From Sabellastarte sp. h YS-2021 (Eukaryota > Annelida > Polychaeta > Sabellida > Sabellidae): DNA of 64,000 bases. Below the pieces are notes generated by a model. The model searched no databases and had not been told where the DNA came from. It saw nothing but the letters and a program-made list of their open reading frames with translations. Of this stretch, positions 1 through 64,000 are shown one piece after another (within the stretch, counting starts at the first letter, position 1; every line of letters starts with the position of its first letter). The stretch spans positions 104,054,221 to 104,118,220 of the forward strand of contig OZ024931.1 in NCBI GenBank assembly GCA_964017235.1, read 5' to 3'. A program made the position numbers and the translations under genes.

Positions 1-2160
1 GAGCTATTTGTCTTTAAAAATTATATTTCATGGATCCAGAAGATCCAAACATTGGTCCAGATCACTCGCAAAATTGAACCATTTCTTCCTTTTACCACTT
101 CTTCCTTTTACCATTTGTAACATATCCTAAAAATATCATCAAAATTCATCCTAAAATTCTGTTGCAGCCTGGGTCCAGATGATCCAGATCACTCCAAAAT
201 GTAATCACTTGTTCCTTGTACCATTTAGGTCATTTGCTGAAAATGTCATCACAATCCATCCATAACTTTTTGAGGTATCTGTCTTTAAAAATTACATTTC
301 ATGGATCCAGAAGATCCATATAGTGATCCGGATCACTTCCAAAATTCAATCATTTCATCCTTTTACCTTTTCAGACATATCCTGTAAATTTCATCAAAGT
401 CCATCCATAAGTTTTTGATTTATCTTGTACACAAAACATCTGGCAGCCTGGACCAGATGATCCAGACAGTGATCCAGATCACTCTCAAAATCTAATCACT
501 TGTTCCTTGCACCATTTAGGTCATTTGCTGAAAATGTCATCACAATCCATCCATAACTTTTTGAGGTATCTGTCTTTAAAAATTACATTTCATGGATCCA
601 GAAGATCCATATAGTGATCCGGATCACTTCCAAAATCCAATCATTTCATCCTTTTACCTTTTCACACATATCCTGTAAATTTCATCAAAATCCGTCCATA
701 AGTTTTTGATTTATGTTGTACACAAAACATCTGGCAGCCTGGATCCAGATGATCCAGATCACTCCCAAAATGTAATCTCTTGTTCCTTGTCCCATTTAGG
801 ACATTTCCTGAAAATTTCATCAAAATCCACCCATGACTTTTTAAGCTATACTGTACACAAACACATCTGGCAGCCTGGATCCAAATAATCCAGACAGAGA
901 TCCAGATCACTCCAAAAATGTAATCACTTGTTCCTTGTACCATTTAGGTCATTTGCTGAAAATGTCATCACAATCCATCCATAACTTTTGAGGTATCTAT
1001 CTTTAAAAATTACATTTCATGGATCCAGAAGATCCATATAGTGATCCGGATCACTTCCAAAATTTAACCATTTCATCCTTTAACCTTTTCAGACATATCC
1101 TGAAAATTTCATCAAAATCCATCCATAACTTTTTGAGCTATACTGTACACAAACACATCTGGCAGCCTGGATCCAGATGATCCAGACAGTGATCCAGATC
1201 ACTCTCAAAATCTAATCACTTGTTCCTTGCACCATTTAGGTCATTTGCTGAAAATGTCATCACAATCCATCCATAACTTTTTGAGGTATCTGTCTTTAAA
1301 AATTACATTTCATGGATCCAGAAGATCCATATAGTGATCCGGATCACTTCCAAAATCCAATCATTTCATCCTTTTACCTTTTCACACATATCCTGTAAAT
1401 TTCATCAAAATCCGTCCATAAGTTTTTGATTTATGTTGTACACAAAACATCTGGCAGCCTGGATCCAGATGATCCAGATCACTCCCAAAATCTAATCACT
1501 TGTTCCTTGTCCCATTTAGGACATTTCCTGAAAATTTCATCAAAATCCACCAATGACTTTTTGAGCTATACTGTACACAAACACATCTGGCAGCCTGGAT
1601 CCAGATGATCCAGACAGTGATCCAGATCACTCCAAAAATGTAATCACTTGTTCCTTGTACCATTTAGGTCATTTGCTGAAAATGTCATCACAATCCATCC
1701 ATAACTTTTGAGGTATCTATCTTTAAAAATTACACTTCATGGATCCAGAAGATCCATATAGTGATCCGGATCACTTCCAAAATTCAACCATTTCATCCTT
1801 TTACCTTTTCAGACATATCCTCTAAATTTCATCAAAATCCATCCATAACTTTTTGAGTTATACTGTACACAAACACATCTGGCAGCCTGGATCCAGATGA
1901 TCCAGACAGTGATCCAGATCACTCCCAAAATCTAATAACTTGTTCCTCGTCTCATTAAGGACATTACCTGAAAATTTTATCAACATGCACCCATAAGTTT
2001 TTGAGTTATCGGTCTTTAAAAATTAAATTTCATGGATCCAGAAGATCCAGACAGTGATCCGGATCACTCCCAAAATTTAATAATATCTTCCTTTTACCAT
2101 TTTGGACATATCCTGATCCATCTGTCAGTTTTTGAGTTATCTTGTTCACAAACAAACAAA
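1..2160. repeat. Tandem array, ~180-bp monomers in a 720-bp higher-order repeat
   Basis: The whole stretch is built from related ~180-bp units, each with a GATCCAGATGATCC-like core, a run reading 'cacttgttccttg', and a 'catccataactttttgag' end. Units fall into types, and four units make a 720-bp higher-order period: 481-720 repeats almost letter for letter at 1201-1440. The array ends near 2150 in CAAACAAACAAA. The same unit occurs as a dispersed single copy at 48196-48395 in the opposite orientation, so this is a dispersed repeat that expanded into a satellite. Open frames inside it are by-products of the repeat. It lies 3' of TSR3. Confidence 0.9.
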
Positions 2161-2168
2161 CAAATAGA

Positions 2169-2690
2169 GGGCCAAAAATGACCCTCGGTCAGGTACTTTG
2201 GCGGTCAGTGGATGACCTTAAATGAAGATCTGTAACCGGTAAGCCTGCATGCGGGTACTCCATCATGTACTCAACCTCCAAAGCCATTTTCAATAGTTTC
2301 CATGCAATGTTGTCAGCATTAAGTGTGAAAATATCTCCAAATAGGCCAAAAATGACCCTCGGTCAGGTACTTTGGCGGTCAGTGGATGACCTTAAATGAA
2401 GAGCTTCAAGGTCAAATTTCTGCATGCTTACAGAGGACATATATATGTATTATATATACCAGCCATAGGATGATCTGACTTTCTGTATATGAGTTAAGTG
2501 TGAAAATATCTCCAAAAAGGCCAAAAATGACCCTCGGTCAGGTACTTTGCCGGTCAGTGGATGACCTTCAATGAAGAGCTTCAAGGTCAAATTTCTGCAT
2601 GCTTACAGAGGACATATATATGTATTATATATACCAGCCATAGGATGATCTGACTTTCTGTATATGAGAACTGGGCCAAAAAGTGAAAAA
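2169..2690. repeat. 175-bp tandem repeat, three copies
   Basis: The motif GACCCTCGGTCAGGTACTTT recurs with starts near 2180, 2355 and 2530, a spacing of 175 bp. Copies two and three also share a downstream segment with a 'tatatatgtattatatatacc' type core and 'ggatgatctgactttctg'. Copy one differs after its first 60 bp. The array is followed by about 130 bp of non-tandem sequence and a GGC run at 2829-2846. No coding potential is visible. Confidence 0.85.
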
Positions 2691-2828
2691 ATGGCCAAAA
2701 TCTGACCTTTAAGTGACCACCAGTGAAAACAATAGCGTTCGTGGCATTGCCCATATCTACCCACATACCAAATTTGAAAGTTCTAACTAAATTATTTTCT
2801 AAGTTATCGTGTCCAAAAGGAAATCTCT

Positions 2829-2846
2829 GCGGCGGCGGCGGCGGCG
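2829..2846. repeat. (GGC)n microsatellite
   Basis: Six GCG/GGC triplets stand out in an otherwise AT-rich region, followed by 'gtgaccgtactgaatcc'. This is probably the end of the dispersed repeat that carries the preceding 175-bp units. Confidence 0.6.
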
Positions 2847-3226
2847 TGACCGTACTGAATCCTAAGTATCCCTGACTTTCGTCCGGGGATACAATAAACC
2901 CACTTCAAAGGTCAGAAACAAAGACTGGGTCAAGCATGTGCATTTACAATCTGACTCTAGATGAAACTCTATATCTTTTTAACAGCTCAGATCAAAGAAA
3001 CACTGAAACAGCAGTAGTATTTTACATCTGCAAATGTATTTCCAGGTCACAGCCAGGTCACTGGATTGCCTAGAGTTAAAAATTCGATGTTTGAGTTCAG
3101 CTAAAATGTCTTTATATTCAAAGTATTTGTGTCCATATAAAAAGGGACAAAATAAGCTACATATATTTATAAATCAGCTCAGCATCAAATAAAAACTGGC
3201 TACAAGTCAAATTGTCTTTCAATGAA

Positions 3227-3236
3227 TTTATTTATT
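3227..3236 (-). promoter_or_regulatory. Candidate poly(A) signal of TSR3
   Basis: On the minus strand this reads AATAAATAAA, about 470 bases after the TSR3 stop codon at 3709-3707. It is the first clear AATAAA downstream of the stop. The 3' UTR length is therefore inferred, not shown, and other A-rich hexamers exist. Confidence 0.4.
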
Positions 3237-3706
3237 TTAAAGTTTCATTCTCCAGTATATATTCAAAAGCAAGAGGCAGAGAACAAGAACACTTGCTCAC
3301 AATGTTCATCAATCCACAGTGTTTTCCAAATGATCAGCAACAAATAGTTTGTTACTGTACAGTCGGGTTACAAAGTCTTTTTTAATAATTATGTCTTAAC
3401 CATTAAAAATGTTTGCATATTCCTTGATTTCACTTGCGCTCACCAATTCTTTGTAATGGCTATGTAGGAAGCTTTGTAGTCTTTTTTCTCTAGCATGGTT
3501 GTGTAGATGGCCAGTGCATTCATTTAACAGAGAAATTATTGTTATGCCTAACACTTAATATTGAAGAAGTTGCACCTTTCTAATCAAAGGAAAGCTATGC
3601 TCTGCCTATGCTTCTGTAAAATATCAAAATTGGGAACTACTTTATAATAAATAAAACTTATGCTCTGGCTAACAGTTCTTTGTTCTTTGACAAAACAACA
3701 CAAGCT

Positions 3707-6700
3707 TCAATCCACACTACTGAAAAAGAAAGTTAAGCATTTTACACCTAAAGTAACTTAATAAATACTACCAATGTACTTAGAATGTACCTGAAAAGTA
3801 ATTGAAAAGTACTTGGATATTTTAGCCAAGTACAAGTACTTTTAATTTTCAGTTGTAAAGTACAAGTACTTGAAAATGGGTAGTACTTGTACTTGCCCCA
3901 GTCCAGAGTTTAGCTATGTATTTCCCAAGATATTCAAGCAAATGTTGTGGACACCAAAGGTGAGCTGCTGAAAATTGAATACTGCAATGAAATTAAATAC
4001 ATTAAAAATTTGTATCTAACTAAGTATTTCAGCTACTAATATAATATTTATATCACTTCATTTTAAAGACAATTTATTGTGGTTTCTAACAGTGTTTATT
4101 TTGCTTAGTACTGGCCAACATACAGCTGAAGTATTGAAAATCAGTTTTTGGAATGAAATGAAGTAGATTACAACACAACAAATATTTTAGCTACAAATAA
4201 AGTATTTACTGATTTTGAAGTAAAAAATTTTTGACAATTTTTATTTGAATAAATTTGGTTATGCGTGCATTTGGTTTTTTATTGAATAACACTAGTAGTG
4301 AGCAGGTAAAAAGTAATTTTTGCAATGAAATTAAATACATTATAAACTAGACCTACGCATCGGAGAACCGATGCAAATTTGTATCCACCGAAAAGACAAC
4401 TCACCAAAGCCAGTGAACCATCGTTTGACCTTGAAGGAGGGGTCCAAGGTCAAATATGACCACACCAAAAAGATTCCCACCCCTAGATTTCCTATAGGTT
4501 GGTTTACTATCCCAAACCTCTTGGACCAATAATAAGCGAGTTATTAGCACTTTTAAGTTTGGCTATCCTCGATTGACCTTGAAGGAGGGGTCCAAGGTCA
4601 AATCTGACCACACCAGAAGATTCCTAGCCTATGATTTCCTATAAGTTGGTTTACCATCCCAAACCTGTACGACCAATAATAAGCGAGGTATAAGCACTTT
4701 TAAGTTTGGCTATCCTCGTTTGATCTTGAAGGAGGGGCCCAAATTTAAATCTGACCTCATCAAAAGACTCCCAGCCCATGATTTCCTACAGGTTGTTTAA
4801 GCTTTACTCCCAGCCCATGATTTCCTACAGGTTGATTTCACATCCCAAACCTCTATGACCGATAATAAGCGAGTTATAAGCACTTTAACTTTGGCTATCC
4901 TCGTTTGACCTTGAAGGAGGAGCCAAAGGTCAAATCTGTCTTAATAGTAAAGAAATAAATAAAAATACCTGGAAGGTCACACCTGAGGTTCACAAATTAC
5001 TTCACATTACTGCCTAGCATAACACACTGATGTTCACATTTACTACCTGGCATATCAGACCTTATGGTTACATTACCACCAGGCAAAACACATCTGTTGG
5101 ATATATACCTACCCTTGCATATTACACCTTACATTCATATTTTTACCACATAATGCCACACAATAACATACTGATATATTAGGTCTTACCCATGTGACAC
5201 CTTATATTAACATTTCCACCTGGAGTGGCATGTTACACCTTACATTAACATTTCCACTGGGCACATTACACCTACATTAACATTTTCATCTAGCATGTAA
5301 TACCTTGCATTAACATTTCCACTTGATATGTTATTCCTTATGTTAACATTTCCACCAGGCATATTACACTTACATTAATAGTTCCACCTGGCATGACATG
5401 TTACACATTACATTAACACTTCTACCTGGCATTTTACACCTTGCATTGGAATTAACATTTCCAGGCAACATGTTATACCATGCATTAACATTTCCACCTG
5501 GTATATTACTCCTTGTTAATGTTCCACCTGGCATAGCACTTCTTATAATTACCACCTACCTTTCTGAATGAGATGATGGCATGTCATATCGCCTGTTTGG
5601 ATTACATATCTCCTCATCTGAATCAATTTCTGTCAGATCTGCAGAAACATACGTTAACACATCTTTGTTAACTCAATCAAGACATTGACTTTAGTAATGA
5701 CAGATCACCACAAATCGACAAATACAAATATACTGTACAGCACATCACTCAGAAGACAGCATAAAACAAATTTGAAGCACAGACCATTACAACTGTACCA
5801 TCATAATTTAATGATGTCTATTTTATGTTATTGTTGGACACCAACTCGTGGCAGGGAACAACTGGAGATGTTGCTTGCAGCAACTCGTGTGGGTGAGTTC
5901 TGGCAAACATCTCGAGATGTGGATGTCAGCTTGAGTTGTGGCTGCATCAACTTAACCTCCAAAAGTGCAGTACTGGTCAATGATCACATAACTTGTGATT
6001 GGTTCATTGTTGACGCCAAAGGTGGCTTCTTTCTTAAGATAGTTTCCGAGATATTAGTGAAAAACCGGAACTTTATTGACACTAATTATCCATAGTATGG
6101 AGGCAACATTGTATACAAAAAATATATCCAAATCCGTATATACCCCCCTATATGGGTCAAATACAGCTTGCTTTGGATAATAAAAGATATCCTCCTTATT
6201 TGTGAATAAGTATGGAGAAATGGCCAGAGAGTGTTGAAGCTTTAAGTAAAGCAAGCCGAGAAATTACTTAAAAATTTATCATAAACTATAAAGATATTTT
6301 CAGAACAGCAACCTACGGTGCATCAAGTACTTCCAGTGTACTCTCCATACACACAATTTTAGAAAATCTGAAAATAGTAAGTGTTAAAATATGACATTTG
6401 TGTCCTGCAGCAACTTTTAACATGGACTAACTGTTAAATTTTAAACAAGAGAAGCATTGTGACATTATGACATATATATTACATAATCATCTGTTGGAAT
6501 AACAGATCTGACAACATTTGCGAAAAACCGGAACTGGAACCCTTCATCTTGCTGGGATTTGGAGGCAAATTCAAATGATTTAACCATCTGAGCTATCAAT
6601 ATTTTATACCATTTTAAAACAAATTATTGTTGTTTCTGAACACCTTTTCTTGGAAGAAGTTAGGTCACCATAGTGAATTTAGCAAGATATTATTTAAAAT

Positions 6701-9700
6701 ACAGTGAAAACCTGAGGTAACCGTTGATGTACATGAACAAATTTCCCAAAAACGAAGAAGACACAAAATACAAGAGGAGATATTGTGAAGACAGAGAAGC
6801 TGGGGCCAAGCAAACCATACCCAAACCATATAATTACTCATGTCCAGGGATATTTAATTAGCTGTTTTTTGGTGAAAGTTTTACAGTTATTTGTGTCATG
6901 TGGCCTGAATATTTTACACTATAAAAACATAATGGAGAAATCAGAATTCACCAATATCTTCGGGGCATCCATTTTAAGCTGGAGACATGGGAATGAAGTC
7001 TATTATTAAAGTCAATCATTTACAATTCTATTGTTCAAAATAAAGATAAAATAGGTAAACTCATTTTGACAAAAGGCCAATAGTGAGACTTTATCACCTC
7101 AAGAACATAATCTATTAAAAGACCAAACCATTTACTAGAAATTTTTTATCTTTGGAGTAATCACTACACTATAACATCAATTTACACAAGCCATGACTTG
7201 AACTTACACCAGACTTGTAAACAAAGTAATAGAAGTAATAGAAAAGTAATAGATTGGAGTCAACTTCGATGTAATAGTAATAGTAATAGATTGAAATTTT
7301 GCAAATGTAATAGTAATAGTAATAGATTGAAATTCTATCTATTACATCTATTACTTTCTATTATTTTTCTATTACAATTTACCCTTTGCTATTTTTCAGA
7401 AGGAGGTTGTAGAAAAATGATCACTTAACATGGACTTTAATTCTGTAATGAATTAGTTTTCATATAAATGAATACTTTAAATGTACTTTGATACAATAAT
7501 GAATTAATTATCATAAAATCATCACTTTAAATAAACTTCAAAACAATAATGAATTGATTTTGTAGCACTCATAAGTCAAATTCATTTTAAACATTCATAC
7601 ATAAACTTTTCAAATAATCAATATGTAATGTATTGATATTCATCAAAGAATACTAAATATAACACACAAATGTTAAAATAAATACCTTTGAAATATCAAG
7701 GGACCTTTAATTGTCCCTCTTTGATTGAGTGTTCTGAAACAACTGTCTTTGAGCTGGTATTATTAAAGGCTTAAAGAGGCCAATTTAACCTTTAGAAGGA
7801 TTAACTAAATGTTCCTGAGTAAGGAGAAACTGTGACACATGAAAGGCAATCACACAGGTCACTATTGTGTATAATAAGGGCAGCATTGTGGCATGTGTTA
7901 GCTGTTTCACTGATTTACATAAAATTAACAGTTATTATTTTCAAACATAAATGTCACTTTTGAATCATTTTGAGGTGGGCTCTGCATGCAAAGAATTTGA
8001 AAGAAAGGGGTTCTTTGAATGCAGTGTTTTCTTTTGTAAACACTGCTCATCAAGTATTTCTCATAATAATAAGAGTTTTTCAAATCTAACAACTCATCAT
8101 AAAGTGAATAAATATGAGAATTGTTTTACAACAGTTTATTTTCCCCCAGATAATATTTACTGATAATAACATATTTTTCAGCATTTAAAAAGCTTTGCAC
8201 GGAATTTGCTAGAAATATACCTCTCATTACAAAATTTACAGCACTTAAAAGTGGCTTTGTATAGAATTCTCATAAATTCTCCAAGTAGTCAAGTCATTCT
8301 TAAAAAGAATAAATACGGGATCTATTTATTTAATTGTAAATATTCCAAGTGATATACTTGTGATATTTTATCCTTGTATGGAATAATCTGAAGCATTTTC
8401 AATAAAATTAGATGTATAAAGTATCTTGTCAGTTTTATTTCTGTGTTAAAATTATCTCTCAAGTTTGCGCCAAATTGTAATAGAATGTAATAGAAAGTAA
8501 TAGAAGTAATAGATGCCAATGTAATAGTAATAGTAATAGATTTAAAAATTTAAAATGTAATAGTAATAGATTGAATATTTTCAAATGTAATAGTAATAGT
8601 AATAGTAATAGATTGGCTGTAATAGATTACAAGTCTGACTTACACTCTTGTAAGTGAATGTCTCAGAGTTTCAGAGAAGCTGCAAAAATAAGAATAATTC
8701 TAATTATAGTTATCCTTAGTCTTAACAGACCCCAAACTCTCACCTTGCAGTCGTTCATGTGTGTCCAAGAAAATTCACAGAACAAGAGTAATGTTAAGGA
8801 TAGGATTAATCCTAAGGATAAGAATAATCATAAGATCAAGAATGATCCTAAGGATAAGCATTTGTATAAGAGTAAATGTTTATATGCCAGTGGCCCTCAC
8901 CTTGCAGTCGGCCCTGTGCATCCTCAGCCTGGAGCTTCTCTAGATACGTTCTCTGCCTTTCCACCACCTCCCCTCCTGTCTTACATGAGGCATACTCATC
9001 CAGCAAGTCCTCATTCAGTGTGAAAAACCCAGGTCCCCATTTGAACTTCTTCAGTAAGGCACTACCCAGCTCCTTGAGTCCTAACAGTACACATACACAT
9101 TCGTCACATGTTGAATGACTGAAGAGAGCATATTTGTAACAAATGAGATTAACTTGTTCATCAGTAGATTTATTTTGTGTTATTTTTAAGTTATTTTAAC
9201 ATTAAAAAGTACAGGCAGATGGTACAACAATCAGGGTAAACAATGATAACCAGAGCTATAAGACACTCAGACCAATAAAACCTAAATTACACAGAGCTGG
9301 AACCAGGCTTCAGGAATCAACGCGAGTAAATGTTCAAGCGAAGATTACATTATCTTTTGAGACTGCAGTATTTGTAATTATGAAAAAAGATTATTAAAGT
9401 TGGACCTTCCACAACCAAATACTATAATTTTGTATGTAGATTCCACTTTAAGCAAATAAGTCTACCTGTTCTCTAACTGAACACTTAAATGTATTGCATG
9501 GGTTAAATATCATTGATACCTTGTATTAGTCCAATAGATGGTGAGATAAAGCACTTCCATTGGACATTCAGGCCACAATAACACCGCTTACATGGGTGTT
9601 TCTGTAGTCAAGTTCTGTCAGAGCAGTCAGGTGTTTGTCATTTTTTAACATTATAGTAACACTGTCACAAAATTCCTTACAAATATCAGTAATAACGAAA

Positions 9701-12700
9701 ACAGTAACACCATACACTCTTATCATCAGTCATGCTTTTCTGGCATTCAAGGTAAACAGAACAGCCAGATTGGAGTATCCATGCCCCTGGCTTAGGGTTT
9801 TAGGCAGAATCATTTAGATTAAATAGATTTATGTATTAGAATAAGGTAGGCAGCTATCACACCATAACAATCACTGGAAACAGTGAGAACCCAAAAGCTT
9901 TATGCAAAATGATTAAAAAGTACTGCACAAACACAGTTCAGTTTCACTGCCGGATTACAAATGAGTTTTAGACTTGGCCATCATCTTTTGTCAATTTTTA
10001 CCGCATAAAACTAAAAATTGTCTTACTAGAATCTAGCTTGTCATCTTTTTCTGACATATCTCCTTGCTCCCAACTCTCACCTTTCTGAAGATCAATTGCT
10101 TAAAATGCTTAAATTCTCCCTTAATAAGACCTGTGTAAACATTCTTATAAATTTTTTTTTGTCTGCATTTTCACCGAATAAGTCCAACAGCCTTATATGG
10201 GGAAACACCTTTGCCTTTCCTTAACTCAAAAAAAATTGGCAGATGCTACTTTGGTTTCACCAGCACCCACTGAATCATTAAATTTCAACCAACTATTGGG
10301 TCACACAACACACTAGTAGTTTTTTACTTTCAAGAAATTGCAAATAACAAGATAAATTGCAACAGAATGTCCCTTATGGGTTCCGATATTCAATTATATC
10401 TCAAATGAATTCTGCCCCACAAAAGTTTGTTTAGATTGTATTCGACTGGAAGTTAGCAGAATTTTGCAACCACTTCACATCATTGATAAGGACATTGTAA
10501 GTTGATGTAATCAAGTGTAAATCTACTCTATTTTTTACAACTATGACACACAGTCATTCCACCCTTTTTCAGTGTTATCAAAATTGAATTTCTCATCCTA
10601 TTAGGGATCTAACTTACACAGCCTACTTAAGTACATTTACACAGGGAGGTCCTTGATAAACTGGTGCTTTCCTTTCTTTGAACTGGTGTTTGTGAATTTG
10701 CTGCTTTTCGTGTGCCTTTATCAGGTGGGTGGAAGATGAGATCCTGTATCCAATTAGACACTAACATGTGCGTGATTGGATTCAGACATCATGCCCTGTA
10801 TATTGTGTGTTGTAGATACAGTGTTAGTGGAAAGAAACAACGAAATTAGTGATAACCCTGGAAGGATAGGTAGTTTTTCAGCAGACACACATGATGTTAC
10901 ATTTTCAGCAGAAATCTAAAAGATAACTAGCAAAGCATGAGAAAATCAATTTTTATGTTTGCTGGACCGAGCACCTGACCAATGATTTCACTCGAGTACC
11001 CCATAGGGTATAGAATAAGCAAAAAATCAAACTTCTAATACCATTTCTCAGATATGTGTGATATTTTAAAAACACTGTTAAGGTTAACAAATCCACAATG
11101 ACCATCAAAACCTGAAAAAGAAACATTTTAAATCTTGATATAGAATATCCTTGGTTTAAAAATAAACTCAAAATTACTCAATTTCTTACTACCCTGAAAG
11201 CATTTGATTGATTTATTAAATATTGAGCCTAGCACCTTGTTCAAGTTCTATTAAGTGATCATTCCAGTAAGTATGTATCTGCCCATACCTGGCCACTAGT
11301 CAGATGGTCACCCATACAAGTACTAACTAAGCCCAGTGCTGCTTAACTTCAGTGATCACTTAGGAACTGGTCAATACTCTGACCATGCTGTGTGAGTTGA
11401 CAATTATAGCTTGAAATACATGCTTCCATTTAAAGCACTCTTGGGTACCTTTTTGGGTACAAGATGATCTGACAAACTCAAAGATAGCTGATAAAAAGGA
11501 AAACTTTTGAAAATCTGATTGCACATTTGAATCAAAATTGTCTCAGGATAAATTCCTTTTGTTTCGACAGCATTTATGACTTTGGAGAAACTTGTGGAAT
11601 TGTGAAAAGAGATAATCATGATTTTCAAAAATACCATAAAGTCAAATACTGTTACTTTTCAAAATTTTTGGACAATCAGTATCAGCACCCATTGGGTTGA
11701 AAATGAGCTCAGAATCACTGTTTCTCTTACCATTTCCAACATATAAGCAAAATGTTTTTTAAATTACCATTAGGTTGACAACTTAGACCAAAGTTGCAGT
11801 TTGTGTAACTAGGAAAATGACTTTATTCTACAAAAGCTAAGCATCCATGAAAGGATTAGCAGCTTTTCAGCAGATACATGCAATTTTATATTTTTTGCAG
11901 AAATTGAGAATGGCTGACAATACTTGAGAAAATCAAGAAAGAAATGTTTGTTATAATTATGTGGTGTGTGATACTTATGGATCCAATATTCACTTCACAT
12001 TGCTCTGTCTCCCTCCGTGTTTCAGAGAGGAAGTCAATGAGGCGGATGCCAACACTGCAAGACCATAACAATATGTCATCCACTGTGTTAGCTGAGAAAA
12101 ACGCATGGTGCCGGTCAAAAGGGAAGAATTTCAGCCTAGTTTCAGGTCACAGAGACAATGGAGCAAATCAGCAAAATACCATCAGATTGACAGTCACATG
12201 TTTTCAGTAGGCATCCCACATCATCTGAACTTATGGTTGTCTTTCTCTTGTATTAAAAAAAATCTATTATATATGTGTATATACTTGTCTATCCCTTTAT
12301 TAAAAATATATTTTATACATTTCTTCCATGTTTTAATGGATTTATTTTGTCCATTTTTATATATATGTCTACAGCCTGCAATAAATCCAGTCATTTTAGG
12401 GAGTTTTTATGTTTCCTTGAGCTACACCCTCAGCTGATAATTCTATTTATTGGACTTCCTAATCCTTTTTACTTCCATCACACTAACCATCTTAGCAAAA
12501 ACTCATTTCCTGTAATTAAAAAGCTTCAGAACCTTGAATTACGATTCAGTCAATAACAAGCTGAATGTGTTTTTAACAAAGACCTAGTGACAGCTTGTTA
12601 CAGGATTAACATGTCAACATTTCAGAATTCATGAAATGGATTTCTACTACATATCTTTGAGATAACTCTGTCCATTATAAGCTATATGTTCTTTTCATAC

Positions 12701-15700
12701 CTTCCTCCTTTCACCATTGATATAAAAATATTGTATATTGTTTTCCTTCAATATTAATCCATGGAATATTTTCCATGGATTAATATTTTTTAAGCACTTC
12801 TAGAGACCAATTTTTTCTCATTTTTTGAAAGAAAAAAAACATTGTAAAAAAAATATAACAATATAACATAATTTTTTGTAGCCCAAATGTTACATATTTT
12901 CACAAGACGAGGTACACAATTATCATATTATCATGACCATTACTTATAAAAAGCTTATTCACCTTATTAATTCTCTTTCATTAGTGTCTCAGTGGTTGCT
13001 GACTTCTTTATTTCCCGGGATATCTGATTTAGAACTCCGGCTTGTGGATTGGTTGTGTCTTAGAATCTCCAATTTGCAGAGATTAAGTGCTTTTAGAATT
13101 ACATTAGAATAACGTCCAGTTTTAAATAAATATAATCATGGCTCAGTGGTCATACAACCGGACTGAAGATGAAAAAGTGGTGTCAGTGAATAGAATATTT
13201 GGATGAAGTATTCAAACACACTGTTATCAGTGGTGATAAATCATGACAAAGCCTTAGGACTACTCCCATCCTGAGAATGAAAGTGACTTACAAGAGATCT
13301 ATGCATTATAAAATTCACAAATGGGTCAATATTATTAATCATAACTACAAACTGGAAGTTCCAATTCTAATATCATCAAAATGGCAAAGCAGGACGAGAA
13401 TATTTTTCATTGGGTAACACAGAAGAAACATTTAGCGGATTAAGAATGTCTCACACGTGAAAAAGAGGTTCAGTTATCTGCTCTTGAAATGACCATGATT
13501 CTGTTAGTTAACGTTGGAGATAACTAAGTAACTGAAACAAAACCAGCTCCTATTTCATTTCAGGCACACAAAAAAACTTGTGATGTATACGGTTTTCCAT
13601 CAGACAGCATATCCTGTTTGATTAGGCTGTAATTCCTCCTACTTTCTGCAGATGGATTTCTCATATCTTTCCTTTCCTCTTCTCATTTCTCAGAGAGGTT
13701 CTTTGTTAATACATGGACTGGCCACTTTATTCAGCCGAGTTCTAGTTTTGTGTTAAGTAGATACTCATAACCTTCAGGCACTGAGACAACCAGCGTCACA
13801 TGCATGGCCACGTGTCTTTGCAGAAATACTGAAATAGCACAGCATCATCAGAAAGAAGACAGCTCAACCCTACTACTTTTTATGGTAACTACAGGTTTTG
13901 ACAAAAATGACTCTCAGACTGTTTCTCCTATGTGCAACTCGCCTTTCACATCACTTTATATCTATAGTACTACTGCCTAGGTTCAAATAATTGCCTTGAC
14001 TGAATGTGCTTAATACATTTTACTGCAATTGTCATAATTAATTTACATTTAAATGAACACTTGGTTAAAATTAACACCCGATCTTCTGACGTCTCAATTG
14101 TTGGGAAATGCAGTAGATTCTATTACTTTCTTTATGTCAATCCTGACCAATATTTACCTGAATTTTCCACATTAAATCTGCAACCATCTGTTATCATTTT
14201 CTGTTTTCTTACAAATTAGCAAAGTATACTTCTCAATTAAATCTCAGATAAAATCACTTTTCTCCTGTTACTTAATGGCCATAATGGCCTTATATAAATA
14301 CTAGTAAATATAGCCTTGGTATTGTTATTTTCAAACAACTATTCCATCAAGAAAAACTAATTGGAACCAGACATTTCCTTACAGAATAAAAAAGGTGCAA
14401 AAAATAACATCTGAGATGTCTGTAACCCACAGCCTTGGGAAATAGTTTTGGACACCATGAGTTATTGAAGAGGTGAAGCATTAGAGAGAACAAGATACTT
14501 TCACAACAGAGGTTTAAGGGATGTAAAAGGTGTAGCAGAAATAACACTTAAAAGAGAGAAAATGTATGTAAGGTTAAAGTTTCAAAACAAGACAATTCAA
14601 TAGCATGATAACAGTATTTATTAGTAAACTAAAAGTTATAAAGTTATAAAATTTATAAATTAAAGTGTAGCTGTCAATATAGAAAGCACAATTAGGTGAA
14701 AGTACATATAACAATCAGTAGCAGCAATGCACATATCTTTGTCATAGGAGAAATATGTCTCAAATATGGGTATAGAAAACATTCAGTCAGAGCTAAGATC
14801 AAAGGTCACATAAGGTCACATTATAATGTTGCACATCTCCACCTACCAAATATTAACATCCTACAACTTACAGTTTCCAAGATATAACTCGAGGTTTCAA
14901 AGTTCAGGGTTACTATGGCAAAGTCAAAGGCCAAATGAAGGTCACACTATGATATGCACATTTACATCCCCAACCAATGTTCCAAGTAACAACTACATAT
15001 TATGGTTTTGAGATATAGCCTGGACAAGAAGTTAAAGGTCAAGGTTACCATGACAAAGTCAAAGGTCAAATTAAGTCACCATGACATCACACACCTAAAC
15101 CCCAAACCAAGTACCATCTTCTTACACCTTACAGTTTCAAAGTACTGCAAAGTTAAAGGTCAAATCAAGGTCACACCATGACACTGCACAGTCATGGTTT
15201 CTGAGATATAGCCCTGACAAGATTTTTCCTGTCACCATTTTCAAGAAATACATGAATCTGCCAATGGTTTATGCAGTTAATTGTGCTCACATATTCCCTA
15301 ATTAAACATCTACTAAATTGTGACAACAAAATGTTTGAACAGAAATGCGGGTTACTGTGAGTGCTTTTCCTACTTAAATGTAGAACAATCCACCATTACA
15401 AAAATGTTAAAGTACATTTTGGATATTCAACTTTTATAATAATTGAACTCATATATTTATGGAAAGCTAAATTATATGATGTTTGAATTTACCATAGTAA
15501 AGTTTTAATAGAGGAAAACAAAACAAAGCAAAAAAAATTTTTGCTTCAATGGAGACATAAAGTACACTAACCGTGTTTCTTTCTTTCACAATGCACTCAT
15601 ACAAAGCATTATGAAAGAGAAATATCAAAAGGTAGAACACTCCAGTTCAACTGTAAAGTTTGCCTGCCAACGGCCATGATTATGTAGTCACACATAATCT

Positions 15701-18700
15701 AATTGGACACATTTACCTGTTTTGTTTTGATCACTGGGGTCAGAGATCATAATCATGGTGACTACAGATGCTTGTCCCAGTTATTTATACATTTAAACAT
15801 CAAAATTATCACAACTGATCTTTTCAGTGATAAGCCCTTATGTCTAACCTTTAGGCTGCTACACTTCTACTCAGAAAATATCACATTTTGCCAGTTTTCC
15901 CATCATTTTTCAATAGAACTGGACGTAGGAGCCTCCTGGGTTATAAATTGGGAGATAAGAGACCTAGTACAGGGTTACTAGATAAAAATGTTACATAGAG
16001 ACCAGACATGTTAAAATATTACACATTGGAAGAGGTTTTTGTGTGACATGTCCACCATAATATTGTCAAAGAATATTGACATGGTAAAGAACCTTGCTAT
16101 GTTTCATTTTCATGATGGAAATTACTAGTATAAGAAAGTTTGTGTTTCCATTTTGTTGTTTTACACTGGACAAAGTTTTACAAAATATTCAATGTGTTGA
16201 TATGAGACTGGTGCTATGTTAAATAATTTTTTTAAATTAATTTAATTAATAATTTCATCAATTTTGTCTTCAAAATGAGTTTTAAGAGTTCAAGAAAGCT
16301 AAAGCATTCACATGACTGAATTCTATATTACATAAAGTAAGCAGGAAGATGTTCAGTACCGATCTGAGGTCATCACCCAGATAGTTTAAATTTTGCTAAA
16401 ATGCATGCATGACCCTGAACTAGATTCAGTTGCACTTATATTAAATATGAATGAGTTATGTCCAGTGAATTTTGTGTTGATAAATTCTTGTCGATAAATT
16501 TCTAAATTTTATATAATTGTTTCTGATCCATAATCACCATTTTTATCTTTGATAAACATCACTGGTAAACCATTGCTAATACAAAAATTGAAACATACAA
16601 TGTACAAGCAAACCACCTGAGCAATTGAAGATTGCCTGTAAAGTACATGAAATGACTCAGGTCTTCATAGGGCCTTTTCTGCTGAAAGTTACCTTGTTGT
16701 TTTAAACATCCTGATTAACTAAAAGTAGTTATTCTGAGCCCTTGACATTCCACTTAATAGGGTTTAATTTTCTCTCATTTAATTTATAAAAAAAAAAAAA
16801 TTTGTTTTTTAATTACCTAATTATGCACATTTTCTTGGATCAATATTAACATTATTTCTGTGAATGACTATGATTAAATACCTAAAGTTAACTGGTACAT
16901 TTTCAGGTACATTTTAAGTATCATTGCACTTTAGCATAATCCCACGTTGCAAAGACTCTTTCTTTGCACTTTCTAAGAAACGGTTAAGAGCAACCATAAA
17001 ACTCCAAAATAATGATCACATCCAGTTATTCTGACTTCTTAAGGCTTCACAAATAATGGATTTTCATCTTAGGTATAACAATCTCCCAGGAGTGTTGTTA
17101 ACAACACCTTCAGTTATTTAATTTATACATGATCAAATTCTTGGTTCCCAATGTTAGCAGTAATTTCAGCCAATTTCTTTGCTTCCACAGTCACCAATTG
17201 TCACATGCTCCACTCAGTTTTCTGACAGTCAAAGAAATACTGGTGTTACAAAGGAAAACAGCATCTCACAAAAACTTTACCACCAAGGCTTTCCATACTT
17301 CAAAATACAATCATATGAATAAAAATCACCAGTGTCATAAAACAATTTCAAATGAATCTTTTCACTGTCAAAACCTCATTAGTGTCCCACTCCAGTGCGA
17401 GGCATTTCTATAATTAGATGACCGAAAATGATGACAGTCTTAGCTTACCAGAAAAGTTAAGTGTGCAATAATACAACAGATGTTCATTAAAACAAGTCTA
17501 TCTGCTAGAACTAAAAGATACACACAAAAAGTGACAAAAATAAGAAGTAATTATACCAAACAACTTTGTCAGTCTTTTAACCTATTTACAACTGTATTAA
17601 CTGGTGCTAATTGCAATTAGGTGGAGATGACCAAAATGCCTTTATCAAGTGCAAGATGTACTTATTAACTTAAGTTTGTTCAATAATTTTGGCTGCATTA
17701 TTTAAACACAGATTTATCAACTGAACCAAATAAAATGAGACATACATTTTGGAAACAATTATTTTGATAACAATTATTACAAGTACCTTATTTGTGCACT
17801 AGTAAAACAGGGCAGTCAGTGAACATAATGTTATACAACAAAAAATCAGCCAGTAGTCTCTCTTTAACTTCAGTAAAAGGTTCTTTATGCTATCCCTGAT
17901 TACACAATCCCTGATTGCATAGTATAGTGTAGAAACATAACGTATCATAAACATAAAAGATTAATAAATATGCAGCGAAAATTGACACTAATACACACAT
18001 TTCTTCCTGTGACATTTAAATTTCTCACCTATGATATAAAAGGTGGCAGCATATGCCTCTACACAAGAGAGCTTGCAAGGTCTGCCATAGTTGATGGGAT
18101 TGGCGGCAATGAGATAAGGCAGCAGTCGGGGATGGCTACACTTCATGCGGCTAAAAGGTGTGTCCTCAAGTCTGGCCCAGGAACAGTCAATGACAGCCAT
18201 ACCATGTTCCATCACTAGTTCTCTGTACAAAACATACAGTCAATGACAGCCATACCATGTTCCATCACTAGTTCTCTGTACAAAACATACAGTCAATGAC
18301 AGCCATACCATGTTCCATCACTAGTTCTCTGTACAAAACATACAATCAGTGACAGCCATACCATGTTCCATCACTAGTTCTCTGTACAAAACATACAGTC
18401 AGTGACACTCATACCATGTTCCATCACTAGTTCTCTGTACAAATCATACAATAAATGGCAAGCATACCAAAAAGACAGTGGAGTAAAAAGGTCAAAATTG
18501 AAGTATTATTTTTATGTCTAATAATTATAACCCAAGTAAAACAATGGGCCTTTACTTTAGACCACAAAAATCATTTATAATAAATATATGTGTTCAAGAA
18601 TGTTCAATAACAAATTTACACATAGCAGTCTCCTTAACCTGTAGTTTCTAATCTCAACCATTGTTAACATCAGCTTAGAATATTTAGTTTCTCTGACAGA

Positions 18701-20344
18701 TAACACATTTCATCATATATTAGACAACTCAAGTATTACTCACTTGTCCTCAGGTGAGACACACTTTGTGCCCATGGGTGAGAGAACCAGGCCATTAAAT
18801 CTTTGCTGTAACTTTAAGGTTCTCACAAAACCTAGACGTGCTAGTTTTCTTCCTGCAACAAAGCACACTGTCACATAATAAAAGCAGAACATGATGGGGA
18901 AATTATACTTTAAAGGACGGTCCAGGAGCAGACTGGGAGAGTTCTTTTGGGGGCCAAATCTTGTGTTCCAGGAGCTTTACTCCAGAAATTTGTAATTTTT
19001 TTTACCCTTCATGGTCTGGTACCAGTGCCATAATAAACAAAACTCTGGGAAAAAGTTTCATTCTGATTAATGGAGTCAAAATAATATACAAGAGTCATTT
19101 CAATTTAAAATAACAATTCAGTTTAAATTTAGAAGCTAGCTCTGATTATAGTTCTGGTAACTGTTCAATAGTTCTCATGCTTCTGATTTCAAAGTATCTG
19201 ATTCATTTGTATAAATGTCTCCCACCATCTCCTCTCCACCTTTGCAATTCCAGGATTCCAAAAAAGATGCATTTTAGTGTATCCCAGTCGATAACTGGTA
19301 ACGGGAAATGAAGAAAATCAAAAGAAAACATGGCAGTTCAAAATCGCTTTAATATTTACAAAAATATGAGATAAAAGTTTATCATTTCCAGATTTAAGGT
19401 TTGTTTGTAATACTTTAAGATCTTCCACAACTGTATTTGCCAAGAAATAAAGAGGCCAGTTGTAATGTATGTAACTATTGCCCATTGGTCCTGGACACTT
19501 GAGTGGTTACTTAATCTGAAAGAGTCGCTCTCCCCTTTTGAAAAATACATTATCCCTGAGGCATTTGTATTGATTAATATGGTATATGATCACAAGATCG
19601 TGTCTGTACCTGAACATTTTCTAGGATCACATTGCTCCAGGTCCCACATGGCAAGTGGACAGGGGAACTTTATGGCAGATGAACTGGACATTTCAGAGGC
19701 TTCAGCTCCACCTTCACTGTCTTCAGCCACTGACATACAGTAAGCATAAAGTAACATACAAGTAATATCACCTTAAAGGTAAAGTAACACTGAATACAAA
19801 CTTTTAAACTTCAAAAATTGTTAAGCAGAGGCAAGTATATTTTTCTTCAAACTGAGAAATTGATGCATGTGTCTGACACCGTTAATTCAAACCATATGTA
19901 CCTGTAAGTAACCGATGTAGTGTACATCTGACACAGTTCGCTGTGGAAAAATTTTGTCACCTGGATGATAAACATGGCAAGAAGTCTGTCACAATTCAGA
20001 AGGTAATAATAGTTATTTGAATCAATATCTTTAAAATGTTTTATTTTAAAAAAATTATATATTAATATCAATTGTAAAATTATAATTTTATAATTATATC
20101 ATAGTTGCACTTAAATTCCCACATCAGAAAAAAGCCATATGAAGAAAATGTGGAAACTTGACAATGTGCTGACAATCTAGTTCCTGCAACACTTTAAATT
20201 CTAAATTATTTATGCTTTACCTTTGAGAGCTTCCTCCATATCCAGAGTAAACCTTTCTTCACTGAATTTCTTCTGCCTATCTTTTGACCTTGTAGATTTT
20301 GCACTAGCACTACTTTTGTTGTGGCCTTTTTTTGGTTTTCCCAT
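3707..20344 (-). CDS. TSR3: TSR3, 18S rRNA aminocarboxypropyltransferase, seven exons, complete
   Basis: TSR3 transfers the aminocarboxypropyl group of S-adenosylmethionine to the hypermodified pseudouridine of 18S rRNA late in 40S subunit maturation. Exons on the minus strand: 20344-20221, 19729-19610, 18852-18744, 18222-18029, 9080-8901, 5638-5560 and 3719-3707. All junctions are GT-AG, every phase matches, and the sum is 819 nt (272 residues plus stop; human about 312). The N-terminus is basic ([12 protein letters not shown]). Family motifs are [70 protein letters not shown] and [11 protein letters not shown]. Exon 6 is acidic and contains NPNR, as in the human tail. Exon 7 adds only four residues after a strong CTTTCTTTTTCAG acceptor. 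Intron 4 is about 8.9 kb, and intron 5 holds a hAT element. Tandem repeats duplicate the exon 4 acceptor and the exon 5 donor. Exons 1 and 7 are the least certain, because they rest on phase and splice signals more than on similarity. Confidence 0.93.
3765..3903. mobile_element. hAT-type transposon end fragment
   Basis: Read on the minus strand, the segment starts CTGGGGCAAGTACAAGTACT and continues with repeated AAGTAC/AAGTACTT blocks. This is the typical terminus and subterminal repeat pattern of several animal hAT families. It sits in TSR3 intron 6, about 45 bp upstream of the exon 7 acceptor. No partner end or transposase was found nearby. Confidence 0.6.
4350..4940. repeat. ~147-bp tandem repeat, four copies, in TSR3 intron 6
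   Basis: The motif TTGACCTTGAAGGAGGGGTC recurs at about 4424, 4572, 4719 and 4904. Spacing is 148 and 147 bp, then 185 bp where a small segment ('agcccatgatttcctacagg') is itself duplicated. The array begins with a short hairpin, GCATCGG-agaa-CCGATGC, at about 4357. No open frame was recognised. Confidence 0.85.
4985..5545. repeat. Degenerate ~31-bp minisatellite next to TSR3 exon 6
   Basis: Variants of 'ttacattaacatttccacctggca' follow one another at about 30-32 bp steps. They become clearer from 5200 and stop about 15 bp before the exon 6 donor at 5559. The units are diverged, so the array is old. It does not include the splice site itself. Confidence 0.8.
6525..6594 (-). mobile_element. 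tRNA-derived SINE head fragment
   Basis: The minus strand reads ATAGCTCAGATGGTTAAATC, a good RNA polymerase III A box, followed about 45 bases later by GGGTTCCAGTTCC, a B box. This is the spacing of a tRNA-like SINE head. No clear tail or target duplication was seen, so it is probably a truncated copy in TSR3 intron 5. Confidence 0.5.
7210..8637 (+). mobile_element. Non-autonomous hAT transposon with 8-bp target duplications and a BED-finger remnant
   Basis: The ends are CAGACTTGTAA and its inverse TTACAAGTCTG. They are flanked by the direct repeat ACTTACAC at 7202-7209 and 8638-8645, the 8-bp duplication typical of hAT. Just inside both ends are arrays of GTAATAG (7225-7370 and 8475-8625), serving as subterminal repeats. 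Between them, 7951-8163 encodes a degenerate BED zinc finger: FFCKHC, then KSFSNL, then HHK. This is the N-terminal DNA-binding part of hAT transposases. The catalytic domain is missing. The element is about 1.43 kb and lies in TSR3 intron 5. Confidence 0.85.
8739..8910. repeat. Duplicated end of TSR3 exon 5 with its splice donor
   Basis: The 15-base string CTCACCTTGCAGTCG occurs at 8896-8910, where it is the end of exon 5 plus the donor (CTGCAAG|GTGAG on the minus strand). It occurs again at 8739-8753, inside the intron. The following dozen bases are also partly alike. Between the copies lies degenerate AAGGATAAG-like sequence (8790-8875). The second copy would form a decoy 5' splice site. 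Confidence 0.6.
11195..11398 (-). mobile_element. 5S rRNA-derived SINE (SINE3-like)
   Basis: The minus strand from about 11395 matches the middle and 3' half of 5S rRNA: 'tgatcactgaagttaagcag', then GGGCTTAGTTAGTACTTG and TATGGGTGACCATCTG. These cover the 5S internal promoter. The sequence then continues into an unrelated body and ends in AATAAATCAATCAAA, a SINE-like tail. That tail makes a 5S-headed SINE more likely than a plain 5S pseudogene. No clean target duplication was seen. Confidence 0.7.
12750..12787. repeat. Perfect 15-bp inverted repeat
   Basis: AATATTAATCCATGG and its exact reverse complement are separated by 8 bases (AATATTTT). The structure could extrude as a cruciform. No flanking element was recognised. 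Confidence 0.85.
14785..15225. repeat. Diverged ~120-bp tandem repeat rich in AAGGTCA
   Basis: Blocks such as 'caaagtcaaaggtcaaatt', 'aaggtcacaccatgacac', and 'cagtttccaagatataac' recur at about 14797, 14920, 15056 and 15149. A related repeat in the opposite orientation makes up 52890-53540, so this is a dispersed family found on both strands. It is unlikely to be a nuclear-receptor enhancer merely because AGGTCA is frequent. Confidence 0.75.
18184..18470. repeat. 53-bp minisatellite repeating the TSR3 exon 4 splice acceptor
   Basis: Five near-identical 53-bp units start at 18184, 18237, 18290, 18343 and 18396, with a decayed sixth. On the minus strand each unit reads TTTTGTACAG|AGAACTAGTGATGG and onward. 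That is the 3' splice site plus the first ~38 bases of exon 4 ([13 protein letters not shown]). The copy nearest the gene body (acceptor at 18224-18223) is used in the model, since only it runs on into the rest of the exon. The other four supply intact decoy acceptors in intron 3. Confidence 0.9.
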
Positions 20345-20684
20345 TGTAGCTGTAAGTACTTTCTAATACAAGATAAATAAACAAGCAATCAGCATCCATG
20401 AATCAGCTCTGTGTCAGCTGACTCTGTGTTGTGTAAACTTCAATGTACGAGTGACAGTAGAAAATGACACAAAAATGGTGCGCTGCAAATATTATTCAGA
20501 CGTAAGGTACAAAGCTAACTGTTAAAGTGCTTCCTAAGGAGCCACTGACGACTGGGTTCTTATACAAAGGTAGAGAGTTCAAAAAGTAGGTGCATAATGA
20601 CTCTATAAATCTCATTAGAAAGAATTACACATGAAATGCTTTGTGATCATTAAGACAATTAAATTTATTTTCTTGATGTCGAGG
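20345..20684. promoter_or_regulatory. TSR3 5' flank
   Basis: This is the region upstream of the TSR3 start codon. It must hold the 5' UTR and promoter on the minus strand if no upstream non-coding exon exists. No TATA box or CpG-rich block is obvious. An inverted 'cagctgactctg' type motif occurs near 20415. The boundary to the plus-strand LINE at about 20685 is approximate. Confidence 0.35.
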
Positions 20685-21819
20685 TGACTCTTTAAGACCT
20701 TATATTTTAGCCACAGAACCATTAGCAAGAGCAATCACTGTTGCCAATGACATAAAGGGAATAACAATTTTTAACAAAAATTTTATGTTAGGGCAATATG
20801 CTGATGATATTTCCTGTTGATGGGCAGAACCCAGAGGTCTTTGAGTTCTTGCAGATATGTTTATGTTTAACAGCTCGCAGTTTGGTTAAGTTCTATCAAA
20901 TATTCTAAAACCCAACTCTTTACTCACCTAAACTAACTTGGTCAAATACCTTCACACTTCTTGAAATCTATTTTACACAGACTTTAACACTATGACAGAG
21001 CAAAATTATAATGCAAAAATGTCAACAATAGAAAATGTTCTTTGAGGTTATGGAAGCAGAAGATTGTCTCTCATTGGGAAATTTACAGTTACAAAGACAA
21101 CAGCAATACCAAAACTTGTTTACACCATGAAAGTTCTCTCAGGGCCAACAAAATAAATTGGTCATCAATAATAAATTATTCAAATATTTTATTTGTTATG
21201 GAAATAATCCACATATTGTAATATGTCAGCTCAAACAAGACATATAAAATGGAGGTTTGAGGTGAACAAATATAAATGTTTTGAATAATGCCCTTACATT
21301 TTCTTGATTCCTAAATTTAATTAAGACAAAATGAGAACTGTAATATCTTTTCAAGAATATTATACAGTGTGACAAACAGAAAATATGGTTCTTAGATACC
21401 ATATCTTTGGGTACATACATTCAAAGAATTGAAAATCACGTTTGGAAAAATGTGTTGAAAAGTTGGAAACATTATACATCAATACTTGAGAAAGATATAG
21501 ATGTCAGAAGCTAGGCAATATCGGACACATATTTTTAGTGAACTAAAACAAACATCCTAAACAGAAAATAAGAATTTCAGAGAAATAATCTACTTTTTAT
21601 AAATGATCTTTTGGATGAAGCTGGTTCATTTAAGGGTTTTGAAATCTTTAGAGTAACATACGGAGTCACTACAATCCTTGTGAATTTCTACTCATTAACA
21701 AATTCCATTCCAATGTTATGGAAGTCACAAATAAACCAAAACCTAGTTAACAAATTTGTGAGATCTTGCAGCCAGTACCAACAGAACTACTACAAATGCC
21801 AAAAGTCTGTAGGGGCCTA
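20685..21819 (+). mobile_element. Tx1/L1-like LINE ORF2 remnant, 5' portion
   Basis: Conceptual translation gives 'EPLARAITVANDIKGI', then 'MLGQYADDIS', the reverse transcriptase motif C with YADD. Further on comes 'RRLSLIGKFTVTKTTAIPKL', the conserved region just after the palm in L1/Tx1 LINEs. The frame is broken by several stops and shifts, so this is an old copy. It continues at 22468 after a nested insertion. Confidence 0.8.
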
Positions 21820-21833
21820 TATTGGCAAATGAT

Positions 21834-22453
21834 GACAAGGACATTTTAAGACAGGTTCAAGCTAACTATGCTAAAGGAAACATGTTATGCAATAAGTTTT
21901 CAGATAGCTCCTCAGAAGTTAAAGGTGTTCTTTTTAAAACTTACATGTATTCTATGTATACTATGTCACTTTGGAGTAACTACTCAAACACTACCTACAG
22001 AAAATTTGTTGTTTCTTACAATAACATATTTAGAATCTTGTTTAAGCAACCAATGTACTGCAGTGCTTCCAACATGTTTGTAAGTAAAATTATTTGCTCT
22101 TTGCCAGAAATTCGTCGAATATCCTGCTACAGTTTGCTACAAAGAATAAATACAAGTGATAATGCTCTTATGGTGTCATATTTAACAAGTTGTGCTGTAA
22201 AACTCTCTACTATCCTTGAAATATGGAACAAATATGTATATATGTAATGGACAACAGTGCCATGTGATCAACAGATAAATGTATCATTTTTTTCTCTATT
22301 AGTACATGTTTTTTTTTTGTTTTTTTTTTCATATTTATATGAACTAATTACACAAATCTTGTTCTTCTTTACTACCACTCTATGTTGTACACTTATGTTT
22401 CTATGGACTAATATACTGTAATATTATGTCTGAAATAAAGTTATTATTATTAT
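21834..22453 (+). mobile_element. 5'-truncated RTE-like LINE with 14-bp target duplication
   Basis: An open frame (21822-22247) encodes 'QANYAKGNMLCNKF', 'EVKGVLFKTY' and 'LWSNYSNTTYRKFVVSYNNI'. This is the C-terminal region after the reverse transcriptase in RTE/RTEX-type LINEs. It is followed by a 3' UTR and an (ATT)n tail ending at 22453. TATTGGCAAATGAT flanks it on both sides (21820-21833 and 22454-22467). The intact frame and exact duplication show it is much younger than the Tx1 LINE it interrupts. The assignment to RTE rather than a neighbouring clade is from memory of the motif. Confidence 0.85.
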
Positions 22454-22467
22454 TATTGGCAAATGAT

Positions 22468-22980
22468 AAAGTCTAGAAATTTTAAAGGGGACCATATTTT
22501 GAAATGGTCAGAAAATCTTGAAACTCCAATAACCAAGGAAATAATGTACAGTAGAAAATAGAATTAGAAGCTTTCAATATAAACTTTTGCAGAGGATTTT
22601 GAGAACAAACAAATTTTTAAGTACTTGTAAAATTATGGAAGATTCTTGTTATTTTTGTGCAAATGATTCTAAGACACTGGAGCATCTATTCTGCTAATGT
22701 CCAGTAATTTTGGCAAAATATTACTACATATTACTATGTGATAGTAAACCAATGTATATTAATAAACATTGCTAGCAAGAACATTTTACTCTTCATATTT
22801 TATTCTTATATAAATGCCGTAACAGAAGACTTGTGACTCCATATATGACAACGTAAATGAAGACAAAATACTCGATCTACGATGCCTTAGCTGAAGTTTC
22901 TCCATATTTTAAACGTTAAAGTGTCTCAATAAGGGTGTCCTTTTTTATGTTTTCAATCATCAATAAAAATCTTTAGTATG
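22468..22980 (+). mobile_element. Tx1/L1-like LINE remnant, 3' portion
   Basis: The interrupted LINE resumes with 'KWSENLETPITKEIMYS', 'FQYKLLQRILRTNKFL' and the C-terminal zinc knuckle CYFCANDSKTLEHLFC. The last motif is typical of the end of L1/Tx1 ORF2. An AT-rich tail follows to about 22980 ('caataaaaatc'). Confidence 0.75.
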
Positions 22981-22994
22981 ATGTATATTTTCTA

Positions 22995-23162
22995 ACTTTT
23001 AATCTACATTACATCTACATTACCTTTGATGGAGGGTTTCCTGTCCTCACTGTCCCGGGGATGCTGTAACTTTTAATCTACATTGTAACTTTTAATCTAC
23101 ATTGCATTACATTTACATTACCCTACATGGAAGGTTTCCTGTCCTCACCATCCCAGGGATAT
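22995..23162. repeat. Local duplication, ~100-bp step
   Basis: 'gggtttcctgtcctcactgt' at about 23034 recurs as 'aggtttcctgtcctcaccat' near 23132, and 'taacttttaatctacatt' occurs three times. This is a short, diverged tandem duplication with no coding signal. Confidence 0.6.
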
Positions 23163-23674
23163 TGTTTTCCTGTATGAGTAGTAAATCAGAGATTTCTGGG
23201 ATTTCCAGGATGTCAGTACAGGCATTATGACATCATAGTTTGAATGTTTTAGCATTCTCTGAGTGTTGTTAGTGTTTCAAACATGTTAATGCTTTCTTCA
23301 GACAAAGTCTACAGTGGATTTAAATGGTTGTTCATGCTAAAGAAGTATTCAAGAAAAACTCTGTTCTTCATAGAACCAACTGTTACAGGTATGATCGTCT
23401 GTGGTGTTTTTGTGTCATTGGAGTTTTTGTGCATAATGTTTGGTTTCTATGGGTTTCCACATAAATTATACTGCAATGTTCTAAATTTTTGCTGTGACTA
23501 ATATTTCTTTTTAATTATAATTGATGTCTTAGTGAATATATTACTGAAAATCTAGTTTACAGGTAATTGGTGCTTGGCACATTGATTTTCATATTATAAA
23601 TGTATGCTTAAACTTAACAAAGAAAATTATGCTTTCGTTGTTATGCCATGACACCATGGCTTTGTGATATAGTA

Positions 23675-23880
23675 CTAGGCATAGTCACCCAGATCGTCAA
23701 TACCTTACAGTTCCTCCTTTCCATTCATCAGTCTTTAAGTCAGCCAAACATTTTGGCCATAGTTTTGCCTTTGATGCTCCTAAGATCTGGAATGACCTCC
23801 CTCAAGATGTTCGCAGTGCAAAAAAAAAATACGTTGTGTTGGATACAATTATATACAAATTTCCCCTTCACTGAAAAAAA
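23675..23880 (+). mobile_element. LINE ORF2 C-terminal fragment (CR1/L2-like)
   Basis: The plus frame gives 'QYLTVPPFHSSVFKSAKHFG', then 'HSFAFDAPKIWNDLPQDVRS'. This is the hallmark end of CR1/L2-group ORF2 proteins ('..AP.LWN.LP..'). It is cut off after an A-run at 23820. From about 23890 to 24458 nothing further was recognised. Confidence 0.7.
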
Positions 23881-24505
23881 TTCAGATTGAGAGTTTATTT
23901 GCTGTAGTGTTTACTGCCAGTGGACATTTTAATAGCATGGAAACCCCATGGATCACCATAAATATACTAAAATTGTAAAAAACGGGGGTGGGGGAGGTAA
24001 ATAAAATTTAGAAACTGAAAAAAAACTTATTACAATGCTTTTATCTATTGCCACAAGATTCTCTGTCACCAAAATCTTTCAAAGCTTCTATGTAATATAT
24101 CCCAAGGTTAACATGAGCTAGAACTATACTTATACTCATTATTGCTAAAAATCTCTACAACAGAGAAAATACAGAAGGGGACAGCATTTCGCAGTGGACA
24201 GCGTTTCGCCAATTTCTATTGTACTTCATTTAAAACCAACATCTAGCATGATACTGAAGGAACTGTATAGTATAGAAAAGAGTGCAATATGTCTTGATAC
24301 TTTTCTGAGAATTTAGAACTGACAGTATGCAGGATTATAAAGATTAGTAAAAAGGTTTATATGCAGTAAATATTATGATCAACAGACTGCCTTTTATATC
24401 AGAAATGAAATACTAAAATTGGGTTTGAGTTGCTCGTCAGGCCCGACCGTAATCACTACTGCTCAGCTACCCAAGTTCGTCGCCTATCCAAGTTCGTCGA
24501 ATCCG

Positions 24506-25600
24506 GGAATAGTGCCCTCCTAGAATAGTGCCCTCCTAGAATAGTGCCCTCCTAGAATAGGGCCCTCCTAGATGACTGCCCTCCTAGAAGACTGCCCTCC
24601 TTTTGAGAGGGTGGACAACTTCCCTCCTTTTTAAAAACAATATGAATTAATCATAATTTTGAAAAATAGTATAAATTTTTCAAATAATATATGTATACGT
24701 ATATATTTTATGATGCATTGTGAAAACACTTTAAAAGGTTTTAGCTTGCATTGTGAAAACAGTTTAAAAAGTTTTATTTTTGCTGCTGTTTGAAGTCTAT
24801 TCTGTATTATCAAAACATTTTAGCTGCTCAGGCTTTCTTGATTAAAGGTGCAGTTCAATCTGCTAGAGTGTTTGAAGTGCCAAATAGCTGCTCAGACCTT
24901 TTTGATTAAAGGTGCAGTTAAATCTGCTGGTGTTAGAAGTGTTTTCTTTGAGAATACCAAGACCTGCTCAGGCTTTAATGATTAAAGGTGCAGTTAAATC
25001 TGCTAGTGTTTAAAGTGTGGTCTTTGTGAATTGAAATAGCTACTCAGGCCACCAACTTTTCCACCTGAGCTATGGAATGTACATGACCTTACAATGAGGG
25101 ACCAAGACAGGACGAATAACTTCTGTGAGGCTTGGAATCACGGGTTTCGAAGCATAGTTGGTCATAACCATCCAACTGTGTGGCGACTTATTGATTGCAT
25201 CAAGGAAGATGAAGCTCAGACGAGGATGATGCTCATACAGGAGGCCCATGGACAACCACCAAGGAAAAGAGTCCGCAGAACTACCAAGGATCTCCAGGAT
25301 CGTCTAAAAAACTTGTGTGTGGCAAGATCAGGTGCAGAGAAAACTATTGAAGAGTTCCTAAGAGGTGTTGGACACTGTATTAGACTTTTCTAAGGACACT
25401 TTTACTGCTATGCCAATGTTACATTTTTAAAATGCTTACTAAATGTTTGTAAACACTGCTTTGTCTATATGTCTTCTATGCTACATCTTTAGAGTGCTTA
25501 ATAAATGTTCATATTGTTTTTAAAAAGGAGGGCAGTTGTCCACCCTCTCAAAAGGAGGGCAGTCTTCTAGGAGGGCAGTCATCTAGGAGGGCACTATTCC
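24506..25600 (+). mobile_element. Mutator-like (MULE) element D with long terminal inverted repeats
   Basis: The ends GGAATAGTGCCCTCC are inverted copies of each other. Each arm also contains GACTGCCCTCCTAGAAGACT and GAGAGGGTGGACAACT. The left arm (to about 24650) carries three extra 20-bp GAATAGTGCCCTCCTA units. The right arm occupies about 25510-25600. An open frame from about 25045 to 25393 encodes 'FPPELWNVHD', 'MRDQDRTNNFCEAWNHGF' and 'HPTVWRLIDCIKEDEAQT', the C-terminal end of MULE transposases; the catalytic part is absent. Before it are three to four ~70-bp repeats of 'gattaaaggtgcagttaaat' (24830-25040). No clean 9-bp target duplication was found. Confidence 0.8.
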
Positions 25601-25677
25601 GTTCCCCAGTTCGTCACCCACCTTAAAAATTGTTAAGGATAAGCAATATTGATACCAAATTTAAGCAAGTGGAATAC

Positions 25678-26359
25678 TAGACGTGGTTACCTAGGCTCTA
25701 CTTGCATGTAGAGCCATGGCACGGCCCCACATAGAACTGGAGATTTGGATAGAATCTTTTTCTGTTGAATAAAACTTAATAAAATGACTGAAAATGGTTT
25801 AATATAGTTAGAAACAGTTGATTTTAAGCCAAGGACGCAACAAATAGAATGTGTGTACAAAATATATGCTATTTTGCATAGCTTTTATAATGAAGGAACA
25901 TTTTTAAATTTTTGAAGAAATGGTCCAAAAACCCTGGAAAATCAGGAAATGTCATTTATTTTTTGTCAAACATGTGTGCATGTTGACCGATTGTTGAAGA
26001 AAATGAAACAAAATAGTTGTGGGAACAGTTATGTGTTCACATTTTTTTTATATTTATGTTTTTTGCAAATCTCCAGTTCTATGTGGGGTCGTGCCACGGC
26101 TCTACACGCAAGTAAAGTAGAGCCGAGGTAAGCACGTCTAGTGGTGGTGGACCAGTTCACGCCCGGGTACCAATTCACGCCCACCCTCAATTTTCTTGAA
26201 GAGTAATAATTTTTCATAGAGAAGATGTTTACCACATCATAGATAATCATCAAATTGATCATATACATTTGTTATTTATTGTTTAACTGTAATTGTTTTG
26301 GATAAATTTAGGGGTGGGCGTGAATTGGTACCCGGGCGTGAACTGGTCCACCACCACTA
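25678..26359. mobile_element. MULE-type MITE B with 9-bp target duplication
   Basis: Inverted arms at 25678-25748 and 26064-26140 start TAGACGTG, run through TTACCT..GGCTCTACTT, and share CCCCACATAGAACTGGAGAT. The direct repeat GTGGAATAC lies at 25669-25677 and 26360-26368, a 9-bp duplication typical of Mutator-like elements. Element C is inserted at the last TA of the right arm, which separates that arm from its target copy. A shrunken relative lies at 54594-54646. Confidence 0.85.
26141..26357. mobile_element. 217-bp MITE C inserted at a TA in the right end of B
   Basis: The ends are GTGGTGGTGGACCAGTTCAC and its exact inverse. The arms of about 44 bp include GGGTACCAATTCACGCCCAC, and TA stands on both sides (26139-26140 and 26358-26359). 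The centre is AT-rich and non-coding. The near-perfect arms suggest this is the youngest layer in the nest. Confidence 0.85.
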
Positions 26360-27066
26360 GTGGAATACATACTAATGATGAAAATGTACAAGTGTACAAG
26401 GATGGATAATTGTGAAGAGGCTTTATATTGTCAAAAATGCAAGTGACGAACTTGGGTAGGCGACGAACTTGGGTAGCTGAGCAGTACAGTAGATGTGCAA
26501 CAACCAATGGATTGAGGGCGATAATTGGGAATTTCCTAGATATCGCTCTATCAACCTCTAAAACGAAAGCCAGTAGAACATAACATTTCACTGAAAATAA
26601 CACAAATATAGAACTATTAGGTGGTAACAATTTCATTTTTTACTTTATTTTTGTTTTCTACCTTCACGTTTGTATTTTGTCATGTGATTTCTTGGTGCAT
26701 TCTCAATCTGTTTTGGATTATTTTCCGGGATAATGTACACAAAGTAAACATAAATTTTGGTTATTCAAATTTAAGCATTAGAATATAATTCAATAGCATA
26801 TCTACAGGCGTGTTTCATTCTGCCCAGGAATTCATTACCACATAAACAATTATTTACTTAACTGAATTTACAGGGGTTTAAGTTGGATCACATTTATTTT
26901 AACATAAAAGGTGATATGGTGAATATGTTATACACACCTAGCTTTGAGGTTGACAGTTAAACCTTAACCTGAATATTTGGAAAGGTGGTGTAATTGTTTG
27001 TGGTATCAAATGGTTTACATTACAACTTCCTGATTAACTGCGTTCCTACAACCTCTTGACTACCCA

Positions 27067-27232
27067 TATAATATAGGAATAACCCCTGACTAAACCACAG
27101 TATACGCTGAATTTTACCATGGTTTGAGGTTATAAACCCTGAAGGCGAAGCCTGAGGGGTTTATTGCTTCAAACCATGGTAAAATTCTGCGTATACCATG
27201 GTTTGGGAGGGGGTTATTCCTATTCTAACATG
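27067..27232. repeat. Foldback element
   Basis: Two arms ('ataggaataacccc...gaattttaccatggtttga' and its inverse) enclose a centre that is itself an imperfect hairpin ('ataaaccctgaaggcgaagcctgaggggtttat'-like). The sequence beyond the right arm, 'attctaacatgaca' at 27223, has an inverse at 27394-27406. The whole element may therefore extend to about 27410 and have been rearranged. Apart from this, 26490-27060 holds nothing I recognise. Confidence 0.75.
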
Positions 27233-27410
27233 ACAAATTATTTTAAGATGAATAATTATTGCAAGTTTTACTGTAAAACGTTCATTGTTACGACAGCTAT
27301 AATGATCGATAATAGGAAGTTACCTAGTTATGCTGTATTTTACCAGGGAAGGATTTCGTTGTTTAGCCAATCAGAATTGAGAACACATCCGTGTCATGTT
27401 AGAATATGTC

Positions 27411-28249
27411 TTATATGTTACGATGAAAACAAAATGGAACACAAATCAATCCAAAATGATTGTTAAGCATATGTGTATATATTCTTCTTTTATAGGTTTC
27501 TGAAAAAAATCTGTGTATTTGTGTACTTGTTTATTAAATTTTATTATTGTTATTAAAATTTAAATGTAAATTATATTATGAAGATGTGACAAAAATATAG
27601 ATACATATAAACATAAAAGTCAGTTGTCATCAGTATGATTTAAGGATAATATTTATATAATATAGTATAAAAACTGCCATTAGATGGGCTAATGCAAGCT
27701 AAAACATATGTTTCTTTATTTTATTCATATATTACAAATGATAAAAAGGAAGGCTAAAATCACACAGAACTACAAAATGTTTAAACTATTCTCTTAAGCC
27801 TTATACAGTGAGGGATTCATATTTTTTCCTGAATTTTGTTTTTGCTATGTCACATCATAACTTTATCTTGGGAAAGTTTTAGTTTGCAGACTAGCTGTTT
27901 CAGTTCCTGATACAAAATGTCCTCTATAGATAATTTTTTTCACATACTTTTTTATTTACCCTTTTTGTACATATGTGCAGAGAATCCTTGGAAGGCGAGG
28001 GTACCACACCTTCCATCAGAAAACATGTTCACTGTGACAAGTCATACACAGTATGACATCACAACAATTTAATTTCGAAAACACTATTTCTTTAACAAAT
28101 GTAAACCGTTAACACCAGTTTTCCGAAAAAAGGTTTTACTTTATAGTTACTATAATTTAGTTCACAAGAAATAGGTTTTATTGCAATGTTATTGTAAATT
28201 AATTAGCATGTAATAAAACAATATACTGAACAAAATTTTTTGCTCTTTA
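27411..28249. other. AT-rich interval, nothing recognised
   Basis: No splice-supported exon, open frame of note, repeat pair or RNA motif was seen here. It separates the foldback element from the 3' end of the minus-strand Tx1-like LINE. Confidence 0.5.
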
Positions 28250-28910
28250 CATTAATAGTGGATGTTACAAATCCTCTTCAATGTTATTAATTATACTGTC
28301 CAGGTATAAGTAGTATTTTTCAGAAAGAACATATTTAATTATTGCATTATAGAAACCAAGGTTCACTTTTTAATTTCAGCTTTTAGATTACCAATTTTAT
28401 ATTCTAGCCTGTTAAAACTGCAATTATACCATGACTTATATATAGGAAAAGCAATTATAACAATATCTAAGTTACATACATAATCTTTGTCTGTTGCATT
28501 CTGCAATCCAAAAATGATAGGCTTTAACTTGATTGATAATTTCAACTTCTTTCCAATAATACACCATAATCCATGTGAACACTTGCAGTAAAATAACAAG
28601 TGTGGGACATTTTCACTCTCACCACACACCTGACAATATTTAGAAACATTAGGATTCCATCTATTTATCTTAACACCACAACTAAGTATATTCATCAAAA
28701 TTTTATATTTGAACTCTGCAAATTTTTTAAGTTGGGCTTTATAATTTCTTTTATATATATATTGCCATTCTATTGTTGAAAACTTGGTATCTGTTAAAGT
28801 TTACCACATGAGTTCTGTGTGTGGGCTTGAAAAATTTCTTAGCAGTAAGGTATTATAGAAATCCTTTACTCGAAGAAAATTCAGCTGGTAGGTGCTATTC
28901 CCAATGACTA
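28250..28910 (-). mobile_element. Tx1-like LINE ORF2 3' end
   Basis: The frame 28698-28363 encodes 'CGVKINRWNPNVSKYCQVCGE' and then 'ENVPHLLFYCKCSHGLW', the C-terminal zinc knuckle of L1/Tx1 ORF2. It ends in a lysine-rich tail and a stop. Upstream pieces ('HVVNFNRYQVFNN') extend to about 28800 in broken frames. It is very probably the far end of the LINE whose other parts lie at 31845-32503 and 36115-38750. The middle of the reverse transcriptase is missing between them. Confidence 0.75.
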
Positions 28911-28977
28911 CACCGTTAAGATAAGTAAAGTAAGTGAATAGCCTTGAGTGCATAGGCTATCAAAATATACCCATATC

Positions 28978-29266
28978 TCACACATGTTGGTTGATGCCTA
29001 GTGGCACTAGAGAGTGCAGTTTAAAGATCCAGGACAGCTCATGTTTTCTTCTCAATCCTGTCTCAATGGATCCAAACTTAGGTGTGCACCACTCTAACAC
29101 AGAAAACTCCATATGGGTGACCTTGTGGTCTTGTTGTGTAAAGTGTCTCGATACTGGTGTGCATCTGTTAGGTTTAGCATTTAGGACTGAATTCCTATGT
29201 TCATAAATTCTTTTCCTAAATTCCCTGCTTGTTTTTTTGTCTTTTACAAACCTTTTCTTGTCATTT
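28978..29266 (-). mobile_element. Penelope-like element: GIY-YIG endonuclease C-terminal fragment
   Basis: A minus-strand frame without internal stops reads 'KTSREFRKRIYEHRNSV', 'TPVSRHFTQQDHKVTHMEF' and 'LRRKHELSWIFKLHSLVPLG', then stops at 28978. This matches the second half of the GIY-YIG nuclease that follows the reverse transcriptase in Penelope-like retroelements. The GIY and YIG motifs and the polymerase are not present. It lies between the Tx1-like 3' end and the N-RAG-TP-like element, so its order of arrival is unclear. Another GIY-YIG mobile nuclease cannot be excluded. Confidence 0.65.
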
Positions 29267-29275
29267 TTCAGTGTG

Positions 29276-31191
29276 TGAAAGTGTCGTGAGTGATGTTTCT
29301 CCCCTGAGTTTCAGTGAGATTTGTCTGTCAGCAGCAGATTGGGTACACCATAAACAGAAATAGGTTCCCCTTGCTCCTGAAAGGCCACACATGTTGCAAA
29401 GAAAGGCATAGTCTCCATACAAAAACACTTTTATTTTTTTGTCATTCCACGTTACTTGTGACAAAGAATTAATGTCACTTGCAAAGTAGGAGCAGATGTC
29501 TTTTAGATTCTGGTAATAATCTTTTGCTTTACAGCAAGTGAATGCAATCATGTCTAATCTTGAATTTGGATTGTTTAAGTTGCACACTTGTACAGCTAAT
29601 TTGAATGAGCCACCACCATGGTCACCTCCCACCTTTACCCAAATTTCATCATCTGGAATACCATGGTCACAATTTTGTTTACCGTTTTGGTCATATTTTG
29701 TTATTAAATCCACCACAAATGAAGTCAAACTGCCCACATGCACAAAAGGTGCTTTTACTGTTTTAAAACTATCAACACTTTGTGACATCTACTCATCCTT
29801 CTCAATACCATCAATTGTATTTGCTGTCAAATACTCTCACAAAATAACCTGCCTTTCTTCTCTAGAGATTCATTGTCAAAGGTGACACCAACTTGCTTTA
29901 AAAATCTCTTTTGTGTTCGATTCTGAGACCATGATAAACCTATGACTATTTTCATTGCCAAAGCCAGCTTCTTTGTGACATATGTCTGGTGTTGAACACC
30001 AGCATTTTTACAAATTAAATATCTTTGAGTTTTCTTTCGTACTTTTAATTCTATTGATTGCTGAGTTTCTGTTGCTGATCTTCCTCTTCCTGCCAACACG
30101 TGTCTACAACATTGTATTTGCTGAGCACGCTTTCTTTTCAGTGGAGATTCTCTTTGAGCGCTTGCTTTAACTTGACAAGCACTAAAGGTTGACCACCAGT
30201 CTTGCACAAAACAGTGGATTGGTCTGCTGCAAAATGTAATTTTCTTTTCATCAATTTTGTATGGAGTATTTCTTCTTGTTTACTCAGTGGAGATGACACA
30301 GAACGCTTTAGTGATTGCTCTAAACTTTGCTTTTGCTTCTGTAATGTTTCACTTAAGGATGGAGATGTTTGGATTTCAGCACTAGTTTGTGAATTGCTGG
30401 ATAAATGAATGCCCGACTTTGCTGTACTTTGTACCTTTATAATGTTTATGAAGTCGCACTCAGTTACATTCTCATCCAAAGACTGACTAATTGTCATACT
30501 GCAGATATGATGTATCTTTGATATGATTCACTTTTATCACAAAACAGACATTTAATATTTAAATCTAGTAACTGTTCTTTGAATTTCTTCTGGATTGGCT
30601 GAATATCATGAAAATGGACAATGCATTCACATGTAGGACAGTGTATATAGTGTTACTGCTGGCATTCTTAAAAACACCAGAAAGGCAAACAGAACAAAAG
30701 TTCACAGCTAATGGATGAGATGGTATTTGAACTGTGTCATCATGAAATAAATTTCCAAATATATCCTTTTCATTCAAAATAAATTTTAGTTTTTGGCCTG
30801 TCAAATTTGGTTTCCCTCGTTTCTTCTTTTTGGGTGCCCCAGCCTTTTTCTGCTTTTGTGCATAAAGCAGACTGTACATTCATTTCTATGGTGTGGTTTC
30901 CACTTCACAGACACTGATATTGCTTTTTCCTTTTCACCTAAATACTTAACAGTTTGATGGTCATGCTTGAGGCCACATCTCATTTTTTTCAAAGCTAGAA
31001 TTACAAATTTTTTTAGAAAATATATCTTTGTCATTGTATTGATTGACATCAATACCATAAAAAACAAAGATGTCATCACTAAAAGATGAACAGAATTTGG
31101 GGGGTATGCCCTTATTAATATCCTTTGATTTCTTTGCCCTGTTACTACAAATTCTGCATAAACTTGACAGACATTCTTTATAATATTCCAT
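29276..31191 (-). mobile_element. N-RAG-TP/Chapaev-like DNA transposon, broken
   Basis: Minus-strand pieces in several frames together cover a transposase. The N-terminal part (31191-30801) has 'LCRICSNRAKK', 'FYGIDVNQYNDKDIF' and 'KWKPHHRNECTVC'. That order (CRIC, an 'IDV' block, a Cys-rich block, then W-x-PH-x4-C-x2-C) recalls the N-terminal region of RAG1. A second Cys pair, NFCSVC, follows near 30690. The core (29788-29261) has 'VKVGGDHGGGSFKLAVQV' and 'VFLYGDYAFLCNMCGLSGAR', then YFCLWC. These look like the first two catalytic acidic residues and the CLWC zinc site of this transposase group. The third catalytic region and the terminal inverted repeats were not found. Frames are broken several times. 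Confidence 0.7.
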
Positions 31192-31199
31192 ACTTAATA

Positions 31200-31844
31200 T
31201 TCCAATTGTACCAATTTGTTTTCACAGAATAATGTAATATTAACTTACGTTATCTCAATTTAGTTTATTGTACATTTGTTGTAATTAATTCACAAAGAAT
31301 ACAAAATGACACAAAATGCATAAAACAACTGCATGAGAAGTAGAAGCACATTCAATAAATGGAGCCTGGAGAACTTAAAGGGCATAAGTTTTCATTGTGT
31401 TACTTGTAAACATAAAACCTATTTTGACTCAACTACATCATTGAAAAAATGTTGATAGTTGTTTCACATAAATCACATTTTCACACATTCTGCCAATTTC
31501 TTTGAAAAACAAGAAGTGATATGTTTATCTGTTTGGACTAAAGTAAAGGAAAATGATTTTCCTGAAAAAAATTTAATTACTTGTTAAATGAAGTTTTAAA
31601 ACAAGTCAATAAGAATAGAGGGTTCCTTCATGACTAGAGGTTCTCCTGCATAAGTAATGTACTCTAATTGGTATTTATAACTTTGAGTTAATTGAATGAA
31701 ATATTTAGATGTTTTTTATCTTAATGTACTAACAAATAAGTATGAAACTTAGCATGGAGAAAGGCAAAATAATTATAAAGACAGACACAATTTTTGCATC
31801 ATCAAAACACATATGTAAAGGATTATTTGATGTGCAGTCTCATT
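31200..31844. other. AT-rich spacer with a TG microsatellite
   Basis: No frame or repeat was recognised apart from a (TG)n run at 31863-31883, just beyond its edge. This stretch may contain the 5' end of the N-RAG-TP-like element or lost LINE sequence. I could not identify a terminal inverted repeat. Confidence 0.4.
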
Positions 31845-32503
31845 ACAGTGCAGTGAGATATGCTTGTGTGTGTGTGTTTGTGTGAAAGCCACTGATTACA
31901 CTGGGAAAACTAAAGGTTTTAAACAGTTGTGTTGCAACTAACGAAGGACAACTATACAAAAGTTTTATCCAACATAAAAAGGAGTCACCAAAACCAATTT
32001 TTTGACAACACTGTGCATAATATTCCACTCCAAACTATCAGAAGCTTTTTCAAAATCCAAAAATATAAGCATAGCTGGGTTTTTTTAACTTTTCACAATA
32101 ATTTATTATGCTATTTATCAGTACCACATTATCACTCATATTTTTATTTTAATATATCCAGTCTGGTCTTTACTAACTATTAGGTCCATAACTTTTTGCA
32201 TATGACTTGCTAACATAATTACTGAGAGATATTGGTCTATAATTTTTAAGATCTGTATTATCACCTTTGAAAAATAAAGTTAGCACCACCTGCCTCATTG
32301 AGCAAGGTAGACTTCCCTGACTCAAAGATTCTGTAATCATATCTAAATGGGGATACTTCAATTCTGCCCAAAATGTTTCGTAAAATTCTTGAGTCAAACC
32401 ATCCAGACCTGGTGATTTATTCAAATTTAAATTTTGCACAGCATCTGAGGCCTCTGCTTCAGAAAAAAGATTTTCACGGAGTTTCCTGTGCTTATTTGAT
32501 AAC
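31845..32503 (-). mobile_element. Tx1-like LINE reverse transcriptase, N-terminal half
   Basis: The frame 32517-32173 encodes 'KLRENLFSEAEASDAVQNLN', then 'NKSPGLDGLTQEFYETFW' and 'LFFKGDNTDLKNYRPISL', the start of the L1/Tx1 reverse transcriptase. A further piece (32028-31843) gives 'KIGFGDSFLCWIKLLY'. The part holding the catalytic YADD is missing. An L2-like LINE inserted at about 32503 separates this from the endonuclease at 36115-37357. Confidence 0.8.
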
Positions 32504-35500
32504 ATAACATAACACAAGATTTTTATATAGCACTTATCACTTAGTATGTCTTTAAGTGCTGTAAGTAGGATCTAGATATTGTATGCAAGTGTGAAAAAGT
32601 ATGTTTTGAGCTGCCTTCTGAAATCTAACAGTGAATTTGAAGATCTAATGCTAACAGGTAGATTGTTCCACAGAGTTGGAGCACCATGAACAAAAGCCCG
32701 TTTTCCATAACTGTTTCTTGGAACTTTGACCGGAAATGCTATATTGAAATTTTTGGATGATCTTGTTAATCTTGCTGGTTGTGCTAACGAAATAAGGTCA
32801 GTAATGTATGTTGGTGCTAGGCCATGTAACGCTTTGTACACATCAGTGAGGATACTGAAAGCAATCCGCTGTTGTATTGGAAGCCAGTGAAGTTCTTGTC
32901 TTCCTCTACTAATGTAGTCGTACTTTCTCATTTTGAGGATGATACGGGCTGCTGAATTTTGTACAATTTGTAGTCTGTACAAAAAGACTTTATTTACTCC
33001 ATAAAGCAGGCAGTTGGCATAGTCTAGTTTTGATGTTACCAGGAATTGAATTATGCAGGAATATGTATCATTAGACAAATATTTACGAATTCTAGCAATT
33101 TTATGAAGTTGTAATTGACAGGCTCTGCACTTTTTGATGATAAACTCTTCCCTGTTCATCCGTGAATCAAAATGGGCACCTAGGTTGCGAACAGACCTTG
33201 TCGGGGTGATTGTACAACCTCCCACCCTGATAGAAATAGAAGGCATTCCTTCCAAATATTTTCTAGATCCAAAAACAATAACTTCAGTTTTGTCTTCATT
33301 CAATTTCAAGATGTTTTGTGACATCCAAGATTTTATACCATCAATGCAAAGTTCCAGGTGTTGTAAGGATGCAGCCATTGAGCTTTTGTTGAATGCAACA
33401 TATAGCTGAGTATCATCTGCATATAGCATGTGACTCACTCCATGTTTTTTTGCAATGTCCGCCACAGGAGCAACATATAAAGTGAAGAGAATTGGTCCAA
33501 GGACAGACCCCTGAGGAACTCCAAAATTAAGATACATTTTTTTCAGATGAGCTATTATTTATTCTCACTGCCTGACTTCTGTTGGAGAGGTAGGATCTAA
33601 ACCAGTCTAGTGCTGTCCCATTAATGCCAAATCTAGTTTCTAGATGATGAAGAAGTTTTTCATGCTCAATAGTATCAAAGGCAGCACTTAAGTCAAGAAG
33701 GACTAAGACGACCATTTTTCTATTGTTCAAGGAAGACAAGATGTCATTTTGGACACAAAGAAGTGCAGACTTTGTGGAATGGAAAGGTCTATATGCAGAC
33801 TGCATTTTGCACCACAATTTATTCACCTCTAAATGTGTTCTGAGACGAGCTGAAACAATTTTTTCAATGACCTTTGATAGGAAAGGCAAGTTTGAGACAG
33901 GTCTATAGTTTTTCAAAATTTCTTTATCCAAGCTTTCTTTTTTAGCAGAGGTGTTATATTGGCATGCTTCAAGTGGATGGAAATAATCCCTCTTCTAAGG
34001 ATTTGTTGACAATATGGGTAATGACTGGAGCCAGGGTATCTAAGTTATCCTTGATCAATCTGGTGGGGAAAGGGTCATGGATTGCAGAAGCATTAGAGCT
34101 AGCACTTATTATCTTTCTGACTTCATCTTCATCCACAGGTTTGAAAGACTTTAGAGTAACTTCTAAGTTTGGGTGAATGTACTCTTTGATGTCAACATCT
34201 TTCTGAGGTAAAGAGTTCTTGATGGTTGATCTAATTTTAAGAATTTTGTCAATGAAGAATTTATTAAATGTCTCAGCCAATAGTTGATCCGGGACACTTT
34301 CGGGAAGTTTGGGTTGCTTAACTTCAGCTAGTAATGTTTTAGACAAATCATACAGCTTTTTATATCATTGCTACTTTGATTAATTTTGCAGGCATGAAAT
34401 TCTGTTTTGCATTTTGTCAAGAGAAGCTTAACTGTTTTACATTGTTTTTTATATTTCTCCAAGTCAGCTTCTAGTCCTGATTTTCTGTATTTTCTTTCCA
34501 ACCTCCTCTTTATGACTTTTGCATGCCGGATATGACTATTAAACCAAGCTGTTTTCCAGCTTTATATCTTTGTACCATAGAATCAAGTGATTCTGTAGGA
34601 AAGCTTAATTTCTGTAAATCGCTATTCAAAACATCCATATCTGTGTTTTTAAGTTTACGGTATCTGAAATACTTCTTGACCATATCAGGTTTTTTGTCCA
34701 GTAAGAACCCAGAAAGTAATAGGTGATCTGAAATACATGGATTGCTGACAGATATTGGCCCAAGCAGTTGGTCATCTTCTCAAGCAATGATTAAGTCTAA
34801 ACAGTGACCTTTAATATGTGTTCAAGTTTTTACCAGTTGTTGCAAATTTACACTGGATAGGAGGGCTGAGAAAGCCTGTGTTTGACGATTATTACTGTCA
34901 TCAAAATGTATATTGAAATCCCCCATGATAAGGATAGAGTTAGGAGAACTAGAAAAAGAAGTCAGATAGTCACTGAATTCATCCATAAATGAGTTAAAAG
35001 TAAATCCATTTGCAGCAATTGGTGGAAGTTGATACAACACGTTGACACACACTGTGGAAGACCTTAAATTTAGTTGAAACTCCTGATGCTCAAAAGTTTT
35101 AAAATTACTCTCACTGGTAACTTCTTTGACACTAATTGAGCTTTTGTACAACAATCCAATACTCCCTCCTGCTTTGCATTGTGACCGAGCAAAATGAAGG
35201 AAAGAATATCCTTCAGGTGTAAAACTTTTCACAATATCTGACTCTATATCACTTAATGAAAGCCATGTTTCTGTGATAGCCAAGCAATCAAAGTCTTTGT
35301 CAATTACCAATTCATGAATAGTTTCAGTTTTATTCCTAATTGATCTTGTGTTTAACAATCCATATTTGAACCTAGAAGTGTTATTTCCAATATTGTGGGA
35401 CATGGTAGCATTTAATTTTCCTTTTTTCAGTTGATGTTTCAACTTTACACCTTCTCTTTTTCCACGTCTTGTTTGTTTAGCATTTAATCCTAGGCTTTTG

Positions 35501-35560
35501 ATGGTTCTAATTACATCCTGATGTATCTTAATGGCAAAACATATACCTCTATTTGCTAAG
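32504..35560 (-). mobile_element. L2-like LINE, nearly full-length ORF2, inserted in the Tx1-like LINE
   Basis: Reading from 35560 the order is complete. First comes a basic start ('NAKQTRRGKREG'), then the endonuclease 'YGLLNTRSIRNKTETIHEL' with 'LAITETWL' and 'ILIMGDFNIHFDD'. The reverse transcriptase follows with 'LKNYRPVSNLPFLSKVIEK', 'LLDLSAAFDTIEH' (motif A), 'GVPQGSVLGPILFTLY' and 'MLYADDTQLYV' (motif C). The C-terminus is 'HGAPTLWNNLPVSIRSS'. Frame breaks occur near 34820-34350, 33960 and 33535, so it is inactive. The 3' end is a TTATGTTATGTTATC microsatellite at about 32504-32520, as expected of the L2/CR1 group. The 5' limit, somewhere between 35560 and 36115, is not fixed. Confidence 0.85.
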
Positions 35561-36114
35561 AGGTCATTTCTTTTTTTTTTGTATATTGAATCATTTGTGA
35601 CTTATCCCAATAAGGAGGAGATCAGAGCCTTGTGCAAGGCTATGCTGGATGTGCACATCAATGTGGTGTGTCTGGCAGGGAAGTAATATTTTATCACAGA
35701 CCACAGGAGACCTCATTTCTGTTTCCTTGAGTCTGTTTACACAACCTCTGTGTGGTTCAGGTCTGTGTGCAGTTATCAAGAAGCACTATGTTGCAATGAT
35801 GACTGGCCACATGTCTGTTTTTAATCCTTTGTTTTTATGCAGTACTTACACACACTTATTCAGATTTTTCACTTGCTATCTCAGAAGGTTTGTTTAAAAG
35901 TTTGTAAAAACCACAGTATCACTCTTTACTATGTCATTTCTTCTATAACCTGATACTAAATATGTGACACATCCTTTCATTGAAACAGTGTAAAAAGTGC
36001 TTTATGCTGGAGTTTCGTAGTTATGCTGCCACACAGGTGCTCACTACTACAGATATGTCTGTGTAAATTGTATACCTTTCAGATATTTACTTTTATTTTC
36101 CTTTCTAGGTCCCC
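35561..36114. other. Interval between the L2-like ORF2 and the Tx1-like LINE
   Basis: A run of T at 35569-35580 and plain unique-looking sequence. It may be the L2-like 5' UTR or a third insertion. I could not match it to a family, and no target duplication was found around the L2-like copy. Confidence 0.4.
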
Positions 36115-37357
36115 TACTTTGAAATAAAGCCTTATAAGAGTGAAAAATTTTGGTCAAAATTTCATTGTTACTACTGACATGCCCATGTTCTGTCTATATT
36201 TTACATATAACATTGTTACCTTGTCGCTGCTGTTGAAGTCCTAGGAATAATTTTGAGTTTGTCACACCTTTGTTTATAAATTTTGCTCTAGAACGTATGT
36301 AATAGCCCTTTGCTTTATTTTCATAATGATTTACCAATTTAGCCTAGATATTGTCCCTTTAAAATTCAAGATTAAGTTTTTTGTCTTTGTCATTTTTATA
36401 TTTTACTATTTCATCATTTAAAGAATCTAACCTGTTCTACTAAAGTGCTAAAGTGCCACTTCAGATTTTTCAGAGATTTTTCAATGCTATACAAAATTGA
36501 GAATTCTTTAATATTTAACTTCAAGAGCCCCCATAATAATGCATTATCAAGGGTGCTAGAATGTTTTGATTTTGTTTCCCTTACTACTTGTTTGATACCA
36601 TTTTGGTAATTTTTTTCTTGAAGAATATTATTATTTAATTTCCAATATCCAAGGCCTCTTGTTTGATTTTTCAAACTTAAAGAAACAATCACAGCTTTAT
36701 GATTAATTACATTATTGCCTCTAACTGGTTGCCTTATAATCACACTTTTCAACTCACCACAAAAATTTTCTGACACCAATACGTAGTCTAGCCTGCTGTA
36801 ACTTTTACTTTTTTTTATCATAATATGTGAAATCATTTTCATTTGTACTTGCCTTTTTAAAAACCCAGCAATCTATTAGTCTAAAATTTCTCTTAAACTT
36901 TTGTCATAAAATTTAGACAATGGAAACCTATCTTCAGGAAATGAACAAACATTAAAGTCTCCAGCTACTATGATATTATTTAAGTTTAAGGCACATTTTT
37001 GAACCCAGGTATACAAATTTTTAGAAATGCAATACAAAGTAATTCCATATTTGGTGCGTAAATTGAAAACACACTGAAAGTTTCATTTTGATATTCAAGA
37101 TTAACCAATATTTTCCTACTAAATTTTGTTTGAATAATACTGCCAACCCCTCTACTGTGGCTAGAGTCTGAACAGGCATTAAACACTTTACCCTTCCAAC
37201 AAGATTTAATGTATGGCTCTAATTCTTTTGTACAGAAGGTTTCTTGTAGAAATACAATATCAGCATTCTGATCCATCAACCACAGAAAAAGATTTCGACG
37301 TTTTCTGGGGTCATGCAAATCCCGTACGTTACATGTTAATATGTTAAGTGCACTCAT
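36115..37357 (-). mobile_element. Tx1-like LINE ORF2: apurinic endonuclease and linker
   Basis: The frame 37357-36986 starts 'MSALNILTCNVRDLHDPRKR', followed by 'DADIVFLQETFC'-type sequence (here QNADIVFLQETFC), with the catalytic Glu, then 'SRGVGSIIQTKF' and 'FSVFSIYAPN'. A second piece (36842-36414) carries 'YSRLDYVLVSENF' and 'NHKAVIVSLSLK', the end of the nuclease. A broken linker ('YYIRSRAKFINKG', 'SKLFLGLQQQR') reaches 36115. Several frameshifts and stops separate the pieces. The Met at 37357 lies about 110 bases after ORF1, which fits a two-ORF LINE. Confidence 0.8.
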
Positions 37358-37468
37358 ATAACATTATTACTGAGATAGACATGCTTACGTACTTATATTC
37401 AGATATACATTTTTCAGAAAATAAATGTACTCAATAAATGCCTATAAGAGATATTTAAACAAAACTTG

Positions 37469-38750
37469 TCAATCTAAGTAGTTGTACTCAGATTCTGAAT
37501 CACTCTTATCTTGGGCCTGGCTTTGGCTTCCATTTTGCAACTTCCATGTGAGTTTTATAATTCTTCCTTTTGATGAACTTTCCTTTATTAATTTAGTCCA
37601 TAAATCAGTCAGAAGCTTTCCCATTTGGTTTTTTCCTGGCCAGCTAGTCTTCTTTACTCTCAACACTTGTTCCTTATCGAGCCCAGATGACCAGTACATA
37701 TCTCCTTGCACTGCTTCCACCAATACACTAGAGCCATGTTGAATCAAGATATCACAGAATTCAGGAGTATCTTTTGCTTTAGCTTCAAGCACTTGCATCA
37801 TTTGATCTTCCTTCACAAGCTCCCAGTGGGGATTATAAGGTAGTGTAGAAGACAACCTTTTGGCTTGCAGTGCTGTTTTGGTAGATAAGATCTAATTTGC
37901 TACATATTTGTCTCCGCATTTGATAGCCTTGGAGTATTGGTATGCATGCTCAGCAGAGGGGGTATGAACATCAAAAACCTTTATTTGGCAAGGATAAAAG
38001 TTAATTAAGGGATCATCATATCCTTGAAATGGTGTTATACTCCTCTGTTTCTGCTTTGCTGATCCTGGGCAGACTGGATCTCCTGGTAAATGAGCAGGCT
38101 TTTTGCAAACTACACATGCTGCAGGATTCTGACACTGGTTCCTGAAATGTCCTTCCTTGTAACAATTGTTGCACAATGGTTTTTCCCATTTTTCTGTCCC
38201 TTGTGGAATATAGTACAATGTGTTAATCCAATAACTGCACGTCTTGGTAACAGGTTTTCAAAAGGCTCTGCAAAGGCAATTCTGTCCCCATTAAGTATAT
38301 CTGTTAATTCATTTCTAATTTTTTCATAATGAATTGGTCTCTTTAACTGATATTTTTGCTATCAAGATAGGCTTCTATATTGGCATTTCCCCTTGACAAA
38401 GGTATGTCTTTAAAAAATGATCTTCATCACATCATTGTCTGTTTTACCCTCTCTTATTCCTGCTCTGTATGGGTTGTTTGAGTGGGTTTGTACTGATTGA
38501 CCCCTGATGTTTAGCGTTGTTGCACACAATTTAACTCTTGCCTGATTGTCTTTTACATAAATTCTCCACACCATTCTGATTCTCTGAATAGCCAGGAGTT
38601 CTTTCATTTGAATAACATCCAACACTGCCTCACATATTTCAAACTCTTTCACAGTCTTAAAGTCAATAATGTCTTTTGCATTAATAAACACTGGTTCCAC
38701 ACTTGGTCAATCCATTCTCCTATGTTTCCGTTTGCTAGAGGTGAAAAACC
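37469..38750 (-). mobile_element. Tx1-like LINE ORF1: zinc knuckles followed by a NADAR (YbiA-like) domain
   Basis: The upstream part (38700-38410) includes 'EPVFINAKDIIDFKTVKEFE' and an RNA-binding-like region. Next come two zinc knuckles, CNNCYKEGHFRNQC and CVVCKKPAHLPGDPVC (38218-38060). After a short linker the NADAR fold begins: 'PFQGYDDPLINFYPCQIKVF' and 'SAEHAYQYSKAIKCGD'. After one frame change near 37880 it continues with 'NPHWELVKEDQMMQVLEAK', 'SSVLVEAVQGDMYWSSGLD' and 'WPGKNQMGKLLTDL', plus an acidic tail with stop at 37469. The NADAR hallmarks are all visible: F.GYDDPL.NFYPC, SAEHAYQ, and YWSSGL. NADAR proteins act on ADP-ribose-type nucleotides. What the domain does in a LINE is unknown to me. 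Confidence 0.8.
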
Positions 38751-39589
38751 AGTCAGTTGTTTTGCATGAAATAGAAGGCCTTCCCCAGAGGTGTGAAATT
38801 TTCTCTTTTAATTAATGATTTTCACTAAAGACCATTTCATTTGATTTGCAATATATTTTTACACCATCAAAACCTGCACAGAAATTCCTTTTCACACATG
38901 AATAAACATAAATAGCCAAGTTTCACAATTTGATATAAATTTTTACAAAGAATATTTTTCTACAAAATTTACTGTTTATCCTTTTTGCTGATAATATTCA
39001 CATAAACCTATGTGACATAATCTTTCCAGTGGTACTAAATTCAAACATTTTTAACAAATATTCTTATCAAACAGGTCTAAAAAGCATGTACACAGAAAAA
39101 CATGCTGTTTTCTTCTCTGTGACCAATTGACTTTAGATATGATATTTAGTGCAACTATAAAGGAAATTTTACTTGTATCTCTAACTCAAAAGCATCACTC
39201 TTCAGTAATAAAGTTTCTTCATAAGATAAAATGTTATAAAATGAATTTTACAAAACAAAATGTAATTTAATTCACTGTTTTGTGCACAAAATATTGCATA
39301 AGCGAAACACAGAGAAGATAAAAAGTGTTCATGTTGTGGAAGGTGAGTCATGGATCGGGGCCATTGTGGCACAGGAAAATGAATGGTTGGTTAAACCACA
39401 ACATTACATAATACATTCTGGCTTGTGTGGATCCACCTCCCGACCTGACTTGGGATCAGATTGTTTTTCTGCACAATGGAATGTGAAAATATAAGGACAA
39501 GCCATAGAGGCCAAACCAACATGTCTTAGCTGCTCACTATAAGCTGCAGTAGTTGACACCAGATCAGACTAGAGTAGTGTTCTGATTCA
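38751..39589. other. AT-rich interval, nothing recognised
   Basis: This is upstream of the minus-strand LINE ORF1 and may include its 5' UTR. An open stretch at 39282-39494 ('EWLVKPQHYIIHSGLCGSTS') has no family match that I know. It could belong to the broken Harbinger element that follows. Confidence 0.4.
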
Positions 39590-40140
39590 TTGAAGAGTGC
39601 ATACATCACTGCTTGAAAAAGGAAGCCACCAATATCAGCCGGGCCATCTTTGAGGAATTCTAGGAAGAATGTCTGGGATGCCGTACCACTCGTGGAGAGA
39701 GATTAAGGAGAGGTACAGCTGGAACGTCCTTCTGCAGTTGACTTGCTACATGGGAAACATATTGCAAAGAAGAAGCCTACCAGATCTGGGAGCAAATTTT
39801 GCAACTACAAGGCTTTCTTTTCCTGGTTCTGCTAGCCCTGGTTGACACTGAATAAAGATTTCTTTGGGTGGATGTTGGGTCCCCGAGGATCTTAATCACA
39901 TGCACAAATTTTCAACTGCTGCAAGTTGAAGAAAAATATAGAGAATGGTACCTTGGGGCTTCCACCACCTGAACCCTTGGGGTACGGAGGGCCTACTTGT
40001 ACCATTTTCTTGCTGTTTAATAATGCTTTCACCATGAAGCCAGGCTAGTGAAACCATACAGTAAAAGACAACTGAGTAGGTAAGAGAAAAGAGCAAACAA
40101 CAGGATCTCCAGAGGAAAGAAGGGATTTTTTTTGTATCCA
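39590..40140 (+). pseudogene. Harbinger-type DDE transposase remnant
   Basis: Pieces in shifting plus frames match the catalytic domain of PIF/Harbinger transposases: 'GKHIAKKKPTRSGSKFCNYK' near 39757, 'LVLLALVDTE' near 39830, then a 'FLWVDVG'-like segment near 39860. Later come 'AQIFNC.KLKKNIENGTLGL' (39900-39955), 'PPPEPLG', and 'KPYS.RQLSR' near 40060. Several stops and shifts make it a dead copy. Terminal inverted repeats and the Myb-like partner gene are not seen. Confidence 0.7.
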
Positions 40141-41572
40141 GCATATGATCTGGATTATTCCAAACTTGTAATCACTTAATTCTCACCTTTTAACCTGGAC
40201 CTGTCCACACTACAAATTTCATCAAGGTACATATTTTTACTTTTGAAGTAATCACAAACAAACAATAAGTATACTTGAAAATATAGTCCTGGTGAAGGTA
40301 ATTAGATCTTTATTATAGAATTTATAGAATTTTAAATACATACACAACAATTTAACAAATGCATACTGTATTTTCCAGTTGCAGCATTCACAAAGGGTTT
40401 TAATATTTTAGTCTTTATCTAATCTTTAAGACCAATACAGTAGAAAACATTGTGGCCATGTACACTTTCATCCACTCCACACGTAATTTCAAATGCAACA
40501 ATTGAATAAAAATATAAACAAGACATTTCTAAAGTAATGCTTTGAAAGGTTTTAAGTGGTTAGAAATTTTACTACTTTAAAAGCTTAGTCAAATACATAA
40601 AGCGCACATGATATCAAATCACAGAAAATCACTGTGGTTATACGAAAAATAGCTCACTGAGTCTAAAAAATCGATCTCAGCTTAGACTTGCTTTGGCAAT
40701 GTCTATACATGCCTATTCTTACCTGAGACAAGTATCTTAGATTTAATACTGGGTTCTGTTTAAAATAATAGAAATATAAGGACCGGAAATCACATGTGTA
40801 AATTAAAAAACAACCTTTTTTGTTTTGAGAATAATTTTAATGTGACATGAAAGAAATATGTTTATTTCTTAAATTAATATAAACCCAATGTTATGACTTT
40901 TTTATATTCAAATGGTTATATGTACAAAATATTTTGAATGTTTTTTTTTCAAAATTGCTTCTTGTTCATGTTATCTAGCAAATTATATTTTGCAGAGATG
41001 ACATGAAGACCATGGCACTTGGTACCAGTCAGAATGTAGTACTGTGGTTCTGCATGGTACTTTGGTTCTCACAATAAAAGCAGGCTTTGTTTGAAATTGG
41101 TGCCACACTCTCAGGATTTGATGACCAACCACACGTTTTTGAATCTGCCCTATAAAAATTTTGGCTATTTTGAACATTGTCCCTCTCCGTGTCACTGAAT
41201 TCGATACTGAGACTTTGTATTAGTATTTGCAGGATATCACTTATGAGATGAAAGCAGAACAGTATGGTTGGAACAAGGTCATTCTGCTACTACATGGAGC
41301 AAAAGCTTGATGTATGTTGGTGTTTAATTTCTGGGTGCTTAAATACTATGGTATTAGTATGTAAATGTAAGACAGTGATTGGCTCTTGACTTTAAATGAT
41401 ATAGTATATTAGTAAGTGGCTCTAACGTTACTGGCTCACAGTCTTAGTTTGAGTGACATTTTGGGGCTGTATTGCTCAGCTCCTGGGGGCGATTGTTGGG
41501 CCTTTGAAATGTAGCCTGTTAACTGGCAGCATACATAGCTGGGATGTTTAGCTCTATTTGTATATGTAGTAT
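40141..41572. other. AT-rich interval before the DIRS element
   Basis: Apart from a weak echo of the 1-2160 repeat at about 40145-40235 ('cttgtaatcacttaattctc', 'caaatttcatcaa'), I see no gene, RNA or repeat pair. The open stretch at 41195-40983 on the minus strand is not supported. Confidence 0.45.
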
Positions 41573-44500
41573 TCTATCTCATACACACACTATGCAACAA
41601 AGCAATTACATGAGATGCAGGCCTGCTTATCACTCAGTTCAAGGATTTCTGTTGCTCAGTGCAGATGTTATGTTTTATATCTAGTGTGTATGTGGTTTTG
41701 TGTTTTAAAAGAGAGGATTGTTTTGTTCTAGTGTTGATTTCCAGGAATTTAGATAAAAGGATATTGTACTAAAATCATTTCACCAAGAATTGGACAAAAT
41801 TAATTGAAGTTATTATTTGAGCTGAAAGTCTGATACAGTACAAATAAAGTCTTACAAATAAAGTACAAAAACTATGGAGTCTAGTGACATGAAAGGACAA
41901 TCAAAAAGGCCAAGTGAAGGATGTGACACTCAGTCTGTTGAAAAAGCATCCAATGACAGTGCTATGGCTGGATCTGCCCAATGTAAGATTCCTGAAACTT
42001 CTGCTCTTGGAAGCATAGAAGAAAATATGTCTGCAATGCTCAAAGTTATGCTGAAAATGCAGACATCCATGGGGTTGAAATGGGCTGAAATTTTTTCTGA
42101 CTCTGAGTCTGAAATTGAAGAACCCCCACCCAAAGTATGTAAGACTTCCAGTATGGATGATATTTCTGATCTTTTTCAAGCACCCCCAAAGCTGTGGATG
42201 ACCCCTTGCCATTCTGGATGCTATTGAGGATTGCTTTCATGACGGCGATGACTTGGGACCACCAGTGAAGGAAAAGATGGCTGAAAAGGTGAACCAACAT
42301 TTCCGAGCCAACCTTAGAGTAGAGAAAATTATGGACAAGAAAAAGGTCTATTTAAGACCACAGAACTGTGACAATCTGGAAGTTCCACGCTGTAATGAGG
42401 AAATCTGGAGGAAACTCAATAAAGAACAACGTCTTAGAGATGGCAAACTTGCAGGCATTCAACATGCTATTGCTGTGGGAGCCACTGCTGTGGTGCATAT
42501 CCTAGAATCATTGTTGGCTGGTGGCCCTTCTAATGGTGCTTTAGATATACCCACTTTGGTGGCTAAATGATGTGACTCCCTAGCCCTACTTGTCTACGCC
42601 AGCCAGGAGCTCTCACACAAGCGACAGGAAAGCCTTCGGCCTGTTTTGAAACAAGAATATTTTGGTCTCTTGTTAAGGTCTATCCCTATTACATCACAGT
42701 TGTTTGGTAATGATCTGTACAAGACAATGCGTCATCTAAACCAAGAAGCAGCCATTGGGAAAGAGGCCTTACCATATTCAAAAAACTTCCAACGTCAGAC
42801 CTACAAGCAAGCAAAAAACTGGAGGGCAAAAAAGGGCAGGGATCACAAGAACAAAGGAAAACAGTACATAGACAAAAACCAGAGAAAGTACTGAATGTGA
42901 GCCCCACCAAAACTGCAGTGAGTACTTTTAAGCATTCATCATTTGAATCATTTGTGACTGACATTATTACTGAGTCCAATGTTGATATTCAGAGGTTTAC
43001 AGCAGGAAATATTGGTAAATATCATCAGAAGTGGGCTTCCCTAACATCTGATCATGAAATTTTAAACATTGTTAGAGGGAAAAGTTGAAAATTTTCTGAT
43101 ATACCAAGACAACTACGATTACTTAGGGTACTTCCTTTCAGTGACAAGGAAGCTGAGGTTATTCATGGTGAAATTGAAAACTTCTGCAAATGGGAGTTCT
43201 TACGCAGGTGATTTCTTGTCTAACATTTTTATTAGACCAAAACAAGATGGGAAATACAGGATGATTTTGAACCTGAAACCCTTTACCCAGTATTTACAAC
43301 ATCATCACTTCAAAATGGATACTTTAAAGACAGCAGTAGCCATGGTCAGACCACATTGTTACATGGCATCTATTGACTTAAAGGATGCATATTATTCAGT
43401 TCCTATTAAAGAAACACATTAAAAGTACTTAAACTTTCAGTGGAGAGATACCTACTATAAATACACATGCTTTGCTAATGGTTTAGCTCCTTGCTCACGA
43501 AAATTCACAAAGTTATTAAAACCTGTGTATGCTATGTTAAGAAGACAAGGACATGAAATTATAGGCTATATAGATGACTCATTCGTAAAAGGGGAGACTT
43601 ATGAATCATGTGTACAGAATGTTACAGCCAGTGTAAATTTATTGAGATCATTGGGATTTATAATTCATCCTGATAAATCTACACTTATACCAACTCAGAC
43701 AGCACAGTTTTTAGGTTTTATAATTGACTCTCTCAACATGACTGTATCCCTGACCTCACATAAAAAACAGCTTATAACAGAAAATTGTACAAAATTACTT
43801 GACACCTCACTTCCTACAATTAGACAGGTGGCCCATGTTATTGGGATACTGGTAGCTGCCTTCCCTGGTGTACAGTTTTGACCACTTTATTGTAGAGCCT
43901 TAGAACATGACAAGATCCAAGCTTTAAAACAGAACAGAGGTGACTTTGATAAATGCATGAGCTCATCAGTGAAAGCTTGTAAAGAGCTACAGTGGTGGGT
44001 TGACAACATTTCCCATGCATATAAACCAATTACCCACGATGAAGCAGAGCTTGTTATTGAAACAGATTCCTCAATGATGGGATGGGGAGCTATAAATTTA
44101 ACATCCAACTGTAAAACTGGGGGGAGTGGCTTCCCAGTGAAAAACAGATGCATATCAACTATTTGGAATTAAAAGCGGCTCACTTTGCACTCAAATCCTT
44201 CTGTTCCCAATTGCAAAACACTCATGTCAGACTCAAAATTGATAACATGACTGCTGTGGCATACATCAGAGAAATGAGGGGGTCGAAGAGTGTCTCTTTT
44301 AATGAGATCACAAAGATAATATGGGAGTTTGCTCAAACAGGGAATATATGCTTAAGTATTTCATACATCCCAGTAAAATTAAACATTATTGCTGATAATC
44401 AGAGTAGAAAATTCAGTGCTGAACTAGAATGGAAATTAGATTCAGATGTATTTGAACAAATTACTGGAGTGTTGTCTAAGCTTTCCTTCAAGTGTGACAT

Positions 44501-46209
44501 TGATCTTTTTGCATCAAGATTGAATTTTCAAATTTCTCCCTATGTCAGTTATAAGCCTGATCCTGATGATTTTGCAGTAGATGCCTTTACACTTACTTGG
44601 AGTAGTTTCACATTCTGTGCCTTTCCACCTTTTTCAATTATCCCACAAGTGTTGCAAAAAGTTAGTCAGGACAGGGCGACTGGACTACTTATTATTCTAT
44701 TTTGGCCTTCCCAGGCTTTCTTTCCAAGTGTTTTACACATGTTGATTTCCAATCCTATCTTTATTCATAGGAAGAAAACTCTACTTCAATTACCAGCCTA
44801 TCCAATGATGAGTCATCCACCTCACAGGAAACTGAACCTGCTGGCATGCTGCATATCCGGAAATCCCTCACTTCCAAAAATCTATCAAAAGCAGCTGAAG
44901 ACATCATCATGTGCTCCTGGAGGAAAAACACAAGAAAGCAACACTCTGGCCACCTCAGTAAATGGACAAAATTTTGTGGTGAACGGGAGGCAGATCCCTT
45001 TTCCCTACCTGTGAATATCTGCCTAGATTTCCTTGTTTCTTTGTATGAAAAAGGGCTCAGTTACAGTTCCCTTAATATTGCACATTTAGCTACATCTGCC
45101 ATTCACGGCGACTGTGGGACCTCACCATTAATCAATCGCTTCATGACAGGTATATACAATCTTCAGCCAGGACTCCCGAGGTACACTTGTACATATGATA
45201 TCAAGACAGTGTTGGATCACCTAGACTCCATTGCTTTGGACCAAGCCTCTCTCATGTCTCTTTCTAGGAAACTAGCTCTTCTGTTGCTGTTACTGACAGG
45301 GCAGTGTGTGCAAATTTTAAAAGCATTAGATATTTCCAATGTACATTTCACTGATACAAAATGTTCTTTATATATAGATAAACTGATGAAGACATCACGA
45401 CCGGGCAAACATAACTCAGTCATTGAATTTAAATGCTACAGCAATGTGAATTTGTGTGTTTTTGCCCATTTGAAGAAATATTTAGATGTGACACATACTT
45501 TACGCTTGTCTAATACACAGTTATTTATAACCAGTACAAAACCCTATAAACCTGTAACTGTTGACACTCTGGCCTGTTGGGCCAAATCAATGCTGGAAAA
45601 AAGTGGCGTTGACATCACCACTTTTAAATGCCACAGTACTCAATCTGCAGTGGCTTCAAAAAGTTTCCTTTCTGGAATTCCTATACATCAAATACTGGAG
45701 GCTGCATCATGGTCCAATGTAAAAACATTTGCAGAGTTTTATCATAAACCTATTGTTGACAAACCTTGCTTTTTAAATGATTTGTTAGAAACTGTGTATT
45801 CTGTGTGAATTTCATACATTTTATACACCTGTATTTACAATACACAATTTGCATGCAAGTGTTTTGTTTCAATCTCTCTAGAATCTACACTTCGCTTGGA
45901 CTTTGGCCGACAAACCATCTTTCAAGTCTCATGTAATTGCTTTGTTGCATAGTGTATGTATGAGATCGAATTGGAAGTTACATGAACTTACCTTGTAAGT
46001 GAAGTTTGATTGTGATTCTGTCGAATCGCACACGGCAACAAAGTAATTACTTGCCCACCTCATAATCGCCCACCCTTTGCAAATTGTCTGGTTTATGGCC
46101 TCCGTTGTTGAACACTGAGTGATAAGCAGGCCTGCATCTCATGTAATTACTTTGTTTCCGTGTGTGATTCGACAGAATCACAATCAATCTTCACTTACAA
46201 GGTAAGTTC
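41573..46209 (+). mobile_element. DIRS-type tyrosine-recombinase retroelement (fossil)
   Basis: Parts in order: left inverted terminal repeat (about 41573-41642), gag-like region (about 41870-42890), reverse transcriptase with RNase H and a further conserved DIRS region (about 43070-44850), and tyrosine recombinase (about 44850-45810). An internal complementary region (about 45933-46055) and the right terminal repeat (about 46114-46209) follow. The first half of the internal region is the inverse of the left tip; its second half is the inverse of the right tip (about 46141-46209). This is the layout known from DIRS-1, where it serves circle formation. Reverse transcriptase is recognised by its palm region with 'GYIDDSF', and the recombinase by its C-terminal catalytic region. 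The copy is broken, with roughly three to five breaks. Its terminal repeats are still well matched, so it is of moderate age. Confidence 0.9.
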
Positions 46210-47774
46210 GTTTAATTTCTGATTATCATATAGTGCTGGGTTTGATCAGCCATAGTGTTTAGATATGTGATTATATATTCTCAGAGTGTGGCTGCTCTTT
46301 TGATTATGTAACAGTTTCAATAAGGTTCTTTCACTCTGTATGCTTACATATATGTATCTATGACATTCGGAGTTATTAACTTTAATGTAATTTGTGTCTT
46401 ATGTATCTAGTCAAATTTATAATCTATATAATTTGAATGTTAATTAACTATCTCAAATTGTTTTATCTCATTTACCACGTAAACATGTAGATAACTCATC
46501 ATACAATGTTAATTCTTAACTTCTCTATTTTACTGTAACTCTCTGTGCATAGGCAGTTTAAATGTATATTCTTTCTGAAAGTTACATACTATACGTTTTT
46601 TTAACATTACAGTTATTTATAATTATCACACTTGACCACGAGTTTTGGGGTTACCCCATCAGAGTAATGATCATGTGACTATGTATATACTTGTTACTGA
46701 GACAGTTGTAACAAATAGATTTAGAATAATTTTAACTCCCAATATGTATATATTTTTATGACTAATAACTCTCTGTGTCTATAACATTCCCCTCTTAGTA
46801 TCATTGTTATAAATCTGCAATTTTCTATTTTATCTGTAACTCTTAGTGTAACGAAGTTAATTTTCAAGTTATTTTGACTTATAGTAATAATTGGCTTGTT
46901 TATGTAACGCTTCCTTCCAGTATTACTGTTATAAATAGGTAACTTTTTCTATTTTATCTGTACATCTTAGTGAAAATGATTTTCTAAATAAAGGGTGATT
47001 AAGTACTCTTTCAGAATTTTAAAATTCATTATGCAAACGTTCAAACTATCCAACAAGTTAATTTTATTCTGGCATAGGGTCACCTTTAATAATATGCTCT
47101 GGTAGGCTTAGCTCTGCCTAAGTAAGGTGACCCTATACCATTTCGTTATTCATGCACTGTGTAAAATGATTTGTAAATATGAATAATGTAGTTCAAGATT
47201 TACATTGAAATAAAATGTATAAACCCCAATGCTTGTTTGACCTTTGTCCCCTATCAAGGTCATTAGTAATTATGTTTGACTGGAACTTGAGGAACTGTGA
47301 TACTCCGTTCATAAAATAAAAAAATAACAATTTAAATATTTCAATGTATTCCTTGAGCAGACCATTTTAAATTTATATGAATTGTTTAAAGAGGTTTACA
47401 TGTACTTCTGTCCGTCAAGTTCCTGTATGTAGATTCTACATGTTAATAGCTAAATAAGTGTCCAATATTTGAAAATAATGTATTGTTTAGGAGACCCTGA
47501 GAGGACTCAGTCAACAGTTCATTATTTTACAATTTATTTGACACTTAATTGCGAGGCTGTTTAAATTACATACCTTCCTTACTTTATATTTATGTAATTT
47601 GAGTGTTTGTTTTTATATAATCATTTTAGTAGAAATAAAAGTAAAAGGGTTTATCCAGAAACGTGTAAAATGAGTTTCCTGTGTATGCGGAAAAGTGAGT
47701 GGAAATACTGTTCATTAATGAATAATATTGGGACACTTTTAACAAAAGAAAACTCTCAGGTGTAATTTAACGGG
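46210..47774. other. AT-rich interval after the DIRS element
   Basis: No gene was seen. Several loose echoes of 'ctattttatctgtaactct' occur at 46530, 46826 and 46950, suggesting a decayed tandem repeat. One inverted repeat lies at 47070-47140. Confidence 0.5.
47070..47140. repeat. Inverted repeat, 17-bp arms
   Basis: TGGCATAGGGTCACCTT (47070-47086) pairs with AAGGTGACCCTATACCA (47124-47140), with a single mismatch. The 37-base loop contains 'aggcttagctctgcct', itself partly self-complementary. It could be a very small MITE or a cruciform site. Confidence 0.7.
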
Positions 47775-47930
47775 TATTCACTGGGCTAAGGTCAAATTTA
47801 GGTCTTATGTCCCTTCCAGTGGCTAATACCATACGAGTACAGATACTCAGTACACCCCATATGTTGTCATTGGCTAGATTCGAACCCACAATCACAGAGA
47901 CCGTTTAGGCTAGTGAAGAATCAATAAGAT
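47775..47930 (-). mobile_element. SINE-like fragment with a tRNA B box
   Basis: The minus strand carries GTGGGTTCGAATCTAGCC, a strong B box, about 30 bases after 'tagcctaaacggtctctgtg'. The body then contains 'tactcgtatggtattagccac' and 'aaatttgaccttagcc'. The A box is weak and the ends are undefined. It differs from the two SINE families described to its right. Confidence 0.5.
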
Positions 47931-48195
47931 AGGAAGAGAACAATGTAGAAGTTTATCTTGTATGTCATCATGAACATGGCTAGGTGTACAAACCAGGAAA
48001 AGTAAAAGTATATGGGCTGTATTGGTGGTGTTTTCCTTTTGTGCTATTTTCTGACCACTGTATAGAAAATGGATTCAAAGTGACATATATGCCCATTTTG
48101 GGCTGAGTACAACATTCATTGTATTTCTGTTGTTTGCATATAAATATACACTGTATACAAGTCACTATAATAAATGAAAATAAATAAAACTGTTC

Positions 48196-48395
48196 TTAAG
48201 GTATAGTTACCTCTGCAAAGAAGCGTATGTTTTTGACGGCGTTTGTTTTTCTGTCTGTTTACAAAATAACTAAAAAGGTTATAGACGGATTGGGGTAAAA
48301 TTTTCAGGAAATGTTGATAATGACACAAGGAGGAAATGAGTTGATTTTGGCGGTGATACTGATCGTTGTCTGCATCCAGGAAAATTTGGAGGGTA
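48196..48395 (+). repeat. Dispersed copy of the repeat forming the 1-2160 array
   Basis: 'ttacctctgcaaagaagcgt', 'aaataactaaaaaggttatag', 'ttttcaggaaatgt' and 'gtctgcatccagg' are the reverse-strand counterparts of the array unit. Having 'ggttatgtttt..' first and the 'gatccagg' block last gives the family's direction. It is a single copy with no terminal duplication noted. Confidence 0.65.
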
Positions 48396-49230
48396 TTTTA
48401 TGATTGTGAGATAATGTCATTACCTGTCCTCAATTGTGGTTTCTGTATTTATGGCAATATCTGAAGTCGGGCACCAATAGCTCTACTGTGAAGATACAGA
48501 AGCCTAGTACTGCTTTATTTCCTAAAGCCGATGTCAGTATTTTAAATAAGACCTCTATACATGTGAGATATATTTATAAACTAAGACCGAGAAAACAGCA
48601 CATATTGCACATCTTTATAGATCCTTCATTAGAATATAAAGTAACATTTTAAAAACTGTCCAAATGGAGATATTATTTCCTTTCTCATAGCAACGTATGA
48701 CTGTGTTTACTGCCATTGTGTTACATGCTATGCACACTTTATATATGTTACACCTGCATATATTTTGGTGTTTCCACTTATCAAAGGATTCAGTAACTTG
48801 ACATTAATATAACAGTCATGAAAATGTAGCTGTACAGGTTCGTTTATGCATCAAACATTTATGCTGGCCCTGAATCTATGATGCATGGACATCAAAAACC
48901 CAGTAAAGTGTGGCGGCCAGTCTCCATACCAACCTATTGATCAGTCCCCCATGTTCATGATGAAGTACAATTAATCCTGTCATGGATCTGCTTTTACCTT
49001 TTTATCTCTCCAGAGGGTCTGTTGAGGAATTGTTTTTTTATTGATGTGTTTTATTGACATCTTCAGGATGAATTGTACACTGCACACAATAATAAATTTC
49101 AGGTCACATTATGTGAAGTTGTTTTCAACAGCTAAAGCAAGAATTTGCTCAATAGACGGATTTTAAAAGGTTGTTTTATTCAATGAGAAGGATGTAATTT
49201 TTAGAATAAAGAACAATTTAATTCATCAAA

Positions 49231-49266
49231 ATGCTGATAAGATTTATTTTGTGTGTTTGCTTAATG
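49231..49266 (+). CDS. Possible signal-peptide exon of the WSC-PKD gene
   Basis: ATG at 49231 opens a short hydrophobic stretch, MLIRFILCVCLM, followed at once by a consensus donor GTAAGT. It would supply a secretion signal for the gene whose WSC domain begins at 56241. However, it ends in phase 0 whereas the 56241 exon needs phase 1. Either another exon lies between, or this is not the right start. Confidence 0.35.
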
Positions 49267-49489
49267 GTAAGTAATTTTTACAACTGAATATCTGTTTCTA
49301 AATTGTCATATTAATAACCTTGCATGAACTTCAGTTTTTAAATGTGAAATATGATGCTCCATTTTTTAACTTCAAAGCTAGAAAGTTAATTAAAACTACA
49401 GCATGAAAAGAATGGCAGGACAACATAACAGTTCATTTTATTATCTAGAGCGTTTACAAATACTTTCTTAATTAGACCAAGTAGCAGTT

Positions 49490-49632
49490 TAGAGTTATAC
49501 ATCCTGTTCATCAACAAGGATCATATTGGGACAGGTTCTCAGCTTTGTCACTTAATTGTGGGAGTGGAACCCACACAGAGGTGACAGCCTGTGATTAGAT
49601 GGCAAACATGTTAACCACCAGGCCACTGATTA
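49490..49632 (-). mobile_element. tRNA-derived SINE, family 2
   Basis: On the minus strand, GTGGCCTGGTGGTTAACATG (A box) and 'gtgtgggttccactcccaca' (B box) form the head. The body reads 'aagctgagaacctgtcccaat' and the tail 'aacaggatgtataac'. The same family occurs at 57986-58133, as a diverged copy at 50041-50190, and as a 41-bp tail at 63779-63819. The tail resembles the conserved SINE end common in molluscs. Confidence 0.75.
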
Positions 49633-49639
49633 CCTAATT

Positions 49640-52233
49640 AGCAGGTTGAAATATTGCTAAACATTAACATGCATGCAAATGTTTTTATATGGCATTCAAA
49701 CAAACGTCAAATTAATTAGATGTCTTGCAACAAATATTGTTAGAGGTTGACATTTACCATTATGGAGGTCACGTGGTAAAATATGGCACACCCCTTTTAT
49801 GTTTATTCAAATTTCTACATACAACACAGAATTACACACAAATGCCATATATTGAAAGGATCTGGAAATTAAACTTTAATGTGTTGATGCCAGATTTAAA
49901 AATATATAAATTTTATATCTTTATATAGACACAACGCCAAAGCGTTTACATGGAAAAACAGTTTCTCTTAGTTGAAGAACATATATTCAAAACTGATAAA
50001 ACTGGTCAGAGTTTGCAGAAAAGTCAACGACACTAAACTTCAAAGGTCAGAGTTGGGTGATTTTGTCTGTCCAAACAGCCAGTGTTATATTATGAGACAC
50101 TGTCAGTCTTGTTCATATTATTGTCATGAGGCAGATTCAGACCCATGAACATGGACAAGAGACCCAAGTACTTTTGGCCAAATTTCATCCCCACTGCGCC
50201 TGTGATATTTTTTATAATCAGAAAGTAATAAATAGTTTTGTCAGTCATCAAAGCGTGGATACTCTTGTTTATACAGGGTCGTTTGTATTTTTAGATACTG
50301 GATGCTGGCTTTGGAAGTGCAGGTAGTATATTTTCCAAATACATGTACTTAAATAGGCATGCGCACATAACATGGTAGTTTTGGCCAAGGTGTATTTATA
50401 TCACATTGATATTAAAAATAATATTCTGGAATATGATCTTACTGTGATTTAGTTACTTCCCTGGCATAAAAAGTAAAGTGGGAATATAGGTTTATGTTTA
50501 GTCTGTCGTGTACCAGGGACTTTTGTAAACTTTAATTTTCTACACCCTGAGACTGAGTAATTTAACAAATGTAAGAGTTAAACATGAAGATTTATTGCAG
50601 TTTTTTCTGTTTAATGTATATTTATAAGCATAATGATTGGTAATAATTGTTTTAAACTGCACACTCAGTTAAAACGAAAGTGAAGGTATATTTTTTAATA
50701 GCAATGTTGCAGATAAGGAGAGGATTGCTGTGAGCATAATGTTAGGTACTTGGAAATTAAATTAACTGATGTTTAACCTTTTTCATAAAATTGAGATGTT
50801 TTAACAGAAATTTTCACAATATTCCCAAATAATGAGTGGTCAACCATGAGAATATTTCTGTTTAAACTGCATCTGCTATTTCCACAATATATCTTACAAT
50901 ACAGTCCTCTCTGACATGTGAAATATAAAATAACAAATCAAAATGTAAAAAAAAAAAATGAAAACTGCAATCATCCAGAGCAAAATACTTATTATACATA
51001 CTAAACATTATACTATGGATTTAACAAATGAATAATTTAAGCATGAAACTGATACACTTTTGAAGCAAGTTATCAAATATCACTACTAAATCTATACATA
51101 AAATGTGTTTTGTAGTTCGATTAACTTGGCAATATAGGTACAAAGAAGATGAAAATGATTTTAGTAGTATAAGTTTAATGTTTGAAATATTAAATCGGCA
51201 GCAAGACTGGCATTTTGGACCTCGATGAATAATTAAAGTGGTTCTGTCAGTGAAAGGCAAGTTATTTCTTTGTTACCTTATATTAACCTTGTGGTTGTTA
51301 ATATTTAAACACACCAGTAAGTGTTCTTATCATAGGCAGGAGAAAATCAGCCTTTTACCTAATTTTAAAAAACTCATTCGCGCCTGATTGGAATATTGTT
51401 CTGCCAGAATAGAGCATCTATAGAAGAACAAACTTCCAAAGGTAATCCTCTTTTTGGAGAATTCAGAGGGGTTTGATTAAAAACTCCTGCAAGAGCATCT
51501 TTAAAAGTGATATTGCACAAATTAGGATATCCTACAAAACAAAAAAATCAGCCTAATTTAACCAGAAGTATTTGTTTAGGTGGACCATTTTTCGTGTATA
51601 CTTTCAGTCAAAATCTTTTCAAAGAAACGTAGATTTTCTTTTCATTAAATTATGATAATATATAATATATTATTAAAGGTTGCCTTAAACTGACACAGGT
51701 ATTTCATTCCCAAATTCGAGTAGTCCAGCTATTTTTCTCTTTGGGCAATATGGTGCAATACTTCAAATTTGTACCTCCAGACGAGTTAAATATTTTTTTC
51801 ATAATGCAGTTTATCCATAATAGTTAAACTACTTAAACTTGGATATGGCTAAACCAACACACATTCATCTGAATCTGCTAAGATTTGTGCATTTTTTGAA
51901 GCACTGACACTCATTCAGGAAAATACCAACATTTATATTTGGAAACTACCAGAACATTATTTGTCCCTATGATAAATTTAAATTAAATTTGTCTTCTATT
52001 TTTGTTTCTTCTTTAATGTACATTTTTAGTTTGTCATTGTTTTGGTTTAATTGTCATTTTTACACTTTTCACTGATACGGTCCAATAATTTTTGCAATTT
52101 ATGTTTACTGTCTGAAATAAGAACAATATCATCAGCATGAAGTCACATGTGGACTTTTAAATTCCCCAGTTGACTCCCAGAACCAAACATTTGTAACTTA
52201 ATTGTAAGGTCATTCAAAATTATATAAAAGTTT
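49640..52233. other. Probable intergenic or 5' intron sequence, little recognised
   Basis: A diverged family-2 SINE appears at about 50041-50190 ('aaaggtcagagttggg', 'ccaaacagccagtgtta', 'gaggcagattcagacccatg'). A run of A lies at 50947. No exon with splice signals plus similarity was found. Open stretches here are short and unsupported. Confidence 0.45.
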
Positions 52234-52247
52234 TTGACAAGTAAATT

Positions 52248-52479
52248 AGGGGCCACGGTGGCAGAGTGGTAACACTCTCGCCTCCCACCTCTGAGGCTGG
52301 GGTTCGATCCCCAGCATGGCCTCAAGTGGGAAAGCTGGTAGTTGCTTGCTGTTGGTCGGCAGTTTACAGTACAGAACCCTAGTGAACTCTATGTACTGGT
52401 TTCCTCTGCCCTTCCAACTTTCTGTTGTGATATGACCTGTACAGTGTTGAAAGCGACGTAAAAAAACCAAATAAATAAA
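52248..52479 (+). mobile_element. tRNA-derived SINE, family 1, intact with 14-bp target duplication
   Basis: The head GGCCACGGTGGCAGAGTGGT (A box) and GGGGTTCGATCCCCAGC (B box) is tRNA-like. The body contains 'gctgttggtcggcagtttac' and 'tgtactggtttcctctgccc'. The tail reads 'gaaagcgacgtaaaaaaacc' and AAATAAATAAAT. TTGACAAGTAAATT flanks it at 52234-52247 and 52480-52493. The good promoter boxes and perfect duplication mark it as fairly young. Confidence 0.92.
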
Positions 52480-52889
52480 TTGACAAGTAAATTGTCTTCT
52501 TGTCTTACTCCTTTCAAAAATTTGTTATTCTGAAAAGTAGTGATTGAAGTTAAGACAAATTCTGTGCAATATAAAGCTGAAACGATCTCTAACTGATTTG
52601 CTTTCATATGCATATGAAACATGTGAAAGTGCAGAATTAAGATCTTCACAGCATCGTCCTCCAATGATTCTAAACAAACCCAAACACTGATTTATGCAGT
52701 GACTTAAGATTGATGTGTATGTTACTTGTTGTTTTGACACCATTGGCCATTTTGAAACAGCAATGGGCGTATATAACCTAGCTAACCTCATTCCTCTATA
52801 ATGGAACGTATGGGTTGTTGTTAATATTTTAGTAATCCGATTAATAACTGCTGTTTTGTTTTCACTCATTGTGCATGGGGGTGGCGGTT

Positions 52890-53540
52890 ATAATCCTGTT
52901 CTGGCTATATATCTCTGTAATTTGGGTGTACAAACTTGATATTTGGTAGGGACATTGATTGGAGGTGTAACTGTGCAACGTCATGGTATGATATTGATTT
53001 GACCTTTGACCCCACCATAATGACCTTCACCTTTAAAATCTTCTCCTGGCTATATTTCGGAAACTGTTAATAGGTGTAGAAAGTTGATACTTAGTGAGGA
53101 CATTATAGTTAGGAGAGTAGGTGTGCAACGTCACTGTGATTTTGATTCGACCTTTGAACTGGCCATTGTGACTTTGATCCTCAAATTCTTGTCCGGCCTC
53201 TATCTGGCAAACTGTAAGGTGTAGAAATTTAATACTTTGTAGGAACATTGGTTGGAAGGTGTTTGTGCAATGTCATGGTGTGATCTTGATTTGAACTTAT
53301 GGCTTTTGACTTTAGTGACATTTTCCTGTAAAATCTTGTCAAGGCTATATACCTGAAACTGTAAGGTGTAGAAAGTTGATACTTTGTATTGACATTGGTT
53401 GAGGGTGTAGGTGTACAACGTCATGGTGTGGACTTGATTTGGCCTTTGCCCTACTGTAAACCATGAGTTATAGAAAGTTGATACTTTTTAGGGTCATTGA
53501 TTGGCGTGTCTAGGTGTGCAGTGCTAAGGTGAAAGCTTGT
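52890..53540. repeat. ~180-bp tandem repeat, about four copies
   Basis: 'gtgcaacgtcatggt' recurs at about 52973, 53126, 53267 and 53413, each followed by a 'gatttgacctttgacc'-like run, 'ggctatat' and 'gtagaaagttgatactt'. It is the opposite orientation of the family at 14785-15225. Unit length varies between about 140 and 180 bp through small deletions. Nothing else was recognised from 53541 to 54209. Confidence 0.8.
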
Positions 53541-54220
53541 GACCCAAATAAAAACCCTGACTCATGAAACCAAACGGATAATACCAAACCAGAAAATACA
53601 TTGAGCCACAAACAAGCCAGGACAAAGTGAACGGGATATTAGATTCTTCATTTCATTAACAATGGAAAAATGGCGAAATGTACTTTAAAACTTTTTCAAG
53701 TTATATTTAAGTGTCCCCTAATATAGCTTATGCAGCATTTATCAATATACTCTTTCAAAAACACAAAAATGATGTTGCCACTGAAAAATGACACTAAAAA
53801 TGAGAAGTTCAATCAATGTGTTTAGCAACTATATTTGATGAAAAACTTGAAACCAGGCTGAGGTAGAAGCAGTTACTGCGCAGTTAATGTGTGTGTCTTT
53901 GGATTTGGTCATTGATTACTTGGTGACATGGATTGTTCCCTCCATGTTTTGCACATTAACACTTTTCTCTGAGCAAACATTATTGAACTGGGGAAACAAA
54001 GACCTTTTAAACCTCCATGTTAACAGGTAGGAGACTGGCAAGCTCATCTTTTAGCTTGTAGTTTTATTTTGCTGGAAATGGCATGGTTAATAAAAAGAAT
54101 CTTTAGCTGTTTTTACACCATCTTCTGTGCTCAGGATTTTAAATGAGATGCCAATTAATGGAGGATTATGTAAAATATTAATATGTAGGCACATATTTGC
54201 TGCTTCCTAAAATATTTAAA

Positions 54221-54453
54221 TTTATTTATTTGGGGGTTTACTTCGCTTTCAACACTGTACAGGTCATATCACGATGGGTTGTTTTGTGGGCAGAGGAAAC
54301 TAGTACATACAGTTTGGCAAGGTTCTGTACTGTAAACTGCCGACCATCACAGTAAGCAACTACCAACTTTCCCACTTAAGGCCTGGGGTTTGAACCACCG
54401 ACCTCAGAAGTAGAGGGCGAGAGTGTTACCATTGCATCACCATGGTCTCCCTT
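54221..54453 (-). mobile_element. tRNA-derived SINE, family 1, second copy
   Basis: The minus strand repeats the head 'gagaccatggtgatgcaatg', B box 'ggtggttcaaaccccagg', body 'ctgtgatggtcggcagttta' and the 'tgttgaaagcgaagtaaacc' tail seen at 52248. Flanking AAATATTTAAA occurs at 54210-54220 and 54454-54464. More substitutions, including the B box, show it is older than the 52248 copy. Confidence 0.85.
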
Positions 54454-54593
54454 AAATATTTAAAAAAGTATACATGTCCTTCAAATATTCAGATATAACT
54501 CCCGTTTCCTGTCGAGTTTTGTCATTTATAACAGTTTGTCATATTGAATAATTCACCATACTTGTTGAAATTCTTGTCATCCAAATGTTTTGA

Positions 54594-54646
54594 GTGGTTA
54601 CCTCAGCTCTACTTGCATGAGAAAGAAAAGCCGAGATAACCACACC
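54594..54646. repeat. Short inverted repeat related to MITE B
   Basis: GTGGTTACCTCAGCTCTACT pairs with 'agccgagataaccacac' at the other end. The left half closely resembles the terminal arm of element B (25678). It looks like an extreme internal deletion derivative, about 50 bp long. Confidence 0.55.
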
Positions 54647-54899
54647 TACTGCATCTTTTGAAACATTCCTCCCACTGTATTCGATGTCACATCCACTGTG
54701 ACTATTGAATGTTTCTAAAGGTCCATAGTTTGCTCAGCGCTGGCTGATTTGTAATTTCATAAAACAAAATGGCTGTTACTTCGATAACCAATACTTTGTA
54801 CCGTTATTTGAGTGACACATTAAATCTGGGGCTATTATGAAAAAGAAGATATTTCACAAGAATTTGATATTGTTTTAATTCACAAAACAGGAATTCATT

Positions 54900-55985
54900 T
54901 GAAATCTCACGTCTTACACCCATCAAGGTGGTTATGTTTTGGGGGTGCATTTGTTTCTCTGCGTGTCTTTTTGTTAGTCTGTCCTTGATTTCTCCACAAC
55001 AAATGAATGGATCTTTCTGTAATTTTTTCCCTGGGTAAGGACTGACCACAAGAAGATCGCGGTAGTTAAATTTTGAGAAGGTTCCAGATCATAATCCAGA
55101 TACTAAAAATCCGGAATGTGCAAAAGTCCCATTTTCACTGCATTTTCCATGCTTTTGCCTTCATGTTTTTAATATTCGTCCAAGAGTAATCAATGGATCC
55201 TTAAGAATTTTTATACAAGTAGGGTCTCACCAGGGGGAGACGTGATTTAATTTTGGAAAGATCATGCTCATAATCTGCACACAAATAAATCCAAAAGTCC
55301 CATTTTCAGTGTATTTCATGGTCATGCTATCCAGTATTTGGTGACATTATCATATGTGATACTCGACTGCCTAGCTGAAGTTCTGTGCTCTAGGAGTGAA
55401 TTCTAGTTATTTACTTGCTTAATAATGTCTACAGATATCATCCAAAACTGATAATCAAGAGAGTACATGAGTGATACCAGTTTACCCTTGTTTAATCGAA
55501 AACTACTTTCTAATTTCAATTAACTACTTGATTTTAATATATTTACATCATCTAAACATTGGCTGATGACCTCCATCCGGAGATTATATTTTGTGTTGCA
55601 TTTATTTGTCTGTCTGTTTGTGTTCATGATAATTCCAAAAGTAATGAACAGAGCTATCTGAATTTTTTTTAGGGTAAGGCCTGACCAAGGAAAATGTGAT
55701 TATATCTTGGCAAAGATCCATATCACATTCTGGATACAGAAAAAAAAACTACATTTTCAAAGGTCTCAGTTTCAATATATTATCCATGACTGTGGCTTTC
55801 AGCCTGACATTTCTCCAAAAGTAATGATCAGATCATCATAATTTTTATGTGGATAGAGTCTGACCAAAAGAAGTAGTGACTTCATTTTCAGATCTTTATC
55901 AAAATCTGGATACACACAATCCAGAACTTTTGGAAATGCCCTCTCTGGTGGACGTTTGTGCTCTATGAGTGCTTTCTAGTTCACG
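54900..55985. repeat. Three to four diverged units of a dispersed repeat
   Basis: The phrases 'ggttatgttttgggggtgca', 'tttgtctgtctgtttgtg', 'gggtaaggcctgaccaagga' and 'ccatattcac..ctggataca' recur at about 54920, 55140, 55570 and 55800 at roughly 250-400 bp steps. Its ends ('gtggacgtttgtgctctatgagtgctttctagtt') mark a known style of short mobile repeat in invertebrates. No coding content was seen, and nothing else was found in 54650-54900. Confidence 0.6.
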
Positions 55986-56132
55986 TTACTTTAGTTTTCT
56001 TTGATATTGTCATCACAGATTACTTTCTTCTTTTTTTCTGGCAATTTTTCCTGTTACATTAATATTATTAAAGGTTCATGACATGCATGCACACCAATTT
56101 GCGTGATCATATTAATTTCTTGTATGTTTTAA

Positions 56133-56212
56133 TAAGCTTAGCCAAAAAAAGAAATGCAAGATATCTGGAAATTTATTCCTTATAAAACTTGTGTTTCTTT
56201 TTTGGCTTAGTA
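56133..56212. repeat. Foldback, ~28-bp arms, just upstream of WSC exon
   Basis: 'aagcttagccaaaaaaagaa' and 'tttcttttttggcttagta' are near-perfect inverses around a 24-base loop. The repeat ends about 28 bases before the splice acceptor at 56240, so its right arm may supply the polypyrimidine tract or the branch region. Confidence 0.65.
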
Positions 56213-56240
56213 TACCGGTAATATTTATTCTGTGCTCTAG

Positions 56241-59200
56241 CAAGCTACGGAGGCTGTTACAGAGAGAGAAAGCAAAAACGGTACTTTGGAGTATCTCCTG
56301 GAGGTTACGATCCCACCAATTTAAACATTGCAAAGTGTCAGGAGCTCTGCAGAGCCTACAAGTATGAGTATGCAGGTAAAGTCAGTACTTTAGATACGGA
56401 GTACCTTACGATTGAAATGTTTTTGTCATTCAGTAATAATTGTCGATCTGATATGTACATGATAGAATGACCTTGAAGCTATTTGAATAGTGTTCCTTGC
56501 TATGTTAATAACTTATCCATTAATTTATCAACATTCATTTATATCATGTCAACGATTGAAATTAATTTAGAATTTTAAAAAAATCACTGAAGGCATCACT
56601 AGGGACTGGTTTCACAAAGGATCTTAGGCCTGGTCAAGCATTGGCTAAGTCAGGGACTTAAATCTAAGACTTTATGCTCAGCTATGTTTGGGACTTAAAT
56701 AGATTTCACAAATAGCGACTTAGCCAAATCCCAGCTTATCAAAAAACCACAGTGGTTTTCTGTCTCATGTGACCTCTGTTTCTATTCAAAGTATATGTGT
56801 TTGGTGGCATTTATCCTTTGTTCTTCCAAACTACCAAAGACTATCTTAGGGAGGTGTTGTATATATTAACATTTATTTACAGCCATTTAAAATTCATAAG
56901 TGAAACTAGGTTCATGGCAGCCATATCTAAGTGTATGTTTACAAAAATTGAGCCCCCTCCCAGGTGGACTTAACTTTGAGTGTGCTAGCTGCTTTGTCAA
57001 ATACTCAACGACCAGACACTTAGCCTAAGTTTTTGACATAAGTCCTATTTTAAGTCTAAGTCCAGGCTAAGTCCTTTTGTGAAACCAGCCCTTCAATACT
57101 GATGTCTTTCAACATACTAGTATTCAAAATAACCACATTGTCAGATTTGTATATATGTGTCAATTTACATCACCCAATTTGTGTATATATGTCAAGGTTA
57201 CTTGCCCACATGCGATGTCTAAAGTCTTGCCATTTTCTTCACAGGTCTTACTAGTAACAAAGACAGTACCATGGGCTTCTGTTTCTGTGGTAATGACCTT
57301 CCTCCCGGAGATACTCAGGAGAATGATGCTTTTTGTAACAATCCCTGTTCAGACGGATCACAGGACTTATGTGGAGGCTTTGACCATGTGGCCGTACACA
57401 AAACAGGCATACCAATCACAGGTATGAAGAATGTTTTTACAATTACAATACACATTAATTCTACAGAGTGATTATCAACTGCATGTGTTGCTAGATTCTA
57501 TTTAATGTAGAAATAAAGTCCGAGGTTTTGTGATTTATAACCCCAGATAATTCACAAATTTCCGGCGAATAACGGACTACATTTATGAGACACATTTAAG
57601 CTGTTAAATTATTTACTATCATGCAGCAGTATGTGCCTTGAATGGGTTAAATCATACTTTATCACTACAAATAAAATTTAAGAGCCCCATGGTACAATAT
57701 ACTTAAGAACACTTTTTACAATATTTGTATGTGTTTATGGTAAATCTGTTGATGTATTTATGGTGTAGGCTTAACTTTGAGCTCAGATGCACCAACAGGG
57801 GTGGCTGAAATCTTCAAGCCTGTAAAATTTGACTACAGTATAGTGGAGGGGCCTGTCAGTGTTCTTTACCAGATAGCATTTGGGGATGGAGCAGACACGT
57901 AAGACATACTCGTAATGTATACACAGCAGATATAATTCTGAAAGCAGGTCAATAAGAAATCATTTTATTATATTTTGTACTGTTTAAAGGTCAAAGTTGG
58001 AGTGTTACATCCTGTTCAACAGCCAGGGTCATATTATGACAGGTCCTCAGCTTTTGTCACTTGTGGGAGTCAAACCCATACAGAGGTGACAACCTGTGAT
58101 TAGATGCCAAACCTGCTGACCCAATAGAGCACTGCATGAGGACCTCTTGTACTATTTTAAAAGAGGGACAAGTTGTGAAAGTTGACATAAAACCCAAAAT
58201 AGGATCTCGGCCTAAGCAATACGAGAGTCTAATTCTTATTCAACAGGAAATGAATGGAGAGGTTATTGGTTTTACACAGACTATTACTGCACAGATTTTA
58301 ACCAAACAAAAACGAGACACAGTAGTGAAAAATACCTTTTCAATGATATATAGAATGTATTAGTAGGTTAACAAAACACCATGATGACATATTTTATTAG
58401 CCTCTATACTTAGATGAAGTCACAACATTGTATATGATGATCCATGGGGTTTCAGGAGATTAATGGATGTGTCAGGCTGACAATCATTGATGGTGGTTCA
58501 TTTCTACAGTATATTGCCCTATAATATTACATTATTGTACGTACTATTCTCATATGCCAGCTTGAGTAGGATTTACTGGAACTGACTTTCCATACTGAAG
58601 AATTATTCCAAGCTTGTGTGGCAAATGCATTTAGTACAAGTATTGGTGTTCTCTCACAGGTCTGTAGGGAATGCCACAAACATGGACACAAAGATATTCT
58701 CCTTGCCAGGAGAGTATATAGTGACACTTCACGTCAGTGATGCAGACATCCCAGCACTGGTAAGTTGTGCTTAATGTATATGCAAGGTATTTGATTTGAT
58801 GAGACCATTTGTTGAGATTGTGAGGCAGCAGTACATCAGCCTTGCACCTGGAAAAGAATGTTGCCATTTCACTCTTAAATTTATTTAATAAGAAACTAAT
58901 GAACCTCTGTTTGAAGTGGGTCATGTATTCCACCATTGCTTTTTTGTTTGACACAGATGAACTAAATATATTTCTGCTTTCAAATGCCAGCATGCAACTT
59001 TTGAGTAAAACTTACACTGATAAAAACTACTGGTATCTCTGCATTTAATCTGTTGGCAATCAGAAGAAATTGTTCATAGTACCAAACACTGATAGGAAAC
59101 ACTGTCCATGATAGATGGAGGATAGTAAACATAATAAGAATGATCATTAACAGAAATTAAATTTAGTGCTTGATTGCATTGAGTTGCTGATTTTGCATCT

Positions 59201-62104
59201 GTTTTCTGGTCTGCAGTCTGGGAAGTACTCTGTGAGGATGTTGTCCCAGTCTCCAGTGAATACAATCACACTGCAGTGTCCAGAATTTGTGATCACATAT
59301 GAAGAATTCAAGTGCAATGCTTCAGTGGTGGGTGGTTCCTACATGCAGGTCACTCTCAGCTGGAAAGATGACAGCTCAGACACATTTCCCATCTCAGGTA
59401 AGTGAAACATCAAGAAACATTTCTCATCTCAGGCTATTGAAACCTCAAGACACATTCCTCATCTCAGGTAACTGAAACAGTGAAACCTCAAGACACATTT
59501 TTCACACCTCGGGTAAGTGAAACAGTGAAACCTCTGTTCCCCATCTCAGATAAGTGAAACTTCAAAACCCATTTCCCATCTCAGGTAAGTGAAACTTTGA
59601 GACACTTTTCCCATCTCAGGTGAGTAAAATAGTGAAACCTCCAGACACATTCACCATCTCAGGTAAGTGAAACAGTGAAACCTCAAGACATATTCCCATC
59701 AATTAGCGAAACAGTAATGCCTTAATACACATTCCCTATCCTATGTACCTGAAAGATTAAGACCTCAAAAAACATTCCCCATCTCAATTGACTGAAACAG
59801 TCACACCTCAAGACACATTCTCCATCTCAGGTATGTGAAAGAGTGAAACCTCTGTTCTTCACCGCAAGAATAGTAAAACCTCCTGACACAATCATATTCA
59901 GGTATGTGCGATAATGAAGCCTCAAGACACATTCCCTATTTCAGGTATATGGTATAATGAAACGTCTGGACATATTGTCTATTTTGGGTATGTGGAAGAA
60001 TGATAATGATGTAAAGTTACAGACTCCTTGGTACTTGTAGCTGCCTCTGCTGTCTAGGTTACTTGACTATTTTCAGTGTTGATAATGCCATTTGAAATGC
60101 AACTGTTTTAGCACTGTTTGGATTTTATTTGAATTACCCTTTTGTAATGTGTTATTAATGTTGCAACTCAATTTTCCATTGCAGGTGTTTCGATTTTTGA
60201 ATGATCTCATTCTTAATTGTAAAAACCCTGTGTTAATGAAGATGTTTCTGATCTTTGAATTACCCCTCGGATAGTTTTTACTTTACCGGTACGAGATTTG
60301 GACGATGATATAAATTCTATATTTTAACAATTTAATCTTTTTATTTTGTTTCAAATACACATCCATATTATTTATGGGGGTTGGGGGCTTGCCCCCAATT
60401 ATAACTCTCTTAATTTAATTTTAAATTTCCTTGAAAGTTTCTTGTAATTATCCAATAAGGTGGATCTCGTACCGGTAAAATTGCTCCTACCCCTCTATTA
60501 TTAATGTTGTAGACTCCATGCTACATGCAGCTGGTCTTGCAGTACCCAATGCAGAGATCGCTAACATTGGGAACCTGGGTAGTGCAGTGAGTAACATCAT
60601 CTTGTTGCCATCCTCTGAGTTCCAGCAAGAAGGCCTGCTACTGGGATTTGAGTTCTTCACATACAATGCTGGATCCACCACAGGCACCATAGAGATCTAT
60701 GTAAGCTTTCTGCAATCAAGATAGTGTTATTCAGTCAATAGATACTGTATAAGTAGAAAATTGAGCTGGAAAAAAATTCACTAATTGTTGGTTTTTCAAG
60801 AGATTTACTAGAATTAATTTCACTTATGGTCCATTTCTTCTTCAGAGAATAATAGAGATTGAAAATTTTGCTGTAAATTAATTTTTGCTATGAAAGCTCA
60901 TTAGTTAAAATAGGCAAAATTAACAGGTGAAAATTTTCACTTAATACAGTATTTATATCATTTTTCAGTTGTTTATGATTTAAATTATTTCAAGCATACA
61001 TGCAATGCATATTACAAAATAAGTGTGTTTTTATGAAGAAGTCATTATTTATCCATTCTCCATGGTGAACTCTTGACTGGTAGGATGTCGAAAACAGACT
61101 TTCCTATACTGAGTTCTGGTCAAAAGGAGGAGCCTTGTTGCTAATTACTTTTAGCTTTTTTGAAGTACTTTTTCTACATCTCTACCTTTATTTTCCTGTG
61201 GATCCCCATACTTTTTACCTGACTTGACTCCATGTTTTGCTCACTCTGTACTTGTGTTTGTAGGTTCTTGCACCTGACTGTTCTGGTGCCTCCAGTACTT
61301 ACTGCCACCAGACCAGGTCCTGTTCTGCAGGCTGTGGGGTGTATGGGCAGGCCAGCTGCACCACCTATTGTATCTCCAAAGGTCAAATAATTCCCCTGTA
61401 ATATGAAGCCAAATATATATTATTGGCCAACAAAAAAGCTCTTATTTTTGAGATAATGGATAAATTTATTTTTATTGATATTTCCGTCACTATGCATGCC
61501 AGAAGTAATCTGAAATCCTGTGTTTGATATTATCTGCATGTAGAACCATGTTTAAGATTTTTAATACTGGAAGCTAGCATTACTGTGTATTCCAAAGTGG
61601 AAGACTTAATGAAAATGACATTCCCTGAAGGAAAACCCTGTGTGTGGTTTACTGTGTTGGTAAAGGTAAACAAAATACATAAATAATGATAATGGACAAC
61701 ACCTTCTGTTGTGATACTACATGCAGTTTCTTCCCCTCAATCAGAGTGTTTAGCATAAAATGTTTGTGAAAAACTGAATCAAAACTACTGCTGGCACATG
61801 TAAACAGTTTTAACAAGTAATACACCCTGCAATAGTACTGTTAATCTAATTTGCATCAGAGATAATAATTGTCATTTGTTTAAAAGAATAAAATTGTGCT
61901 GTAGTACTGATGCATTGAAAGGGTAATGAAAAGTAATGAGTGTAGTGTTACCCTGTAGGAGGATGTGTCGAAAATACTTGCACTGCCACTTCAAGGTCAA
62001 TGAGTGCATACCCAGAATTCACAGTGGTGGAAGTATTCTCAGTCACTTCTTCTATATTGAATGGCTATGAGAAATACTTACTGAATAGTGTGGAACAAAT
62101 TCAG
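56241..62104 (+). CDS. WSC- and PKD-domain protein (polycystin-1-like), partial, continues beyond the window
   Basis: Eight exons with matching phases: 56241-56375, 57245-57421, 57769-57898, 58660-58759, 59217-59397, 60513-60700, 61264-61381 and 61959-62104. The first two encode a cysteine-rich WSC domain, from 'SYGGCYRERKQKRYFGVSPG' through 'CQELCRAYKYEYAG' and 'GFCFCGNDLPPG' to 'LCGGFDHVAVHKTG'. The next three carry PKD-like sheets ('PVKFDYSIVEGPVSVLYQIA', 'FGDGADT', 'YIVTLHVSDAD', 'QCPEFVITYEEFKCN', 'TLSWKDDSSDTFP'). Later exons hold 'GFEFFTYNAGSTTGTIEIY' and a Cys-rich piece, 'CSGASSTYCHQTRSCSAGCG'. WSC domains bind carbohydrate, and PKD repeats are extracellular mechanosensory or adhesion modules. 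The order suggests an invertebrate polycystin-1 relative, but membrane segments lie outside the window. All donors are good except GTCAAA after 61381, which the following exon's phase supports. Confidence 0.85.
56602..57091. mobile_element. ~490-bp MITE-like inverted-repeat element in the first WSC intron
   Basis: The left end GGGACTGGTTTCACAAAGGA and the right end 'gtccttttgtgaaaccagccc' are inverses, continuing inward as repeated 'ctaagtc/gacttag' blocks. The interior is non-coding. No target duplication was confirmed. Confidence 0.7.
57986..58133 (-). mobile_element. tRNA-derived SINE, family 2, second copy
   Basis: The minus strand reads 'agtgctctattgggtcagca' (A-box region), 'gtatgggtttgactcccac' (B-box region), 'aaaagctgaggacctgtcat', and the tail 'gttgaacaggatgtaacact' ending in CAACTTTGACCTTT. 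It lies in the intron before the 58660 exon. Confidence 0.75.
59398..60010 (+). repeat. Minisatellite of copied 5' splice sites at the end of WSC-PKD exon 6
   Basis: Exon 6 ends TTTCCCATCTCAG|GTAAGTG. The intron then repeats this junction at 30-75 bp steps: 'catctcaggtaactgaaaca', 'cctcgggtaagtgaaacag', 'catctcagataagtgaaac', 'catctcaggtaagtgaaac' and 'catctcaggtgagtaaaat', later with GTATGTG variants (59826-59990). About ten units are readable, most with 'cctcaagacacattcc' between them. At least five have a consensus-quality donor. I take the first (59397/59398) as the real junction because the coding similarity ends there. Confidence 0.88.
60282..60479. mobile_element. 198-bp MITE with TTTACCGGTACGAGAT ends
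   Basis: TTTACCGGTACGAGAT at 60282-60297 is exactly inverted at 60464-60479. The interior is AT-rich except 'gggggttgggggcttgcccc'. It sits about 33 bases upstream of the exon starting at 60513, so it replaces most of the sequence where a branch point would be expected. The target duplication is unclear. Confidence 0.75.
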
Positions 62105-62107
62105 GTA

Positions 62108-63170
62108 AAGAAATGTTATGTTAGAATACTTCTATAGTGCAAAACCATAAACAGCATGCTCTATGCGCTTTACAATTTAGGAATATGAATACTAGACTGA
62201 CAATATACACATATATGAATTGGTAGATAGATCATTGATAGGATTTTCTGAATAGGTAGGTTTTGAGGTCCTTTTTAAAATCTTTAAGTGTGTCTTTTTG
62301 CCTTAAGTAAAGTGGGAGTCTATTCCATTCATATGGTCCTGCAACTGAAAAACTTCTTCTGCCACATGTTTTGTTGTTCCATTTAGGTATTTTCAACAGA
62401 CTCTGTCCACTGGAACTAGTATATCTTTCTGTTTTTTTCATAACCAAGTAAGTTTCTAATATATTGAGTTGATTGGCCATGAAGAGCTTTAAAAACATTG
62501 ATTACCACACTAAAAATGATCCTGTCCTTTATTGGCAACCAGTTTGTTGCAGTTCTTTCAGAATAGAGGAAGTGTGTGTTTTTCTGTGACATCGCATAAT
62601 CAATCTAGCAGCTCCATTTTGAACTCTTTAAACTTTTGCTGTGAGGTACTGATTTATTCCATATAGTAATGAGTTGCGGTAATCCAACTTTGAAATAACC
62701 ATTGCATAAACTAAGGTTTTCGCAGCCTCTTTGGTGAGAAACTGAAGCAACATGAGAACTCATATCCCAAGTATTGGTCCATAGTCACTCCCACATTTCT
62801 TGCTGTGTTTGATCTCAAAATAGTATCCCCACCTATCAGAAAAGAGTTTATTTTGAGTTTTTTAGTTGACGTCTAGTGCCAAATACCATGAACTCAGTCT
62901 TTTCTTCATTTAATTTTAGTTTGTTTTGTTTCATCCATTCACCTATTTGTTTTACTCCATTTTGAACTAAATTTATGACTATAGCCTGATCAGTTGGGGT
63001 GCCACTAGGTTTTAATGTAATCAGCTGGTATAGTCTAAATGAAACAAAGGCCCCAGCAATGAGCCTTGAGGTACACAGCATTCTAGCAGCTGTGGAGAAC
63101 TTTCCCTGCCATTTACAACAACTGTCTGTTCTATCATGCAAGTATTACTGAATCCACTTGATTGCTCCTT
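62108..63170 (-). mobile_element. 5'-truncated L2-like LINE in the intron after the 61959 exon
   Basis: Minus-strand pieces give 'WMKQNKLKLNEEKTEFMVFG' (63141-62848), the segment right after the reverse transcriptase palm. Further on come 'KTCGRRSFSVAGPYEWNRLP' and 'DFKKDLKTYLF' (62498-62232), the ORF2 C-terminus. A 3' UTR ends in 'ttctaacataaca' at about 62110, like the tail of the copy at 32504. The frame is broken between the pieces. Its end lies within a few bases of the splice donor at 62105. Confidence 0.8.
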
Positions 63171-63697
63171 CTGTGATTCCAAAACAGCTTCTTAAATGGT
63201 TTACAAGGATATGCAATCTACTGTGTCAAGAAATCCCCCAATGTTTCATGAATGACAACAGCAATATGTTACAACACCAAAGTAAAATTAATAGTGTAGC
63301 ACAGAATTGAAACAGGGATAAAGTAATGATCCAAAACATGGCTAGATGATATTTCCTTTGAGTGTTTGCCTTTTTTATTGCAAAACATTGGTTCGATCGT
63401 CCTTAATTCTTTAAACCTGCAAGTACAACAGAAATTGTTATAAAGTGAGATTTAATGTAGTATGGTACATGAAGTATTTATCAGATTTTTCCTTGTGTTG
63501 TGTTGCATATAATATTATTATGGTAAAATTAGTGTTGTAGATCTGCAAAATCCTTTAAAAATGTGATTTTGTCACTTAAATTAAGTCCACAGGATCTACA
63601 TTATAAGTTACAGAAGTGGTTTATATCTTTTAACTGGAATTAATGTATGAGGTGAGAAAACATTTTAATCTACTTTATTTTTTTTTCACAACCCAAG
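63171..63697. other. Intron sequence, nothing recognised
   Basis: AT-rich sequence between the LINE and a candidate exon. It ends in a long pyrimidine tract (63675-63687) suited to a 3' splice site. The exon expected to bridge the phase between 62104 and 63698 may be hidden here. Confidence 0.4.
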
Positions 63698-63885
63698 AAA
63701 TATCTGACATCCATGCACAAGACTTTGTGTTGGTTTGCCCCATATATACCTTCTATGATGTTGTTGTGAACCCAGTCAAAGGTCAAAGTTGGGGTTTTAC
63801 GTCCTGTTCAACAGCCAGGGTGAACCCAGTCAGCAAATCGATTGTTCCTATAAAAATCCACAATACCTACAATGTATTATTGACA
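63698..63885 (+). CDS. Candidate further exon of the WSC-PKD gene carrying a SINE-tail insertion
   Basis: After a T-rich tract and CCCAAG, a plus frame reads 'ISDIHAQDFVLVCPIYTFYD', then 'VVVNPVKGQSWGFTSCSTAR', then 'VNPVSKSIVPIKIHNTYNVL' until a stop at 63886. The first and last thirds look like a PKD-type strand pattern, comparable to 'QCPEFVITYEEF' in the 59217 exon. The middle comes from a 41-bp SINE tail plus its 13-bp duplication. Phase at the acceptor (1) does not match the 62104 donor (0). The exon, or its partner, is therefore uncertain. Another acceptor-like AAATATAG at 63973 may begin the next exon. Confidence 0.4.
63779..63819 (-). mobile_element. 41-bp SINE family 2 tail with 13-bp target duplication
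   Basis: 'aaggtcaaagttggggtttt' followed by 'acgtcctgttcaacagccagg' matches the 3' end of the family-2 SINE at 57986 in about 37 of 41 positions. GTGAACCCAGTCA flanks it at 63766-63778 and 63820-63832. It is thus an extremely 5'-truncated retrotransposition event rather than a shared exon motif. Confidence 0.85.
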
Positions 63886-64000
63886 TAAACACATGTTAAG
63901 GCCAAACAAATCATATTACATCCATGCAAGTTGTCAGTACATGTGTTTCTGACTTTTGTGTTAACAAATATAGGTACAACCTGGATATATTCTTGGCTAC

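Follow-up and report, generated by a model that had tools for sequence, protein, structure and literature searches.

Tandem copies of the exon 6 donor edge in a WSC/PKD-like gene of Sabellastarte, and similar arrays at apparent donor edges elsewhere in its genome

In a 64,000 nt stretch of the Sabellastarte sp. genome (the window, which here means the whole of this stretch), the sixth exon of a WSC/PKD-like gene is followed by a tandem repeat whose units resemble the exon's own 5′ splice site. This raises the questions of how such copies arose, which of them is used, and whether they reflect a tendency of this genome to duplicate the edges of its exons. When joined, the exons of the gene match the Pfam families WSC (1.1e-12) and, weakly and under the curated cut-off, PKD_4 (5.3e-4). 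Exon 6, as numbered in the initial annotation of the window, spans positions 59217-59397 of the plus strand, with the open frame SGKYSVRML...DTFPIS, and ends in phase 1 with ...CATCTCAG/GTAAGT (here and below, the slash indicates the junction). It joins an exon on the same strand at 60513-60700 (DSMLHAAGLAV...), which was placed from its acceptor, TTGTAG/AC, its open frame, its match in the genome and the letters at the junction. The intron between them is about 1.1 kb long and contains the array; no extra exon was recognised between exon 6 and the exon at 60513.

The array comprises 16 units of 32-43 bp on the plus strand, with bounds at 59375-60009 when set by hand and at 59378-60003 according to TRF. 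This confirms the minisatellite initially outlined after exon 6 at 59380-60010, and makes it slightly longer. Units of 43 bp are the commonest, and the shorter ones lack an 8-bp block. Unit 1 (59375-59414) straddles the exon 6 donor, crossing the junction at 59397/59398, and consists of around 23 exonic bases, CTCAGACACATTTCCCATCTCAG, followed by 17 intronic ones, GTAAGTGAAACATCAAG; the unit had been described as the exon end plus the donor and some 30 bases of intron, of which the first part holds and the intronic length does not. The GT is retained in 11 of the 16 copies and lost in the other five, in line with the estimate of about ten donors. Likewise, several copies are as good as the real donor, as had been claimed: the 9-mer at the junction is CAG/GTAAGT in units 1, 6 and 8, and CAG/GTGAGT in unit 7 (59602-59644, plus strand), so that two of the later copies match the nine bases of the real donor exactly. 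As located by a pattern search of the genome, the copies of CATCTCAG/GTAAGTG in unit 6 (59577-59591, plus strand, with the GT at 59585) and in unit 8 (59655-59669, plus strand, with the GT at 59663) share 15 bases with the real donor.

Chance can be excluded as the source of the array, since its TRF score reaches 375, whereas the best of 100 dinucleotide shuffles of the 1.5 kb around it (59001-60500) scored 49. Across most of the array, TRF matches amount to 66-69% at unit-length periods, with 72% in its last part and 81% at a period of 152 bp; because the copies are strongly diverged, an assembly stutter appears unlikely. The array has a single match in the 1.79-Gb genome, which is itself. 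A search for a paralogue of the gene with which to date the array found none at E 0.01, all four genome matches being the gene's own exons.

Reading through the first-copy donor (GTAAGT, 59398-59403, plus strand) leads to ...PISGK-stop before any later donor is reached, and hence the use of any later donor would truncate the protein. From this stop, we infer that splicing of exon 6 uses the donor of the first copy. The array is probably an exon-edge minisatellite like those known as mirages in amphioxus; the first copy would serve as the donor and the intronic copies would be spliced out with the intron. According to this explanation, some 35-43 bp of DNA across the junction between exon 6 and its intron would have been duplicated in tandem, with the array expanding into the intron, while the 5′-most copy would have remained exonic and in use. 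Each later copy would then represent a ghost exon end with a decoy donor, intronic and removed with the intron, and the copies would have drifted after the growth of the array. As growth on the side of the intron would leave the mRNA unchanged, the array could persist.

A second gene in the window also carries repeats at its junctions. This is TSR3, on the minus strand, identified by the Pfam families Ribo_biogen_C (1.6e-35) and Fer4_RLI (4.3e-15). Here, TRF detected an array of 53 bp × 5.4 with 94% matches (18183-18469, minus strand), the unit of which combines the TTTTGTACAG acceptor with ~40 bases from the start of exon 4 (which begins at 18222); by hand reading, use of an upstream acceptor would shift the frame into TAG. 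The donor edge of TSR3 exon 5 (8896-8923, minus strand, exon end at 8901) has one partner only, at 8739-8766 of the same strand (82% over 28 nt, at a spacing of 157 bp), and this pair of copies was counted as weak. Therefore, of the three repeat-straddled junctions that had been proposed for these two genes, the WSC/PKD donor and the TSR3 acceptor array stand, whereas the duplication of the TSR3 exon-5 donor is weak. Tandem repeats cover 7.6% of the window and 2 of its 27 junctions, which were placed by hand (17 from WSC/PKD, leaving out any exons upstream of 56241, and 10 from TSR3), when 2.05 are expected upon rotation of the repeats (P for two or more = 0.49). The local case for a bias towards the duplication of exon edges, as suggested in the initial annotation, thus fails.

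Other repeats were observed in the window. Its left end is occupied by a large higher-order tandem array with periods of 148/292/428 bp (180-2116). At 24462-26481, nested inverted repeats (CTCAGCTACCCAAGTTCGTCGCC ... GGCGACGAACTTGGGTAGCTGAG, with inner GTGCCCTCCTA arrays) surround the open frame NNFCEAWNHGFRSIVGHNHPTVWRLIDCIKEDEAQTRM, in what we take to be something like a decayed DNA transposon. Additionally, a WSC/PKD intron contains reverse-transcriptase-like fragments on the minus strand (62200-63190), by their appearance a broken LINE-like copy.

Arrays of donor motifs were searched in the whole genome as three perfect donor 9-mers separated by spacers of 22-52 bases, using the reversed word as the control and grouping neighbouring rows by hand into distinct arrays. 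The CAG donor CAGGTAAGT produced 142 matches, with at least 27 arrays among the 100 matches listed, versus 45 matches and five arrays for the reversed word. Single sites for these two words number 17,123 and 12,589, respectively, in the whole genome, and CAG arrays are thus around four times as frequent per site as those of the reversed motif (at least 27 in 17,123 vs. 5 in 12,589; Fisher p = 0.0012). The AAG donor AAGGTAAGT produced 39 matches in 11 arrays, counting once an 11-kb cluster on contig C18, versus 12 reversed matches; with 20,303 single sites in the genome (27,950 for the reversed word), AAG arrays are at background. Per site, CAG arrays, whose count is a lower bound, exceed those of AAG threefold (p = 0.0014), and AAG shows no difference from the reversed motif (p = 0.62). 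Single-site counts cover the CAG and AAG words, and the remaining words were compared by matches. Thus, CAGGTGAGT gave 335 matches vs. 3 for its reversal, with at least 24 arrays among the 100 matches listed (up to contig C5); the CTG donor CTGGTAAGT gave 80 matches in 16 arrays vs. 5 reversed matches; and CAGGTCAGT, with 74 matches in 21 arrays vs. 108 reversed matches, was below its reversal, for which 107 of the 108 matches are on one strand. The reversed-word controls are noisy, with 45, 3, 108, 12 and 5 matches for CAGGTAAGT, CAGGTGAGT, CAGGTCAGT, AAGGTAAGT and CTGGTAAGT. The acceptor-like word TTTTACAG showed little excess (203 matches vs. 160 reversed). Two of the five control arrays of reversed motifs (L049-L053) are open, coding-like repeats and the other three are not; the former are L049 (4543-5618), with 36-bp units and a frame of 358 aa without a stop, and L050 (4299-6075), with 21-bp units and ~590 aa likewise open. 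No donor edge was recognised at these five arrays, the borders of which were inspected less closely than those of the donor-motif arrays.

We read the surroundings of 39 donor-motif arrays (27 for CAGGTAAGT, six for CAGGTGAGT and six for CAGGTCAGT), and an apparent coding exon is open into the first donor in 25 of them (18/27, 3/6 and 4/6, respectively), L045 and L069 being the weakest of these calls. Five arrays are located away from a coding edge (L044, L056, L058, L061, and L068), and the reading of the other nine gave neither an edge nor a non-edge: according to TRF, four of them run off the fetched stretch (L055, L072, L076, and L082), the rest being L060, L062, L066, L073, and L077. The arrays in L056, L058, and L068 have a common flank (ctatggttt.caaa...gactggtcccc) and belong to an apparent dispersed element with its own CAGGTAAGTAATAGTAGATA minisatellite.

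Searches against Pfam covered 34 of the 39 loci (all but L055, L060, L061, L076, and L082), and those against PDB covered eight. Database matches were obtained for 8 of the 25 exon-edge arrays, five of them at E < 0.001 and three weak (E 0.002-0.014). The first group includes PDB matches to squalene synthase (L047, query residues 1-59 of 59, E 5.5e-16), synaptotagmin-3 (L041, 1-39 of 40, E 1.6e-15) and NALCN (L048, 4-41 of 42, E 4.5e-11), and Pfam matches to EGF-like (L059, 8.7e-5) and Ig (L046, 1.7e-4) domains. The weak matches are to a kinase (L075, Pfam, 0.0023), an EB module (L079, Pfam, 0.0068) and Piwi (L043, PDB, query residues 1-39 of 40, E 0.014), and equally weak Pfam matches appear at two loci that were not called as edges (L056, 0.0089; L072, 0.0017, in the repeat peptide). 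The other 17 exon-edge calls, which have no counted database match, are based on open frames and exon borders read by hand. No supporting homologue was found in PDB for L042, L057, L063, or L075; we assume the first three to be glucosidase-like, syntaxin-5-like and syntaxin-16-like, respectively. In L047, L041, and L048, the alignments stop no more than one residue short of the first donor, indicating that the exon end is older and that the copies derived from it; the weak Piwi alignment at L043 likewise runs up to the array. At least 35 aa are open upstream of 27 of 35 arrays, compared to 41% of the 1081 sites that served as the null (p = 1.4e-5); this null is coarse, and the fetched stretches are unequal. 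The comparison dropped the four run-off arrays, and its 27 positives include three loci not called as edges (L044, L062, and L077) and miss one that was (L079, 27 aa). In L057 (956-1301, sense), the unit consists of ~45 exonic bases plus GTAAGT, and the intron contains near-whole, in-frame copies of the exon end, at 17 codons per unit.

The genome-wide bias towards exon edges that had been proposed for this DNA is therefore favoured by part of the data, namely the recurrence of donor-edge arrays (25/39) and the excess of the CAG, CAGGTGAGT and CTG words, and opposed by another part, with no excess of AAG arrays over the background, fewer matches to CAGGTCAGT than to its reversal and little excess of the acceptor-like word. 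With CAG arrays in fourfold excess over the reversed motif and AAG arrays in none, a bias of duplication to exon edges is suggested, short of being demonstrated; the CAG/CTG excess is open to this reading or to that of generally denser repeats in transcribed DNA. A frequency of arrays simply proportional to donor type was rejected, as CAG and CTG exceed their reversals while AAG is at background and CAGGTCAGT falls below its reversal in matches.

The repeat units showed no clear sign of function. Their exonic part ranges from 6 to 48 bases, with a mean share of 0.52 that does not depart from uniform (KS p = 0.64; 20 arrays, with shares derived manually from the TRF bounds, a part of the periods chosen manually, and 6 of 26 arrays, L042, L047, L071, L074, L075, and L081, omitted as having no usable bounds), which fits unit breakpoints falling as if at random around the junction. 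In the window array, the columns of the donor core are barely better kept than the others (0.76 vs. 0.72), and selection on its donor copies was rejected on these values; the nine best-kept columns, ATCTCAGGT (0.81), overlap the junction. The pyrimidine content of the exon tails is 0.49 in 26 arrays and 0.47 in 12 other exons (p = 0.74), and reaches 0.65 in the window unit's own tail. We found no clear sign that the copies act as donors, as points of a ratchet or as platforms for U1, and they probably represent harmless remnants.

In transcribed genes, an active mutational process could duplicate DNA preferentially at 5′ splice sites, for instance by breakage coupled to transcription or to U1/splicing. 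Such a process would give rise, in hundreds of genes, to exon-edge minisatellites of every age, which would supply material from which splice sites could shift and introns be gained; we consider this a tentative proposal, with the odds against it. There is a substantial chance, if short of even, that we are dealing with ordinary minisatellites of a repeat-rich genome, which would appear anywhere in transcribed DNA and cover some junctions with no exon-edge bias, an explanation that rivals the bias and not the anatomy of the arrays. The outcome of the local rotation, the background level of AAG arrays, the deficit of CAGGTCAGT with respect to its reversal, the seemingly random exonic share of the units and the many further arrays in the window are all in agreement with it, but it does not account for the fourfold excess per site of CAGGTAAGT arrays over the reversed motif, or for the matches to CAGGTGAGT and CTGGTAAGT, noisy as the reversed controls are. 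It is hardly credible that a mobile element carrying a minisatellite brought in the window array: the similar, dispersed-element-like flanks of L056, L058, and L068 are a precedent for such elements, but the window array is matched nowhere else in the genome, on which ground this origin was disfavoured, and it has the coding exon itself as its first unit.

Two further explanations would assign a role to the copies. Units with an acceptor-like end and a donor-like start (ATTTCCCATCTCAG/GTAAGT) could act as dual-specific sites or ratchet points, such that mis-splicing would silently rebuild exon 6/GTAAGT, and arrays would be kept as a fail-safe or for stepwise removal. This would agree with the higher frequency per site of CAG than AAG arrays, AAG being a poor acceptor. 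The steps to units 6 and 8 (187 and 265 nt, counted from the first donor) would be sufficiently long, the exon tail of the window unit has a pyrimidine content of 0.65, and dual-specific AGGT sites are documented in human (PMC10809524). Nevertheless, we find this explanation improbable, because the exon tails of the arrays are not enriched in pyrimidines as a group, the CTG arrays, incapable of acting as acceptors, are likewise above their reversal by matches, the donor core is barely better kept than the rest and the intron spans just ~1.1 kb. Even less probable is that the extra donors were retained as platforms or decoys for the binding of U1 snRNP, blocking early polyadenylation or tuning splicing. 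Several copies do match the consensus and arrays show an excess of some donor-type words, but the conservation of the donor core hardly exceeds that of the rest, 5 of the 16 copies have lost the GT and the use of any of them results in a stop. The exon-edge minisatellite is our preferred reading of the window array.

Tandem repeats that change gene structure have reportedly been studied in human (PMC2812944). Lancelet genomes are around half a gigabase in size, and the genome analysed here is larger. In the portion of the literature covered by our search, we found no genome-wide count of exon-edge minisatellites outside amphioxus. Composite AG/GT sites occur in the window units, which could in principle work as both acceptor and donor, as in the dual-specific sites and recursive splicing treated in PMC10809524; in contrast, the exon tails of the arrays are not acceptor-like as a group. 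The window array also shares with the Rogers model of intron gain, as outlined in PMC4974935, the tandem duplication of a segment with AGGT, its copies carrying AG/GT, but differs from it in that the edge of an existing intron was copied and the array lies inside that intron, with no new intron. The closest parallel is with the mirages of amphioxus, which two reports (PMC3087553, PMC3902484) describe as tandem repeats across exon-intron boundaries, at either end of the exon, in the Adh3, globin, troponin C and PGBD5 genes, with units of ~10-160 bp, many of them with AG/GT, and with reportedly undisturbed splicing. Variation in allele length and somatic instability are further features ascribed to mirages. 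As in that system, the tandem units of the window array span an exon-intron boundary and several genes are affected, with 25 of 39 donor arrays and one acceptor array, in TSR3. Whereas exon-edge minisatellites were described gene by gene in amphioxus in the papers found, the two dozen or so apparent donor edges found here came from a pattern search in the sequence of one assembly. The ages of these arrays span from old, as in the window (66-69% matches), to nearly identical copies, as in L048 (98%), and in such a genome the tie that has been proposed between the duplication of exon edges, the choice of splice sites and the gain of introns becomes countable.
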